Shown one piece after another: positions 1 through 64,000 of a stretch of 64,000 nt of DNA. Every line of letters begins with the position of its first letter. Position 1 is the stretch's first letter. The notes under the pieces were generated by a model, which had not been told where the DNA came from, ran no database searches, and saw nothing but the letters and a program-made list of their open reading frames with translations. Location of the stretch: contig NZ_CP029482.1 of NCBI RefSeq assembly GCF_003151075.1, forward strand, positions 1,054,001-1,118,000, read 5' to 3'. This DNA is from Pseudomonas sp. 31-12. Its GTDB lineage: Bacteria; Pseudomonadota; Gammaproteobacteria; Pseudomonadales; Pseudomonadaceae. The position numbers were made by a program, and so were the translations under genes.

Positions 1-1303
1 CACCGAAAACGGCCGCCGCATCGCCACCGTGCACATCGACGGCGATGGTTTTCCGTCGCGCGCTGAAGTGCGCGGCACGCCGTATGCCGGCAAGCAGGTG
101 CTCGACGATTTCATCCGGCCCAACCCGTTCCTGACTTCGGTGTCGATCGTCGAAGGCGAGATTTCACCGCGCGGCATGTTCCCGTTCCTGGCGCGCGAAC
201 TGGAACCCATTGCCCGTGAGTTGTTTGCCAACCCGAAAGTCGAAGTCGCCACCCACACCTTCAGCCATCCGTTTTTCATGCAGCCGGAAGTGGCGCAGAA
301 ACGTGAGAACTTCAACCCGGAATACGGCTTGAAGATGGCCATTCCGGGCTACGACAAAATCGATTTCCGCCGCGAGATTTTTGGCTCGCGCGACTACATC
401 AACCAGCAGCTCACCACCCCGGAAAAACCGGTGAAGCTGGTCTTCTGGCCGGGCGATGCCTTGCCCTCGGCAGCGACCTTGAAACTGGCCTACGACGCGG
501 GCCTGAAAAACGTCAACGGCGCCGAAACCATGCTGACCAAGGCCAACCCGTCGCTGACCGGTCTCAATCCATTACTGCGCCCCACTGAAGGCGGCTTGCA
601 GTACTACGCGCCGATCATCAACGAGAACCTCTACACCAACCTGTGGAAGGGGCCGTATTACGGTTTTCGCGATGTGATCGACACCTTCGAACTCACCGAC
701 AGCCCACGGCGTTTGCGCGGCCTGCACCTGTATTACCACTTCTATTCGAGCACCAAGCAGGCCTCGATCAAGGCGATGAACGAGATCTACGGCTACATGA
801 AGGACCAGCAACCGATGTCGCTGTGGATGAGCGACTACCTCGATCGTGTGCACGGCTTGTATCAAGCCAGTCTGGCGCGCACCGCCGAGGGCGACTGGCA
901 GGTTCGCGGCATGGACGCGCTGCGCACCCTGCGACTCGACCCGCAAATGGGCTGGCCGGACCTGCTGCGTTCGCAAGGCGTCGCCGGTGTTCGCGATTTG
1001 CCGCAAGGTCGGTATGTGGCGTTGAGCAGTGACAAGGCATTGCTGGTGTTGCGTCCCGACCGGGATCAACGGCCGGCGCTGGAGGAGGCCAATCTGCCGT
1101 TAGTGGACTGGAAGTATGTAGACGAAAAACAGGTGAGCTTTTCGTTTGCCGGGCAGGTCGACCTGACCTTCTCCGTGCGCTCGGCGAGCAGTTGCCGGGT
1201 GGAAGTGGACGGGCAACCTTTTGCAGGCAAGGCATCCGCCGGCCTGTGGACTTTTCAATTACCAATGAAGCAGGTGAGTCATGGTCAGCTCTACTGCATC
1301 TAA
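1..1303 (+). CDS. pelA: PelA, Pel polysaccharide hydrolase/deacetylase (3' part)
   Basis: The gene enters the window already open; the frame begins at base 2. The visible part carries the PelA deacetylase signature HIDGDG near its start and the metal-binding THTFSHPFF motif about 70 residues later. Counting back from the stop and placing the two motif aspartates at 528 and 530, as in P. aeruginosa PelA, gives a full length of 948 residues, the known size of that protein. PelA is periplasmic; it partly deacetylates Pel, and its N-terminal glycoside hydrolase domain is outside this window. The end overlaps pelB by 23 bases, so the two are translationally coupled. The 5' truncation is only the window edge. 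Confidence 0.95.
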   Translation, partial: TENGRRIATVHIDGDGFPSRAEVRGTPYAGKQVLDDFIRPNPFLTSVSIVEGEISPRGMFPFLARELEPIARELFANPKVEVATHTFSHPFFMQPEVAQKRENFNPEYGLKMAIPGYDKIDFRREIFGSRDYINQQLTTPEKPVKLVFWPGDALPSAATLKLAYDAGLKNVNGAETMLTKANPSLTGLNPLLRPTEGGLQYYAPIINENLYTNLWKGPYYGFRDVIDTFELTDSPRRLRGLHLYYHFYSSTKQASIKAMNEIYGYMKDQQPMSLWMSDYLDRVHGLYQASLARTAEGDWQVRGMDALRTLRLDPQMGWPDLLRSQGVAGVRDLPQGRYVALSSDKALLVLRPDRDQRPALEEANLPLVDWKYVDEKQVSFSFAGQVDLTFSVRSASSCRVEVDGQPFAGKASAGLWTFQLPMKQVSHGQLYCI

Positions 1304-4300
1304 CTCCTCAGCAACTAAAAGCCGACGCCTGCTCAATCCCTGGGCATTGGCGGTGGTGGCGGTCGCCGTGGGCGGCCTGCTGTGGCTGACGTTCCAGCGC
1401 GAAGAAGTGTTCCAGCCGGACGGCCGCGAGCCGGATGCGGTCTCGGCCAATTACGCCGAATTGCTGCTGGCGGCGCACCCGGATGACGATCAGTTGCGCT
1501 TGCAACTGGTCGATCTGCTGATCCGTCTCGGCGACTACCCAAAGGCGCGCCAGCACCTTGAGAACTGGCCGAAGCCGGTCGTCGAGTTGCAGGCCTATTA
1601 CCGTCTCGAACTCGATGCGCTGGAAGCGGCGAAGGTCGACGATCCGGTGGCGCAGAAAGCCTTGATCGAACGCCTGAAAAGCTTTGATCACCGCCTGCTG
1701 CCGCTACCGCAATTGCAGAACCTGGCCAAGCTGGCGCTGACGTTACAGGCACCGGCCTTCGCTGCCAGCGTCTACGAAGAAATCGCCGACCGCGATCCGG
1801 CTCAGCGCATTGCTGCGCTCAAGTCTGCCGCACAGTGGTACCTGGCCGGTGAGCAACCTGGCCGTGCCGCCGACATTTATCTGCTGCTCAAGCAAGACAG
1901 CCAACAAGCGTCCGAGCGTCGTGAATACGCGCAACTGGCGTTCAACAGTCTGTTGGCCGCCGGTCGCGGTGAACAGGCCGCGCGTGTGCTGGTCGATGAA
2001 CTGGATCAGCTCAAGGATCCGCAAACCGATTCGCCGTGGCTGGAGCAGGGCGTCGACGTTGCCGTCGGCAGCAAGCGCTTCGATCTGGCCCAGCGTTTTC
2101 TGGATCAGTGGCGCGTGTTGCAGCCGGACAACCCGCAAATCCTGCGCAAGGAATTCAACATGCGCCTGGCCCTCGGCGACCTGGCCGGTGCGTGGGACAG
2201 TGGCGAGCAGCTTGTAGCTGAGCACCCGGATGACCTGGCGTTGCTCGAACAAATGGGGCATCTGGGCGAATGGCGTGGCGACATTCAGGCCGCGCTGAGC
2301 TACTGGATTCGTCTGCTGAAACTGCACGAAGACCCGCAAACCCGTGAACACGCTTGGCGTCTGGCCAGCCAGCAGTTCGATTTCGACCGGGCGATCCCTT
2401 TGCTCGCCGACATCATGGAGCAGCGTGCGCTGACCGATATCGAACTCGACGCGCTGAACTACGCTCACGAATCCCGTGGCACACCGACCCAAGCCGAAGC
2501 CTGGTTGCACGCTTACTTGCGCAAGTACCCGGCGCATCGTCTGGCCTGGACACGCCTGCTGCAAAACCTCGAAAACACTGGGCAGTTTGCGCAGAAAACC
2601 GAAGTCTACCAGCGCTACTCGAAACGCTTCGCACTGACCACGACCGAGCGCATTGACTGGGCCAACACCGACCTCAAGCTGTTTGATAATCAGGCGGCGT
2701 GGGACGTGTTGCAGGTCGATAACCGCAAGATCACCGATGAGGGTTACTGGCGCCTGCGCGCCGCCTTGGCGTGGGATCTGGAACTCGACGACGAACTTCA
2801 GGCTTCCCTGGAACGACTCCTCGCGCTCAAGGGTTCGCTCAACAGTGGCGACGAGAGTCAGCTGATCACCCTGTATCGAACCAGCGATCCGAAGCGCGCC
2901 TTGACCATGATGGTCGGCAGCTGGAAGCGCACCCGTGATCCGCAGCGTTTGGTCGAATCCTTGCAGCAAGCTCAGGAATTGCAGGACTGGCCGCAAGTGG
3001 TTGCGCTGCTCAAAGACGCCGAGCAGTTCCCGGAAGCCAACGAGCAAGCACAAGTGTTGGCGGTTCGCGGTGCCTTGGCGGTGCAGCAAGGAAATATCGA
3101 CGAGGCACAGCGTTTGTATCTGTTGGGCCTGTCGCGTTTCCCGGATGACAACCTGTTCCGCGAGCGCCTGATGTGGCTGTACGTCGACCAAGGCAACACC
3201 GCTGCGCTCAAGCCTTTGCTGGCGGAATGGAAGCCCCAGGCGCGTCAGGACCGAATCCTCTGGCTGCCGTTTGCCAGTGCCAGTCAGATGCTCGGTCGCG
3301 ATACCGAAGCGTTGGCCTGGTATCGCCTGTACCTCAAGACCAGTCCGCAGGATTGGCTGGTGCGCGCGGCCTATGCCGATGCCCTCGAAAGCGCCGGTTA
3401 TCAAGACGCGGCGCAACGCTTGCGCTTGAAGCTGCTGCGCAGTCCCGAAGGCGAAAACATTCAGCCATCGTCACAGCGTTACGCGATCTGGTTGCGCTTG
3501 ATGGCCAGCAGCTACTCGCCGGGCAAGGCGCAGCAGGAAGTGGCGAAGTGGAAGGATGGCTCGCCGGCGATGCTGCAGTTGTGGTTCGAACGCTTGCTGG
3601 CGCGTCTCGACGCAACCAACCAGGAATCGCAGAAAGACCAGTGGCTTGATTGGGCACGCAGCCAGGGCTTGAAGGTCCAGCGTTACGAAGAAATTCAGCA
3701 AGCCTTGCGCAGCCGTAACAAGGCACAAGTCGAAACGCTGTTGGCCAGTAGCGACCTCAACCCGGCGCAACGCGCTCAGGCGTTGAGTCGTCTCGGCCGC
3801 TTCGACGAGGCCCTCGACCTCAGCCAGTCCGCACTGGGTGATGACCAGCCGGCCGCCGTGCGTGAGCAACTGCGCCGACAGGCTGTTGAGCTCCAGGAAC
3901 TGACGCCGCAAGGCGCGCAGATCTCCTGGCATCAACAGGATTTCGGTGGACTGGAATTCAACGCCCCGCGCCTGCAAATCGCGCACAACCTTGGCGCTCA
4001 GTGGTACGCCAACCTTGAGCTTGAAAACGGCACCTACAACAGCGATCAACTGATCGAATCGCGCATGGGCGATGAGCGCAACGCCGCGCTGACCCTGCAA
4101 CGTTCGGTGGAGGACGGCGGCTACAAACTGTTCGCCGACACCAGCCAGCGCAAGGACGATGACCGTACCGGTCTGGGCCTGTCCCGGTCCTGGCAGTTGA
4201 GTGCCAGCGACCAGATCGAGACCGGTCTGGACTGGCATCGCAAAAGCGAAGACAGCGGCCTGATGCGCGCTTTCGGCCAGCACGACAGCGTGTGGGTCGG

Positions 4301-4874
4301 CGGTCGTCACGGGCTCTCGGCGCGGGATCAGATCAGCTGGGAGGTGGCGCAGAAATCGTTCTCCACCCGTGCGGGCGATTCCCTGGGCAACGGCCAGGCG
4401 CTGAAGATGGAATACAACCACACGCTGGAATTCGCCGGGCCGAACTGGACCGTGCGCAGCGGTGTGGATTATCAGCACAACAACGTCAAGGACCGCACCC
4501 TGGACTACCTGTCCAGCGCCAACGGCGGCCCGGTGAAAAGCGTTGATGACTCGGACGACCCCGCGGTCGTGACGGCCGACGATCTGCTGCAAAGCCGTTA
4601 CGGCCAACTGTATGTCGGCAGCTCATGGCGTCGCGGTTTGCCGGGCGCGCTGGTGCGCACTCGCCCGCAATACACCTGGCTGGTGGACGTGACGGCGGGC
4701 TGGCAATGGCTGGATCAAACCTTCAACTACGGCATCAACACCGGGATCGGCGTCGAGGTGCTGGGCGGTGACGAATTGGCCCTCACCGTCGGCTACCAGT
4801 CCGCGCCACAAGGCGGGGATGGTCAGGCAGGCGGAACACTGGGTGTGAGCTACGGCGTGCGATTCGGACGCTGA
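1281..4874 (+). CDS. pelB: PelB, Pel export outer-membrane porin with TPR scaffold
   Basis: The protein has 1197 residues, close to the about 1193 of P. aeruginosa PelB. There is one hydrophobic segment near residues 20-38, then a long helical region to about residue 860 with repeated TPR-like A/L/Y/W patterns, and a C-terminal beta-rich part (about 880-1197) of alternating residues that fits the outer-membrane beta-barrel. In the family the barrel exports Pel and the TPR region recruits PelA and modulates its deacetylase activity. The ATG lies inside the end of pelA and pelC follows after 28 bases, as expected in the pel operon. Confidence 0.95.
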   Translation: MVSSTASNSSATKSRRLLNPWALAVVAVAVGGLLWLTFQREEVFQPDGREPDAVSANYAELLLAAHPDDDQLRLQLVDLLIRLGDYPKARQHLENWPKPVVELQAYYRLELDALEAAKVDDPVAQKALIERLKSFDHRLLPLPQLQNLAKLALTLQAPAFAASVYEEIADRDPAQRIAALKSAAQWYLAGEQPGRAADIYLLLKQDSQQASERREYAQLAFNSLLAAGRGEQAARVLVDELDQLKDPQTDSPWLEQGVDVAVGSKRFDLAQRFLDQWRVLQPDNPQILRKEFNMRLALGDLAGAWDSGEQLVAEHPDDLALLEQMGHLGEWRGDIQAALSYWIRLLKLHEDPQTREHAWRLASQQFDFDRAIPLLADIMEQRALTDIELDALNYAHESRGTPTQAEAWLHAYLRKYPAHRLAWTRLLQNLENTGQFAQKTEVYQRYSKRFALTTTERIDWANTDLKLFDNQAAWDVLQVDNRKITDEGYWRLRAALAWDLELDDELQASLERLLALKGSLNSGDESQLITLYRTSDPKRALTMMVGSWKRTRDPQRLVESLQQAQELQDWPQVVALLKDAEQFPEANEQAQVLAVRGALAVQQGNIDEAQRLYLLGLSRFPDDNLFRERLMWLYVDQGNTAALKPLLAEWKPQARQDRILWLPFASASQMLGRDTEALAWYRLYLKTSPQDWLVRAAYADALESAGYQDAAQRLRLKLLRSPEGENIQPSSQRYAIWLRLMASSYSPGKAQQEVAKWKDGSPAMLQLWFERLLARLDATNQESQKDQWLDWARSQGLKVQRYEEIQQALRSRNKAQVETLLASSDLNPAQRAQALSRLGRFDEALDLSQSALGDDQPAAVREQLRRQAVELQELTPQGAQISWHQQDFGGLEFNAPRLQIAHNLGAQWYANLELENGTYNSDQLIESRMGDERNAALTLQRSVEDGGYKLFADTSQRKDDDRTGLGLSRSWQLSASDQIETGLDWHRKSEDSGLMRAFGQHDSVWVGGRHGLSARDQISWEVAQKSFSTRAGDSLGNGQALKMEYNHTLEFAGPNWTVRSGVDYQHNNVKDRTLDYLSSANGGPVKSVDDSDDPAVVTADDLLQSRYGQLYVGSSWRRGLPGALVRTRPQYTWLVDVTAGWQWLDQTFNYGINTGIGVEVLGGDELALTVGYQSAPQGGDGQAGGTLGVSYGVRFGR

Positions 4875-4902
4875 TCATGAAATGTTTACAGGAGAAAAAC
4901 TG

Positions 4903-5421
4903 ATGCAAGCAATTCGTAATCTGAGCCTGGCTCTGGCAGTCCTGTTCGTCGCCGGTTGCGCGAGCTTCACCGGCGACACCAGCCCGAACCTTGCGCGTAA
5001 TGCGAAGTGGGGTACCGTGCCGATGATCAACTATTCGCAAACCCCGCAAGCCGGTGAACGCGCCGAGCAGATTTTGCTCAGCGTGCTCAGCAGCCATGGT
5101 CTGCAACCACGGGTTTACCCGGTCAGCACTCAGGGCGAACAAGCGCTGATGGACGACAACGAACGCCTGGCTGGCGCCCTCGACTGGGCACGGGATCAGA
5201 AGCTTGATTACGTGGTCGCCGGCAGCGTTGAAGAGTGGCAGTACAAGAACGGTCTGGACGGAGAACCGGCCGTGGGCATCAGCCTGCGCGTGCTCGAAGC
5301 CAGCAGCGGTCGTGTGCTCTGGAGCAAAAGCGGCGCGCGTGCGGGCTGGTCCCGTGAAAGCCTCGCCGGCACCGCGCAAACGGTGCTCGACACACTTGTT
5401 GGCGCCCTTCGGTTCGAGTGA
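4903..5421 (+). CDS. pelC: PelC, outer-membrane lipoprotein of Pel export
   Basis: The start at 4903 is chosen because AGGAGA stands 7 bases before it and because it gives 172 residues, the family length; an upstream ATG at 4882 has no such site. The N-terminus is a lipoprotein signal ending in the lipobox VAGC with Cys19. In P. aeruginosa PelC forms a dodecameric ring on the periplasmic face of the outer membrane that funnels the cationic polymer to PelB. The product is small and ends just before pelD. Confidence 0.95.
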   Translation: MQAIRNLSLALAVLFVAGCASFTGDTSPNLARNAKWGTVPMINYSQTPQAGERAEQILLSVLSSHGLQPRVYPVSTQGEQALMDDNERLAGALDWARDQKLDYVVAGSVEEWQYKNGLDGEPAVGISLRVLEASSGRVLWSKSGARAGWSRESLAGTAQTVLDTLVGALRFE

Positions 5422-5426
5422 ATGCA

Positions 5427-6794
5427 ATGAATTCTCCTCACATGGATTACACCCTCGCGCCGCGTGCCAGCGGCCCGGTGTCTTGGCTGGAAACGCTGTT
5501 GGTCACCGGCGCGGCGATCGGCCTGGGCTTGTGGCTGACCCCGCAAGACCCGTTGCAAATGCACGCCGGTTTCCCTTGGCCGGTGCTGGCGCCGCTGCTG
5601 TTGGGTGTGCGTTATGGTTTTGTGCGTGGCCTGCTCAGCGCCAGCCTGTTGGTGGCGGCACTGTTTGCGCTGCGCTATATCGGGCATGAAGCCTACGCGC
5701 AGCTTGATCCGTCGTTTATTGTCGGCGTACTGGTCAGCGGCATGCTGGTGGGCGAGGTTCGCGATCTGTGGGAACGGCGCTTGCAGCGTCTGCAGATGGC
5801 CAACGATTACCGCCAGTATCGACTCGACGAATTCACCCGCGCGCACCAGATTCTGCGGGTCTCCCACGACCTGCTGGAGCAGCGCGTGGCGGGCAGCGAT
5901 CAGAGCCTGCGCAGTTCGTTGCTGGGTTTGCGCGACAAGCTGCGGGTGATGCCGGATGAAGGTGATGCACTGGCCGTGTTGGCCGATCCGATCGTGGCCA
6001 TGCTGGGTCAGTACGGCGCGTTGCGTGTGGCCGGTCTGTATCGCGTCGATGAGCGCGAAGAAAACGTGTTGCCCGAAGCCTTGGCGACCATCGGCGTCAT
6101 GGGGCCTTTGGGCACCGAAGACGGTCTGGTCAAGCTGTGCCTGGAGCGCGGTGAACTGGTCAGCGTGCGTCAGGAACTGATTGATGCCGGCAGCTCGGCG
6201 CAGTTCTCGTCGTTGCAGGCCTGTATTCCGTTGATCGATGCCGAAGGGCGTTTGCTGGCGATCCTGGCGGTGCGGCAGATGCCGTTCTTCGCGTTTCAGG
6301 ATCGCACGCTGAGCCTGTTGGCGTTGCTCGCCGGGCACATCGCCGACCTGCTGCGCCGCGACCCGCAAGTGCTGCAACTGGCCGACGCCGATGCGCAGCA
6401 GTTCACCCTGCAACTCAAGCGTTCACTGGTGGATGTCGAGCAGCACAAACTGGCGGCCGGCCTTTTCGCCTTTGAAATGACCCGTCCCAACGATGAGCTG
6501 TCGCGTCTGTTCGAACGCAGCCAGCGTGGCCTCGACCTGCAATTGCCGCTGCGCAACAACCGCGACCATCAGCTGTTGCTGGTGCTGTTGCCGTTGACCA
6601 GTCCGCAAGGCACCGAAGGTTATCTGGCGCGGATGAACCTGATGCTGCACGAACACTTTGGCATTGAAAGCAGCCTCGACAGCCTCGGCGTGCGCGTGTT
6701 GCCGTTCAACCTGGAGCCTGGCTGTGAACGCAACGGGCTGCGTAATTTCCTGTTCAACGAGTGTGGCCTGAATGATCAGCAAGTGGCTGTTTAG
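5427..6794 (+). CDS. pelD: PelD, c-di-GMP receptor activating Pel synthesis
   Basis: Inner-membrane protein with an N-terminal hydrophobic part (to about residue 120), a GAF region and a C-terminal degenerate GGDEF domain. Starting at ATG 5427 gives 455 residues. In that numbering the inhibitory-site motif RGLD falls at R367-D370 and a further arginine at 402, the same positions as the c-di-GMP-binding residues of P. aeruginosa PelD. This supports both the start and c-di-GMP control. A GTG at 5418 would add three residues and overlap pelC. The 3' end overlaps pelE by 23 bases. Confidence 0.95.
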   Translation: MNSPHMDYTLAPRASGPVSWLETLLVTGAAIGLGLWLTPQDPLQMHAGFPWPVLAPLLLGVRYGFVRGLLSASLLVAALFALRYIGHEAYAQLDPSFIVGVLVSGMLVGEVRDLWERRLQRLQMANDYRQYRLDEFTRAHQILRVSHDLLEQRVAGSDQSLRSSLLGLRDKLRVMPDEGDALAVLADPIVAMLGQYGALRVAGLYRVDEREENVLPEALATIGVMGPLGTEDGLVKLCLERGELVSVRQELIDAGSSAQFSSLQACIPLIDAEGRLLAILAVRQMPFFAFQDRTLSLLALLAGHIADLLRRDPQVLQLADADAQQFTLQLKRSLVDVEQHKLAAGLFAFEMTRPNDELSRLFERSQRGLDLQLPLRNNRDHQLLLVLLPLTSPQGTEGYLARMNLMLHEHFGIESSLDSLGVRVLPFNLEPGCERNGLRNFLFNECGLNDQQVAV

Positions 6795-7761
6795 CGGAGC
6801 CTTGTTGTTAGAGGCGGGCAGTTGGGCCAGCTTGTGGCTCGCGGCGCCTGAGTTACAACAATTGCTGGTGTTCACCCTCAGCCATGGCTTGGCGTGCGTG
6901 ATGTTGTGCGCGGCCGTGTGGCTGTTGCTGCCGGCGCGCTACCGTTCGCCGCTGCCGTGGAGCCCGCTGTTTATCTTCAGTCTGGCGTTCTTCGTGCCGG
7001 TGCTCGGCGCGGTCGGCGTGGTGGCGGCGATCTTCCCGGCGCTGTACCTGCCGCGCAAACGCGACAAGCAAGCGTGGCAAGCGGTGGGCATTCCGAAACT
7101 GCCGTTCCGGGCGCAGTTGCAACTGCACTCGCCGATCTTCGCCGATGGCGGTTTGCAGGACGTGTTGCGCCATGCGCCGGATCCGGATCAGCGTCTGGCC
7201 GCCCTGTTGGCGACGCGCCGCATGCCCGGCAAAGAAGCGGTGCCGATCCTCAAACTGGCCCTCGGTGACCCGAGTGACGATGTGCGCCTGCTGGCGTATT
7301 CGATGCTCGACAAGCAGGAAAGCGACATCAACCTGCACATCCAGATCGCGCTCGGCGAACTGGCCGGTGCCACTGCCAAAGCGGCAGGTGCGCTGCACGG
7401 CAGGCTGGCGCGCTGGTATTGGGAGCTGGCGTATCTGGGCCTGGCGCAAGGCAGTGTGCTCGATCACGTGCTCACTCAGGCCAGCGAACATGCCGAGCAA
7501 GGTCTGAAAGCGGGCGAGGGCGGTGAACTGTTCTTGCTGGCCGGGCGCATCGCTCTGGAGCGTGGTGACGTCGAGCGTGCCGAAGTGCTGCTGAGTCAGG
7601 CGCAAGAAAACGGCATGGGCGCCGCGCAGGTGCTGCCGTTTCGCGCCGAGCTGGCGTTTGAGGCCGGTCGTTACCACGAAATTCCCGGACTGCTCGCACG
7701 CCTTCCCGAGGAAACCCGTCAGCGGCCGCCGTTCGCCGCATTGGTCAGGAGCTGGACATGA
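6772..7761 (+). CDS. pelE: PelE, inner-membrane TPR protein of the Pel synthase complex
   Basis: A protein of 329 residues with two to three hydrophobic segments in the first 85 residues, then an alpha-helical region with HEAT/TPR-like repeats (for example LAALLATRRMPGKEAVPILK and the AEQGLKAGEGGELFLLAGRIA stretch near residues 245-265). In P. aeruginosa PelE joins PelD, PelF and PelG in the inner-membrane synthase complex. It starts inside pelD and ends with an ATGA overlap with pelF, so translation is coupled on both sides. The assignment rests on position and architecture, because PelE is poorly conserved. Confidence 0.92.
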   Translation: MISKWLFSGALLLEAGSWASLWLAAPELQQLLVFTLSHGLACVMLCAAVWLLLPARYRSPLPWSPLFIFSLAFFVPVLGAVGVVAAIFPALYLPRKRDKQAWQAVGIPKLPFRAQLQLHSPIFADGGLQDVLRHAPDPDQRLAALLATRRMPGKEAVPILKLALGDPSDDVRLLAYSMLDKQESDINLHIQIALGELAGATAKAAGALHGRLARWYWELAYLGLAQGSVLDHVLTQASEHAEQGLKAGEGGELFLLAGRIALERGDVERAEVLLSQAQENGMGAAQVLPFRAELAFEAGRYHEIPGLLARLPEETRQRPPFAALVRSWT

Positions 7762-9272
7762 GTCACAAGGAACAGGCACCGGTTGCCGACATCTGTCTGC
7801 TGCTCGAAGGCACCTGGCCTTACGTGCGCGGGGGCGTTTCCAGCTGGATTCACCAGATGATCCTCGGCCTGCCGGAACTGACCTTTTCGGTGATGTTCAT
7901 CGGTGGCCAGCGTCAGGCCTATCCGTCTCGGCGCTACGAAGTGCCGGCGAACGTGCTGCACATCGAAGAAGTCTTCCTTGAAGATGCGACCCATCCGACC
8001 GACAGGCTAGTGGAGCCCCGCGAGGCTGATGAACAGCAGTTGCAGGATTTGTATCGCTTCCTGCATCACCCGGACGCGCCAGACCCGGCACTGGGCGAGC
8101 GCTTGCTTGACTGCATCGCCCAGGGTCGCATGACCCTCGACGACGTGCTGCGCAGCCGCGCCAGTTGGGAGTCGTTGAGCGAAGGCTATCGCCAGCATTG
8201 CGCCGACCCTTCTTTCGTCAATTATTTCTGGACCCTGCGTGCGATGCAGTCGCCGTTGCTGATGCTCGCCGAAGCCGCGCAACGGATGCCGAAGGCGCGG
8301 GTGCTGCATTCGATTTCCACCGGGTATGCGGGCTTCCTCGGCTGCATCCTCAAGCAGCGCTGGAACTGCACTTATCTGCTCAGTGAGCACGGAATCTACA
8401 CCAAGGAACGCAAGATCGACCTGGCCCAGGCCAGCTGGATCGCCGAGAGTTCCGGCCAGGCGCTGAACCGCAGCCTCGACGCCGGCTCGGGTTACATCCG
8501 CACGTTGTGGGTGCGTTTCTTCGAACGCATCGGCCAGCTGACGTACAACAGCGCCGACAACATCATCGCGCTCTACGACGGCAACCGTCAGCGCCAGATC
8601 AAGGATGGCGCCCTCGCGGCCCGCACCCAAGTCATTCCGAACGGCATCGACTTGCCGGTGTGGACCGCAGCGCTGGAATCCCGCGCCCACGGCATTGCGC
8701 CTGTGGTCGGTTTGATCGGCCGTGTGGTGCCGATCAAGGACGTGAAAACCTTTCTGCGGGCCATGCGCGGCGTGATCAGCGCCATGCCGCAAGCCGAAGG
8801 CTGGATCGTCGGCCCGGAAGAGGAAGACCCGGAATACGTCAGCGAATGCCGCAGCCTGATGGCCAGTCTGGGCCTGGAGGGCAAGGTGCATTTCCTCGGC
8901 TTCCAGCGCATTCAGGACATCCTGCCGAAACTCGGCCTGATGGTGCTGACCTCGATCAGTGAAGCGCAGCCGCTGGTGATCCTCGAAGCCTGGGCCGCCG
9001 GTACACCGGTGGTCAGCAGCGACGTGGGGTCATGCCGCGAGTTGATCGAAGGCGGCAGCTCTGATGACCGCGACCTCGGGCACGCCGGCAAAGTGGTGGC
9101 GATTGCCGATCCACAAGCCACGTGCGCCGCGATCCTTGAACTGTTGCGCAGCCCGCGACGCTGGCAGGCCGCCCAGGCCAGCGGCTTGTTGCGGGTCAAT
9201 CGTTATTACACCGAAGCCTTGATGTTGCAGCGTTACCGCGACCTGTATCAAGCCGCCATGGAGAACAGCTAA
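7758..9272 (+). CDS. pelF: PelF, GT4 glycosyltransferase polymerising Pel
   Basis: Soluble glycosyltransferase of 504 residues with the GT-B fold. The N-terminal half has the PelF-specific start LLLEGTWPYVRGGVSSWIHQ. The C-terminal half has GLIGRVVPIKDVKTFLRAM and the retaining GT4 EX7E motif in SEAQPLVILEAWAAGTPVV. It is the cytosolic Pel polymerase, using UDP-activated GalNAc/GlcNAc (family knowledge), and works with the PelD-PelE-PelG membrane complex. The start overlaps the pelE stop as ATGA, and pelG begins at the base after its stop. Confidence 0.96.
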   Translation: MSHKEQAPVADICLLLEGTWPYVRGGVSSWIHQMILGLPELTFSVMFIGGQRQAYPSRRYEVPANVLHIEEVFLEDATHPTDRLVEPREADEQQLQDLYRFLHHPDAPDPALGERLLDCIAQGRMTLDDVLRSRASWESLSEGYRQHCADPSFVNYFWTLRAMQSPLLMLAEAAQRMPKARVLHSISTGYAGFLGCILKQRWNCTYLLSEHGIYTKERKIDLAQASWIAESSGQALNRSLDAGSGYIRTLWVRFFERIGQLTYNSADNIIALYDGNRQRQIKDGALAARTQVIPNGIDLPVWTAALESRAHGIAPVVGLIGRVVPIKDVKTFLRAMRGVISAMPQAEGWIVGPEEEDPEYVSECRSLMASLGLEGKVHFLGFQRIQDILPKLGLMVLTSISEAQPLVILEAWAAGTPVVSSDVGSCRELIEGGSSDDRDLGHAGKVVAIADPQATCAAILELLRSPRRWQAAQASGLLRVNRYYTEALMLQRYRDLYQAAMENS

Positions 9273-10643
9273 ATGGCCGGTATTGGCTTTGAACTGCGAA
9301 AAATCCTTTCGCGCGATTCCTACACGGCGACCTTGCACGCCTACGTCTACGCCGGACTGATCAGCTCCGGGCCGTGGGTGTTGTCGATCATCAGTGTGAT
9401 GCTGGTGGGCATCATCAGCATCGGCCTGCTGCTGCCGAACATGCTGGTCGGGCAGTTCCTGGTGACGGTGACGTACCTGATGGCCACCTCGTTGATCCTG
9501 ACGGGTGGCTTGCAGTTGTTCTTCACACGCTTCGTCTCCGACCGCTTGTTCGAGCACAAGTACGATCAGATCCTGCCCAACCTGTTGGGCGTGTTGTTGC
9601 TGGTCACCCTCGGCGCCGGACTGCTGGGCATTGTCGTGCTGGGCTTGTTATTCGACGAACCGCTGATTTACCGCGTGTTGGTATTGGCGAACTTCGTGGT
9701 GCTGTGCAACTTGTGGCTGGTGATCATCTTCCTCTCGGGGATGAAGGCCTATAACCGCATCCTGCTGGTGATGCTGGTGGGTTACACGCTGATGGTCGCG
9801 AGCGCCTACCTGCTGAGCTTTTTGCAGATGCCGGGCTTGCTGCTGGCGCTGTTGATCGGGCACAGCACGCTGCTGTTCCTGTTCCTCTACGACATCCTGC
9901 GCGAGTACCGCGCCGAGAAACTGATCGCCTTCGATTTCCTCGACCGGCGCAACGTTTTTCTCAGCCTGCTGGCCACCGGCTTCTTCTACAACCTGGGGAT
10001 CTGGATCGACAAATTCATGTTCTGGTTCAACCCCGGCACCTCCAACGAAATCGTCGGCCCGCTGCGCGCCTCGATCCTTTACGACTTGCCGATCTTCCTC
10101 GCGTACCTGGCGATCATCCCCGGCATGGCGGTGTTCCTGGTGCGCATCGAGACTGATTTTGCGGAGTGGTACGACCGCTTGTTCCGGGCGATCCGCGAAG
10201 GCGAAACCCTGCAACACATCGGGCAATTGAAAACCGAAATGACCTTGTCGATCCGCCAAGGTCTGCTGGAAATCTGCAAGGTCCAGGGGCTGACGGCGGT
10301 GCTGTTGTTCCTGTTCGCACCGCGCCTGCTGGAATGGCTGGGCATCTCCAGTTATTACCTGCCGCTGTTCTACATCGACCTGATCGGTGTGAGCATTCAA
10401 GTGGTGTTCATGGCGTTGCTCAACGTGTTCTTCTACCTCGACAAACGCACCGTGGTGCTGGAGCTGTGCGTGCTGTTCGCGGTGTTGAACGCGATGCTGA
10501 CGCTGTTCAGCATGTACCTGGGGCCAAGCTTCTTCGGGTACGGGTTTACGCTGTCGTTGCTGATTTGTGTATTGCTGGGTTTACACAGGCTTTCGACGGC
10601 GCTGGAAGATCTGGAGTACGACACGTTCATGTTGTCTCGCTGA
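9273..10643 (+). CDS. pelG: PelG, Wzx-like inner-membrane Pel translocase
   Basis: A very hydrophobic protein of 456 residues, the usual PelG length, with about twelve predicted membrane segments. It opens with the family signature MAGIGFELRKIL. It belongs to the polysaccharide transporter (MOP) superfamily and is thought to move the growing Pel chain across the inner membrane while bound to PelD-PelE-PelF. It is the last gene of the operon; a strong intrinsic terminator follows 15 bases after the stop. Confidence 0.96.
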   Translation: MAGIGFELRKILSRDSYTATLHAYVYAGLISSGPWVLSIISVMLVGIISIGLLLPNMLVGQFLVTVTYLMATSLILTGGLQLFFTRFVSDRLFEHKYDQILPNLLGVLLLVTLGAGLLGIVVLGLLFDEPLIYRVLVLANFVVLCNLWLVIIFLSGMKAYNRILLVMLVGYTLMVASAYLLSFLQMPGLLLALLIGHSTLLFLFLYDILREYRAEKLIAFDFLDRRNVFLSLLATGFFYNLGIWIDKFMFWFNPGTSNEIVGPLRASILYDLPIFLAYLAIIPGMAVFLVRIETDFAEWYDRLFRAIREGETLQHIGQLKTEMTLSIRQGLLEICKVQGLTAVLLFLFAPRLLEWLGISSYYLPLFYIDLIGVSIQVVFMALLNVFFYLDKRTVVLELCVLFAVLNAMLTLFSMYLGPSFFGYGFTLSLLICVLLGLHRLSTALEDLEYDTFMLSR

Positions 10644-10657
10644 CGTTACGGTCAGAC

Positions 10658-10695
10658 AAAAAAGGCACTGGCGATGATCGCCAGTGCCTTTTTTT
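10658..10695 (+). terminator. Intrinsic terminator of the pel operon
   Basis: A long perfect GC-rich stem (AAAGGCACTGGCGAT paired with ATCGCCAGTGCCTTT) ends in a run of seven T, directly after pelG. The preceding A-run would make it work on the other strand too. Confidence 0.93.
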
Positions 10696-10833
10696 GTCCG
10701 ACTGACGTCACTTGTGAGTCGAATTTACGCTGCTAGGCTTGTTCAGTCGGTCCATTCCGGCATGCTCAAAAACTGCTTCAGACTGTAGAACGTTGTACGC
10801 GGGAACCCATGTTTTTCTACTGGAGGTTTTCCC

Positions 10834-11793
10834 ATGAGACTGCAGCTATTCAACGCAGCGATCATTGTCGCCAGCATGGCGGCCACCGGCTTGTCTCTCG
10901 CCGGTGAAGCAGCGTCCACATCCGCTTCACAACCCGACAAGACACAACCCGCCAACGCGGTAAAACAGCAGATCAAGCTCACCCGCATCACCCCCGAGTA
11001 TTGGCGCGTCACCTTCCACAATCCGCCGTACAACATCTACGGCCCCGAGACCATGCCGCAGTTGAATGAGGTCGTCACGGCCATCGAGACCGATCCGAAA
11101 GTGGTGGTCGTGGTCTTCGACAGCGACGTCCCGGACTTCTTCCTCACTCACTACGACTTCGTCCCGCCGCTGACCGACACCACCAGCCTGCCCAACGGCC
11201 CGACCGGCCTGCCGCCATTGCCTGACATGCTGGTTCGTTTGAGCAAGGCGCCGGTGGTCTCGATCGTGTCGATCCGCGGTCGTGCCACTGGCGTTGGCAG
11301 CGAGTTGGCACTGGCCAGCGACATGCGCTTCGCCAGCCGCGAAAAAGCCATCCTCTCGCAATGGGAAATCGGCGCCGCCCTGGTGCCGGGCGGCGGCCCG
11401 ATGGCGCGCCTGCCACGGCTGATGGGCCGCGGGCGCGCGCTGGAAGTGCTGCTCACCGGCAACGACATCAATGGCGAACTCGCCGAGCGTTACGGCTACG
11501 TCAATCGCGCGCTGCCCGACGCCGAACTCGATAAATTCGTCGACACCATGGCCCGGCGTATCGCCCGGTTCGACAAGCAGTCGATCACCGACATCAAACG
11601 TCTGGTCGACGCCGCCAGCCTGCCACCCAACGAAGCCATCGCCGCCGAATGGGAGGGTTTCATCGGCTCGGTCAAACGCCCGGCAGCGCAGCAACGCATC
11701 ACCCAACTGATGGAGCTTGGCCTGCAGAAAAAAGCCGACGTCGAAAAACGCCTGGCGCACTACACCGGCACCTTGGGCGAGGCCTCGAAATGA
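10834..11793 (+). CDS. Exported crotonase-family (enoyl-CoA hydratase-like) protein
   Basis: A 319-residue protein with a strong ribosome site (TGGAGG) before the ATG. The first 24 residues form a clear Sec signal with probable cleavage near LSLAG, followed by a polar linker to about residue 45 and then a crotonase fold. Both glutamates used by enoyl-CoA hydratases are in place: E157 in GVGSEL (for GGGCEL) and E178 in SQWEIG (for GQPEI). The motif PRLMGRGRALEVLLTG is also typical. Known family members act on CoA thioesters in the cytosol, so export is odd; the substrate is not evident. It stands between its own promoter region and an Ohr gene. Confidence 0.85.
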   Translation: MRLQLFNAAIIVASMAATGLSLAGEAASTSASQPDKTQPANAVKQQIKLTRITPEYWRVTFHNPPYNIYGPETMPQLNEVVTAIETDPKVVVVVFDSDVPDFFLTHYDFVPPLTDTTSLPNGPTGLPPLPDMLVRLSKAPVVSIVSIRGRATGVGSELALASDMRFASREKAILSQWEIGAALVPGGGPMARLPRLMGRGRALEVLLTGNDINGELAERYGYVNRALPDAELDKFVDTMARRIARFDKQSITDIKRLVDAASLPPNEAIAAEWEGFIGSVKRPAAQQRITQLMELGLQKKADVEKRLAHYTGTLGEASK

Positions 11794-11830
11794 CCTCGCG
11801 GTTGTTCAATCCTGATCAGGAGTCACTGTC

Positions 11831-12253
11831 ATGAGTGCAGCACTGGAAACCGTTCTCTACACCGCCAAAACCCACACCGTCGGCGGCCGCACCGGCACCG
11901 GCAAATCCAGCGACGGCGAACTGGACGTCAAATTCAGCTCCCCCGGCTCGGGCAAACCCGGCACCAATCCGGAGCAACTGTTTGCGCTGGGCTATTCCGC
12001 CTGCTTCATCGGCGCCATACAGGTGGCGGCGGGCAAGATGAAAATCAAATTACCGGAAGACACGTCGGTGGATGCCGAAGTGGACCTGGGTAAAACCGCC
12101 AGCGGGGACTTTCAGCTGGCGGTCAGGTTAAACGTCAACTTTCCTGGATTGGAGGAGGGCGTGAAACGAGAACTGGCTGACGCGGCGCATCAGCTCTGCC
12201 CGTATTCGCGGATGACGCGGGGGCATGTGTCGGTGGATTTGAAAGTGCTTTGA
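11831..12253 (+). CDS. ohr: Ohr-type organic hydroperoxide reductase (OsmC family)
   Basis: A protein of 140 residues matching Ohr in length and layout. The two redox cysteines are in their usual settings: the peroxidatic one in NPEQLFALGYSACFIGA and the resolving one in HQLCPYS. Ohr reduces organic and fatty-acid hydroperoxides, taking electrons from lipoylated proteins (family knowledge). It lies 37 bases after the exported crotonase, with AGGAGTCACTGTC before the ATG, so the two may be co-transcribed. No OhrR repressor gene is adjacent. Confidence 0.9.
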   Translation: MSAALETVLYTAKTHTVGGRTGTGKSSDGELDVKFSSPGSGKPGTNPEQLFALGYSACFIGAIQVAAGKMKIKLPEDTSVDAEVDLGKTASGDFQLAVRLNVNFPGLEEGVKRELADAAHQLCPYSRMTRGHVSVDLKVL

Positions 12254-12290
12254 ATGCGCTGAAGAAATCCCCGCCATACCCCTGACCAAT

Positions 12291-12378
12291 GTGGGAGCGG
12301 GCTTGCCCGCGATAGCTGTAGGTCAGCCGATAAATATGTCGACTGACACACCGCCATTGCGGGCAGGCTCACTCCCAC
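12291..12378. repeat. REP inverted pair, first copy
   Basis: GTGGGAGCGGGCTTGCCCGC is met 88 bases later by a near inverse copy (GCGGGCAGGCTCACTCCCAC) that carries two or three mismatches. This is a typical pseudomonad REP doublet. Confidence 0.9.
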
Positions 12379-12425
12379 AGGTGATCTCCAGCGAAAACAA
12401 AATCTGTGTGCGACAAAAATCCACT

Positions 12426-12513
12426 GTGGGAGCGGGCTTGCCCGCGATAGCTGTAGATCAGCCGATAAATATGTCGAATGACACACCGTCATCGCGGGCA
12501 AGCCCGCTCCCAC
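12426..12513. repeat. REP inverted pair, second copy
   Basis: The same 88-base doublet is repeated exactly 135 bases downstream of the first. Here both arms are perfect (GTGGGAGCGGGCTTGCCCGC and its inverse). The inner spacer GATAGCTGTAG..TCAGCCGATAAATATGTCGA is almost the same in both copies, so one is a recent duplicate. No REP-associated transposase gene is nearby. Confidence 0.9.
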
Positions 12514-12519
12514 AAGGAA

Positions 12520-12897
12520 TCAACTGCGTGGCGCAGATTTCGGCACGACGACGTTATCCAGCATCCGATTCACCGCCAGTTCCGCCAGCATCACAATCTG
12601 CTGGATCGCCATCGCCGTATGCCGATGCGGCCCTTCCAGATACCCCGCAAAATCACCCGCCATCACACTGGCTTGGGCCAATGATTCACAGGTATGGGCG
12701 AGCAGGTCTTCGTCCTTGATATCTGGGGCAACGAGAAACATCGTGCTCGGTTTGCGGGAAACAGGGGATTTCAGGGCGGAGGGGTTGAGGTAATGATCGA
12801 GCGCGCGGTCGGCGGCGTCGTGGAGTTTTTTGGAGTCGAGGGATTCGTAGGGGGAAACGTCGTCCGGGGCGGGCGGGTTTGGTGTTTCTTTGATCAT
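12520..12897 (-). CDS. Small DUF6124-like protein
   Basis: A protein of 125 residues with the profile of a Pseudomonas-restricted family that I take to be DUF6124. It has an N-terminal PNPP..SPYESLDSKKLHDAADRALDHYL region, a variable proline/serine linker, then LLAHTCESLAQASVMAGDFAGYLEG and an amphipathic C-terminal helix. No signal peptide or membrane segment is seen. AAAGGA lies 8 bases before the ATG. Members occur as scattered single genes with no known function. It is flanked by REP elements downstream and a gene-free stretch upstream. Confidence 0.75.
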   Translation of the reverse strand: MIKETPNPPAPDDVSPYESLDSKKLHDAADRALDHYLNPSALKSPVSRKPSTMFLVAPDIKDEDLLAHTCESLAQASVMAGDFAGYLEGPHRHTAMAIQQIVMLAELAVNRMLDNVVVPKSAPRS

Positions 12898-13283
12898 GGC
12901 AATCGTCCTTTTAAGTCATTGGAGCTGCCACTCTTCCGATTCCACTCGAATAGGTGGCAACTGTGCGCGGGGTGGAAAAACCGAGATAAACGGACAAAAC
13001 CCGGCAGACCCGAAGGCCTCCCACGCACAGCCGCCATAACTTGAACCTGCGGCCGAAAAAAGCGCCACAGTATGCCATGGGGGCATGTTTGTTTATCTTC
13101 GGGTTTCCACACCCGATCGCTGATGTGCAGCGACCGCCAAAGACTATCTACTCAGCTTCCTACCCGACAACCGCCGGGACTTGTCGGAAACCTCCCCGGA
13201 AATCATGGCGTCTGTAGGATCAGGGCGAGATTTGTTGTTTAAAAGAACCCCTTCAATCCCGGCGCTTCTTACAAGACCAGAAC
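12898..13283. other. Gene-free stretch upstream of the DUF6124-like gene
   Basis: Nothing convincing is encoded in these 386 bases. A 72-codon frame at 12894-13112 on the minus strand lacks a ribosome site and looks like chance. The segment must hold the promoter of the DUF6124-like gene, and possibly the end of the lipoprotein transcript, but I cannot point to clear boxes. Confidence 0.5.
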
Positions 13284-13487
13284 CTAGTTCGAAGCCCCAA
13301 CCCCAAACTTCAACCCACCCCAACTCCAGCCCTTCGACTGCTTCGTATAACAGCCGGCCTGATTCCTGGGCTCGGCATCACAGGCAATCCGCCCGTTTTT
13401 GTTGGTGTCAGTGGTGCGGTCGTTGTAATGCGCACAACCGGACGCCAGGAACAGGGTAAACGCGACAACCAGTGCTTTGAATTTCAT
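13284..13487 (-). CDS. Small lipoprotein, 67 residues
   Basis: The N-terminus MKFKALVVAFTLFLASGC is a lipoprotein signal with lipobox ASGC and Cys18, so the mature part is about 50 residues. It contains DTNKNGRIACDAEPRNQAGC, reminiscent of a calcium-binding excalibur-like D-x-N-x-D/N-G loop with paired cysteines, but it is too short for a firm call. AAGGA precedes the ATG. It stands alone, just downstream of the tmRNA terminator on the same strand. Function unknown. Confidence 0.7.
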   Translation of the reverse strand: MKFKALVVAFTLFLASGCAHYNDRTTDTNKNGRIACDAEPRNQAGCYTKQSKGWSWGGLKFGVGASN

Positions 13488-13562
13488 GGCGGCATCCTTG
13501 CGGGTAGATCGCCAGCATAGGTCTGGTTGTGTTTAACCACAAATCACCAACCCCCAGATGCA

Positions 13563-13588
13563 ACAAAACCCGCACTTGGCGGGTTTTG
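13563..13588 (-). terminator. Intrinsic terminator of ssrA
   Basis: On the minus strand AAAACCCGCC..AAGTGCGGGTTTT forms a hairpin ending in T's, 15 bases beyond the CCA of the tmRNA. Confidence 0.88.
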
Positions 13589-13602
13589 TCTTGCTTCGTA
13601 TT

Positions 13603-13996
13603 TGGTGGAGCCGGGGGGATTTGAACCCCCGTCCGCCAGTACTCCGCTGTCGGTACTACATGCGTAGCCGTTTCTATTAAGTTAACCCTCAGCGACCCGA
13701 AGGGCAGGGTGCTTTGGGCGAGTTGTGTAAGTTTTAGCCGCTTCGTCCACAACGTACTGCACGGCGATTCTGTTCTATATGACAATCACTTTGGGTTTAC
13801 AGACATCCCCTGATGATTGCTGGACCCGAAGGTACCAGGAGGGAAGGGCTAAGGCTGCTTACGCAGCGAGAGCGTATTCCCCGTAGGTTTCGTCATTGGC
13901 AACTATAGAAAGTTGCAACAGTGGATTTACGAGTTCTGTTACCAACTCGGCATGCACCTAAAGTTTCGCAACCGGCGTCGAATCCTAAACGGCCCC
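13603..13996 (-). ncRNA. ssrA: tmRNA (SsrA)
   Basis: The 394-base RNA begins GGGGCCGUUUAGGAUUCGACG and ends in CCCGGCUCCACCA; these ends pair as the alanine-type acceptor stem. The T-arm sequence GGGGGTTCAAATCCCCC is present. The mRNA-like part, on the minus strand from 13900 to 13859, reads ANDETYGEYALAA followed by TAA, the proteolysis tag, with Ala as resume codon. tmRNA with SmpB (encoded at 24170-24652) rescues stalled ribosomes. A possible promoter upstream has TTGGCC and TACACT with an 18-base spacer (weak). A deleted second copy lies at 14711-14800. Confidence 0.97.
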
Positions 13997-14063
13997 GAGC
14001 CTGTTGCTCGGTGAATCAAAGTGAGCAACAAGCCTGCGCAGTGTACGCCAACACGCGTGAGAA

Positions 14064-14083
14064 GGCCAACCCGAAGGTTGGCC
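14064..14083 (-). terminator. Hairpin after first small exported gene
   Basis: GGCCAACC-TTCG-GGTTGGCC is a perfect stem with a tetraloop 28 bases after the stop of the 14112-14363 gene. There is no T-run beyond TTCTC, so termination is likely but not proven. The same hairpin recurs at 14868-14887. Confidence 0.6.
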
Positions 14084-14111
14084 GCGAGTGGTTACGGGTT
14101 GGGTTTGTTGC

Positions 14112-14363
14112 TCAGTTTGTCAGCGCCAATGCCTGGATGGCCTCGGTGGCGCATTTTTTGTCGTCTCCGGCGGCTTTTGAAGTTTTGGCGCTGGCCAGCA
14201 GTCTTTTGATCTCCGGTGCGTTGGTGGAGGTCGCTGGTAGCGCATTCACTTTGGCTTCGAGCTCCTGCAGTTTGCTCGTACAAAGGTCGTTGTCCGCTGC
14301 AAATACGGGAGAGGCCAACATTGCAGCAGAGATGAACAAACCAGCGAGTGCGGTACGTTTCAT
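14112..14363 (-). CDS. Small exported two-cysteine protein, copy 1
   Basis: A protein of 83 residues with a strong ribosome site (AAGGAGATATCC before ATG) and a clear Sec signal, MKRTALAGLFISAAMLASPVFA, cleaved before ADNDLC. The mature part is about 61 residues, helical, with two cysteines (in DLCTSKL and KKCATEA) that could form a disulfide. It is a paralogue of the product of 14901-15176; the signal and the spacing of cysteines and of AAGDDK agree. I do not recognise the family. It is the gene just upstream of ssrA on the same strand. Confidence 0.8.
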   Translation of the reverse strand: MKRTALAGLFISAAMLASPVFAADNDLCTSKLQELEAKVNALPATSTNAPEIKRLLASAKTSKAAGDDKKCATEAIQALALTN

Positions 14364-14710
14364 GGATATCTCCTTGTACTGATGGTCTCGGTGCTGCCGT
14401 ATGAGCGGGCGGCTCGGGCGAGTCCGAAAAGTAAGCCACGATTGATGAGGGCTTACCTAAAAGACTACGACGCCGCGCAGAAATTCGGTTTTTTCAGAAA
14501 GGCTATGAAAAGACTGTTTGATAGTCGATAGGGGCAGTGGCACTAAAAATGGGGGGCAATTGCTTCTGTATCGCTGGTGTGCCTCATCAAGGACAAATCG
14601 GATCGCTGCACCGCTCGCTCCTACGGGATTAGCGCCTTCCACGGGTTTTGGCTTGATGTCGAGTTTTTTTCTCAGCGACGCGGGCGGTTCACACATGACC
14701 AATCCTCCGA

Positions 14711-14800
14711 TGCAACAAACCCGCACTTGGCGGGTTTGTTTTGGGGCGAGTTGTGTAAATTTTAGCCGCTTAAACCGGCGTCGAATCCTGAACGGCTCCG
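14711..14800 (-). pseudogene. Deleted remnant of a second ssrA (tmRNA) copy
   Basis: The segment repeats pieces of the true tmRNA locus in the same order and orientation: the terminator hairpin (14717-14740, like 13563-13588), an inner piece GGGCGAGTTGTGTAA.TTTTAGCCGCTT (14744-14771, like 13716-13744), and the 5' end ACCGGCGTCGAATCCT.AACGGC.CCGAGC (14774-14803, like 13971-14000). The tRNA-like 3' part and the tag reading frame are missing, so it cannot work as tmRNA. Divergence of a few bases shows it is not new. Confidence 0.85.
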
Positions 14801-14867
14801 AGCCTGTTGCTCGGTGATTGAAAAGTAAGCAACAAGCCTGCGCTGTGTACGCCACCGCAGTGGATAA

Positions 14868-14887
14868 GGCCAACCCGAAGGTTGGCC
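14868..14887 (-). terminator. Hairpin after second small exported gene
   Basis: Exact copy of the GGCCAACC-TTCG-GGTTGGCC stem at 14064-14083, here 13 bases after the stop of the 14901-15176 gene. Confidence 0.6.
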
Positions 14888-14900
14888 TGGTCACACGGGA

Positions 14901-15176
14901 TTACTTGTTGGTTGGGTTGCGCGTTTGAATTTTCTCAAGCAAACCGCTAGTGATTCCAACGCACCCCTTGTCGTCCCCTGCGGCTTGGGCTGCTTTTGCT
15001 TTGTCCAAGTCGGCTTGTACGTTGTCCTTGGCGTTTTCTGATGTGGCGGGATCAGAGTCCAGTACCTGCTGAATTTGGCTCATGTTTTGTTTGCAAAGGT
15101 CTTTATCTGCCGCAAACACCGGCGAGGCCAACAGTGCGGCGGTGATGAACAATCCAGCAATTGCAGAGTGCTTCAT
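14901..15176 (-). CDS. Small exported two-cysteine protein, copy 2
   Basis: A protein of 91 residues from ATG 15176, chosen because AAGGAGATACCC precedes it and because the signal MKHSAIAGLFITAALLASPVFA then matches copy 1; a longer frame to 15254 has no such support. The mature part (about 69 residues) has two cysteines, in DLCKQN and KGCVGI, and shares PATSENA and AAGDDKGC-type motifs with copy 1, but adds a C-terminal tail LLEKIQTRNPTNK. Its sequence has diverged well beyond the flanking noncoding repeats. Function unknown; probably periplasmic. Confidence 0.82.
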   Translation of the reverse strand: MKHSAIAGLFITAALLASPVFAADKDLCKQNMSQIQQVLDSDPATSENAKDNVQADLDKAKAAQAAGDDKGCVGITSGLLEKIQTRNPTNK

Positions 15177-15382
15177 GGGTATCTCCTTGCGCATGAGGGC
15201 TCGGTGCTGCCGGTGAAGTAGGCTGCTGGCCGAGGTGGTTATAAGCCCGTTCACAGGGCTTAGCTAAATGACTATAGCCGCATGCTGGAGTTCGGTTTTT
15301 TTTTGAAGGAGTGTCGAGAAGTTCGGCGCAACGGCAGTGCATGAAAAAGGGGCGAAATCGCCCCATTTTCACCAAAGTACCC

Positions 15383-18193
15383 TCAAGCCGGACGCACTTG
15401 CGTCACACGATCCACCAAGTAAACCAAGCCGTGATAGTCGATCCCGCCATGTTGGCTCAGGCCGATTTCGCAGGTGCGGCTGGTGGAAATGCCTTCTGCG
15501 CAGAACTGCACGGCGTCTTTCAGGCTGCGCAGTGAGTGAGCGTTCAGTTCGGGAGTGGTGAAGCCCTTGTCCCCGGCAAACCCGCAACAGTGAATGCCCT
15601 CGGGAATGACCACGTTGTTGCTGCACTTACGCGCCAGATCAATCAGCGCCTGACTCTCGCCAAGGTGCTGGGTGCTGCAAGTGACGTGCACCGCGATCGG
15701 CGCTTCCTGCGGTGTGAAATCCAGGCGATCCATCAAATGCGTACGGATGAATCGCACCGGGTCGTAAAGGTCGAGTCGGACTTCGCCCAAATCCTGAACC
15801 AGCCGTAACGTGCACGGGCTGGTGTCGCAATAGATCGGGTCAAGCCCACCGCGACTGGCGTGCAGCAACGCGCCGATCAGTTCCTGGCGTTTGTGTTCGG
15901 CCTGTTCGGCGTAGCCCTTGGAGGCAAACGGCTGACCGCAGCAGAGGCTGTCCTGATTGTCCGGAAAGACTACCTGGTAACCGGCCTTTTCCAGCAGCCC
16001 ACGGGTTTTGTCGTACAACGACATCTGCTCTTTATCACCCGCCGCCGGGCCCATGACTCGCGAGACACAGGCCGCCAGATAGACCACGCGGGGGCGCTCG
16101 TCCGATACGACCGGGCTGAAGCGAATGGCTTTTTCCGGCTGCGGCATGGCGTTGGTCCATTGCGGGACCTGGCCTTTGGACAACTTGGTCAGCGTTGCCG
16201 ACAGCTTGGCCAGACGCGGCGCGCCCAGCAGCATCCGCGCGCCGTTGGCCACATGCAGGGTGAAGCGCGCGCCTTGCAATGCGGTGGCGAAATTTCCTTC
16301 AAGCCAGTTGGCGGTTTTCGTATGCGTCGCCTTACGGCTGCGGAGCTTTTTCACCAGCTCGCCGGTGTTGATGCCTACAGGGCAACGTTGCGCACATAAC
16401 CCTGTGGCGGCACAGGTGTCGATGCCTTGATATTCGTAAGCAGCTTCAAGCTCGGAGGTGTCGACGCCTGCGCGTTTCTTCGCCTGGATATCCCGCCAGA
16501 TCACGATGCGCTGGCGCGGGCTCAGGGTCAGTCCTTTCGACGGGCACACCGGTTCGCAGAAACCGCACTCGATGCACTTATCCACAATCTCATCGGCGGC
16601 CGGCAGCGGTTTCAGATGCTTGAGGTGGATCTGCGGATCCTCGCTGAGCACCACGTCCGGGTTGAGAATGCCATTTGGGTCCAGCAGGCGTTTGAGCTGC
16701 CACATCAACTGGTAAGCATCGCTGCCCCATTCCAGTTCGACGAAGGGCGCCATGTTGCGGCCGGTGCCGTGCTCGGCCTTCAGCGAACCGCCGAATTCCA
16801 CCGCCACCAACTGCGCCACGTCGTCCATGAACGCTTGGTAGCGTGCGACTTCTTCCGGGTTGTTGAAACCTTGGGTGAAGACGAAGTGCAGATTGCCTTC
16901 CAGCGCGTGTCCGAAAAGGATCGCTTCGTCGTAGTGATGTTTGTCGAACAGCTCGATCAGTCGGTTCACGCCGATGGCCAGTTGTTCCACAGGGAAGGTC
17001 ACGTCTTCGATGATCACCGTGGTGCCGGTTTTGCGCACCGCGCCGACAGCGGGGAAGGTGTCTTTGCGGATCGCCCAAAGCCGTGCGTTTTCTACCGGGT
17101 CCTCGGTGAAGTCGACTTGTTTCTCCACGGGGAACGAGGTCAACGACGCCATGATCTGCGCCAGTTGTTCCTGTAGCAAAGTGGACGATGCGGCGCGGGA
17201 CTCGATCAGCAGCGCGCAGGCATTGTTCGACAGCTGTTGTACGAAAGCCGGCATGCCGGGTTTGTCCTGCACCGAACGCAGGCTGCGACGGTCCAGCAGT
17301 TCGACGGCGGACACCGGCTGGCTTTTCAGCACGGTGACGGCGTTGCAGCAGGTTTCCACATCTGGGAATACGATCAGTGCCGAAGCCTTGTTCGGGTGGT
17401 CGATGACCGTGTCGTAGGTCACCGCGCTGATGAAGCCGAGCGTGCCTTCGGAACCCACCAGCAAGTGGCTCAAGATATCCACAGGCTCGTCGAAATCAAC
17501 CAAGGCATTGAGTGACAGGCCGGTGGTATTTTTCAGACGGTATTTGTGGCGGATTCTTGCGGCCAGTTCGGCATTGGCGCGGGTTTCGCGACCCAAGGTC
17601 GCCAGGCGCTCAAGCAGCGAAGCATGACTCTGGCGAAACGCCGCGACACTCGCCGCATCTTCGGTGTCGAGACGGCTGCCGTCAGCCAGCACCAGGCGAA
17701 TGCCGGCCAGCGTGTGGTAGGTGTTCTGCGCGGTGCCGCAGCACATGCCGCTGGCATTGTTGGCAACGATGCCGCCGATTTTGCAGGCGTTGATCGAGGC
17801 CGGGTCCGGGCCGATCTTGCGCCCAAAAGGCGCCAGCCAAGCGTTGGCCTGCGCGCCGATCACGCCCGGTTGCAGGCGGATTTGCGTGCCTTGGCCGCGG
17901 ATCTCGCGACCGTTCCAGTTATCCCCAAGCACGATCAGCACCGAGTCGCTGATGGCTTGGCCGGACAGGCTGGTGCCGGCAGCGCGGAAGGTCACCGGGA
18001 CCTGATCCCGTTGCGCCAGTTTGAGCAGCGCGACCACTTCGTCTTCGGACTCGACGCGGATCACCAGTTTCGGAATCAGCCGATAAAAACTGGCGTCGGT
18101 GCCGAAGGCCAATGTCGACAGCGGGTCGTCGAAACGTCGCTCTTGAGGGATCAGTTGCTGCGCATCGCGCAGGAAAGCCGCGGGTAGACTCAT
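15383..18193 (-). CDS. FAD/Fe-S D-lactate dehydrogenase (Dld-II type)
   Basis: A large fused oxidoreductase of 936 residues. The N-terminal half is an FAD-binding type 4 domain (AAGTSLSGQAISD, KIGGIVANNASGMCCG) with an FAD-oxidase C-terminal domain. Next come two 4Fe-4S clusters (CIECGFCEPVCP and CAATGLCAQRCP), then two cysteine-rich CCG repeats (CCGQPF and CCGFAG). This is the layout of Dld-II, which oxidises D-lactate at the membrane and passes electrons to quinone. It ends the lldP-lut operon and overlaps lutC by four bases. Confidence 0.9.
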   Translation of the reverse strand: MSLPAAFLRDAQQLIPQERRFDDPLSTLAFGTDASFYRLIPKLVIRVESEDEVVALLKLAQRDQVPVTFRAAGTSLSGQAISDSVLIVLGDNWNGREIRGQGTQIRLQPGVIGAQANAWLAPFGRKIGPDPASINACKIGGIVANNASGMCCGTAQNTYHTLAGIRLVLADGSRLDTEDAASVAAFRQSHASLLERLATLGRETRANAELAARIRHKYRLKNTTGLSLNALVDFDEPVDILSHLLVGSEGTLGFISAVTYDTVIDHPNKASALIVFPDVETCCNAVTVLKSQPVSAVELLDRRSLRSVQDKPGMPAFVQQLSNNACALLIESRAASSTLLQEQLAQIMASLTSFPVEKQVDFTEDPVENARLWAIRKDTFPAVGAVRKTGTTVIIEDVTFPVEQLAIGVNRLIELFDKHHYDEAILFGHALEGNLHFVFTQGFNNPEEVARYQAFMDDVAQLVAVEFGGSLKAEHGTGRNMAPFVELEWGSDAYQLMWQLKRLLDPNGILNPDVVLSEDPQIHLKHLKPLPAADEIVDKCIECGFCEPVCPSKGLTLSPRQRIVIWRDIQAKKRAGVDTSELEAAYEYQGIDTCAATGLCAQRCPVGINTGELVKKLRSRKATHTKTANWLEGNFATALQGARFTLHVANGARMLLGAPRLAKLSATLTKLSKGQVPQWTNAMPQPEKAIRFSPVVSDERPRVVYLAACVSRVMGPAAGDKEQMSLYDKTRGLLEKAGYQVVFPDNQDSLCCGQPFASKGYAEQAEHKRQELIGALLHASRGGLDPIYCDTSPCTLRLVQDLGEVRLDLYDPVRFIRTHLMDRLDFTPQEAPIAVHVTCSTQHLGESQALIDLARKCSNNVVIPEGIHCCGFAGDKGFTTPELNAHSLRSLKDAVQFCAEGISTSRTCEIGLSQHGGIDYHGLVYLVDRVTQVRPA

Positions 18194-18861
18194 TGGTCCT
18201 CCAGAATCAAAACCACCAGGTCTTTCGGGCCGTGCGCGCCGTAGGCCAGGACTTGCTCGATGTCAGCGGTTTTCGACGGACCGGACACCAGCAAGGCGTT
18301 GGTGGGCATGCCTTGGGCCCAGTTGAATTCCTGTTGCACCTGATAGAAGTTGTCGCGGATTTCACTGGCCTTGAGCAGGGCAAAATGCACCGGCGGTACC
18401 AGGCTCATCAGGCGCGGTTCTTCCCGCGTCGGCCAGAGAATCAGGCTACCTGTCGCGGCAATGGCGCCGAGGGTGGTGGTCAGGCTGGCTGGGGTGTCGT
18501 TGAACAGCTCGGCTTTCCATACTTCAACCGGGCGGACGTAGGACTTGAGTGTCGGCAGACCCGGATTGTTCGCCCAGTGTTGAGTGACACGTTGCCCATG
18601 AGGCGTCGTCGGTGCGATCAACAGACTCGGCAATTGGCGGTCCCACAGCAACTGTGCGAGCAGCGCCGGCCAATCTGCGCCGGACGTCAGATGGATTTCG
18701 GTGTGCACCGCTTCCATCAGCTTGCGCAGTTGCGGGATGCGTTGTTCGGCGGTGTAGGTATAAGGCGCAGTCACCAGCTCGACGTCGAATTCATCGGGCA
18801 CGGGCGTGGTGCCTGTCAGACTTTTCCGTAACTTGGCGAGGATGTTTTGCTTGGCGCTCAT
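18190..18861 (-). CDS. lutC: LutC (YkgG/LldG), L-lactate oxidation complex subunit
   Basis: A protein of 223 residues from ATG 18861, which overlaps the lutB stop as TGATG. It has the LUD domain fold with the signatures LGAIAATGSLILWP and GPSKTADIEQVLAYGAHGPK, the latter typical of LutC. With LutA and LutB it forms the cytoplasmic iron-sulfur L-lactate dehydrogenase. The stop is ATGA-coupled to the D-lactate dehydrogenase gene downstream. Confidence 0.93.
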   Translation of the reverse strand: MSAKQNILAKLRKSLTGTTPVPDEFDVELVTAPYTYTAEQRIPQLRKLMEAVHTEIHLTSGADWPALLAQLLWDRQLPSLLIAPTTPHGQRVTQHWANNPGLPTLKSYVRPVEVWKAELFNDTPASLTTTLGAIAATGSLILWPTREEPRLMSLVPPVHFALLKASEIRDNFYQVQQEFNWAQGMPTNALLVSGPSKTADIEQVLAYGAHGPKDLVVLILEDQ

Positions 18862-20315
18862 CAACGATCTCCCTGTTTGGCCAGATGCTCGCGGGCCATG
18901 TCATGCAGTGAGCGGGCAGCGGGTTTCGGTGCGCTGTGGTTTTGCGTCCACGGGCCAACATTACTCGGTGCCAGGGCGCGCAGCCGTGTGGCGAAAAAGC
19001 CGAACAGACGATACAGCGTCGGCGAGCTGTTGAGCCTGGCCCAGGCGTTCCAGATAAAACGTTCCTTGCGCGAATACTTGCTGCCCTGGCCGCGCATGAC
19101 TTGATGCGGACTGTCCGGGGCTTTGACGTTCTCTTCCCGCAGGCGACGCAGCAGGGCCGGGATCGGAATTTTTACCGGGCACACTTCACCGCAAGCACCG
19201 CACAGCGACGACGCGCTCGGATGGTCCGGGACGTTCGCCAGGCCGACCATGTGCGGGGTGATGATTTTTCCGATAGGCCCAGGGTAAACCTCCCCATAGG
19301 CGTGACCGCCGATTCGAGTGTAGACCGGGCAATGATTCATACACGCGCCGCAGCGGATGCAGTTCAGGGTCTGGCGCAATTCACTGTCGGCGAAGGCCTG
19401 ACTGCGACCGTTGTCGAGCAATACCAGGTGCACTTCCTGAGGGCCGTCGAGTTCATGTTCCTTGCGCGGGCCGGAGATCATGTTGACGTAGGTGGTGATC
19501 GGCTGGCCGAGGGCCGAGCGGGTCAACAGTGATAGCAGCGGCACCACGTCGCGCAGGTTTTCCACGACTTTTTCGATGCCGGTGACGGCGATATGAACCG
19601 GCGGCACCGTGGTGGTCATGCGGCCGTTGCCTTCGTTTTCCACCAGCAGCAGGGTGCCGGTTTCGGCCACGGCGAAGTTGACGCCGGAGACGCCGATGTC
19701 CGCTTCGAAGAATTTCTGTCGCAAGACTTTGCGACCGATCTGAATGAGTTGGTCAACGTCCTTGGTGTACTCCACGCCAAGTTTGTCGTGGAACAAGGAC
19801 GCGACCTGACCGGCATTCTTGTGGATCGCCGGCATAATAATGTGTGAAGGCTTCTCGTGGTCGAGCTGGACGATGTACTCGCCCATGTCCGATTCCAGGC
19901 ATTCAATGCCCCGATCAGCGAGGAAGTGATTCATCTCCATCTCTTCGCTGACCATCGATTTGCCCTTGATCACTTGCCGCCCCTCGTGAGCGCGGATGAT
20001 CGAGAGGACGATGCCATTGGCTTCGTCCACCGTTTCCGCCCAGTGCACTGTCACACCGTTGCGGGTCAGGTTCTGTTCAAGCTGCTCGAGCAGGTCGGGC
20101 AGCTTGGATAACGCTCGGGCGCGGACAGCATTGCCCAGCGCGCGCAAATGTTCTCTTTCGTGGGCATCGCTGAAGGACGCTGCCCGTTTGGTCATCAGAG
20201 AATCCATCGCAGTGCGAAAGTTATTTCGCAGTTGCTGGTCACCCAACGCCTTGTGAGCCCGGGTGCGAAAATCTTCTTCCACTGCAACCGTAGGAATAAT
20301 CGCGGAAGCGTTCAT
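18861..20315 (-). CDS. lutB: LutB (YkgF/LldF), iron-sulfur LUD subunit
   Basis: The start at 20315 is chosen because GGAGG stands 8 bases before it and the ATG overlaps the lutA stop; this gives 484 residues, the usual size, against 519 for a longer frame. The N-terminal LUD domain is followed by two 4Fe-4S motifs (CIRCGACMNHCPVY near residue 315 and CGACGEVCPVKIP) and a C-terminal helical tail. It carries electrons in the LutABC L-lactate dehydrogenase. Confidence 0.95.
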   Translation of the reverse strand: MNASAIIPTVAVEEDFRTRAHKALGDQQLRNNFRTAMDSLMTKRAASFSDAHEREHLRALGNAVRARALSKLPDLLEQLEQNLTRNGVTVHWAETVDEANGIVLSIIRAHEGRQVIKGKSMVSEEMEMNHFLADRGIECLESDMGEYIVQLDHEKPSHIIMPAIHKNAGQVASLFHDKLGVEYTKDVDQLIQIGRKVLRQKFFEADIGVSGVNFAVAETGTLLLVENEGNGRMTTTVPPVHIAVTGIEKVVENLRDVVPLLSLLTRSALGQPITTYVNMISGPRKEHELDGPQEVHLVLLDNGRSQAFADSELRQTLNCIRCGACMNHCPVYTRIGGHAYGEVYPGPIGKIITPHMVGLANVPDHPSASSLCGACGEVCPVKIPIPALLRRLREENVKAPDSPHQVMRGQGSKYSRKERFIWNAWARLNSSPTLYRLFGFFATRLRALAPSNVGPWTQNHSAPKPAARSLHDMAREHLAKQGDR

Positions 20316-21136
20316 AGAACACCTCCGGTTCGCCGCCAAAGGAAACTGGCCAGATGTTGGCCGCGCAACGCTTCCTTCTGTTTCTCCAGCGAGCCGTTGA
20401 TGTTCATCAGGCAACCGCAATCGGCACTGAGTACCTTGTGCGCGCCGGACTCCTTCAACGACCGGGTCTTGTCAGCCACCATCGCGCCGGAAATGTCTGG
20501 CATACGGACGCTGAAAGTCCCACCGAAGCCACAGCATTCACTTTCATGGCTGTGGTCGACTCGCTCCACGTTGCTCAATTGCGACAACAACTCGCGACCG
20601 TGCAGGTGGGTGTTCATCTCACGACGCGCCGAACACGAGGTGTGCAAGGCCACTTTCACCGGCTCACCGCTGTCCTTGAGCTGCACCTTGCAGACAAACA
20701 GCAGGAACTCGGCGAGTTCATAGGTCCGGGCCGCCAGTGCCTGAACCTGTTTCAGCGTTTGCGGCTCGTCCTTGAACAAGTCTGCATAGTGTTCGCGCAA
20801 CATCCCGGCACACGATCCCGACGGCACCACCACCGGGTAATCCCCGGCGAACAGCGCCAGTTGCGAGCGCGCCACGGTCCTTGCCTGCTCGGTGTAACCC
20901 GAGGTGTAGGCCGGTTGTCCGCAGCAGCTCTGCCCTTGCGGGTACTCGACACGAATGCCTTCACGTTCCAGCAAGTGGATCGCATCCATCCCGGCTTCGG
21001 GGTAGAACAGATCCACCACGCAGGTCCCGAACAGGTAGACCCGTGACGGTTTCTCGCTGGGGTATTGCCGAGGCTCAGGCAGTGGCGGGGCCACGCGGGT
21101 CGCGTTCGGCACGGCGTTGTAAAAAAGCTCGCTCAT
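20312..21136 (-). CDS. lutA: LutA (YkgE/LldE), CCG-domain subunit
   Basis: A protein of 274 residues with two cysteine-rich CCG domains: CVVDLFYPEAG..SCCGQPAYTSGY in the first half and HTSCSARRE..SECCGFGGTFSVR in the second. Such domains bind non-cubane or 4Fe-4S clusters in heterodisulfide reductase-type enzymes. It is the first lut gene after lldP, 151 bases downstream, and its last codon overlaps lutB (ATGA). The N-terminal 30 residues before the domain are longer than in Bacillus LutA. Confidence 0.94.
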   Translation of the reverse strand: MSELFYNAVPNATRVAPPLPEPRQYPSEKPSRVYLFGTCVVDLFYPEAGMDAIHLLEREGIRVEYPQGQSCCGQPAYTSGYTEQARTVARSQLALFAGDYPVVVPSGSCAGMLREHYADLFKDEPQTLKQVQALAARTYELAEFLLFVCKVQLKDSGEPVKVALHTSCSARREMNTHLHGRELLSQLSNVERVDHSHESECCGFGGTFSVRMPDISGAMVADKTRSLKESGAHKVLSADCGCLMNINGSLEKQKEALRGQHLASFLWRRTGGVL

Positions 21137-21238
21137 CAGGCGTGTCTCCGGGTGGTCCCGGTTATCCGTCCGTTGAGGCTGCTGAATATAAAGAGGGAAG
21201 CTTTCAGCAGCCTTACAGACCGGGTTGTGAATAGCTGA

Positions 21239-21275
21239 CGCCGGAATCGTGGTCCGGCGTCGGTTTTTTCGATGC
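21239..21275 (+). terminator. Hairpin between lldP and lutA
   Basis: GACGCCGGA..TCCGGCGTC forms a nine-base stem followed by GGTTTTTT on the plus strand. Both neighbouring genes run on the minus strand, where the stem is preceded by A's and has no T-run. As a minus-strand RNA it could modulate lutABC relative to lldP or protect an mRNA end. Confidence 0.45.
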
Positions 21276-21287
21276 TGCTTGTAGGTC

Positions 21288-22982
21288 TTAGTGCACCAGC
21301 ATGCCGGTGAGCCAGTAGGCCTGGATGTAGGTGATCAGGCCGACGATCGTTGCAAAGAACAGGCTGTGCTTGAGGGTGAAACGGAACAGATCCGATTCCT
21401 TGCCCACCAGGCCAGTCGCGGCGCAGGCCACGGCGATCGATTGCGGCGAGATCATCTTGCCGGTCACGCCGCCGCTGGTGTTTGCCGCGACCAGCAGCAC
21501 ATCGCTGACGCCGATCTGGTGCGCGGTGGTCGCTTGCAACGAACTGAATAGCGCGTTGGACGACGTGTCGGAACCGGTCAGGAACACGCCCAGCCAGCCG
21601 AGAAACGGCGAGAAGAATGGGAATGCCGCGCCAGTGCCAGCCAATACCAGCGCCATAGTCGAAGACATGCCCGAATAGTTGGTGACGAAGGCGAACGCCA
21701 AGACCATGCCGATGGACAGAATCGGCCAGCGCAGTTCGTAGAGAGTCTCTTTAAAAGTGGTCAGACCAGTTTTGATATTGATCTTCAGCACCAGCATCGA
21801 GATCAGTGCGGAGAAGAAAATCGCCGTGCCGGTTGCGGAAATCGGGTCGAGCTTGAACACCGCTGGAATGGCGGTCGGCGCGGTCACGATCGGCGCGACC
21901 TTGATCACCATCTGATCCAGGTGCGGGATGGCGAAGTTAAACACCCAGCTGTACATCGAACCGCCGGCAGCGAACATTGCCTTGAACGGTTTCAGGGTCC
22001 AGATGGTGACCAGCACGGTGAGAATCAGGAACGGCGACCAGGCTTTGATGATTTCGAACAGGCTGTAAGGCGACGCCACGCTGGTGCGCGGCTGGCCGAA
22101 ACCACCGGCGCTGGCGGTCACCACCGAGGCCGAGACGGCACCGACGATGTGTTGGCCGGCGGCGCGTTTCGGCTGCCAGACTTTCAAGAACAGCGTCAGG
22201 GAAATCAGGCTGGCCAGGGCCGAGGTGATGTCCGGCAACTCAGGACCGATGAAGTTCGACGTGAAGTATTGGGTGATGGCAAAGCTCAAGCCGGCCACCA
22301 GCGCAGCAGGCCAGGTCTCACGAACGCCGCGCAGGCCGTCCATCATGAACACCAGCCAGAACGGCACGAACAGCGACAGCAGCGGCAGTTGACGACCGGT
22401 CATGGCGCCGATCTTGAACGCGTCGATGCCGGTCACTTGCCCGGCCACGATGATCGGAATCCCCAAGGCACCGAAGGCCACTGGCGCGGTGTTGGCGATC
22501 AGGCACAGACCTGCTGCATACAGTGGGTTGAAGCCCAGTCCTACCAGCAATGCGGCGGTAATCGCTACCGGTGCACCGAAACCGGCGGCACCTTCAAGGA
22601 ACGCACCGAAGCAGAAGCCGATCAGCAGCACCTGCAAACGCTGGTCGTCGGTGATTGACAACACCGAGCTGCGGATGACCTCGAACTGACCACTCTTGAC
22701 CGTCAGTTTGTAGAGGAACACGGCCGCGACAATGATCCACGCAATCGGCCACAGACCGTAGGCGAAGCCATACCCGGCGGCGGCGAACGCCATGTCGACT
22801 GGCATCTGGAAGGCGAAGATTGCGACGGCGATGGACAACGCCAGCGTGATACTGCCGGCCACGTGCCCTTTGAGGCGGAACACCGCCAACGCCAGGAAGA
22901 AAAACACGATGGGGATAACGGCGGCGAGCGCGGAGAAGCCAAGGCTGCCGAGCGGGGTATAGAGCTGTTGCCAGGTTTGCAT
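21288..22982 (-). CDS. lldP: L-lactate permease LldP
   Basis: A protein of 564 residues with about twelve to fourteen hydrophobic segments and the lactate permease family features [20 protein letters not shown] and [20 protein letters not shown]. It imports L- and D-lactate (and glycolate) with protons. It heads the minus-strand lactate operon; the region before its ATG (22983-23244) is shared with the divergent lldR and carries a FadR-family operator. Confidence 0.96.
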
Positions 22983-23034
22983 ATGGGGTGGCCCCTAATT
23001 GTTGTTGGTCAGGCACTGGTCAGCGTTCTTGGAT

Positions 23035-23051
23035 AATTGGTAATACCAATT
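23035..23051. promoter_or_regulatory. LldR operator palindrome
   Basis: AATTGGTAATACCAATT is a perfect 17-base palindrome that contains TGGTAATACCA, an exact match to the GntR/FadR-family pattern TNGTNNNACNA. It lies 53 bases before lldP and 194 before lldR, where repression by LldR and relief by lactate would be expected. Confidence 0.85.
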
Positions 23052-23244
23052 TACAATCGCTGTTGGCTAGGGTAAAAGCGTTGTGTGTGGCGTGTCAATT
23101 TGTCGCCCTAGAACTTTTGTCGAATAAGCGCTGTGACGCGTGCTTGATCCGCTTTAACAAATGCCGTCTGGTAGGTGCTGGCACAGCGCCGATAGGCCAG
23201 AATAGAGAGCCCGGCGAGCCGTCGGGACCGTGGAGAATTGAGTT

Positions 23245-24012
23245 ATGGGGTTTGATCAGATTCGTCAGCGCCGTTTGTCTGACGATATTGTCGAGCAGCT
23301 CGAGGGCATGATCCTCGAAGGCACGTTGAAGTCTGGCGAGCGCTTGCCGGCCGAACGCGCGTTGGCCGAGCAGTTCGGCGTGTCACGCCCTTCGTTGCGT
23401 GAAGCGATTCAGAAACTGGCGGCCAAGGGCTTGCTGGTCAGTCGCCAGGGCGGCGGCAATTATGTGGTGGAGTCGCTGGGTTCGACCTTTAGCGATCCGC
23501 TGTTACATCTGCTGGAAAGCAACCCTGAAGCGCAGCGCGATCTGCTGGAGTTTCGCCATACGCTGGAAGCGTCCTGCGCCTATTACGCGGCATTGCGCGC
23601 GACGGATGTCGATCGCGAGCGTCTGACGGCAGCTTTCAATGAATTACAGGACTGCTACACGCGTCACGATGAAGTGAGCCGGGCGGAAGAGGGCGCGGCG
23701 GACGCGAAATTTCACTTGGCGATTGCCGAAGCCAGTCACAACGCCGTGTTGCTGCACACCATTCGTGGGCTGTTCGATCTGCTCAAGCGCAACGTGGTGA
23801 CCAACATTGGCGGCATGTACAAACAGCGTACGGAAACCCGCGACATGCTGATCACGCAGCACCGGGAGTTGTACATGGCAATTATCGAGGGGCGGGCAGA
23901 GCAGGCGCGGGAAGTGTCCAGCCGACACATTCTGTATGTGCAAGAAGTGCTGGAAGAGGTGCGTCAGGAAGTGCAGCGCGTGGCCCGGGCGGAACGGCGC
24001 AAGGGGATGTAG
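23245..24012 (+). CDS. lldR: LldR, lactate-responsive GntR/FadR-family repressor
   Basis: A protein of 255 residues with an N-terminal winged helix (LKSGERLPAERALAEQFGVSRPSLREAIQKLAAKGLL) and a C-terminal all-helical FCD ligand domain with the metal-binding residues D and H of the family. It is divergent from lldP, as regulators of lactate operons often are. It likely represses the lldP-lutABC-dld operon and possibly itself through the palindrome at 23035. An alternative PdhR-like role is less likely given the position. Confidence 0.9.
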   Translation: MGFDQIRQRRLSDDIVEQLEGMILEGTLKSGERLPAERALAEQFGVSRPSLREAIQKLAAKGLLVSRQGGGNYVVESLGSTFSDPLLHLLESNPEAQRDLLEFRHTLEASCAYYAALRATDVDRERLTAAFNELQDCYTRHDEVSRAEEGAADAKFHLAIAEASHNAVLLHTIRGLFDLLKRNVVTNIGGMYKQRTETRDMLITQHRELYMAIIEGRAEQAREVSSRHILYVQEVLEEVRQEVQRVARAERRKGM

Positions 24013-24031
24013 TCAGGTGACCTGATGACCT

Positions 24032-24155
24032 GTGGCGAGGGAGCTTGCTCCCGCTGGGGCCCTAAGTGGCCCTCGCTAGTCGCCGCTGTCATGAAGACTG
24101 CTGGCGACTGCTGGCGACTGCTGCGCAGCCGAACGGGAGCAAGCTCCCTCGCCAC
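24032..24155. repeat. REP inverted pair after lldR
   Basis: GTGGCGAGGGAGCTTGCTCC at 24032 is met by its inverse GGAGCAAGCTCCCTCGCCAC ending at 24155. The loop holds a tandem CTGGCGACTG (24101-24120) with flanking partial copies. It separates lldR and smpB, which converge here. Confidence 0.9.
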
Positions 24156-24169
24156 AATCGGGTGGAAGA

Positions 24170-24652
24170 TTATTCTTCCTTGCCCTTGTTGCGCACCGCA
24201 CGCTGCAACTCGCGACCGGCATCGCGTTCGCGTTCGGTATCACGCTTGTCGTATTCCTTCTTGCCCTTGCCCAGAGCGATCTCGCACTTGACCATGTGCT
24301 TGCTCCAGTACCAGGACAGGCACACGCAGGCATAGCCTTTTTGTTGCACGGCGGCGGCCAGCTTTTCCAGCTCGCGGCGGTTGAGCAGCAATTTGCGGGT
24401 GCGGGTCGGATCGGCGATGACGTGGGTGCTGGCGGTCATCAGCGGCGTAATGTGGCTGCCGAGCAGCCAGGCTTCGCCATCTTTGAGCAGCACATAACTG
24501 TCAACCAGTTGCAGCTTGCTTGCCCGCAGACTTTTTACTTCCCAGCCGGCCAGGACCAGACCAGCCTCGAACTTATGCTCGATGAAGTAATCGTGTCGCG
24601 CCTTTTTATTTTGCGCGATGGTCCCTGTAGGGTGTTTCTTCTGTTTAGCCAT
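24170..24652 (-). CDS. smpB: SmpB, tmRNA-binding protein
   Basis: A protein of 160 residues from ATG 24652; a longer upstream frame is not family-like. Typical SmpB motifs are seen: [42 protein letters not shown] and a basic C-terminal tail [20 protein letters not shown] that enters the mRNA channel. It binds tmRNA, encoded about 10 kb away, and is required for trans-translation. Divergent from the sodium symporter gene. Confidence 0.97.
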
Positions 24653-24770
24653 AGGGGCGGCATTATAGGGAGTTGCAAGCAAGTCGGCTACGGTATCGCT
24701 ACGTGCTTGAGCAGGTTGATTGAATCCCGGACAATGCGGCCTCTTTTTTGAACGCTTGGGCGTGATAACG

Positions 24771-26174
24771 ATGTCGACAGACAAGGTTTCTGTCCACGGC
24801 AGTTGGGCTAGCCGCTGGGTCTTCATACTCGCCGCGACCGGTTCGGCCGTGGGCCTGGGTAGTATCTGGAAATTCCCGTACATGGTCGGCGTCTACGGCG
24901 GCGGCGCCTTCGTGCTGATGTTCCTGGCCTGTATCGCGCTGATCGGTGTGCCGGTCATGCTGGCCGAAACCCTGATTGGCCGCCGTGCGCGGCAGAGCCC
25001 GGCCAACGCCTTGAAGGTGCTGGCACAGGAAGCAGGGCATTCGGGCAAGTGGTCCTGGGGCGCATTCGCCGGGATGATCACGGCGTTGCTGATCCTGTCT
25101 TTCTATAGTGTGGTCGGCGGCTGGTCGCTGGATTACATCATCGACATGGGTCGTGGCGACTTCCAGGGGGCGACGCCTGATCAGGTCGGCGCGTACTTTG
25201 GCAATGTGATCGCCGATCCGTGGCGCCTGACACTTTGGCACACGATTTTCATGCTGCTGTCTGCCGTCGTCATCGCCAAAGGTGTGGTCGCCGGGCTTGA
25301 ACGCAGTCTGCGGATCATGATGCCGCTGCTCTTTGTGATGATTCTGGTGCTGCTGGGCTATAGCATGACCACCGGGCATTTCATGGAAGGCGTGCATTTC
25401 ATGTTCGACTTCCACCCGGAAAAAGTCCTCGACGGCTTGTTGCCGGCCATGGGGCACGCGTTCTTCTCCCTGAGCGTGGGTGTTGGTTCGATCATGATTT
25501 ACGGCGCTTACATGCCGAAGCATTCATCCATCTCCGGCACCGTGGTCGGTGTGGCGCTGCTCGATACCTTCGTTTCGCTGGTGGCGGGTCTGGCATTGTT
25601 TCCGATTGTGTTCGCTGCAGGCCTCAACCCGAGCGAAGGCCCGGGCCTGATGTTCGTCAGTCTGCCGTTTGCCTTCGGTAACGTAGCGTTCGGCCAGTTG
25701 ATGGGCGTAGTGTTCTTCGTACTGGTCGCGGTGGCAGCCTGGAGCTCGGCGATTTCCCTGCTTGAGCCGATGGTGGCTTACCTGGTCGAACGCACGAAAA
25801 TCAGCCGCGCCTGGGTGACTTTCTGGCTGGCGTTTATCTGCTGGTTCGTGGGGCTGGGCACGGTGTTTTCCTTCAATATCTGGAAGGAAGCCAAATTTTT
25901 CGTGAACGAAGGCGGGATGTTCCATCTCTATCAATGGGGTGCGGCCAGTGGCTTGGACTTCTTTGGCGTGATCGATTTCTTCACTTCGCGGATCATGTTG
26001 CCACTGGGTGGTTTGTGTTTCGTGGTCTTTGCAGGTTGGATCATGGGCCGTGAAGCAGTACGCGATGAGCTATCGATCCGCAGTCCCATATTGTTCGGTC
26101 TGTCCCTGTTCTTGATGCGCTATGTGGCGCCCATCGGCATTCTCGTAGTGTTTGCCGCACAGCTGTGGAAGTGA
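24771..26174 (+). CDS. Sodium-dependent transporter, NSS/SNF family
   Basis: A membrane protein of 467 residues with about eleven to twelve hydrophobic segments. The N-terminal [29 protein letters not shown] is the hallmark of the neurotransmitter:sodium symporter family, covering the unwound first membrane helix that binds Na+ and substrate. Bacterial members import amino acids such as tryptophan, tyrosine or leucine, but the substrate here cannot be read. The ATG 24771 is preferred over 24720 because the NSS signature then starts close to the N-terminus. It lies between smpB and ratA. Confidence 0.88.
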
Positions 26175-26181
26175 CGCTTAC

Positions 26182-26616
26182 ATGACGACACACATTCAAC
26201 GTTCGGCGTTGCTGCCATATCCGGCGCAAGCGCTTTATGACCTGGTCAATGACGTGGCGCGTTACCCGGAATTCCTGCCGTGGTGTTCGACCGCCGAAGT
26301 GCTGGAAAGCACACCCGAGCACATGCGCGCGAGCGTCGGAGTGGCCAAGGGCGGGTTGAGTCAGCATTTCGTCACCAGAAACACGTTAGTGCCCGGTCAT
26401 TCGATCGAGATGAACCTTGAGGAAGGTCCTTTCACCCAGCTGCATGGCATTTGGGTGTTCAAGCCGTTGGGCGAAAAGGCCTGCAAGATCAGTCTGGACC
26501 TGTCGTTCGATTACGCCGGGCCGATTGTCCGCGCGACCTTGGGGCCGCTGTTCAATCAGGCAGCGAATACGTTGGTGGATGCGTTTTGCCAGCGCGCCAA
26601 ACAAATGCATGGTTGA
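26182..26616 (+). CDS. ratA: RatA-like START/SRPBCC protein (YfjG/CoQ10-binding family)
   Basis: A protein of 144 residues with the polyketide cyclase/START fold: RSALLPYPAQALYDLVNDVARYPEFLPWC at the N-terminus and GPLFNQAANTLVDAFCQRA in the last helix. In E. coli the homologue was named RatA and linked to ribosome association, while Coq10 homologues bind ubiquinone; the true role in pseudomonads is open. It is seven bases after the symporter gene and overlaps rnfH by eight bases, forming the usual ratA-rnfH pair near smpB. Confidence 0.9.
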   Translation: MTTHIQRSALLPYPAQALYDLVNDVARYPEFLPWCSTAEVLESTPEHMRASVGVAKGGLSQHFVTRNTLVPGHSIEMNLEEGPFTQLHGIWVFKPLGEKACKISLDLSFDYAGPIVRATLGPLFNQAANTLVDAFCQRAKQMHG

Positions 26617-26923
26617 GTCGATGGTTGACGTCGAGGTGGTCTACGCCGCGGTTGATCGTCAGGAGCTTCTTTGTGTGACGGTGCCGGCTGGAACGACCGT
26701 GCGCGCGGCTTTGCTGAAATCGGGCGTTGGCGAAACCTTTGCGGAGCTTGATCTGACGGATTGCCCGGTGGGGATTTTCGGTAAAGTGATCACTGATGCG
26801 GACAATCGTGCTGTCCAGGCGGGTGATCGCATCGAGATATACCGGCCATTGCTGGCCGATCCGAAAGAGGTTCGTCGGCTGCGTGCCGCCAAGGCTGCCG
26901 AGGCCAAAGCCCGGAATCAGTGA
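26609..26923 (+). CDS. RnfH family (RatB, UPF0125) ubiquitin-like protein
   Basis: A protein of 104 residues if started at ATG 26609, or 100 from ATG 26621; neither start has a strong ribosome site and translation is probably coupled to ratA. It shows the beta-grasp RnfH pattern: VDVEVVYAAVDRQELL, VPAGTTVRAALLKSG, CPVGIFGKVITD and GDRIEIYRPLLADPKEVRRLRA. The basic C-terminal tail is usual. Function unclear; historically a toxin-antitoxin claim was made for RatAB in E. coli. Confidence 0.9.
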   Translation: MVESMVDVEVVYAAVDRQELLCVTVPAGTTVRAALLKSGVGETFAELDLTDCPVGIFGKVITDADNRAVQAGDRIEIYRPLLADPKEVRRLRAAKAAEAKARNQ

Positions 26924-26941
26924 ATCGCCCAAACGCCAGAC

Positions 26942-26974
26942 AATAAAAAACCCGGAAATTCCGGGTTTTTTATT
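26942..26974. terminator. Bidirectional terminator between rnfH and bamE
   Basis: AATAAAAAACCCGGAA and TTCCGGGTTTTTTATT are inverse copies, giving a short GC stem with a T-run on either strand between two converging genes. Confidence 0.93.
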
Positions 26975-26984
26975 GCGTCGCAAA

Positions 26985-27512
26985 TTATTGCGGCGAAGTA
27001 TCCAGCGGTTCTGGCGTCGGGACCGGAACGGTTTCTACGCCGTCTACGTCCTTCTGGATCTGGTCCAGCAACGAACCTGGCTTGACCGGTTTTTCCGGTT
27101 TCGGCTTCTCGGCGTTTTCTGCCGGTGCAGTGACTGTCGTGCCACTGTCCTTGCCGAGAATGGCTTCGTCGCGGCTCACGCCTGGCATGAAATCACCAGA
27201 GAGGCTGACAAGCTGGTCATTTGGGTTGAAGATAACGCTAATGCGTTCCTGTTGGCGTTCACCGCCACCCGGTTGCAGGCTGTACAGATAATCCCAGCGA
27301 TCGGCATGGAACGTGTCGGTCAGCAGGGGGTTGCCCATGATAAACCGTACTTGCTTACGGGTCATTCCCGGGCGTAACTGGTTTATCATGTCCTGCGTGA
27401 CGACATTGCCCTGCTGGATGTCGATTTTGTAAACCCCGGGGAATGAACAACCGGCGAGTGCGAGCAGTCCCACAAAGGTGAAACTGGTTAGCAAGAGCTT
27501 GGTGTTTTGCAT
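26985..27512 (-). CDS. bamE: BamE (OmlA/SmpA), outer-membrane assembly lipoprotein
   Basis: A protein of 175 residues with lipoprotein signal ending LALAGC, then the BamE core: [26 protein letters not shown] and [13 protein letters not shown]. The C-terminal about 60 residues are a proline/lysine/glutamate-rich extension longer than in E. coli BamE (113 residues), as usual for pseudomonads. It supports the BAM beta-barrel machine on the inner face of the outer membrane. It is divergent from fur, sharing a 97-base promoter region. Confidence 0.95.
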
Positions 27513-27609
27513 CGGTGGGCGACTTCCACTATCTTGGCTGGGACAACGTAAACGCCGATCATACCCGCATTAAGAGAAGCTGCGAAGCAGCATCGCGAGA
27601 AAGCTGACC

Positions 27610-28014
27610 ATGGTTGAAAATAGCGAACTACGCAAAGCCGGCCTCAAAGTGACCCTTCCACGGGTCAAAATTCTGCAAATGCTCGATTCCGCCGAGCAAC
27701 GCCACATGAGTGCCGAGGATGTTTACAAGGCGCTGATGGAGGCTGGTGAGGACGTCGGTCTGGCCACGGTTTACCGTGTACTGACTCAGTTCGAGGCAGC
27801 TGGCCTTGTGGTGCGGCACAACTTCGACGGAGGCCATGCGGTCTTCGAGCTGGATGACGGCAAGCATCACGACCATATGGTCAACGTCGAAACCAGCGAA
27901 GTGATCGAATTCTTCGACGAAGAAATCGAGCGCCTGCAGAAAGCCATCGTCGATAAGTACGGCTTCGAGATGGTTGATCACAATCTGGTGCTGTACGTGC
28001 GCAAGAAAAAGTAA
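27610..28014 (+). CDS. fur: Fur, ferric uptake regulator
   Basis: A protein of 134 residues, the exact pseudomonad Fur size. The winged helix includes LATVYRVLTQFEAAGLV and the metal region HHDHMVNVETSEVIEF. As in P. aeruginosa Fur the CxxC pair found in E. coli Fur after HHDH is absent (VNVE in its place), which is normal for this genus. It represses iron uptake genes when bound to Fe2+. It lies divergent from bamE. Confidence 0.97.
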   Translation: MVENSELRKAGLKVTLPRVKILQMLDSAEQRHMSAEDVYKALMEAGEDVGLATVYRVLTQFEAAGLVVRHNFDGGHAVFELDDGKHHDHMVNVETSEVIEFFDEEIERLQKAIVDKYGFEMVDHNLVLYVRKKK

Positions 28015-28048
28015 GCATGTCGCGCGAATTTCACATTCGCGAAACGAG

Positions 28049-28074
28049 CGAAGGCGACCCCGTGGTCGCCTTCG
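28049..28074 (+). terminator. Hairpin after fur
   Basis: CGAAGGCGACC-CCGT-GGTCGCCTTCG is a perfect 11-base stem followed by GTGCTTTCT, a weak T-run. It separates convergent fur and recN. Confidence 0.75.
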
Positions 28075-28089
28075 TGCTTTCTGCCGTTC

Positions 28090-29763
28090 TCAAATTTTTG
28101 CGGTGACAACCATTTTTTTCGCGTGAGCCAGGGATTCCTTGGTCAGGTCGATGCCGCCCAGCATCCGCGCCACTTCTTCGACGCGATCATTCTTGCTCAA
28201 CTTGGAAACAGCCGTGTGGGTTGCCTCCTCACCGCGCACCTTGTGCACGAACAGATGTTGATGGCCCTGAGCGGCCACTTGCGGCAAGTGAGTCACCGTC
28301 AGCACCTGTCCGCGCTCACCAAGGCGACGCAGCAATTGGCCAACGATTTCGGCAGTTGGGCCGCCGATGCCCACGTCCACTTCGTCGAACACCAGCGTCG
28401 GTACGCGCGAGGTCTGCGCGGTGATCACCTGAATAGCCAGGCTGATCCGTGACAACTCACCGCCTGAAGCGACTTTGGCCAAGGCTTTCAATGGCTGGCC
28501 GGGGTTAGCGCTGACCAGCAACTCTACCTGCTCAAGTCCATTAGGCAGCAGTTCATCGCTGCTGTTTGGGCGTAATTCGATGGTGAAGCGCCCACCGGGC
28601 ATGCCCAGGCGCTGGATTTCCTGCTCCACTGCACTGGCCAGGCTGTTCGAGGCTTGATGACGCAAATCACTTAGCTCCCGAGCCTTCTCCTGATAATGAC
28701 GGGCATAAGAAGCCAGCTCATCGCTCAGTCGCTCGATGGATTCGTCGTTGGCGTTCAGGGTTTCGATTTCATCCAGCAAACGCTGCTGCATCTCCGCGAC
28801 CTCGGTCGGCTGGATGCGGTGCTTGCGCGCCATGGTGTAGATCGCGTCCAGGCGTTCTTCCAGGTACTGGAGTCGTGCCGGGTCGGCGTCGAAATTGTCG
28901 AGGAAGCGGTTCAGTTCACCGACGGCTTCTTCAACCTGTATCTGTGCGCTGGTCAGCAGGCTGCTGGCTTCGCCCAGTGCGCCGATCGAGTTATTGACGC
29001 TCGATAGACGATTAAGGCTGGCGGTCAGCGCGTTCAGGACATTCCCGGAATCACTTTCGCTGCATTGCTCGACCACTTGCCGGCAGATACCCAGCAGGGT
29101 TTCGGCGTTGGTGAGGTTCTTGTGTTCCTGTTCCAGTTGCTCCAGCTCGTTTTCGCCGAGGCCAAGGTTTTCCAGTTCTTCAAGTTGATAGCTGAGTAAT
29201 TGATGGCGAGCGCGCTGCTCGTCGCCGGAATTGGAGAGACGCTCCAGCTCCTGGCGAGTCTGGCGCCAGCGTTGGGCTGCCAGTTGTACCTGGCGGGCAA
29301 GGTCGGTGGCGCCGGCGTATTCGTCCAGCAGGCGGCGGTGGGTGTCGGTCTTGAGCAGGGATTGGTGTTCGTGCTGACTGTGGATATCGATCAGCAGTTC
29401 GCCGAGGGCCTTGAGATCGCCGAGCGGGCAGGGCGTGCCGTTTATATAGCCGCGCGAGCGTCCTTCGGCGGTGATCACCCGACGCAGGATGCACGGGCCA
29501 TCGCTCTCCAGATCGCGTTCGGCCAGCCAGGCGCTGGCTTCCGGGATGTCGACCAGGTCGAAGGTTGCGAGGATGTCGGCCTTGTCGGCGCCGGGACGGA
29601 CCACGCCGCTGTCGGCGCGATCGCCCAGGGTCAGGCCGAGGGCGTCGAGCATGATCGACTTGCCGGCGCCGGTTTCCCCGGTTATCACGCTCATCCCGCG
29701 ATCGAGTTCGAGATCGAGATGTTCAACGATGGCGTAGTTATGTACGGACAGGTGCACCAGCAT
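28090..29763 (-). CDS. recN: RecN, DNA double-strand break repair ATPase
   Basis: An SMC-like protein of 557 residues. It opens with LVHLSVHNYAIVEHLDLEL and the Walker A motif ITGETGAGKSIMLDALGL, has a long coiled-coil middle (about 150-370), and ends with the ABC signature KVASGGELSRISLAIQ, Walker B TLVFDEVDVGIGG and the D/H-loop VTHLPQVAAQG. RecN gathers broken DNA ends for RecA-dependent repair. A LexA-like box 25 bases before the start suggests SOS control. Confidence 0.96.
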   Translation of the reverse strand: MLVHLSVHNYAIVEHLDLELDRGMSVITGETGAGKSIMLDALGLTLGDRADSGVVRPGADKADILATFDLVDIPEASAWLAERDLESDGPCILRRVITAEGRSRGYINGTPCPLGDLKALGELLIDIHSQHEHQSLLKTDTHRRLLDEYAGATDLARQVQLAAQRWRQTRQELERLSNSGDEQRARHQLLSYQLEELENLGLGENELEQLEQEHKNLTNAETLLGICRQVVEQCSESDSGNVLNALTASLNRLSSVNNSIGALGEASSLLTSAQIQVEEAVGELNRFLDNFDADPARLQYLEERLDAIYTMARKHRIQPTEVAEMQQRLLDEIETLNANDESIERLSDELASYARHYQEKARELSDLRHQASNSLASAVEQEIQRLGMPGGRFTIELRPNSSDELLPNGLEQVELLVSANPGQPLKALAKVASGGELSRISLAIQVITAQTSRVPTLVFDEVDVGIGGPTAEIVGQLLRRLGERGQVLTVTHLPQVAAQGHQHLFVHKVRGEEATHTAVSKLSKNDRVEEVARMLGGIDLTKESLAHAKKMVVTAKI

Positions 29764-29787
29764 AAAGGCCGCTCCCAGGCTTTAGGT

Positions 29788-29803
29788 CTGGTTATTTATA
29801 CAG
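29788..29803 (-). promoter_or_regulatory. LexA box of recN
   Basis: Read on the minus strand CTGTATAAATAACCAG fits the LexA consensus CTGT-N8-ACAG with one mismatch in the right half. Its position just before recN is the expected one for SOS control. Confidence 0.75.
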
Positions 29804-29922
29804 TGTTTTATTTGCGGCTGACAATGCCCCCTCTTAGCTCGATTTGCTCGGTCTGACGAAATGCTTGGTCCGTCGAGCAATCGCAATGCAGCGTTTTTTG
29901 TAGGGTTAATCGCAGTCCACCC

Positions 29923-29950
29923 CTTGAAGCTGATTTTTGCGGCCCCATAT
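29923..29950 (+). promoter_or_regulatory. Sigma-32 (RpoH) heat-shock promoter of grpE
   Basis: CTTGAA (29923-29928) and CCCCATAT (29943-29950) with a 14-base spacer match the sigma-32 consensus fully. The promoter is 54 bases before grpE. Confidence 0.92.
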
Positions 29951-30003
29951 ACCGGGACAGAAGCGCGAGTTGAGCTCGCGGACGTTATTGAAAGGAGAAT
30001 TCT

Positions 30004-30570
30004 ATGGCTGACGAACAGACAGTGGATACGCAAAATCTAGACGCCGATCAGGCTGCCCAGGATTCGGGTGATGAGCTGGCGGCTCGTGTACAAGTGCTCG
30101 AAGAGCAATTGGCTGGCGCTCATGATCAAGCTTTGCGTGTAGCGGCTGATCTGCAGAACGTCCGCCGTCGCGCCGAGCAAGATGTAGAAAAAGCGCACAA
30201 ATTCGCCCTGGAAAAATTTGCGGGCGATTTGTTGCCGATTATCGACAGCCTGGAGCGGGGTCTGGAGTTGTCCAACCCGGATGACGAAAGCATCCGTCCA
30301 ATGCGCGAAGGCATCGAGCTGACTCTGAAAATGTTCCAGGACACCCTGAAACGTTATCAGCTGGAAGCGATCGATCCGCATGGCGAACCGTTCAACGCCG
30401 TTCTTCATCAGGCGATGGCCATGCAGGAAAGCGCCGACGTAGAGCCGAACAGCGTTCTCAAGGTGTTCCAGAAAGGTTATCAGCTCAACGGTCGTCTGCT
30501 GCGCCCGGCCATGGTTGTGGTCAGCAAGGCCCCTGCGCCAGTTTCGCCTTCTATTGATGAGCAGGCTTGA
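30004..30570 (+). CDS. grpE: GrpE, nucleotide exchange factor of DnaK
   Basis: A protein of 188 residues. After an acidic N-terminus come a long coiled coil ([36 protein letters not shown]) and the C-terminal beta domain [37 protein letters not shown], all typical of GrpE. It releases ADP from DnaK and acts as thermosensor. GAAAGGAG lies before the ATG. It is the first gene of the grpE-dnaK-dnaJ heat-shock cluster. Confidence 0.97.
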
Positions 30571-30672
30571 AATTAGCCGCAAGGCCCCCATTTAGAAGTC
30601 AAGCGTTTAAGTGCTACCGCAGTTAGCCACCACTGCTGCGGCAACCAAATCCAAAGTTTCGGGAGAGTGAAC

Positions 30673-32589
<1,917 letters not shown>

Positions 32590-32643
32590 GTTGTTGGTCG
32601 CCCGGTTGACTGCCTTCAGGCGGTGACTGGTAGGATGTCGCCG

Positions 32644-32663
32644 CGCGGGAGCTTGCTCCCGCG
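32644..32663. repeat. Single REP palindrome after dnaK
   Basis: CGCGGGAGCTTGCTCCCGCG is a perfect palindrome with the core of the REP at 24032. It stands alone in the 297-base dnaK-dnaJ gap. The rest of that gap shows no gene, and I see no convincing heat-shock box for dnaJ. Confidence 0.75.
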
Positions 32664-32886
32664 TTGGCGTGTCTGGAGTTAGCGAATTTTTACAGCATGC
32701 GACAACGCTCGGATGCTGATGGTATGGCCGGGAATGCTCCTGCTTTTCGAGCCGAAAGTACCGCATAGAATCAAAGACCAGGATCGTTGAATTGACGTGA
32801 GTTGGGTCCGGGCCTGTATTGGGGCTCAACGAGTTTGGCGAGGCTCAGGAGGGGTTTGCCGAACGTCCTTAAGAGTGCAAAGACTT

Positions 32887-34825
<1,939 letters not shown>

Positions 34826-34839
34826 GAAGTGCCTGAAAT

Positions 34840-34871
34840 CGGGTTCAAACACAGCGTTTGAGCCCGGTTTT
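34840..34871 (+). terminator. Intrinsic terminator of dapB
   Basis: CGGGTTCAAAC-ACAGC-GTTTGAGCCCG forms an 11-base stem with one G-U pair, followed by GTTTTA, 14 bases after the dapB stop. It shows that carA needs its own promoter. Confidence 0.85.
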
Positions 34872-34945
34872 ACTCCGCCAAGCGACGTCCTGTCGCATTC
34901 TCCGGCCTTTAAGGCTCATTGGCGGTAGACCAAAAATGCCTTTTT

Positions 34946-34977
34946 CTGTAAGCTACAGCTTTAGTGTGTTCACTAAA
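34946..34977 (+). promoter_or_regulatory. Two inverted repeats upstream of carA
   Basis: CTGTA-AGC-TACAG (34946-34958) and TTTAGTG-TGTT-CACTAAA (34960-34977) lie side by side, 26 bases before the leader terminator. They may be operator sites or RNA stems of an attenuator. I see no clear -35/-10 pair. Confidence 0.5.
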
Positions 34978-35002
34978 AGCGCGCAGAATAATTCAGTGAA
35001 TG

Positions 35003-35040
35003 AGCGGGGTGACGTGTCCATACGTCACTCCGCTTTTTTA
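35003..35040 (+). promoter_or_regulatory. Leader terminator (candidate attenuator) of carA
   Basis: AGCGGGGTGACGT-GTCCAT-ACGTCACTCCGCT with a following run of T forms a strong intrinsic terminator that ends only 44 bases before the carA start. The dapB terminator is a different hairpin at 34840, so this one belongs to the carA leader and could end transcription unless relieved. Confidence 0.65.
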
Positions 35041-35083
35041 CACCTGCGATCGCCCTTTCAGGCTTTATTTACGGGAGGTCTTC

Positions 35084-36220
35084 TTGACTAAGCCAGCCAT
35101 ACTCGCCCTTGCTGATGGCAGCATTTTTCGCGGCGAAGCAATTGGAGCCGACGGTCAAACCGTTGGTGAGGTGGTGTTCAACACTGCCATGACCGGCTAT
35201 CAGGAAATCCTTACCGATCCTTCCTACGCCCAACAGATCGTTACCCTGACTTACCCGCACATCGGCAACACCGGCACCACGCCGGAAGACGCCGAGTCCG
35301 ACCGCGTATGGTCCGCTGGCCTGGTCATCCGTGACCTGCCGCTGGTTGCGAGCAACTGGCGTAACACGATGTCCCTGTCCGATTACCTGAAAGCCAACAA
35401 CGTTGTGGCCATCGCCGGTATCGACACCCGTCGCCTGACGCGCATCCTGCGTGAGAAAGGCGCGCAGAACGGCTGCATCATGGCCGGTGACAACATCTCC
35501 GAAGAAGCCGCCATCGCCGCAGCCCAGGGTTTCCCTGGTCTCAAAGGCATGGACCTGGCGAAAGTCGTCAGCACCAAAGAGCAGTACGAATGGCGCTCGA
35601 CTGTCTGGGACCTGAAAACCGACAGCCACGCGACTATCGACGCCTCCGAGCTGCCGTACCACGTGGTGGCCTACGACTACGGCGTCAAGCTGAACATCCT
35701 GCGCATGCTGGTCGAGCGCGGTTGCCGCGTGACCGTAGTGCCGGCGCAAACGCCAGCCGCCGACGTTCTGGCGATGAAGCCTGACGGCGTGTTCCTGTCC
35801 AACGGCCCTGGTGATCCGGAGCCTTGCGACTACGCGATCCAGGCGATCAAGGACGTGCTCGAAACCGAAATTCCGGTATTCGGCATCTGCCTTGGCCACC
35901 AACTGCTGGCCCTGGCCTCCGGCGCCAAGACCCTGAAAATGGGTCATGGCCACCACGGTGCCAACCACCCGGTCCAGGACCTGGACAGCGGTGTGGTGAT
36001 GATCACCAGCCAGAACCACGGTTTTGCGGTAGACGAAGCGACCCTGCCAGCCAACGTTCGCGCGATTCACAAGTCGCTGTTCGACGGCACCCTGCAAGGC
36101 ATCGAACGTACCGACAAGAGCGCCTTCAGCTTCCAGGGTCACCCTGAAGCCAGCCCTGGCCCGAACGACGTAGCGCCATTGTTCGATCGCTTCATCAACG
36201 AAATGGCCAAGCGACGCTAA
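35084..36220 (+). CDS. carA: CarA, carbamoyl-phosphate synthase small chain
   Basis: A protein of 378 residues from TTG 35084, with GGGAGG five bases before it; this gives the length usual in pseudomonads. The frame stays open upstream to ATG 35000, but that part lies in the leader hairpin. The class I glutamine amidotransferase domain has nucleophile C269 in [15 protein letters not shown] and the HPE of [12 protein letters not shown]. It supplies ammonia from glutamine to CarB for arginine and pyrimidine synthesis. Confidence 0.96.
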
Positions 36221-36243
36221 TCGCTCGCCTTGATGTTGCATAG

Positions 36244-36282
36244 CTTGAGGGGCGGTCCCGAACACCGGCGGCCCCCCTCAAG
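36244..36282 (+). promoter_or_regulatory. Hairpin between carA and carB
   Basis: CTTGAGGGG and CCCCTCAAG pair around a GC-rich inner part. No T-run follows. It sits in the 121-base carA-carB gap and may tune the ratio of the two subunits or mark an RNA processing site. Confidence 0.45.
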
Positions 36283-36341
36283 GCTTCACAGATTGAACAA
36301 GACGGCTTGCCGACTGACCTGCGGATTTGAGTGACAAACCC

Positions 36342-39559
<3,218 letters not shown>

Positions 39560-39563
<4 letters not shown>

Positions 39564-40036
39564 TCAAGTACCCAATGACCGTCCAGGGCGCGAAAGCCCT
39601 GGAAGAAGAACACGCTCACCTGACCAAGGTCGTCCGTCCGAAGCTCAGCCAGGACATCGGCACGGCCCGCGAGTTGGGTGACCTGAAGGAAAACGCCGAA
39701 TACCACGCTGCTCGCGAGCAGCAGGGGATGGTCGAGGCGCGGATTCGTGACATCGAAGGCCGGATTCAGAATCAGGTCATCATCGACGTCACGACCATTC
39801 CTCACACAGGCAAAGTGATTTTCGGCACCACCGTTGAAATCGCCAACGTTGAGACGGATGAAAGCGTCACTTACCACATCGTGGGTGAGGATGAGGCTGA
39901 CTTCAAACTCGGCAAGATTTCGGTCGGCTCTCCACTGGCCCGCGCCTTGATCGCCAAGGAAGAGGGTGATGTGGTTGCCGTGAAAACGCCGGGTGGCGTT
40001 ATCGAGTACGAGATTGTCGAAGTCCGCCACATCTGA
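39560..40036 (+). CDS. greA: GreA, transcript cleavage factor
   Basis: A protein of 158 residues. The N-terminal coiled coil carries the tip motif [16 protein letters not shown] with the two acidic residues that reach the RNA polymerase active site; the C-terminal FKBP-like domain ends [18 protein letters not shown]. GreA rescues backtracked RNA polymerase. It is translationally coupled to carB, as in other pseudomonads. Confidence 0.97.
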
Positions 40037-40041
40037 AAGAC

Positions 40042-40064
40042 GGCGCCCGCTCCGTGCGGGCGCC
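40042..40064 (+). promoter_or_regulatory. Hairpin abutting the start of the next gene
   Basis: GGCGCCCGC-TCCGT-GCGGGCGCC is a perfect nine-base stem whose last base touches the ATG at 40065. It has no T-run. It would hide any ribosome site of the membrane protein gene unless opened by ribosomes finishing greA. Confidence 0.6.
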
Positions 40065-40469
40065 ATGCTTTGGCAACTGGCCCAGATGTTATGGGTGGGT
40101 GGCTTGTGGCTGTTACACATTGGTCTGCTGCCGGTGCTGGGCCAGATAGGCCTGGCGCCGCTGCTGATCGACGAAATTGCAGGCGTGCTGAATGCGCTGA
40201 TGGTGGGATTCGCCACAGCGTGCGTGATTTTTCAGGCTTTGGTGCTGGTTCAGGCCGAGGGCCTTGCCAGTCTATGGCGCGATATTCGCGGGCAAATGCT
40301 GCTGATGGCACTGTATGCGTGCGGGATGTTTTTCGCGGTGCGAGTCGGTTGGCCGGATGCAGTGCGTTGGCAGGTGTTCAGCTATCTGGTTCTGGGGCTT
40401 TCCGGGCTGGTGCTGGTGTTGCAGCCGGTGCCTGGATGGAGTGGCAGGGTGCGCGAAGCACACCCTTGA
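40065..40469 (+). CDS. Small inner-membrane protein (DUF4149-like)
   Basis: A protein of 134 residues with four hydrophobic segments (about 4-24, 38-62, 73-95, 103-121), and W-rich starts such as LAQMLWVGGLWLLHIGLLPVL that recall the DUF4149/TMEM205 type, though I am not certain. Pseudomonads keep such a gene between greA and yhbY. No ribosome site is visible because the stem at 40042-40064 occupies its place. No function known. Confidence 0.75.
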   Translation: MLWQLAQMLWVGGLWLLHIGLLPVLGQIGLAPLLIDEIAGVLNALMVGFATACVIFQALVLVQAEGLASLWRDIRGQMLLMALYACGMFFAVRVGWPDAVRWQVFSYLVLGLSGLVLVLQPVPGWSGRVREAHP

Positions 40470-40478
40470 CCCTTGCCA

Positions 40479-40787
40479 TCACTTGAAGCGATGAACGTTC
40501 GACAGCTGCTTGTTGACGCTGAAGTTCTTGCGATAAATCAGTGCCATCTTGCCGATGACCTGAACCAGATCCGCTTTGCCGACCTTGCACAGTTCTGCAA
40601 TGTTCGCCAGGCGCGACTCGCGATCGAGGATGTTGAGCTTGATTTTAATCAGCTCGTGATCCGCCAAAGCGCGTTCAAGTTCGGCTAACACACCTTCAGT
40701 CAAACCGTTGTCAGCCACAATCAAAACTGGTTTCAGATGGTGGCCAATGGATTTGTACTGTTTCTTCTGCTCTTGAGTGAGCGGCAT
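40479..40787 (-). CDS. yhbY: YhbY, CRM-domain ribosome assembly protein
   Basis: A protein of 102 residues, nearly all one CRM domain, with LKPVLIVADNGLTEGVLAELERALADHELIKIKL and the RNA-binding GxxG-like loop (IGKMALIYR). YhbY associates with the pre-50S particle in E. coli. It is encoded opposite to its neighbours and divergent from rlmE; the 105-base gap must hold both promoters. Confidence 0.93.
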   Translation of the reverse strand: MPLTQEQKKQYKSIGHHLKPVLIVADNGLTEGVLAELERALADHELIKIKLNILDRESRLANIAELCKVGKADLVQVIGKMALIYRKNFSVNKQLSNVHRFK

Positions 40788-40892
40788 AATCTGACCCCTG
40801 CGTCTGATCTTGTAAAAAGCGGCGGCCAGTTTACCCGAGCGAGTCCCGGACCGCCCAGTTAATCACGACCCGTTTTATTTTCGAGGTGGCCC

Positions 40893-41522
40893 GTGGCCCG
40901 TTCCAAGACAAGCCTTAAATGGCTGCAAAGACATGTCAATGATCCCTATGTGAAGCAGGCGCAGAAGGATGGTTATCGCTCGCGTGCGAGTTACAAGCTT
41001 CTGGAGGTCCAGGAGAAATACAAACTGATCCGTCCGGGTATGAGCGTTGTCGATCTGGGAGCGGCGCCCGGCGGCTGGTCGCAGGTCACTAGTCGGCTGA
41101 TCGGTGGTCAGGGGCGTCTAATCGCCTCGGACATCCTGGAAATGGATAGCATTCCGGACGTGACTTTCATCCAGGGTGACTTTACCCAGGACGAAGTGCT
41201 CGCTCAGATCCTTGAAGCCGTGGGTAATTCGCAGGTGGACCTTGTGATTTCCGATATGGCCCCCAATATGAGTGGTACGCCTGAGGTGGACATGCCAAAA
41301 GCCATGTTTCTATGTGAGCTGGCTCTTGATCTGGCGGCTCGGATACTCAAGCCGGGTGGTAATTTCGTGATCAAGGTGTTTCAGGGCGAAGGGTTTGATG
41401 CTTACGTGAAGGACGCTCGTCAGAAATTCGACAAGGTCCAGATGATCAAGCCGGACTCTTCCCGTGGCAGTTCCCGCGAGCAATACATGCTGGCTTGGGG
41501 CTACCGCGGCCGTAGTGAGTAA
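40893..41522 (+). CDS. rlmE: RlmE (FtsJ/RrmJ), 23S rRNA 2'-O-methyltransferase
   Basis: A protein of 209 residues started by GTG with GAGGTGG before it. The Rossmann fold has the SAM motif [13 protein letters not shown] and the catalytic K-D-K-E set (K of [10 protein letters not shown] in ISDMAPN, K in VIKVFQGEG). It methylates U2552 of 23S rRNA in the late 50S particle and is heat-induced in E. coli. It precedes ftsH, the conserved rlmE-ftsH pair, here with a 193-base gap. Confidence 0.96.
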
Positions 41523-41715
41523 ATCGAGGTTTTTTTGCGGGTCGATAGGATTTTCGTATTTCGCCCCGTGAGCATTAGCGAATATTGTGTAGAAAGTGTT
41601 TCACAAAGGGTTACAGACGGCGCCTGCCAGAGTCGTAGGTAATGTAGTAAGTTAGGCCGGTGAATATCATGCGAAGCGCGCGCCATTAGCGGAGCTTGCT
41701 TCAGAGGGTAGTTAA

Positions 41716-43638
41716 TTGAACGATATGGCAAAGAATCTGATCCTGTGGTTGATCATCGCGGCTGTCCTGGTGACAGTGATGAACAACTTCTCCAGCCCTA
41801 ACGAGCCGCAGACCCTCAACTATTCCGACTTCATCCAGCAGGTCAAGGATGGCAAGGTCGAGCGCGTAGCGGTTGACGGCTATGTGATTACCGGCAAACG
41901 CAACGATGGCGACAGCTTCAAGACCATTCGTCCTGCAATCCAGGATAACGGTCTGATCGGCGACCTCGTGGATAACCACGTTGTGGTCGAAGGCAAGCAG
42001 CCTGAGCAGCAAAGCATCTGGACTCAACTCCTGGTCGCAAGCTTCCCGATCCTGGTGATCATTGCCGTGTTCATGTTCTTCATGCGGCAGATGCAGGGCG
42101 GTGCAGGCGGCAAGGGCGGGCCGATGAGCTTCGGCAAGAGCAAGGCGCGCCTGCTCTCCGAGGATCAGGTGAAAACCACCTTGGGTGACGTTGCCGGTTG
42201 CGACGAAGCCAAGGAAGAAGTGGGTGAGCTGGTCGAGTTCCTGCGTGATCCGGGCAAGTTCCAGCGCCTGGGCGGCCGCATTCCACGCGGCGTGCTGATG
42301 GTGGGGCCTCCGGGTACCGGTAAAACCTTGCTGGCCAAGGCGATTGCCGGCGAAGCCAAAGTGCCGTTCTTTACCATTTCCGGTTCCGATTTCGTCGAGA
42401 TGTTCGTCGGTGTCGGTGCCAGTCGTGTTCGCGACATGTTCGAGCAGGCCAAGAAACACGCGCCATGCATCATCTTCATCGATGAAATCGACGCCGTCGG
42501 TCGCCACCGTGGCGCCGGCATGGGTGGCGGTCACGACGAGCGCGAGCAGACGCTCAACCAATTGCTGGTTGAGATGGATGGCTTTGAAATGAATGACGGC
42601 ATCATCGTCATCGCCGCAACCAACCGTCCTGACGTACTGGACCCTGCGTTGCTGCGTCCAGGCCGTTTCGACCGTCAGGTTGTGGTCGGGCTGCCGGATA
42701 TTCGTGGTCGTGAACAGATTCTCAAGGTTCACATGCGCAAAGTGCCAATGGGTGACGACGTCGCTCCTGCAGTGATCGCACGTGGTACCCCTGGTTTCTC
42801 CGGTGCGGACCTGGCTAACCTGGTGAACGAAGCTTCGTTGTTTGCAGCTCGTACCGGCAAGCGCATCGTCGAAATGAAAGAATTCGAGCTGGCCAAGGAC
42901 AAGATCATGATGGGCGCTGAGCGCAAATCCATGGTCATGTCCGAAAAAGAGAAACAGAACACCGCTTATCACGAAGCAGGCCACGCTATCGTCGGTCGTG
43001 TCGTGCCAGAGCATGATCCGGTCTACAAGGTGTCGATTATCCCGCGTGGTCGTGCGCTGGGTGTGACCATGTTCCTGCCGGAAGAAGATCGCTACAGCCT
43101 GTCCAAGCGTGCACTGATCAGTCAGATCTGCTCGCTGTACGGTGGCCGTATCGCTGAAGAAATGACCTTGGGCTTCGACGGTGTTACCACTGGCGCGTCC
43201 AACGACATCATGCGCGCCAGCCAGATTGCGCGGAACATGGTGACCAAGTGGGGGCTGTCGGAAAAACTCGGTCCGTTGATGTATGCCGAAGAAGAGGGCG
43301 AAGTGTTCCTCGGTCGCGGCGGCGGTGGTCAGGGTGCGAGCTTCTCCGGTGAGACAGCCAAACTGATCGACTCCGAAGTGCGCAGCATCATTGACCAGTG
43401 CTACGGCACGGCTAAACAGATCCTCACGGATAACCGTGACAAGCTCGACGCCATGGCTGACGCCTTGATGAAATACGAGACGATCGATGCCGATCAGATC
43501 GATGACATCATGGCCGGTCGTACGCCTCGCGAACCACGCGATTGGTCGGGCGGTGGCACCGGTACTTCCGGGACACCTCCGGTGGTGCAGGATGAGCGTC
43601 CGGAAACACCGATCGGCGGTCCGGCTGCTGACGTCTAA
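41716..43638 (+). CDS. ftsH: FtsH, membrane AAA+ zinc protease
   Basis: A protein of 640 residues from TTG 41716, or 637 from ATG 41725. The only good ribosome site, AGAGGGT, fits the TTG (about 7 bases) and is too far from the ATG. Two membrane segments flank a periplasmic part; then come Walker A GPPGTGKT, Walker B IIFIDEID, the second region of homology, and the zinc motif HEAGH starting at H419. It degrades LpxC, sigma-32 and damaged membrane proteins. Confidence 0.96.
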
Positions 43639-43646
43639 GGTTTGAA

Positions 43647-44498
43647 ATGACTTCTGTTCAGTCCTCGACCCGGTTGCCTTGCGGCAACCGGGTTCTTGAT
43701 TTGGCCCAGACGCATGTCATGGGCATTCTCAATGTCACTCCCGATTCCTTTTCTGATGGCGGCCGATACAGCCAGCTCGATGCGGCCTTGCGCCACGCCG
43801 AGTCGATGGTTGCGGCGGGCGCCACGCTGATCGATGTCGGTGGCGAATCGACGCGGCCCGGAGCAAGGGCGGTTTCGCCTCTTGAGGAGCTGGAGCGCGT
43901 AGCGCCTATCGTTGAGCGCATCAATCGCGAGTTGGATGTCATTATTTCGGTCGATACTTCCACTCCCGCAGTCATGCGTGAAACCGCACGGCTCGGGGCG
44001 GGTTTGATCAATGATGTGCGCTCGCTACGTCGAGACGGTGCTCTGGATGCGGCAGCCGCCACCGGATTGCCGGTGTGTCTGATGCATATGCTCGGTGAAC
44101 CGGGTGACATGCAGGATAATCCGCACTACGGGGACGTGACCAAAGAGGTCGGCGAGTTTCTCTCTGAGCGCATGGCCCAATGTGCGTTAGCGGGAATTCC
44201 GGCCGAGCGGATTATTCTTGATCCTGGCTTTGGATTCGCGAAAACCTTGCAGCACAATCTAAGCTTGTTCAAACATATGGAAGCCCTGCATCTCTTGGGG
44301 CGGCCCCTCTTAGTCGGGGTTTCGCGAAAGAGCATGATAGGTCAGGCCTTGAATCGCCCGGTTGGAGAACGCCTGTTTGGCGGTCTGGCGCTCGCGGCGC
44401 TGGCTTCGGCCAAGGGTGCGCGTATATTGCGCGTCCATGATGTAGCCGAAACAGTGGACGTGGTGCGGATGATCGCCGCAGTGGAATCAGCCGAATAA
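43647..44498 (+). CDS. folP: FolP, dihydropteroate synthase
   Basis: A protein of 283 residues with both family signatures: [15 protein letters not shown] near the start and [13 protein letters not shown], plus the pterin-binding DPGFGFAKT and VGVSRKS. It joins p-aminobenzoate to the pterin pyrophosphate in folate synthesis and is the sulfonamide target. It is eight bases after ftsH and 16 before glmM, an operon common in gamma-proteobacteria. Confidence 0.97.
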
Positions 44499-44514
44499 GA
44501 ATGATGGAGCACTT

Positions 44515-45852
44515 ATGAGCAAAAAATATTTTGGCACCGACGGTATTCGTGGTCGGGTCGGCGAATACCCGATTACTCCTGATTTCATGCTCAAGCTTGG
44601 TTGGGCCGCAGGCATGGCGTTCCGCAAAATGGGCGCCTGCAAGGTGTTGGTTGGCAAGGACACCCGGATTTCCGGTTACATGTTCGAGTCCGCGCTCGAG
44701 GCCGGGCTGACGTCGGCAGGTGCTGACGTGATGCTGTTGGGTCCGATGCCGACGCCGGCGATCGCCTACCTGACGCGCACCTTTCATGCTGAAGCCGGTA
44801 TCGTGATCAGTGCCTCGCACAATCCTCACGACGACAACGGCATCAAGTTCTTTTCCGGAAAGGGCACCAAGCTGCCGGACGAAGTCGAACTGATGATCGA
44901 AGAGTTGCTCGACACCCCGATGACCGTGGTTGAGTCGAGCAAGATAGGTAAAGTGTCGCGAATCAACGACGCCTCTGGCCGCTATATCGAATTTTGCAAG
45001 AGCAGCGTACCGACCGGTACCAACTTCTCTGGCCTGAAGATAGTGATCGACTGCGCTCATGGCGCGACCTACAAGGTTGCACCTAGCGTTTTCCGCGAGT
45101 TGGGTGCGGAAGTCGTTGTGCTTTCCGCCCAGCCTGACGGCCTGAACATCAATGACAATTGTGGTTCGACCCATATGGGCCCATTGCAGGCTGCCGTATT
45201 GGCCGAGCACGCCGATCTGGGTATTGGCTTCGATGGTGACGGTGATCGCGTCCTGATGGTCGATCACACTGGCGCCATCGTTGATGGTGACGAGTTGCTG
45301 TACATCATTGCTCGCGATCTGCATGAGCGCGACAAACTGCAAGGCGGTGTGGTCGGCACATTGATGAGTAACCTGGGGCTGGAATTGGCTCTGGCGGATC
45401 TATCGATTCCTTTTGTGCGTGCCAACGTCGGCGACCGTTATGTGATAGCCGACCTGCTGGAGCGCAACTGGTTGGTAGGTGGTGAGAACTCAGGTCATAT
45501 CGTCTGCTTCAATCACACCACCACAGGTGATGCGATCATCGCTGCACTCCAGGTGCTGATGGCGCTGAAGACTCGTTCCGAAGGTCTGGCGCAGGCTCGC
45601 CAAGCGTTGCGCAAGTGCCCTCAGGTGCTGATCAATGTCCGTTTCGGCGGTGGTGCGAGTCCGCTCGACCATCCGGCAGTCAAGGAAGCCAGCGCCCGTG
45701 TTACCGAGGCTATGGCTGGTCGTGGGCGCGTACTGTTGCGCAAGTCCGGGACAGAGCCACTGGTGCGGGTGATGGTTGAAGGCGAGGACGAAACACAGGT
45801 TCGCGGTTACGCCGAAGAGCTGGCAAAACTGGTTACTGAAGTTTCTGCCTGA
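44515..45852 (+). CDS. glmM: GlmM, phosphoglucosamine mutase
   Basis: A protein of 445 residues of the phosphohexomutase family. The active-site phosphoserine is S101 in [12 protein letters not shown]; the metal loop is DGDGDR and the sugar-binding loop GGENSGH; the phosphate-binding C-terminal block is [12 protein letters not shown]. It converts glucosamine-6-phosphate to glucosamine-1-phosphate for UDP-GlcNAc, peptidoglycan and LPS, and indirectly for Pel. ATGGAGC stands 10 bases before the ATG. Confidence 0.98.
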
Positions 45853-45918
45853 ATTCGGCTTGCCAGCCATGATTGTGTTGGGTAACATCTGCGCCCACTT
45901 TGACCGACGAGGTACAGC

Positions 45919-46674
45919 ATGCGTCGCCCTATGGTAGCTGGTAACTGGAAGATGCACGGTACCCGCGCCAGCGTCGCTGAGCTGATCAATGGCCTTCGTC
46001 ATCTGGCCTTGCCGAGCGGTGTTGATGTAGCGGTATTCCCGCCTTTCTTGCATATCAATCAAGTGATTGATGGTTTGGACGGTAAGTCGATTTCGATCGG
46101 CGCGCAGAACTCTGCGGTGGAATCCATGCAAGGCGCTTTGACCGGTGAAGTTGCACCGAGTCAGTTGGTGGATGCAGGTTGTTCCCTGGTTCTTGTCGGG
46201 CACTCCGAACGCCGCCAGATTATGGGCGAGCAGGACGGTGTGCTGATTCGCAAGTTCGCGGCGGCACAGGCATGTGGCTTGATTCCGGTGTTGTGCATAG
46301 GGGAAACCCTTGAGCAGCGCGAAGCCGGGAAAACTCTTGAGGTTGTCGGGCGTCAGCTAGGCAGTATCATAGAAGAGCTGGGTGTCGGTGCCTTTGTAAA
46401 TGCAGTGATTGCTTACGAGCCGGTCTGGGCCATTGGCACCGGGCTGACTGCTTCGCCGCAACAAGCGCAGGATGTGCATGCAGCCATCCGCGCTCAGTTG
46501 GCGGCAGAGAATTCTGAAGTCGCACAAGGTGTGCGGCTTCTATACGGCGGCAGCGTGAAGGCGGCCAATGCGGTCGAACTGTTCGGCATGCCGGATATCG
46601 ATGGGGGGCTCATTGGTGGAGCTTCCCTGAATGCAGATGAGTTCGGTGCGATCTGTCGCGCCGCGGGAAACTGA
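45919..46674 (+). CDS. tpiA: TpiA, triose-phosphate isomerase
   Basis: A protein of 251 residues with the full catalytic set: K11 in NWKMHG, H95 in GHSERR and E167 in [11 protein letters not shown], and the phosphate loop [11 protein letters not shown]. It interconverts dihydroxyacetone phosphate and glyceraldehyde-3-phosphate. The place between glmM and secG is the pseudomonad one. The 66-base gap before it ends in ACGAGGTACAGC, a moderate ribosome site. Confidence 0.98.
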
Positions 46675-46678
46675 AAAA

Positions 46679-47062
46679 ATGCTGGAAACAGTCGTAGTCG
46701 TTTTTCATCTGCTGGGTGCATTGGGCGTAGTTGCTCTGGTATTGCTGCAGCAGGGTAAAGGTGCGGATGCTGGTGCGTCTTTCGGAGCAGGTGCTTCAAA
46801 TACTGTGTTCGGAAGCCAAGGTTCCTCTACCTTTCTTAGTAAGTTTACTGCTATACTTGCCGCCGGTTTCTTCATAACCAGCTTAGGGTTAGGTTACTTT
46901 GCTAAAGAGAAAGCTCAGCAGCTGACTCAAGTAGGTTTGCCAAACCCGGCAGTGTTGGAAGTTCCAAAGCAACAACCGGCTTCTGATGATGTACCGGTGC
47001 TTCAAGAGCAAAAGTCGGCTACTCCAGCGACTGACGTGCCTCCAGCTCAAGAGCAAAAGTAA
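46679..47062 (+). CDS. secG: SecG, protein translocase subunit
   Basis: A protein of 127 residues from ATG 46679, four bases after tpiA, with GCGGGAAACTG as ribosome region. Two membrane segments (about 3-22 and 52-72) flank the conserved loop [31 protein letters not shown]. The C-terminal tail is long, with a PVLQEQK..PPAQEQK repeat, as in other pseudomonads. SecG supports SecYE in protein export. tRNA-Leu follows 22 bases on. Confidence 0.95.
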
Positions 47063-47084
47063 GAAGGGTTTCAAACGTAGTATT

Positions 47085-47170
47085 GCCGAGGTGGTGGAAT
47101 TGGTAGACACGCAACCTTGAGGTGGTTGTGCCCATAGGGTGTAGGGGTTCGAGTCCCCTTCTCGGTACCA
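47085..47170 (+). tRNA. tRNA-Leu (anticodon GAG)
   Basis: An 86-base class II tRNA, nearly identical to E. coli tRNA-Leu(GAG): GCCGAGGTGGTGGAATTGG at the 5' side, anticodon loop TTGAGGT, a long variable arm, T-arm GGGGTTCGAGTCCCC and encoded CCA. It follows secG with no terminator between, so it is probably cut from the secG transcript. Confidence 0.97.
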
Positions 47171-47181
47171 ATTATCAGGAG

Positions 47182-47203
47182 AGCCCGCTGTTGCGGGCTT
47201 TCT
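47182..47203 (+). terminator. Terminator after tRNA-Leu
   Basis: AGCCCGC-TGTT-GCGGGCT followed by TTCTT, 11 bases beyond the CCA. Confidence 0.85.
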
Positions 47204-47266
47204 TGTAGGTGGAAGGTTACATTGACCCTGTCAGGGATCGGTCGTATACTTCCGCCCCAGCTTTGT

Positions 47267-47343
<77 letters not shown>

Positions 47344-47349
47344 GTTTAA

Positions 47350-47375
47350 GGAGCCCCTTTTAAGGGGCTTTTTGT
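47350..47375 (+). terminator. Terminator after tRNA-fMet
   Basis: AGCCCC-TTTTA-GGGGCT followed by TTTTTG, just beyond the CCA. Confidence 0.88.
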
Positions 47376-47418
47376 TAGCTGGACACTTTCTACGCCGCTG
47401 TTCGACGGCGTTTCAAGG

Positions 47419-47442
47419 ATGGGCGTTTCGCCCATTTTTTTA
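47419..47442 (+). terminator. Second terminator before rimP
   Basis: ATGGGCG-TTT-CGCCCAT followed by TTTTTTTATTTT, 40 bases before rimP. With the hairpin at 47350 it makes a double terminator between tRNA-fMet and the rimP operon; a leader attenuation role is possible. Confidence 0.85.
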
Positions 47443-47481
47443 TTTTGCATAGCATGCACATACATGCACGAGGGGGTTCAG

Positions 47482-47940
47482 GTGTCGAGCAAGCTAGAAG
47501 AGTTGCAGGCCTTGTTGGCCCCGGTGGTCGTGGCCCTGGGCTATGAATGCTGGGGTATTGAGTTTTCGGCTCAAGGTCGCCACTCAATGTTGCGCGTTTA
47601 TATTGATAAAGAGGGCGGTGTGCTGGTGGACGATTGTGCCATCGTCAGCCGTCAGATCAGCGGTGTCCTGGATGTTGAAGATCCAATCGCCGTTGAATAC
47701 ACCCTTGAAGTTTCCTCGCCTGGCATGGAACGCCCACTGTTCACTATTGAGCAGTTTGCAAAATTTGCCGGTGAACAAGTGAAGATCAAGCTGCGCTCGC
47801 CTTTTGAAGGACGACGCAACTTTCAGGGCCTTCTGCGCGGTGTAGAAGAGCAGGACGTCGTGGTGCAGGTAGAAGACCATGAGTTCCTGTTGCCGATCGA
47901 TATGATCGACAAGGCCAACATTATTCCCAGTTTTGACTGA
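47482..47940 (+). CDS. rimP: RimP, 30S ribosome maturation factor
   Basis: A protein of 152 residues started by GTG 47482 with GAGGGGG six bases before it; an upstream ATG at 47419 sits in the terminator stem. It has two beta-rich domains, with [27 protein letters not shown] and [20 protein letters not shown]. RimP helps assemble the 30S subunit. It opens the rimP-nusA-infB-rbfA-truB-rpsO-pnp order. Confidence 0.95.
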
Positions 47941-47987
47941 GACGCGGATCCCGCGGATCCAATGGCTTGCGAAAGGCGAGGCGTACG

Positions 47988-49469
47988 ATGAGCAAAGAAG
48001 TACTGCTGGTTGTTGAGTCGGTATCCAATGAAAAGGGCGTACCGGCAAACGTAATTTTTGAAGCGCTGGAGCTGGCTCTGGCCACTGCTACCAAAAAGCG
48101 TTTCGAGGACGAAGTCGATCTGCGTGTGGAAATCAATCGCCACACCGGTGCTTACGAGACCTTCCGTCGCTGGACGGTCGTCGAAGAAGCAGACCTGGAT
48201 GATCCGGCCATCGAAACCTGGCCGAGCAAGGTTGCGGAAACGCACCCGGGTGCCCAGGTAGGTGATGTAGTCGAAGAGAAAATCGAATCCATCGAGTTCG
48301 GCCGCATTGCTGCACAGACTGCCAAGCAAGTCATCGTGCAGAAAGTTCGCGAAGCCGAGCGCGCTCAAGTCGTTGATGCCTATCGCGAGCGCCTGGGGGA
48401 AATCATCTCCGGCACCGTGAAGAAAGTCACCCGCGACAACGTGATCGTCGACCTGGGCAACAACGCTGAAGCGTTGCTGGCTCGTGAAGACATCATTTCT
48501 CGCGAAACCTTCCGGGTTGGCGTGCGTTTGCGTGCGCTGCTCAAGGAAATCCGCACCGAGAACCGCGGCCCGCAGCTGATCCTGTCGCGTACCGCGCCGG
48601 AAATGCTGATCGAGTTGTTCCGCATCGAAGTGCCGGAAATCGCTGAAGGCCTGATCGAAGTAATGGCTGCGTCCCGTGATCCGGGTTCGCGCGCCAAGAT
48701 CGCGGTCCGCTCGAAAGACAAACGTATCGACCCGCAAGGCGCTTGCATCGGTATGCGCGGTTCGCGCGTCCAGGCAGTGTCGGGTGAGTTGGGCGGTGAG
48801 CGTGTTGATATCGTCCTGTGGGACGATAACCCGGCTCAGTTCGTAATCAACGCCATGTCCCCGGCTGAGGTTGCGGCAATTATCGTTGACGAAGATGCCC
48901 ATGCAATGGACATCGCCGTTGGCGCAGACAATCTGGCTCAGGCCATCGGTCGCGGTGGTCAGAACGTGCGTCTGGCTAGCCAATTGACTGGCTGGACCCT
49001 GAACGTGATGACCGAATCGGACATCCAGGCTAAGCAGCAAGCAGAAACCGGCGACATCCTGCGCAACTTCATCGACGAGCTGGAAGTCGACGAAGACCTG
49101 GCACAGGTGCTGGTAGATGAAGGCTTCACCAGCCTGGAAGAGATTGCCTACGTACCGTTGGAAGAAATGCTCAACATCGACGGCTTTGACGAAGAAACCG
49201 TCAACGAGCTTCGCGCTCGCGCCAAGGATCGTTTGTTGACCAAAGCCATCGCTACTGAGGAAAAGCTGGCAGACGCCCATCCGGCCGAAGACCTGCTCTC
49301 GCTTGAGGGTATGGACAAGGATCTGGCGATGGAACTGGCGGTGCGCGGCGTAATTACCCGCGAAGACCTGGCCGAGCAGTCTATTGACGATCTGCTCGAC
49401 ATCGACGGCATTGACGATGATCGTGCCGGCAAGTTGATCATGGCCGCCCGAGCCCACTGGTTCGAGTAA
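47988..49469 (+). CDS. nusA: NusA, transcription elongation/termination factor
   Basis: A protein of 493 residues from ATG 47988. In order are the N-terminal polymerase-binding domain, S1 domain (from [18 protein letters not shown]), two KH domains ([33 protein letters not shown]), and two C-terminal acidic repeats, as usual in gamma-proteobacteria. It acts in pausing, termination and antitermination. Its ribosome site GCGAGGCG is modest. Confidence 0.97.
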
Positions 49470-49496
49470 TTAGGCGCGGCCTGAGGAGAGAAGTGC

Positions 49497-52025
49497 ATGA
49501 CGCAAGTCACGGTGAAACAACTGGCCGATGAGGTCAAAACACCGGTAGAGCGCCTGTTGCAGCAGATGCGTGAGGCAGGTCTGCCGCACACCGCCGCCGA
49601 AGAACATGTGACTGACAGTGAGAAGCAATCTTTGCTGACTCACTTGAAAAGCAGCCACAAGGCGAAAGTGGAAGAACCACGCAAGATCACACTGCAGCGT
49701 AAAACCACCAGCACCCTGCGTGTTGCTGGCAGCAAAAGCATCAGTGTTGAAGTCCGTAAAAAGAAAGTTTTCGTACAGCGCAGCCCGGAAGAAATCGAAG
49801 CCGAGCGCAAACGCGAACTGGACGAACGTCGCGCAGTAGAAAATGCTGCTCGTCAGAAGGCTGAAGAAGAAGCCAAGCGTCGCGCCGAAGAAGAAGCGCG
49901 TCGCCAGCCTGCTGCTGCGCAATCCGCTACTAACGACGCCGTTGCAGCGCCTGCTGCAGTTGCCGAACCAGTACGCGAAAGCGCACCGGTTGTAGCCGCT
50001 GCTCCAGCTCCGTCTGCTGACGTTCGCAACAAGCAGAACGAACAGCGCCGTCCGGACAAACCACGTGCCGACGATAACAATCGTCGTGGCAGTGGCGATG
50101 GTGAGCGCAAAAACGCTCCACATCGTGCTTCGGTTAAAGAGAAAGCGCCTGCTCCACGTGTTGCGCCACGTACTACCGACGAAGAAAGCGATGGCTTCCG
50201 TCGTGGTGGTCGCGGCAAGGCCAAGCTGAAGAAACGCAACGCTCACGGTTTCCAGAACCCAACCGGTCCTGTTGTGCGTGATGTGCAGATCGGCGAGACC
50301 ATCACTGTTGGCGATCTCGCCCAGCAGATGTCGGTCAAGGCTGCTGAAATCATCAAGTTCATGTTCAAACTGGGTACCCCAGCGACCATCAACCAGGTAC
50401 TGGATCAGGAAACTGCCCAACTGGTTGCTGAAGAGCTGGGCCACAAAGTGACCCTGGTTAGTGACACTGCCCTGGAAGATTCCCTGGCCGAGTCCCTGAA
50501 GTTTGAAGGTGAGTCGTTCTCCCGTGCACCGGTTGTGACCGTAATGGGCCACGTTGACCACGGTAAGACCTCGCTGCTCGACTACATCCGTCGTGCCAAG
50601 GTAGCTGCTGGCGAAGCCGGCGGTATCACCCAGCACATCGGTGCGTACCACGTTGAAACTGATCGCGGCATGGTCACTTTCCTTGATACCCCGGGTCACG
50701 CTGCGTTTACCGCAATGCGTGCCCGTGGTGCCAAGGCGACTGACATCGTGATCCTGGTAGTTGCAGCGGACGACGGCGTGATGCCGCAGACCATTGAAGC
50801 TGTCCAGCACGCCAAGGCCGCCGGTGTTCCACTGGTAGTTGCTGTGAACAAAATCGACAAGCCGGGCGCCGATCTCGATCGCATCCGTAGCGAACTGTCG
50901 GTTCACGGCGTGACTTCTGAAGAGTGGGGCGGCGACACCCCGTTCGTATCGGTTTCGGCGAAAGTCGGTACCGGCGTGGACGAGTTGCTCGAAGCTGTTC
51001 TGCTGCAAGCCGAAGTTTTGGAACTGAAAGCGACGCCTTCGGCTCCTGGCCGTGGTGTTGTAGTTGAATCGCGTCTCGACAAAGGTCGTGGCCCGGTTGC
51101 AACCGTTCTGGTTCAAGACGGTACCCTGCGCCAAGGCGACATGGTGCTGGTCGGTTCGAACTACGGCCGTGTACGTGCCATGCTCGACGAGAACGGCAAG
51201 CCAATCAAAGAAGCCGGTCCTTCCATCCCTGTCGAGATTCTCGGCCTGGACGGTACCCCGGACGCTGGCGACGAGATGAGCGTGCTGTCGGACGAGAAGA
51301 AAGCCCGTGAAGTGGCTCTGTTCCGTCAAGGCAAGTTCCGCGAAGTCAAACTGGCCCGTGCTCACGCCGGCAAGCTTGAAAACATCTTCGAAAACATGGG
51401 CCAGGCAGAGAAGAAGACGCTTAACATCGTCCTCAAATCCGACGTCCGTGGTTCGCTGGAAGCGTTGAACGGCGCCTTGAACGGCCTGGGTAACGACGAA
51501 GTGCAAGTGCGTGTTGTCGGTGGCGGCGTCGGTGGTATCACCGAGTCCGACGCTAACCTGGCACTGGCCTCCAACGCTGTACTGTTCGGCTTCAACGTGC
51601 GTGCCGATGCTGGCGCTCGCAAGATCGTCGAGCAGGAAGGTCTGGATATGCGTTACTACAACGTGATCTACGACATCATCGAAGACGTCAAGAAAGCCCT
51701 CACCGGTATGCTGGGCAGCGATGTTCGCGAGAACATCCTGGGTACCGCTGAAGTGCGTGACGTGTTCCGTTCGCCGAAGTTTGGCGCGATCGCCGGTTGC
51801 ATGGTTATCGAAGGTGTTGTTCACCGTAACCGTCCAATCCGTGTACTGCGTGAAGACATCGTTATCTTCGAAGGCGAGCTGGAATCCCTGCGCCGCTTCA
51901 AGGATGACGCTTCCGAAGTACGTGCCGGCATGGAATGCGGTATCGGTGTGAAGAGCTACAACGACGTCAAAGTCGGTGACAAGATCGAAGTCTTCGAGAA
52001 GGTTCAGGTTGCTCGCAGCCTCTAA
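49497..52025 (+). CDS. infB: InfB, translation initiation factor IF-2
   Basis: A protein of 842 residues. The N-terminal third holds an IF2_N module, a long charged Lys/Glu/Arg- and Ala-rich linker (about 60-230) and a second IF2_N module. Next is the GTPase domain with GHVDHGKT at 351-358, DTPGHAAF and NKIDKPGA, then the domains that bind fMet-tRNA. It brings initiator tRNA to the 30S subunit. GAGGAGAG precedes the ATG. Confidence 0.98.
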
Positions 52026-52096
52026 CTCGCGCACTTCAAGGGCCACGCCAAGCCGCCGCATGCAAATGCGCGGCACAGCGTCAGGACTCTAAACGC

Positions 52097-52131
52097 AACG
52101 CCCGGTCTGGCTTTTGTCAGGCCGGGCGTTT
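52097..52131 (+). terminator. Hairpin between infB and rbfA
   Basis: AACGCCCGGTCTG and CAGGCCGGGCGTT pair with one internal bulge and are followed by TTGCCG, a weak T-run. It may end part of the transcripts, leaving rbfA-truB under a further promoter. Confidence 0.7.
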
Positions 52132-52184
52132 GCCGCTTTCAGACCCCTCGGGTTTCACCGTGGGGCAGTAACAGGTAACAAGAC

Positions 52185-52586
52185 ATGGCAAAAGAATACA
52201 GCCGTACCCAACGTATCGGCGATCAGATGCAGCGTGAGCTGGCACAGCTGATCCGTCGTGAAGTCAAAGACCCGCGCGTCGGCTTGGTCACCATTACCGC
52301 TGTTGAAGTCAGCCGTGACGTCGGTCACGCCAAGATCTTCATCACCGTGATGGGGCAGGACAACGCCGAAGACATCGCACAAAGCATCAAGGTGCTCAAC
52401 TCCGCCGCCGGTTTCCTGCGTATGCAGTTAGCTCGCGAAATGAAGTTGCGCAGCGTTCCTCAGCTGCACTTCCACTACGACGAAAGCGTCGTGCGTGGAG
52501 CGCATCTGTCGGCCCTGATCGAGCGTGCGGTGGCTGAAGACAATCAGCACCCGGTAGCGGCTGAACCCGAAGACGCCAAGGAGTAA
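52185..52586 (+). CDS. rbfA: RbfA, ribosome-binding factor A
   Basis: A protein of 133 residues with the KH-like fold and the family motifs [25 protein letters not shown] and [24 protein letters not shown]. The acidic C-terminal tail is poorly conserved. RbfA matures the 3' end of 16S rRNA in the small subunit. The tail of the gene carries AAGGAG, which serves truB three bases after the stop. Confidence 0.97.
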
Positions 52587-52589
52587 TCG

Positions 52590-53507
52590 GTGGCTCAGGT
52601 CAAACGTATCCGTCGTAACGTCAGCGGTATCATTCTGCTCGACAAGCCGTTGGGGTTTACCTCCAATGCCGCGTTGCAGAAGGTTCGCTGGTTGCTGAAC
52701 GCCGAGAAGGCCGGACACACCGGCAGTCTCGATCCGCTGGCCACCGGCGTGTTGCCGTTGTGCTTCGGTGAGGCCACCAAGTTTTCGCAATACCTGCTCG
52801 ATTCCGACAAGGGTTATGAAACCGTGGCGCAACTGGGCAAGACCACCACCACGGCCGATGCCGAGGGTGAAGTTTTGCAGGAACGCCCGGTGACCGTTGG
52901 TCGCGCCGATGTCGAAGCTGTATTGCCGAATTTTCGCGGGCAAATCAGTCAGATACCGCCGATGTACTCGGCGCTCAAGCGTGATGGCCAGCCGCTGTAC
53001 AAGCTGGCCCGTGCAGGCGAAGTAGTGGAGCGCGAACCGCGTTCTGTTACTATTGCGCGCTTGGAATTGCTGGCCTTTGAGGGTGATACTGCGCGGCTTG
53101 CGGTGGATTGCAGCAAAGGCACCTATATTCGCACCCTGGTGGAGGATATCGGTGAGCAACTCGGTTGTGGCGCTTACGTGGCTGAATTGCGACGTACCCA
53201 GGCCGGGCCTTTCACGCTGGCGCAGACGGTCACGCTTGAAGAGTTGGAAGCAGTACATGCCGAAGGCGGCAACGAAGCGGTCGACCGCTTCCTGATGCCA
53301 TCGGACAGCGGCCTGCTGGATTGGCCGCTGTTGCAGTTCTCGGAGCACAGCTCGTTCTACTGGCTTAACGGCCAACCGGTACGAGCCCCGGATGCACCGA
53401 AGTTCGGCATGGTACGGGTACAGGATCACAACGGTCGCTTCATCGGTATCGGTGAAGTGAGCGAAGACGGGCGCATCGCGCCGCGTCGACTGATTCGGTC
53501 AGAATGA
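52590..53507 (+). CDS. truB: TruB, tRNA pseudouridine-55 synthase
   Basis: A protein of 305 residues started by GTG 52590 with AAGGAG just before. The catalytic aspartate is D48 in [13 protein letters not shown]. Further marks are [15 protein letters not shown] [32 protein letters not shown] and a C-terminal PUA-like domain. It modifies U55 in the T-loop of tRNAs. Confidence 0.97.
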
Positions 53508-53622
53508 CCGGACGAGGGTGGCTGTTAACAGGCACGGTCACTACTCATTTTTAGATACAGGGATTTGTCCCTGGCCTGTTGAAATCGTCCTCTGGATGGT
53601 TTCCTGATAAAAGGATTGCCTC

Positions 53623-53892
53623 ATGGCTCTCGACGTTCAAGAAAAAGCTCAAATCGTAGCTGACTACCAGCAAGCTGTTGGTGACACTGGTTCGCCAGAA
53701 GTGCAAGTTGCACTGCTGACCCACAACATCAACAAGCTGCAAGGTCACTTCAAGGCCAACGGTAAAGATCACCACTCCCGTCGTGGTCTGATCCGCATGG
53801 TAAACCAGCGCCGTAAGCTGCTGGACTACCTGAAAGGCAAGGATCTGGGCCGTTACCAGGCTCTGATCGGTCGCCTGGGTCTGCGTCGCTAA
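53623..53892 (+). CDS. rpsO: Ribosomal protein S15
   Basis: A protein of 89 residues with the S15 pattern: [33 protein letters not shown], and [16 protein letters not shown]. It binds the central domain of 16S rRNA. It has its own 115-base upstream gap with AAAGGA before the ATG; in E. coli rpsO represses its own translation through a pseudoknot, not checked here. It is coupled in order to pnp. Confidence 0.98.
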
Positions 53893-54087
53893 TAAGCGAT
53901 TGCGCTAGAGGTTGGTTGTTTGCTGTGTGTCAGCGGGTTTCCCGCGGGCGCATGGCAGGCTCCCAGCCTCAAGTTTTATCTGGATAGTCGTTTTACCCTG
54001 GACAGGCGTTGGGCCGATTCCCGACATTGCCCAAGAATTTCGCAAGAAGACAAGTTCCCCAAGAGCCACAAAAGAAGGTAGGACACC

Positions 54088-56193
54088 GTGAACCCGGTAA
54101 TCAAAAAATTCCAGTTCGGTCAGTCGACCGTTACCCTCGAGACTGGCCGTATCGCCCGTCAGGCCTCCGGCGCAGTATTGGTCACCGTTGACGACGACGT
54201 CAGCGTATTGGTGACTGTGGTCGGCGCCAAGCAAGCCGATCCAGGCAAGGGCTTCTTCCCTCTGTCCGTTCACTACCAGGAAAAGACTTACGCTGCCGGT
54301 AAGATCCCTGGCGGTTTCTTCAAGCGTGAAGGCCGTCCTTCCGAGAAAGAAACCCTGACTTCCCGACTGATCGACCGTCCGATCCGTCCGCTGTTCCCTG
54401 AAGGTTTCATGAACGAAGTGCAGGTTGTCTGCACCGTCGTATCCACCAGCAAGAAGACCGATCCGGACATCGCTGCGATGATCGGTACCTCGGCTGCGCT
54501 GGCTATCTCCGGCATTCCTTTCGATGGCCCGATCGGCGCTGCCCGCGTTGCGTTCCACGAAAGCACCGGCTATCTGCTGAACCCGACTTACGAACAACAG
54601 AAAGCTTCGAGCCTGGACATGGTCGTTGCCGGTACTTCGGAAGCTGTTCTGATGGTTGAATCGGAAGCCAAAGAGCTGACCGAAGACCAGATGCTGGGCG
54701 CGGTACTGTTTGCTCACGACGAGTTCCAGGTGGTGATCAACGCTGTTAAAGAACTGGCCGCTGAAGCTGCCAAGCCGACCTGGACCTGGGCTCCGCAGCC
54801 AGAAGCCACCGCTCTGCTGGGCGCCATCCGTGCCGAGTTCGGCGACGCGATCTCCCAGGCTTACACCATCACCATCAAGGCCGACCGTTATGCTCGTCTG
54901 GGCGAACTGAAAGACCAGGTGGTTGCCAAGCTGTCCGGTGAAGAAGGCCAGCCTTCCTCCAGCGAAGTCAAAGCAGCTTTCGGCGAAATCGAATATCGCA
55001 CCGTTCGCGAAAACATCGTTAACGGCAAGCCACGTATCGACGGCCGCGATACCAAGACCGTACGTCCTTTGAACATCGAAGTGGGTGTGCTGCCAAAGAC
55101 CCACGGTTCGGCGTTGTTCACCCGTGGCGAAACCCAGGCGCTGGTCGTTGCAACACTGGGCACCGCCCGTGATGCACAGCTGCTGGACACCCTGGAAGGC
55201 GAGAAAAAAGACCCGTTCATGCTGCACTACAACTTCCCTCCGTTCTCGGTAGGTGAGTGTGGTCGCATGGGTGGCGCTGGTCGTCGCGAAATCGGTCACG
55301 GCCGTCTGGCCCGTCGTTCGATTGCAGCCATGCTGCCTGCTGCTGACGTGTTCCCGTACACCATCCGTGTTGTATCGGAAATCACCGAGTCCAACGGTTC
55401 GAGCTCCATGGCTTCGGTCTGCGGCGCTTCCCTGGCCCTGATGGACGCCGGCGTTCCGATGAAGGCACCGGTTGCCGGTATCGCCATGGGTCTGGTTAAA
55501 GAAGGCGAGAAGTTCGCCGTCCTGACCGACATCCTGGGTGACGAAGACCACCTGGGCGACATGGACTTCAAAGTAGCCGGTACCGCCAAAGGTGTGACCG
55601 CGCTGCAGATGGACATCAAGATCAAAGGCATCACCGAAGAAATCATGGAAATCGCTCTGGGCCAAGCCCTGGAAGCGCGCCTGAATATCCTCGGTCAGAT
55701 GAACCAGATCATTGGCCAGTCGCGTACCGAACTGTCGGAAAACGCTCCGACCATGATCGCGATGAAAATCGACACCGACAAAATCCGTGACGTCATCGGT
55801 AAAGGCGGCGCGACCATTCGTGCGATCTGTGAAGAGACCAAGGCTTCGATCGACATCGAAGACGACGGCTCGATCAAGATCTTCGGCGAAACCAAGGAAG
55901 CGGCTGAAGCAGCACGTCAGCGCGTTCTGGGCATCACCGCAGAAGCTGAAATCGGCAAGATCTACGTCGGCAAGGTTGAGCGCATCGTCGACTTCGGCGC
56001 ATTCGTCAACATCCTGCCAGGCAAGGACGGTCTGGTTCACATCTCGATGCTGAGCGATGCTCGCGTTGAGAAAGTGACCGACATACTGAAAGAAGGCCAG
56101 GAAGTGGAAGTTCTGGTACTGGACGTGGACAACCGCGGCCGTATCAAGCTGTCCATCAAAGACGTAGCAGCGGCCAAGGCTTCGGGCGTTTAA
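54088..56193 (+). CDS. pnp: Polyribonucleotide nucleotidyltransferase (PNPase)
   Basis: A protein of 701 residues started by GTG 54088 with GAAGGTAGG before it; downstream and upstream ATGs do not fit. Two RNase PH domains are joined by a helical part, followed by KH ([16 protein letters not shown]) and S1 ([20 protein letters not shown]) domains. It degrades RNA 3' to 5' with phosphate. The 195-base leader after rpsO is probably cut by RNase III as in E. coli, by analogy only. Confidence 0.98.
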
Positions 56194-56221
56194 TCACCCC
56201 AGCCTGACCGTTTCGACGTTA

Positions 56222-56263
56222 TAAAAAATGCCCCGCAGTGAAAACTGCGGGGCATTTTTTTAT
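56222..56263 (+). terminator. Terminator of pnp
   Basis: TAAAAAATGCCCCGCAGT and ACTGCGGGGCATTTTTTTA pair around GAAA, with a T-run on both strands. Confidence 0.95.
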
Positions 56264-56327
56264 CTGCCATTAACCGAAACGGACTTGCGGTTGCGACTCG
56301 TGAAAGCTGTGCTAGGTTTAGCTCACC

Positions 56328-56400
56328 GCCCGTGTAGCTCAGTTGGTAGAGCAGCGCACTCGTAACGCGAAGGTCGCAGGTTCGATTCCTGTCTCGGGCA
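56328..56400 (+). tRNA. tRNA-Thr (anticodon CGT), no encoded CCA
   Basis: 73 bases that fold as a tRNA: acceptor GCCCGTG with CTCGGGC and discriminator A; D-arm GCTCAGTTGGTAGAGC; anticodon loop CTCGTAA; T-arm GCAGGTTCGATTCCTGT. It resembles E. coli tRNA-Thr(CGT). Two oddities: the sequence after the discriminator is AAAAT, not CCA, and there are weak pairs (U6-U67, A31-C39). CCA would have to be added by the CCA enzyme. A candidate promoter TTGCGA-N16-TAGGTT (56291-56318) lies just before it. Confidence 0.85.
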
Positions 56401-56411
56401 AAAATTATCTG

Positions 56412-57443
56412 TTACTTCACCTTTCTGCTTAAGTCTTCCACGGTGCGTTTGAGCTGATCCAGTTGATTGTCCTGATCGCTGACTTCCCGCTTAAGGCTGG
56501 ACAGGTCGCTGGAGCTCGAGCTGGAGTTCGAACCGGCGCTGCGCTTGAGGTCTTCCACTTGGCTGGCAAGCCGTTTCAGGTCGTTTTCCTGTTCGTTGAC
56601 AGTGCGCTTGAGGTCGTTCACTTCGCTGGAGCTGGAGCTTGAACTGGAGTTCGAACCGCTGCTGCGTTTCAGTTCGTCCATCTGACTGGCGAGCTTCTTC
56701 AGTCCGCTTTCCTGTTCACTTACCGTACGCTTGAGATCGCTCACTTCGCTGGAGCTAGAACTCGAGCTGGAACTCGAGCTGCTGCTGCGCTTGAGATCGT
56801 CCATCTGGCTGGCGAGTTTTTTCAGTCCGTTGTCCTGTTCGCTGACCGTGCGCTTGAGATCGCTGACTTCGCTGGAACTGGAGCTGGAATTCGAGGTGCT
56901 ATTGCGTTTGAGTTCGTCCACGGCCTTGGCGAGGTTTACCAAACCGGTGTTCTGATCACTGACCGTGCGTTTGAGGTCATTAACTTCGCCGGCGCTGGCG
57001 CTGGAACTCGAGCCGCTGCTGCGTTTGAGTTCGTCCATGGCCTTGGCGAGGTTTTTCAGCGCCGTTTCCTGGTCCCTGACGGTGCGCTTGAGTTTGTCCA
57101 CTTCGCTGGCAGTCGAGCTCGAACCGGACACCGTGTTCTTTTTCAACTCTTCGATGAGCCGCGCCTGTGCAGTGACGGTTTTCTTCAGCTCTTCCAGATC
57201 AGCCGTACTGGTTTTTACAACTCTTTGTAATGTTTCCACCTCCTCGATACTGACGTCGGATCTGACCATCACGTTTGTGCCGTAATAGTTGTGGAAAACG
57301 AGGAATTTATCGGAAGAATTAGCGCTGTCGGGTTTGTATTCCAGACTGGCTTGAGCGGTGCTGGGCAGTGCCAGGCTGCCGAGAAGAAGGGCAGCCATGC
57401 CGGTTGCAGACAGGATGGACGAAAGCTTGGAAAAATTGCGCAT
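56412..57443 (-). CDS. Exported coiled-coil repeat protein with serine linkers
   Basis: A protein of 343 residues from ATG 57443 (AAGGA 7 bases before it). A Sec signal (to about LPSTAQA, residue 32) precedes a short unique part (DKFLVFHNYYGTNVMVRSDV), then six repeats of 39 or 41 residues. Each has four exact heptads, such as SDLKRTVSEQDNGLKKLASQ, with V/L/M at a and L/Q at d, then a serine-rich linker of up to 13 serines. It ends in VEDLSRKVK with no anchor. I do not recognise the family; a periplasmic or secreted oligomeric rod is plausible. Confidence 0.85.
   Translation of the reverse strand: MRNFSKLSSILSATGMAALLLGSLALPSTAQASLEYKPDSANSSDKFLVFHNYYGTNVMVRSDVSIEEVETLQRVVKTSTADLEELKKTVTAQARLIEELKKNTVSGSSSTASEVDKLKRTVRDQETALKNLAKAMDELKRSSGSSSSASAGEVNDLKRTVSDQNTGLVNLAKAVDELKRNSTSNSSSSSSEVSDLKRTVSEQDNGLKKLASQMDDLKRSSSSSSSSSSSSSEVSDLKRTVSEQESGLKKLASQMDELKRSSGSNSSSSSSSSEVNDLKRTVNEQENDLKRLASQVEDLKRSAGSNSSSSSSDLSSLKREVSDQDNQLDQLKRTVEDLSRKVK
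56488..57205 (-). repeat. In-frame 117/123-base tandem repeats in the coiled-coil gene
   Basis: The codons for LKR-type starts recur at 56488, 56605, 56728, 56851, 56968 and 57085, that is at steps of 117, 123, 123, 117 and 117 bases. The serine parts use mixed AGC/TCG/TCC/AGT codons, while the heptad parts are conserved in protein more than in DNA. Confidence 0.88.
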
Positions 57444-57446
57444 CAC

Positions 57447-57757
57447 GGGTTCCTTGTGACGTGCCTAGATGGCACATCGCTATGACTTTACCTTTTGAAC
57501 GTTGTTCCCGGGTAGCGACTGGAAATTTTCAGAAAGTCCGATCAAAGGTTTTTTTGTAGATTTGATGTAAAAGTCCATATAAATCGTCGACCAAACGTCC
57601 TATATTCGAACGTTGCACACGTACCACTTTGCAGTTTTCAGATGATCCCCGAATGGTTCTGAAGGCCAGACAAACCGGGCTTCAAACGGTTTTTTGCGTC
57701 AGAGAGATCCTTGATGATCCAGATCCATCTTCCATTCCCCAGATCAGCGAGAACGCC
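57447..57757. promoter_or_regulatory. Divergent promoter region
   Basis: No gene is seen in these 311 bases. A sigma-70-like pair TTGTAG (57554-57559) and TATAAA (57578-57583) with an 18-base spacer points to the DUF6388-like gene, whose leader would then be about 165 bases. The coiled-coil gene on the other strand must also start here. Confidence 0.45.
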
Positions 57758-58063
57758 ATGACCGTTAAAGAATTGACTCAAGAAGCCAGACACGAAGAAG
57801 CGCTGAAAAAGTACCTGCTGGATTCGCCCCAGCTAGCCGAAGAGATCAAGGACCTGCCAGCCGACGATCAGAAAGACCAGATCCAGTGGGCATTCGAGGA
57901 TGAGGCGGAATCCCAGGGCTTGCAGCCGTGGGAGTTGACGCTCAAGTACACCTCGACCCCTGAAGAGTTCGAGGCTGCGCGCCTGGTGCTGCACAAGGAG
58001 GCGGCCGAGGTATTGGGCGTCGAGTGGGAAGAGTACTGCGAGATGAACAATCTGGTGGTGTGA
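57758..58063 (+). CDS. Small acidic DUF6388-like protein
   Basis: A protein of 101 residues from ATG 57758; an in-frame start at 57629 exists but the conserved part begins at TVKELTQEARHEEALKKYLL. It is acidic and helical, with ADDQKDQIQWAFEDEAESQGLQPWELTLKY and a C-terminal VEWEEYCEMNNL, which I match to a Pseudomonas family I know as DUF6388. No signal or membrane part. The ribosome site is weak. Function unknown; a terminator follows. Confidence 0.75.
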   Translation: MTVKELTQEARHEEALKKYLLDSPQLAEEIKDLPADDQKDQIQWAFEDEAESQGLQPWELTLKYTSTPEEFEAARLVLHKEAAEVLGVEWEEYCEMNNLVV

Positions 58064-58064
58064 C

Positions 58065-58098
58065 AAAAACGCCAGCCTCAATGAGGCTGGCGTTTTTT
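58065..58098. terminator. Bidirectional terminator between the DUF6388-like gene and nadC
   Basis: AAAACGCCAGCCTCA and TGAGGCTGGCGTTTTTT are inverse copies, with T-runs for both converging genes. Confidence 0.95.
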
Positions 58099-58111
58099 CA
58101 TTCTCAGAGGC

Positions 58112-58960
58112 TCAGAGGCTCAGACGCATCGACAGGTCGACAGCCTTCACATCCTTGGTCATTGCACCAATCGAAATGTAATCCACCCCGGTTTCGGCGA
58201 TCGGCAGCAGCGTGCTTTCGTTGATACCGCCGCTGGCTTCCAGTTTTGCCTTGCCGCCGTTGAGGCGCACCGCTTCACGCATGTCCTCCAGGCTCAGCTC
58301 ATCGAGCATGATGATGTCTGCACCCGCCGCCAGGGCTTCCTTGAGCTCATCCAGGCTTTCCACTTCAATCTCCACCGGCTTGCCCGGGGCGATCTTGTGC
58401 GCAGCGTTAATGGCTTCAGGAATGCCACCGCAGGCGGCGATGTGGTTTTCCTTGATCAGGAAGGCGTCGTACAGGCCGATGCGGTGGTTGTGGCAACCGC
58501 CGCAGGTCACGGCGTACTTCTGCGCCAGACGCAGCCCTGGCAGGGTTTTACGGGTATCGAGCAGCTTCACCTGAGTCTCGGCGACAAAGTCCGCCAGGTA
58601 TTGCGCGCGAGTGGCCACGCCCGAGAGCAATTGCAGGAAATTCAGTGCGCAGCGTTCACCGGTCAGCAGTGACCGTGCCGGGCCTTCGAGGTGGAACAGC
58701 GCCTGATTGGGATTCACTCGTTCGCCATCGCGCACCTGCCAGTGCACCGCGACCCGTGGATCAAGCTGCCGGAAAACGGCATCGACCCATGCGGTGCCGG
58801 CAATGACCGCGGCATCGCGGGTGATGATGGTGGCTTTGGCCAGGCGTTCGGCGGGGATGAGCTGCGCGGTGATGTCGCCGCTGCCGATGTCTTCGAGCAA
58901 CGCACGGCGCACGTTGGCTTCGATTTCGGCGGTCAAATCGGCGAGACGTAGATTCGGCAT
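58112..58960 (-). CDS. nadC: NadC, quinolinate phosphoribosyltransferase
   Basis: A protein of 282 residues from ATG 58960, not the longer frame to 59017. Marks of the family: [15 protein letters not shown] near the start, [40 protein letters not shown] and [11 protein letters not shown]. It converts quinolinate and PRPP to nicotinate mononucleotide in NAD synthesis. It is divergent from the DUF1631 gene; the 285-base gap between them shows no other gene. Confidence 0.97.
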
Positions 58961-59245
58961 AACGGGCTCCACAAACAAAGTGGCCCGATTATAGGGCCAT
59001 GGCGTGAGGCAACCCAAGGCATCAAAGGCGTTCCCGTGGCCTGCACACCTGCATTTGGTCGATTCCCTTGAATCATCGGCCCTGAGTCGGCGTCTTCCCT
59101 ACGCGTCTATTTCAATGTGGAGCACAGAGTCTGCTGGCACATCGAGGCTCTTTTACCAGATAATCCGCCTTGCTTTTGACGTCATGGCTTTGACGTGCTC
59201 TTGGGTTAACGACTATTCGCAGAATCACCGTTTCAGGAGGCTTGG

Positions 59246-61453
59246 ATGCACAATGACGGGAATGTAGTGCCTTTGCACAAGGCGACTACCGAACAGGCGA
59301 CGCAATCGCCGCTCGCCCGCCTGCCGGTGATTCTGCTTCAGGTTCGCGACAAGGCCACTCAACAGCTCAGGCACGGTTTACAGGAACTGTTTGATAACGC
59401 TGACGACACGCTGTTCGAAATGGCCGATCGCGCCCGCAACGACGTCGAGCAGAACCTCTTCTTCGAAGCCATGCGCGACTTGCGCCTCAAGCGAAAAAGC
59501 ATCGAGCGCGGTTTTCTCGAACAATTTTTCGAGGCGTTCGTCAGCCTCTCGCAGTACGACAACCCCCAGGCAGCCTTGCCTCAGGCATTGGTGGTCGATG
59601 CCGATGCTTTGCCCAATGACGATCTGGAGCGTAGCGTCGCGGTGGAGGCCATGGTCAGCAAGGTGCTGAATCGCGACGGCTTTGCCCTTGACCAACTGAC
59701 GGCCCGACTCAGCGCTCTGCTGGGCAAGGCGCTGGACAATCAGCACAACCCGTTGGGACCGGAAAGGCTCTGCGAGTATTTCTTGCAGGCCTGGCGCAAC
59801 CTGGGGGTGGAGATCAAGGTCAAGTTGATCATCCTCAAGCTGTTCGACCGCTACGTGCTCAGCAGCGCGGATCAGTTGTACGCTGAAGCCAATCAACTGC
59901 TCATCGCTACCGGCGTGTTGCCCGACCTCAAGCCTGCTCCCACGCGGCGAGCCAGCGATCATGCAGCCGCCAGCGCGCATGCCGAACCAATCGAAGTCGG
60001 CATCCATTCAGGCGAGACGCCGATCGACGACGGCGTGCAGGAAGTCTTTGCCGCGTTGCAGGAACTGTTGTTGCATGTGCGCGGCAGCGTCGCACCGACC
60101 CTCGACGCCAGCACCCAGACCCAACCCATTTCCACCCGCGACCTGTTGCGCCTGCTCTCGCACTTGCAGCAATACGTGCCGGCGCTGGCGACCCAGGACG
60201 ACTTCGATCTGCGCAATCAGCTCGAACAACTGCTGACCCGGGTCAGCGTCAAAAGCGGCAAATCGCGCGTGGTCGGTGTAGCTGACGAAGACGTGATCAA
60301 CCTTATTGCGATGCTCTTCGAATGCATCCTTGATGACCGCAACTTGCCGGACTCTCTCAAGGCGCTGATCGGTCGATTGCAGATCCCGATGCTCAAGGTT
60401 GCGGTGCTCGACAAGAGCTTCTTTAGCCGCGCCAGCCACCCGGCCCGGCGCCTGCTCAACGAAATCGCCGCTGCCGCAATGGGCTGGGGAGCGTGCGACG
60501 ACCATGAGCGTGACAGCCTGTACGTGCGCATTGAACAAGTAGTGCAGCGCCTGTTGAACGACTTTGCTGACGATCCGGCGATCTTTTCCGAGTTGCTCGC
60601 CGATTTTCTCACGTTCACCAGTGATGAGCGTCGCCGCAGTGAATTGCTGGAGCAGCGCACCCGTGACGCCGAAGAAGGCCGAGCCCGGACCGAACTGGCG
60701 CGCCAGCGTGTCGAGCAGGCGCTGAATCAGGCGTTGTTGGGCAAAGTGCTACCCCAAGGAGTGGTGGTTTTCGTCCAGGACGCCTGGGGCAAAGTGCTGT
60801 TGTTGACCTGCCTCAAACACGGTGATGCGTCGACTCAATGGCAGGCCGATGTGCAGACCATGGAGCAATTGATCTGGAGCGTGCAGCGCCATGACGAGCC
60901 CGATGCCGGCCTGCGTTTATTGGCGCTGGTGCCCGGATTGCTTAAGGCCTTGCGCGACGGGTTGAGCCGCTCGGCGTTCGATCCGTTTGCCACCAGTGAA
61001 TTTTTCAGTGAGCTGGAAACCTTGCACGTGCAACTGTTCGAGCGTCCGGGCCAGGCAGTTGCACAGTCCATCGAGCCGCCGGTGATGGTCGAAGTGCTGC
61101 AGCACATCGTGCTGCGAACCGCCGACGAGGGCCCGGTAGATGTTGTGTCGGTGCGGTTGCCTGCAGACGATGTCGGATTGCTTCAGGTCGATCGACTGCG
61201 TCCGGGTAGTTGGGTCGAGTTCCAGGAAGACGATGAAAACACCCTGCGCTGCAAGCTGGCTGCAATCATAGAAGCCACCGGGAAATACATCTTCGTCGAC
61301 CGCACCGGCATGAAAGTGCTGGAGCGCAGCCGCACCGGCCTGGCCCTGGAATTTCGCCGTGGCGCGGTGCGGGCGTTGGACGACACGTTGCTGTTCGACC
61401 GGGCGCTGGAATCGGTGCTGGGTAATCTGCGGCGTCTCAATCGCGGCAAGTGA
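59246..61453 (+). CDS. DUF1631 family protein
   Basis: A protein of 735 residues, mostly helical and without signal or membrane segments. Its N-terminal helical repeats (LFDNADDTLFEMADRARNDVEQNLFFEAMRDLRLKR) and its C-terminal beta-rich part (LRPGSWVEFQEDDENTLRCKLA..GKYIFVDRTGMKVLE) fit DUF1631, named from such proteins between nadC and ampD in pseudomonads. The middle, with its charged coiled coil RSELLEQRTRDAEEGRARTE, is variable. No proven function. GGAGGC stands before the ATG. Confidence 0.85.
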   Translation: MHNDGNVVPLHKATTEQATQSPLARLPVILLQVRDKATQQLRHGLQELFDNADDTLFEMADRARNDVEQNLFFEAMRDLRLKRKSIERGFLEQFFEAFVSLSQYDNPQAALPQALVVDADALPNDDLERSVAVEAMVSKVLNRDGFALDQLTARLSALLGKALDNQHNPLGPERLCEYFLQAWRNLGVEIKVKLIILKLFDRYVLSSADQLYAEANQLLIATGVLPDLKPAPTRRASDHAAASAHAEPIEVGIHSGETPIDDGVQEVFAALQELLLHVRGSVAPTLDASTQTQPISTRDLLRLLSHLQQYVPALATQDDFDLRNQLEQLLTRVSVKSGKSRVVGVADEDVINLIAMLFECILDDRNLPDSLKALIGRLQIPMLKVAVLDKSFFSRASHPARRLLNEIAAAAMGWGACDDHERDSLYVRIEQVVQRLLNDFADDPAIFSELLADFLTFTSDERRRSELLEQRTRDAEEGRARTELARQRVEQALNQALLGKVLPQGVVVFVQDAWGKVLLLTCLKHGDASTQWQADVQTMEQLIWSVQRHDEPDAGLRLLALVPGLLKALRDGLSRSAFDPFATSEFFSELETLHVQLFERPGQAVAQSIEPPVMVEVLQHIVLRTADEGPVDVVSVRLPADDVGLLQVDRLRPGSWVEFQEDDENTLRCKLAAIIEATGKYIFVDRTGMKVLERSRTGLALEFRRGAVRALDDTLLFDRALESVLGNLRRLNRGK

Positions 61454-61517
61454 TCGCGCCCCGAGGGTCTATCGCGGCATACTGGGCGCCAACACAGTCG
61501 TCGTTGAAGGAACCTGT

Positions 61518-62093
61518 ATGCAGTTGGACCCCGCGAGCGGTTGGTGTCAGGGCGTGCGTGTATGCCCATCGCCCAACTTCAATGCGCGCCCCTCGAACGA
61601 AATTTCCCTGCTGGTGATCCACAACATCAGCCTGCCGCCAGCGCAGTTTGCCACCGGCAAGGTGCAGGAATTTTTCCAGAATCGTCTGGATGTCACGGAG
61701 CATCCCTACTTTGAAGGGATTGTTGACCTGCGGGTGTCTGCGCACTTTCTGATCGAACGTGACGGTACCGTCACTCAGTTTGTCTCTTGTCTGGAGCGCG
61801 CCTGGCACGCCGGTGTCTCGAGTTTCGAGGGGCGGGACACCTGTAATGATTTTTCCGTGGGCATCGAGCTTGAAGGCACGGATGATTTGCCTTTTACCGA
61901 TGCTCAGTATCAAGCGTTGACCAAGCTGACCCGACAGCTGCAAAGCACGTTTACGGCGATCACACCGCAGCGCATCTGTGGGCATAGCGACATCGCACCG
62001 GGGCGCAAGACGGACCCGGGACCCGCGTTCGACTGGGCACGCTATCGCGCCGCCCTGGCAAAAGCCGCTTTGGAACAAGAGGAAGGACAATGA
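61518..62093 (+). CDS. ampD: AmpD, N-acetyl-anhydromuramyl-L-alanine amidase
   Basis: A protein of 191 residues from ATG 61518 (GAAGGAACC before it). The zinc ligands of AmpD are present as H35 (VIHNISL), H156 and D166 (CGHSDIAPGRKTDPGP), and the catalytic Glu in VGIELEGTDD. It cleaves anhydro-muropeptides in the cytosol during peptidoglycan recycling; its loss derepresses the AmpC beta-lactamase. It is ATGA-coupled to ampE. Confidence 0.97.
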   Translation: MQLDPASGWCQGVRVCPSPNFNARPSNEISLLVIHNISLPPAQFATGKVQEFFQNRLDVTEHPYFEGIVDLRVSAHFLIERDGTVTQFVSCLERAWHAGVSSFEGRDTCNDFSVGIELEGTDDLPFTDAQYQALTKLTRQLQSTFTAITPQRICGHSDIAPGRKTDPGPAFDWARYRAALAKAALEQEEGQ

Positions 62094-62926
62094 GTTTTCT
62101 GGTGTTGCTGTTGGCTGTCTGGATCGAGAAGTTCTCGGCCCTGCGCCATCGGGTTCAACGTGACGGCGGTTGGGTGCGTGAGCTGAACAAGCTGGAAGTC
62201 AGCCCGCGTCTGATCGATCAGCCATGGCTGATATTGGTGGTGCTGGTGTTGCTGCCGGTAGCGCTGTTGGGTTTGTTGTTGGTGGTGCTGGAACCAGTGG
62301 CCTATGGGTTGCTGGCGTTGCCGGTGCACTTGCTGGTGGTGATTTACAGTCTGGGTCGCGGCGATCTGCTGGCCGGCCTTGGGCCGTTTCGTGATGCCTG
62401 GCGCCGGGAAGACCTGCAAGCGGCTGCCCATGTGGCGAAGCGCGACCTGGACATCTGCGCCGATAGCGGCGAGCAACTGCTTGAGCGGGTTGAAGGCCAT
62501 TTGCTGTGGGAGGCTTACCAGAGCTTTTTTGCGGTGATTTTCTGGTACTTCGTGCTGGGCCCGGTCGCCGCCCTTAGCTACCGGCTGCTGGCGCTGGCCG
62601 AAGAACACGGGCAGAACCCGGCCGTGGTCGAACGCGCGGCGCAGTTGCGTCACGCGTTTGATTGGGTGCCGGTGCGTCTGCTGGCGGCCAGTTTCGCGCT
62701 GGTCGGAAACTTTGTGGCGGTCAGCCGGGTGATGTTGCATGAACTGCTGAACTGGAACATCAGCGCCGCTCAGTTGATCGAGAAGGTCGGGCTGGTGGCC
62801 GGTGAAATTCCCGCACCGGTCGTCGGACCGGATGGCATCAACAGCCTCGACCGGATCTGGGAGTTGCTGCTGCGTGCGGCGGTGCTCTGGTACGCCGGTT
62901 TTGCGTTGTGGACAGTGTTGCCGTAG
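62090..62926 (+). CDS. ampE: AmpE, inner-membrane protein
   Basis: A protein of 278 residues with membrane segments near 40-80, 145-170, 195-215 and at the C-terminus (AAVLWYAGFALWTVL), and the AmpE/CobD-like parts SFLVLLLAVWIEKFSAL and VIFWYFVLGPVAALSYRLL. Its role next to AmpD is not settled; it was proposed to be a sensor in beta-lactamase control. The start overlaps the ampD stop. Confidence 0.95.
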   Translation: MSFLVLLLAVWIEKFSALRHRVQRDGGWVRELNKLEVSPRLIDQPWLILVVLVLLPVALLGLLLVVLEPVAYGLLALPVHLLVVIYSLGRGDLLAGLGPFRDAWRREDLQAAAHVAKRDLDICADSGEQLLERVEGHLLWEAYQSFFAVIFWYFVLGPVAALSYRLLALAEEHGQNPAVVERAAQLRHAFDWVPVRLLAASFALVGNFVAVSRVMLHELLNWNISAAQLIEKVGLVAGEIPAPVVGPDGINSLDRIWELLLRAAVLWYAGFALWTVLP

Positions 62927-62945
62927 CGCTGAAGTGAACACCATT

Positions 62946-63064
62946 GTGGCGAGGGGGCTTGCCCCCGTTCGGCTGCGGAGCAGTCGTAAAACCTGCGATT
63001 CGGTTTCACAGAACGAACGCTGGGGGACGCTTCGCGACCCAGCGGGGGCGAGCCCCCTCGCCAC
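62946..63064. repeat. REP inverted pair after ampE
   Basis: GTGGCGAGGGGGCTTGCCCC is met by its inverse (GGGGCGAGCCCCCTCGCCAC, one difference) 119 bases on. Same class as the 24032 pair. Confidence 0.9.
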
Positions 63065-63220
63065 AGGGATATCAATCGTCCCAAGTGCGCATCCTGCCGT
63101 TAACCTTAAGTTACAAAACCCCCTGCCGATTTAAGCTATACAGGGATAGCGCTGAATAGTGGCTATCTGCCGTCGACCTGCGCCTGCCAATAAAAATAAG
63201 AATCAAAAGGGAGACTTCCA

Positions 63221-64000
63221 GTGAAGAGCTTGCTCTATCCCGCCGTCGCGCTGATGAATCGCCTGAGCTTCGGCATGAAGTTCAGCCTGATCAGTGTGCT
63301 GTTCCTCGTGCCGATGCTGGTGACCAACTTCTATCTGGTTCGCGATTCCTATCGTGAATTCCAGGGCACCCAAGTCGAGTTGCAAAGCCTTGACCTGCTC
63401 GGCAGCAGCCTGACCCTGCGGCGTGATCTGGAAACACTGAACAACCTGGTGCAGATCAACGTCACCCTCGGCCAGTCCGGCAAGGCCGGCAATGTCGAGA
63501 CCAAGATCAGCGCCCTGGAACAAAGTGTTCTGGCTCGCCTGCAAGGGCTGATGGCGATGACCACGGACCCGGAGCAGATCACGGTGTTCGATGGCAAGCG
63601 CGATGAAATGATCGCGGCGTTCAAGGCCCAGCAAGCGGAAACATCCCTGCAAAGTAAAAGTGCGCTGATCGGCAAACTGCTCGGCAACGCGCAGATTTTC
63701 AGCCAGATCATCGCCACTCAAGCCGGTCTGAGTCGCGACAGTCAAAGCGACATGCGTCAGCTCAGCGAGCTCATTACCAACGTCACTCCGCCTGTTACTC
63801 AGCTTCTGGGCGACGGTCGGGCGATGGGTTCCTATTCGCTGGGGCAAGGTTTTCTGAATTCGTCGTCGAGCACCCGATTCGATGAGCTGCTGGCGCAAAT
63901 CGAAAAGCTCCAGGGTGAGTACAGTCTCAAGCTCAATGACGCATTGGGCTCCAGCAAGGCTGCGCGTGAAACCCTGGCGGCACAGGCCGAAAGCAGCAAG
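63221..64000 (+). CDS. Methyl-accepting chemotaxis protein, N-terminal part
   Basis: The frame starts at GTG 63221 with AAGGGAGA eight bases before it and is still open at the window end (260 codons seen). It has a membrane segment (about 21-41, FSLISVLFLVPMLVTNFYLV) after a short MNRLSFGMK cytosolic start, then a long helical periplasmic ligand domain. This is the layout of a chemoreceptor, and pseudomonads such as P. aeruginosa carry one after ampE. HAMP and signalling domains are outside the window, so the class is inferred. Confidence 0.8.
   Translation, partial: MKSLLYPAVALMNRLSFGMKFSLISVLFLVPMLVTNFYLVRDSYREFQGTQVELQSLDLLGSSLTLRRDLETLNNLVQINVTLGQSGKAGNVETKISALEQSVLARLQGLMAMTTDPEQITVFDGKRDEMIAAFKAQQAETSLQSKSALIGKLLGNAQIFSQIIATQAGLSRDSQSDMRQLSELITNVTPPVTQLLGDGRAMGSYSLGQGFLNSSSSTRFDELLAQIEKLQGEYSLKLNDALGSSKAARETLAAQAESSK

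Follow-up and report, generated by a model that had tools for sequence, protein, structure and literature searches.

The window analyzed here, a stretch of 64,000 nucleotides from Pseudomonas sp. 31-12, harbors on its reverse strand a gene, here termed the rod gene, which is flanked by a tRNA gene and a divergently oriented open reading frame (ORF); its features are collected in Table 1. A previous, sequence-only reading had described its product as an exported, rod-like repeat protein, and the repeat layout that it observed is confirmed by the present analysis.

Table 1. The rod gene, its parts, its predicted upstream elements and the neighboring tRNA gene (positions are those of the window)
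Feature	Position	Strand	Basis
tRNA-Thr(CGT), convergent neighbor outside the rod gene, 11 nt from its stop codon	56328..56400	+	tRNA call
Whole rod gene, 343 aa	56412..57443	-	ATG at 57443; TAA stop 56412-56414
Predicted signal peptide, residues 1-32	57348..57443	-	Sequence reading; low-confidence helix in AlphaFold2 model
Head, residues 33-65, with predicted beta-hairpin 46-53/56-65	57249..57347	-	AlphaFold2
First coil, residues 66-104	57132..57248	-	AlphaFold2 helix 66-104
First, short Ser linker, residues 105-114	57102..57131	-	Repeat parsing
Block 1 and linker, residues 115-153 (39)	56985..57101	-	Repeat parsing
Block 2 and linker, residues 154-192 (39)	56868..56984	-	Repeat parsing
Block 3 and linker, residues 193-233 (41)	56745..56867	-	Repeat parsing
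Block 4 and linker, residues 234-274 (41)	56622..56744	-	Repeat parsing
Block 5 and linker, residues 275-313 (39)	56505..56621	-	Repeat parsing
Block 6, C-terminal coil, residues 314-343, ends LSRKVK	56415..56504	-	Repeat parsing; terminal Lys 72/73
Predicted leader stem-loop near mRNA start, inverted repeat GTGCC-N5-GGCAC	57461..57475	-	Minimum free energy structure
Predicted -10 box GTCATA, 17 nt after GGAAC	57481..57486	-	Pattern match; family conservation
Predicted -35 box GGAAC, AlgU/sigmaE type	57504..57508	-	Pattern match G000:C1:1111481-1111508; family conservation

Export by way of a signal peptide, as proposed earlier, is borne out as a prediction by a basic N-end, a hydrophobic core and an AQA-S site, all read from the sequence. 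The signal peptide and head of the earlier layout are both present, although the head is followed by a previously uncounted coil of approximately 39 residues before the repeats begin. Six blocks are indeed found, starting at residues 115, 154, 193, 234, 275 and 314 with periods of 39, 39, 41, 41 and 39 residues, as expected of the six 39- or 41-residue repeats described, but the sixth constitutes the C-terminus and carries no linker. A shorter linker (SGSSSTAS) precedes block 1, and five linkers lie between the blocks; these five are Ser rich and not pure Ser, with 7 to 13 rather than 8 to 13 serines each and with G, N, A or T interspersed in four of them. The array is visible in the DNA, where Tandem Repeats Finder placed it at 56508-57128 with a period of 123 and overlapping rows of 117 and 246. 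Within the six 28-residue blocks, V, L, I or M occupies 42 of the 48 a and d positions versus 1 of the 120 positions elsewhere, while the remaining six a/d cells are Gln, which each block carries at position d of its second heptad, in agreement with the four-heptad coils initially described. The protein lacks Cys, and Ser accounts for 23% of its mature part.

AlphaFold2 models were obtained as monomers for the window protein (53 sequences; mean pLDDT 71.0, pTM 0.24) and for a 183-residue relative (41 sequences; mean pLDDT 74.9, pTM 0.32), the pTM values of 0.24 to 0.32 being as for an extended chain. In both, the two strands of the head lead into the first helix, and a beta-hairpin head that continues into the first coil is thus predicted. 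Block pLDDT over residues 41 to 100 was 86 to 95 in the short model and 82 to 89 in the long one, in which the head scored 64 across residues 31 to 40 and 85 to 88 from residue 41 on. The later helices of the long model are separate and measure 31 to 33 residues, with all six linkers below a pLDDT of 50, as is one linker in the short model; regular coils on flexible linkers, another element of the original description, are therefore retained as a prediction.

Oligomer state is a matter on which monomer models are silent; we infer that the rod would form a parallel oligomer. A trimer is a first guess, from the hairpin-on-coil layout and the polar layer at d, by analogy with trimeric fibers. T4 fibritin is a segmented coiled coil with a foldon, and the rod shares with it the short coiled-coil segments parted by loops and a small beta-hairpin domain; fibritin, however, is a phage protein without a signal peptide, and its hairpin domain is located at the other end. 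The stalks of trimeric autotransporters are exported coiled coils in which position d carries polar residues; the rod resembles them as a predicted exported coiled coil with a polar residue at the same position. Neither fibritin nor foldon was among the seven matches (E <= 0.1) of a sequence search against the PDB, which comprised designed helical proteins, IncA and a ciliary coiled-coil protein, and a Foldseek comparison with the PDB and BFVD, a weak test for a monomer model, returned nothing, fibritin included, at E <= 0.001.

The sequence-only reading knew of no named family with this layout, and in agreement with it family searches gave no specific match. Within the top 25 of 59 Pfam families, cut-offs were passed by SlyX and CC4_CEP85. 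The SlyX match (PF04102; 44.1 bits against a cut-off of 30) covers the last 30 residues of the rod and profile positions 19 to 48 of 67 only, and 20 of 41 shorter members match SlyX at 1e-5; membership was rejected, the match being read as general coiled-coil similarity. The rod differs from SlyX in being a predicted exported protein, and SlyX is not known to be exported. CC4_CEP85 was matched over profile positions 4 to 72 of 85 but is a eukaryotic coiled coil, and matches to SMC, CEP85, WXG100, FliJ and tape-measure proteins were rejected as composition effects. Source names carried by homologues (Smc, YukE, FtsL and CEP85-like) represent generic coiled-coil annotation, and literature searches of open-licence papers did not tie the family to any paper.

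A match at 1e-8 was present in 74 of the 298 Pseudomonas genomes sampled, approximately a quarter, and a profile search at 1e-5 detected 78, of which one of the four additional genomes (G034; E 9.7e-7) probably contributes an unrelated coil lying in a frame of 529 aa. Named relatives are Pseudomonas migulae and P. mandelii, with 84% and 81% identity over the head region, respectively. Two protein searches returned 30 and 175 homologues (120 of the 175 listed); among the matches listed, every row that names an organism, many naming none, names Pseudomonas, with the exception of one fish protein (E 8e-10). A second copy within Pseudomonas sp. 31-12 was considered and dismissed, the sole other match (E 0.004) being a weak coiled-coil similarity. 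The set analyzed below comprises 73 members, of 154 to 347 residues, drawn from 71 of the 74 genomes together with loci L033 and L034; it includes one protein identical in two loci (L022 and L023). Three loci (L061, L063 and L067) were missed by the extraction script, one of them (G204) having an in-frame TGA in the match, and L032 was dropped as it lies on the same contig as L005.

The rod gene adjoins nadC and the divergent ORF in 53 of the 73 loci, the pnp end also falling within the extracted sequence for 45 of these, and is located away from nadC in the other 20. The ten non-nadC loci whose neighbors were listed show varied surroundings with no common partner, such that context gave no clue to function.

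The rod gene is a real gene under purifying selection, with dN/dS values of 0.03 to 0.26 in 16 pairwise comparisons. Where parts were scored apart, the head and first coil (residues 33 to 104) gave 0.21 to 0.56 versus 0.065 to 0.185 for the coils and linkers, the head part being the less constrained in all seven pairs. Such relaxation, coupled with a predicted signal peptide and a variable repeat number, would suit a secreted or surface fiber or adhesin, as the sequence-only reading had suggested. No membrane anchor, barrel domain or cell-wall signal, and no YadA-type anchor, was found in the top 25 of the 59 Pfam families, a range extending to E 0.046, however, nor do the ten non-nadC loci share a partner; the suggestion thus gained no positive support, and we regard a surface role as very unlikely.

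Alignment of the 73 upstream regions revealed two conserved blocks, GGAAC and AGTCATA, separated by a less conserved spacer. The pattern GAAC-N18-TC[AG]TA is present upstream of 72 of the 73 genes (L075 being without it), where 200 mononucleotide shuffles gave 0.09 on average; as 19 of the 20 rod genes located away from pnp-nadC also carry it, the promoter-like element moves with the gene. A.TC-type -10 box lies 17 nt after GGAAC in 69 of 73 regions, the 17-nt spacing being tried ahead of 16 and 18; the -10 box reads GTCATA in 65 of these, and one (CTCGCG) is probably a chance match. Across 72 regions, information per column amounts to 1.3 to 1.9 bits in the boxes and at most 0.35 further upstream, save for one column (0.71), while a few spacer columns reach 0.5 to 0.9 bits. 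Genome-wide, bare GGAAC-N17-GTCATA has five matches in Pseudomonas sp. 31-12 versus one for the backwards control, and since the bare pattern is not rare, the weight lies on its conservation.

This arrangement resembles the layout of an AlgU/sigmaE promoter, for which GAACTT-N16/17-TCtgA is given as the consensus in PMC10651043 and, in near-identical form, in PMC3247240. In 72 of the 73 regions, GAAC and TC..A boxes are spaced as in AlgU promoters; the TT of the -35 consensus is found in none of the 69 scored, in which GGAAC is followed by A (57), C (11) or G (1). A known target of AlgU is rpoH, and in Pseudomonas sp. 31-12 that gene, whose product is named RpoH by TIGR02392 above its cut-off, is preceded by the same geometry in the form GGAACTT-N15-GTC. 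By eye, GAACTT-N16-TC was noted upstream of algU in this genome; a strict scan of the algU locus for GAAC-N18/19-TC..A found nothing, the -10 boxes of algU and rpoH being without the last A. GGAACTT-N15-GTC has five matches in the genome, two of which lie in front of plausible targets, namely, rpoH and a gene for a small lipoprotein, with no target identified for the other three. The latter gene, a 73-aa lipoprotein-like ORF (L093, from position 1501), represents another candidate AlgU target. The five matches compare with 62 for the backwards control, a difference which suggests either avoidance of the AlgU-type motif or a skewed base order in this genome.

In Pseudomonas sp. 31-12 the sigma factor model matches 15 sequences at E <= 0.001; a single one, RpoE/AlgU, exceeds the cut-off of the family, and the other 14 are weaker matches of ECF type. 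The absence of the consensus TT from the -35 box makes another ECF sigma factor possible, for example SigX, the motif of which is not precisely defined according to PMC7641640. Judged from its promoter-like element, the rod gene is probably induced by envelope damage, and AlgU, the sigmaE of Pseudomonas, would be the factor that transcribes it.

Between the -10 box and a purine-rich ribosome site, the leader carries an inverted repeat. Of 72 leaders, 49 contain a perfect stem of at least 5 bp, versus 3.4 in shuffles, and 70 contain one of at least 4 bp, versus 12.4; placed where it fits best, the stem is closed by G-C in 57, G-T in 5, A-T in 4 and T-A in 1 of these leaders. The hairpin appears in the minimum structure of leader and gene start, a stretch whose overall stability does not exceed that of shuffles (z 0.50). 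The stem may function as a 5' stabilizing stem-loop or as a protein-binding site.

Repeat number was anticipated to vary between strains, and between species it varies from one to six blocks: across the 73 members, two blocks follow the head coil in 58, one in seven, three in two, five in two and six in four, the last being the window protein and three relatives (L065, scored as two, reads as three). The usual state is, accordingly, two blocks and not six, and because six members possess only one linker, several linkers are not essential. L007 has window-like ends yet two blocks, which most resemble the last two of the window (92 and 93% of bases); close relatives thus differ by gain or loss of inner blocks. 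Inner coils measure 28 residues in 87 of 89 cases, or 29 where the residue closing the linker is not small, a count which leaves out 23 one-residue "coils" representing breaks inside linkers. The C-terminal block, taken from its first a position, spans 30 residues in 64 members, 44 in six and 37 in one, the remaining two being a false start (L066, 23 residues) and a miss. Block periods are 39 (71 cases), 41 (8), 37 (4) and 43 (3), with 40, 46 and 7 once each; that of 7 is a false start of the regular expression, a rule which also missed first blocks (e.g., in L009). Coil lengths thus change by whole heptads and linkers mostly by two residues. Neighboring codons in Ser runs alternate between TCN and AGY in 641 of 752 pairs, whereas 1000 shuffles averaged 373 and never exceeded 423; the linker is, in effect, a degenerate six-base repeat (TCN-AGY hexamer), slippage of which would explain the two-residue steps.

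These regularities bear on the possibility that the rod is a hydrophilic protectant, a LEA-like or hydrophilin-like filler of the periplasm under osmotic or drying stress whose repeats merely provide bulk. The Ser-rich mature protein of the window is also rich in K, E and D, with approximately 2% aromatic residues and no Trp, and LEA-1 and OsmC of Azotobacter are under positive AlgU control (PMC10651043). The strict a/d core and the change of coils by whole heptads, however, point to packed coils and not to disorder, and the head is predicted by AlphaFold2 to be ordered; a protectant is, on balance, unlikely.

The C-terminus raises a further alternative, namely, a strut resembling Lpp, in which an L,D-transpeptidase would attach the terminal lysine to peptidoglycan, the rod thereby standing on the cell wall and directing its hairpin head towards the outer membrane. 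A terminal Lys is conserved in 72 of the 73 members and a KVK end in 70, and the last block retains its 30-residue length or exceeds it by whole heptads. OprI of Pseudomonas sp. 31-12 ends in ASRK, comparable to LSRKVK of the rod, and the genome encodes five YkuD-family matches over the Pfam cut-off, one of which, beside OprI, is most like L,D-transpeptidase models though below NCBIfam cut-offs. The genes for OprI and this YkuD-domain protein are convergent and side by side (L089, 1273-2856). Attachment of E. coli Lpp by its C-terminal Lys, and a wider periplasm upon the addition of two or three heptads to it, are described in PMC5736177, and PMC4694138 describes covalent attachment of OprI as differing among P. 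aeruginosa strains. Like Lpp and OprI, the rod is a (predicted) exported helical coiled coil with a C-terminal Lys, the heptad-wise length changes that were engineered in Lpp being natural here; unlike them, it has no lipobox (71 of the 73 members, including the window protein, are without Cys), a predicted beta-hairpin head in place of the lipid, coils set on linkers, a length of 154 to 347 residues across the members and an AlgU-type element. Lys and Arg are, moreover, conserved inside the coils too, and conservation of the terminal Lys may consequently be mere coil chemistry. We consider such a strut improbable, and its most elaborate form, a lipid-free, modular counterpart of Braun's lipoprotein that would be induced by stress, capped by a trimerizing beta-hairpin, welded to peptidoglycan through lysine and reset in its reach by blocks and two-serine slippage, highly doubtful.

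A structural role in the periplasm fits the evidence best. We tentatively propose, at a little below an even chance, that the rod is an exported, likely periplasmic, segmented coiled coil which is expressed from an AlgU/sigmaE-type promoter during envelope stress and acts as a structural spacer or scaffold. Envelope damage would lead AlgU to transcribe the rod gene, and the signal peptide would be removed after export. The head and the a/d layers, including the Gln layer at d, would then assemble a parallel oligomer in which the serine linkers serve as hinges, while block duplication and hexamer slippage would tune its length with coil register kept. The predicted beta-hairpin head, the AlgU/sigmaE-type element in 72 of 73 members and the terminal lysine at the same frequency are newly reported here.

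The family represents a natural series of rods, with one to six blocks past the head coil and a common head, tail and promoter element. If the rod spans or spaces the periplasm, it would offer a length series with which to address how envelope spacing is set in stressed Pseudomonas, an issue approached in E. coli with engineered Lpp (PMC5736177). The rod gene is also a candidate addition to the AlgU regulon, unnamed in current annotation, and provides a clean case in which DNA slippage, in hexamer steps, can be separated from protein register, in whole heptads.

Several minor features of the surrounding DNA were also recorded. The divergent conserved ORF, of approximately 101 aa (57758-58063, plus strand) and adjacent to the rod gene in the 53 nadC loci, gave no NCBIfam match. 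A second conserved upstream block (approximately 57540-57600), reading TTTACATC ... AAAAA in the sense of the rod gene and found in many nadC-locus members, is perhaps the promoter of this ORF. A combined sigma-70 promoter and terminator scan of 56200-57800 found neither, nor did it list the hairpin noted by eye after pnp (approximately 56223-56261), which has the textbook terminator form GCCCCGCAGT-GAAA-ACTGCGGGGC between A and T runs. A tRNA scan of 45 of 83 loci identified tRNA-Thr(CGT) in 22, tRNA-Leu(TAA) in six distant members and none in 17. Of these 22 tRNA-Thr genes, the window copy among them, 19 measure 76 nt; the window copy was called at 73 nt, as in L056 (74 in L033), and is without an encoded CCA end, which seems to have been lost in the window lineage.
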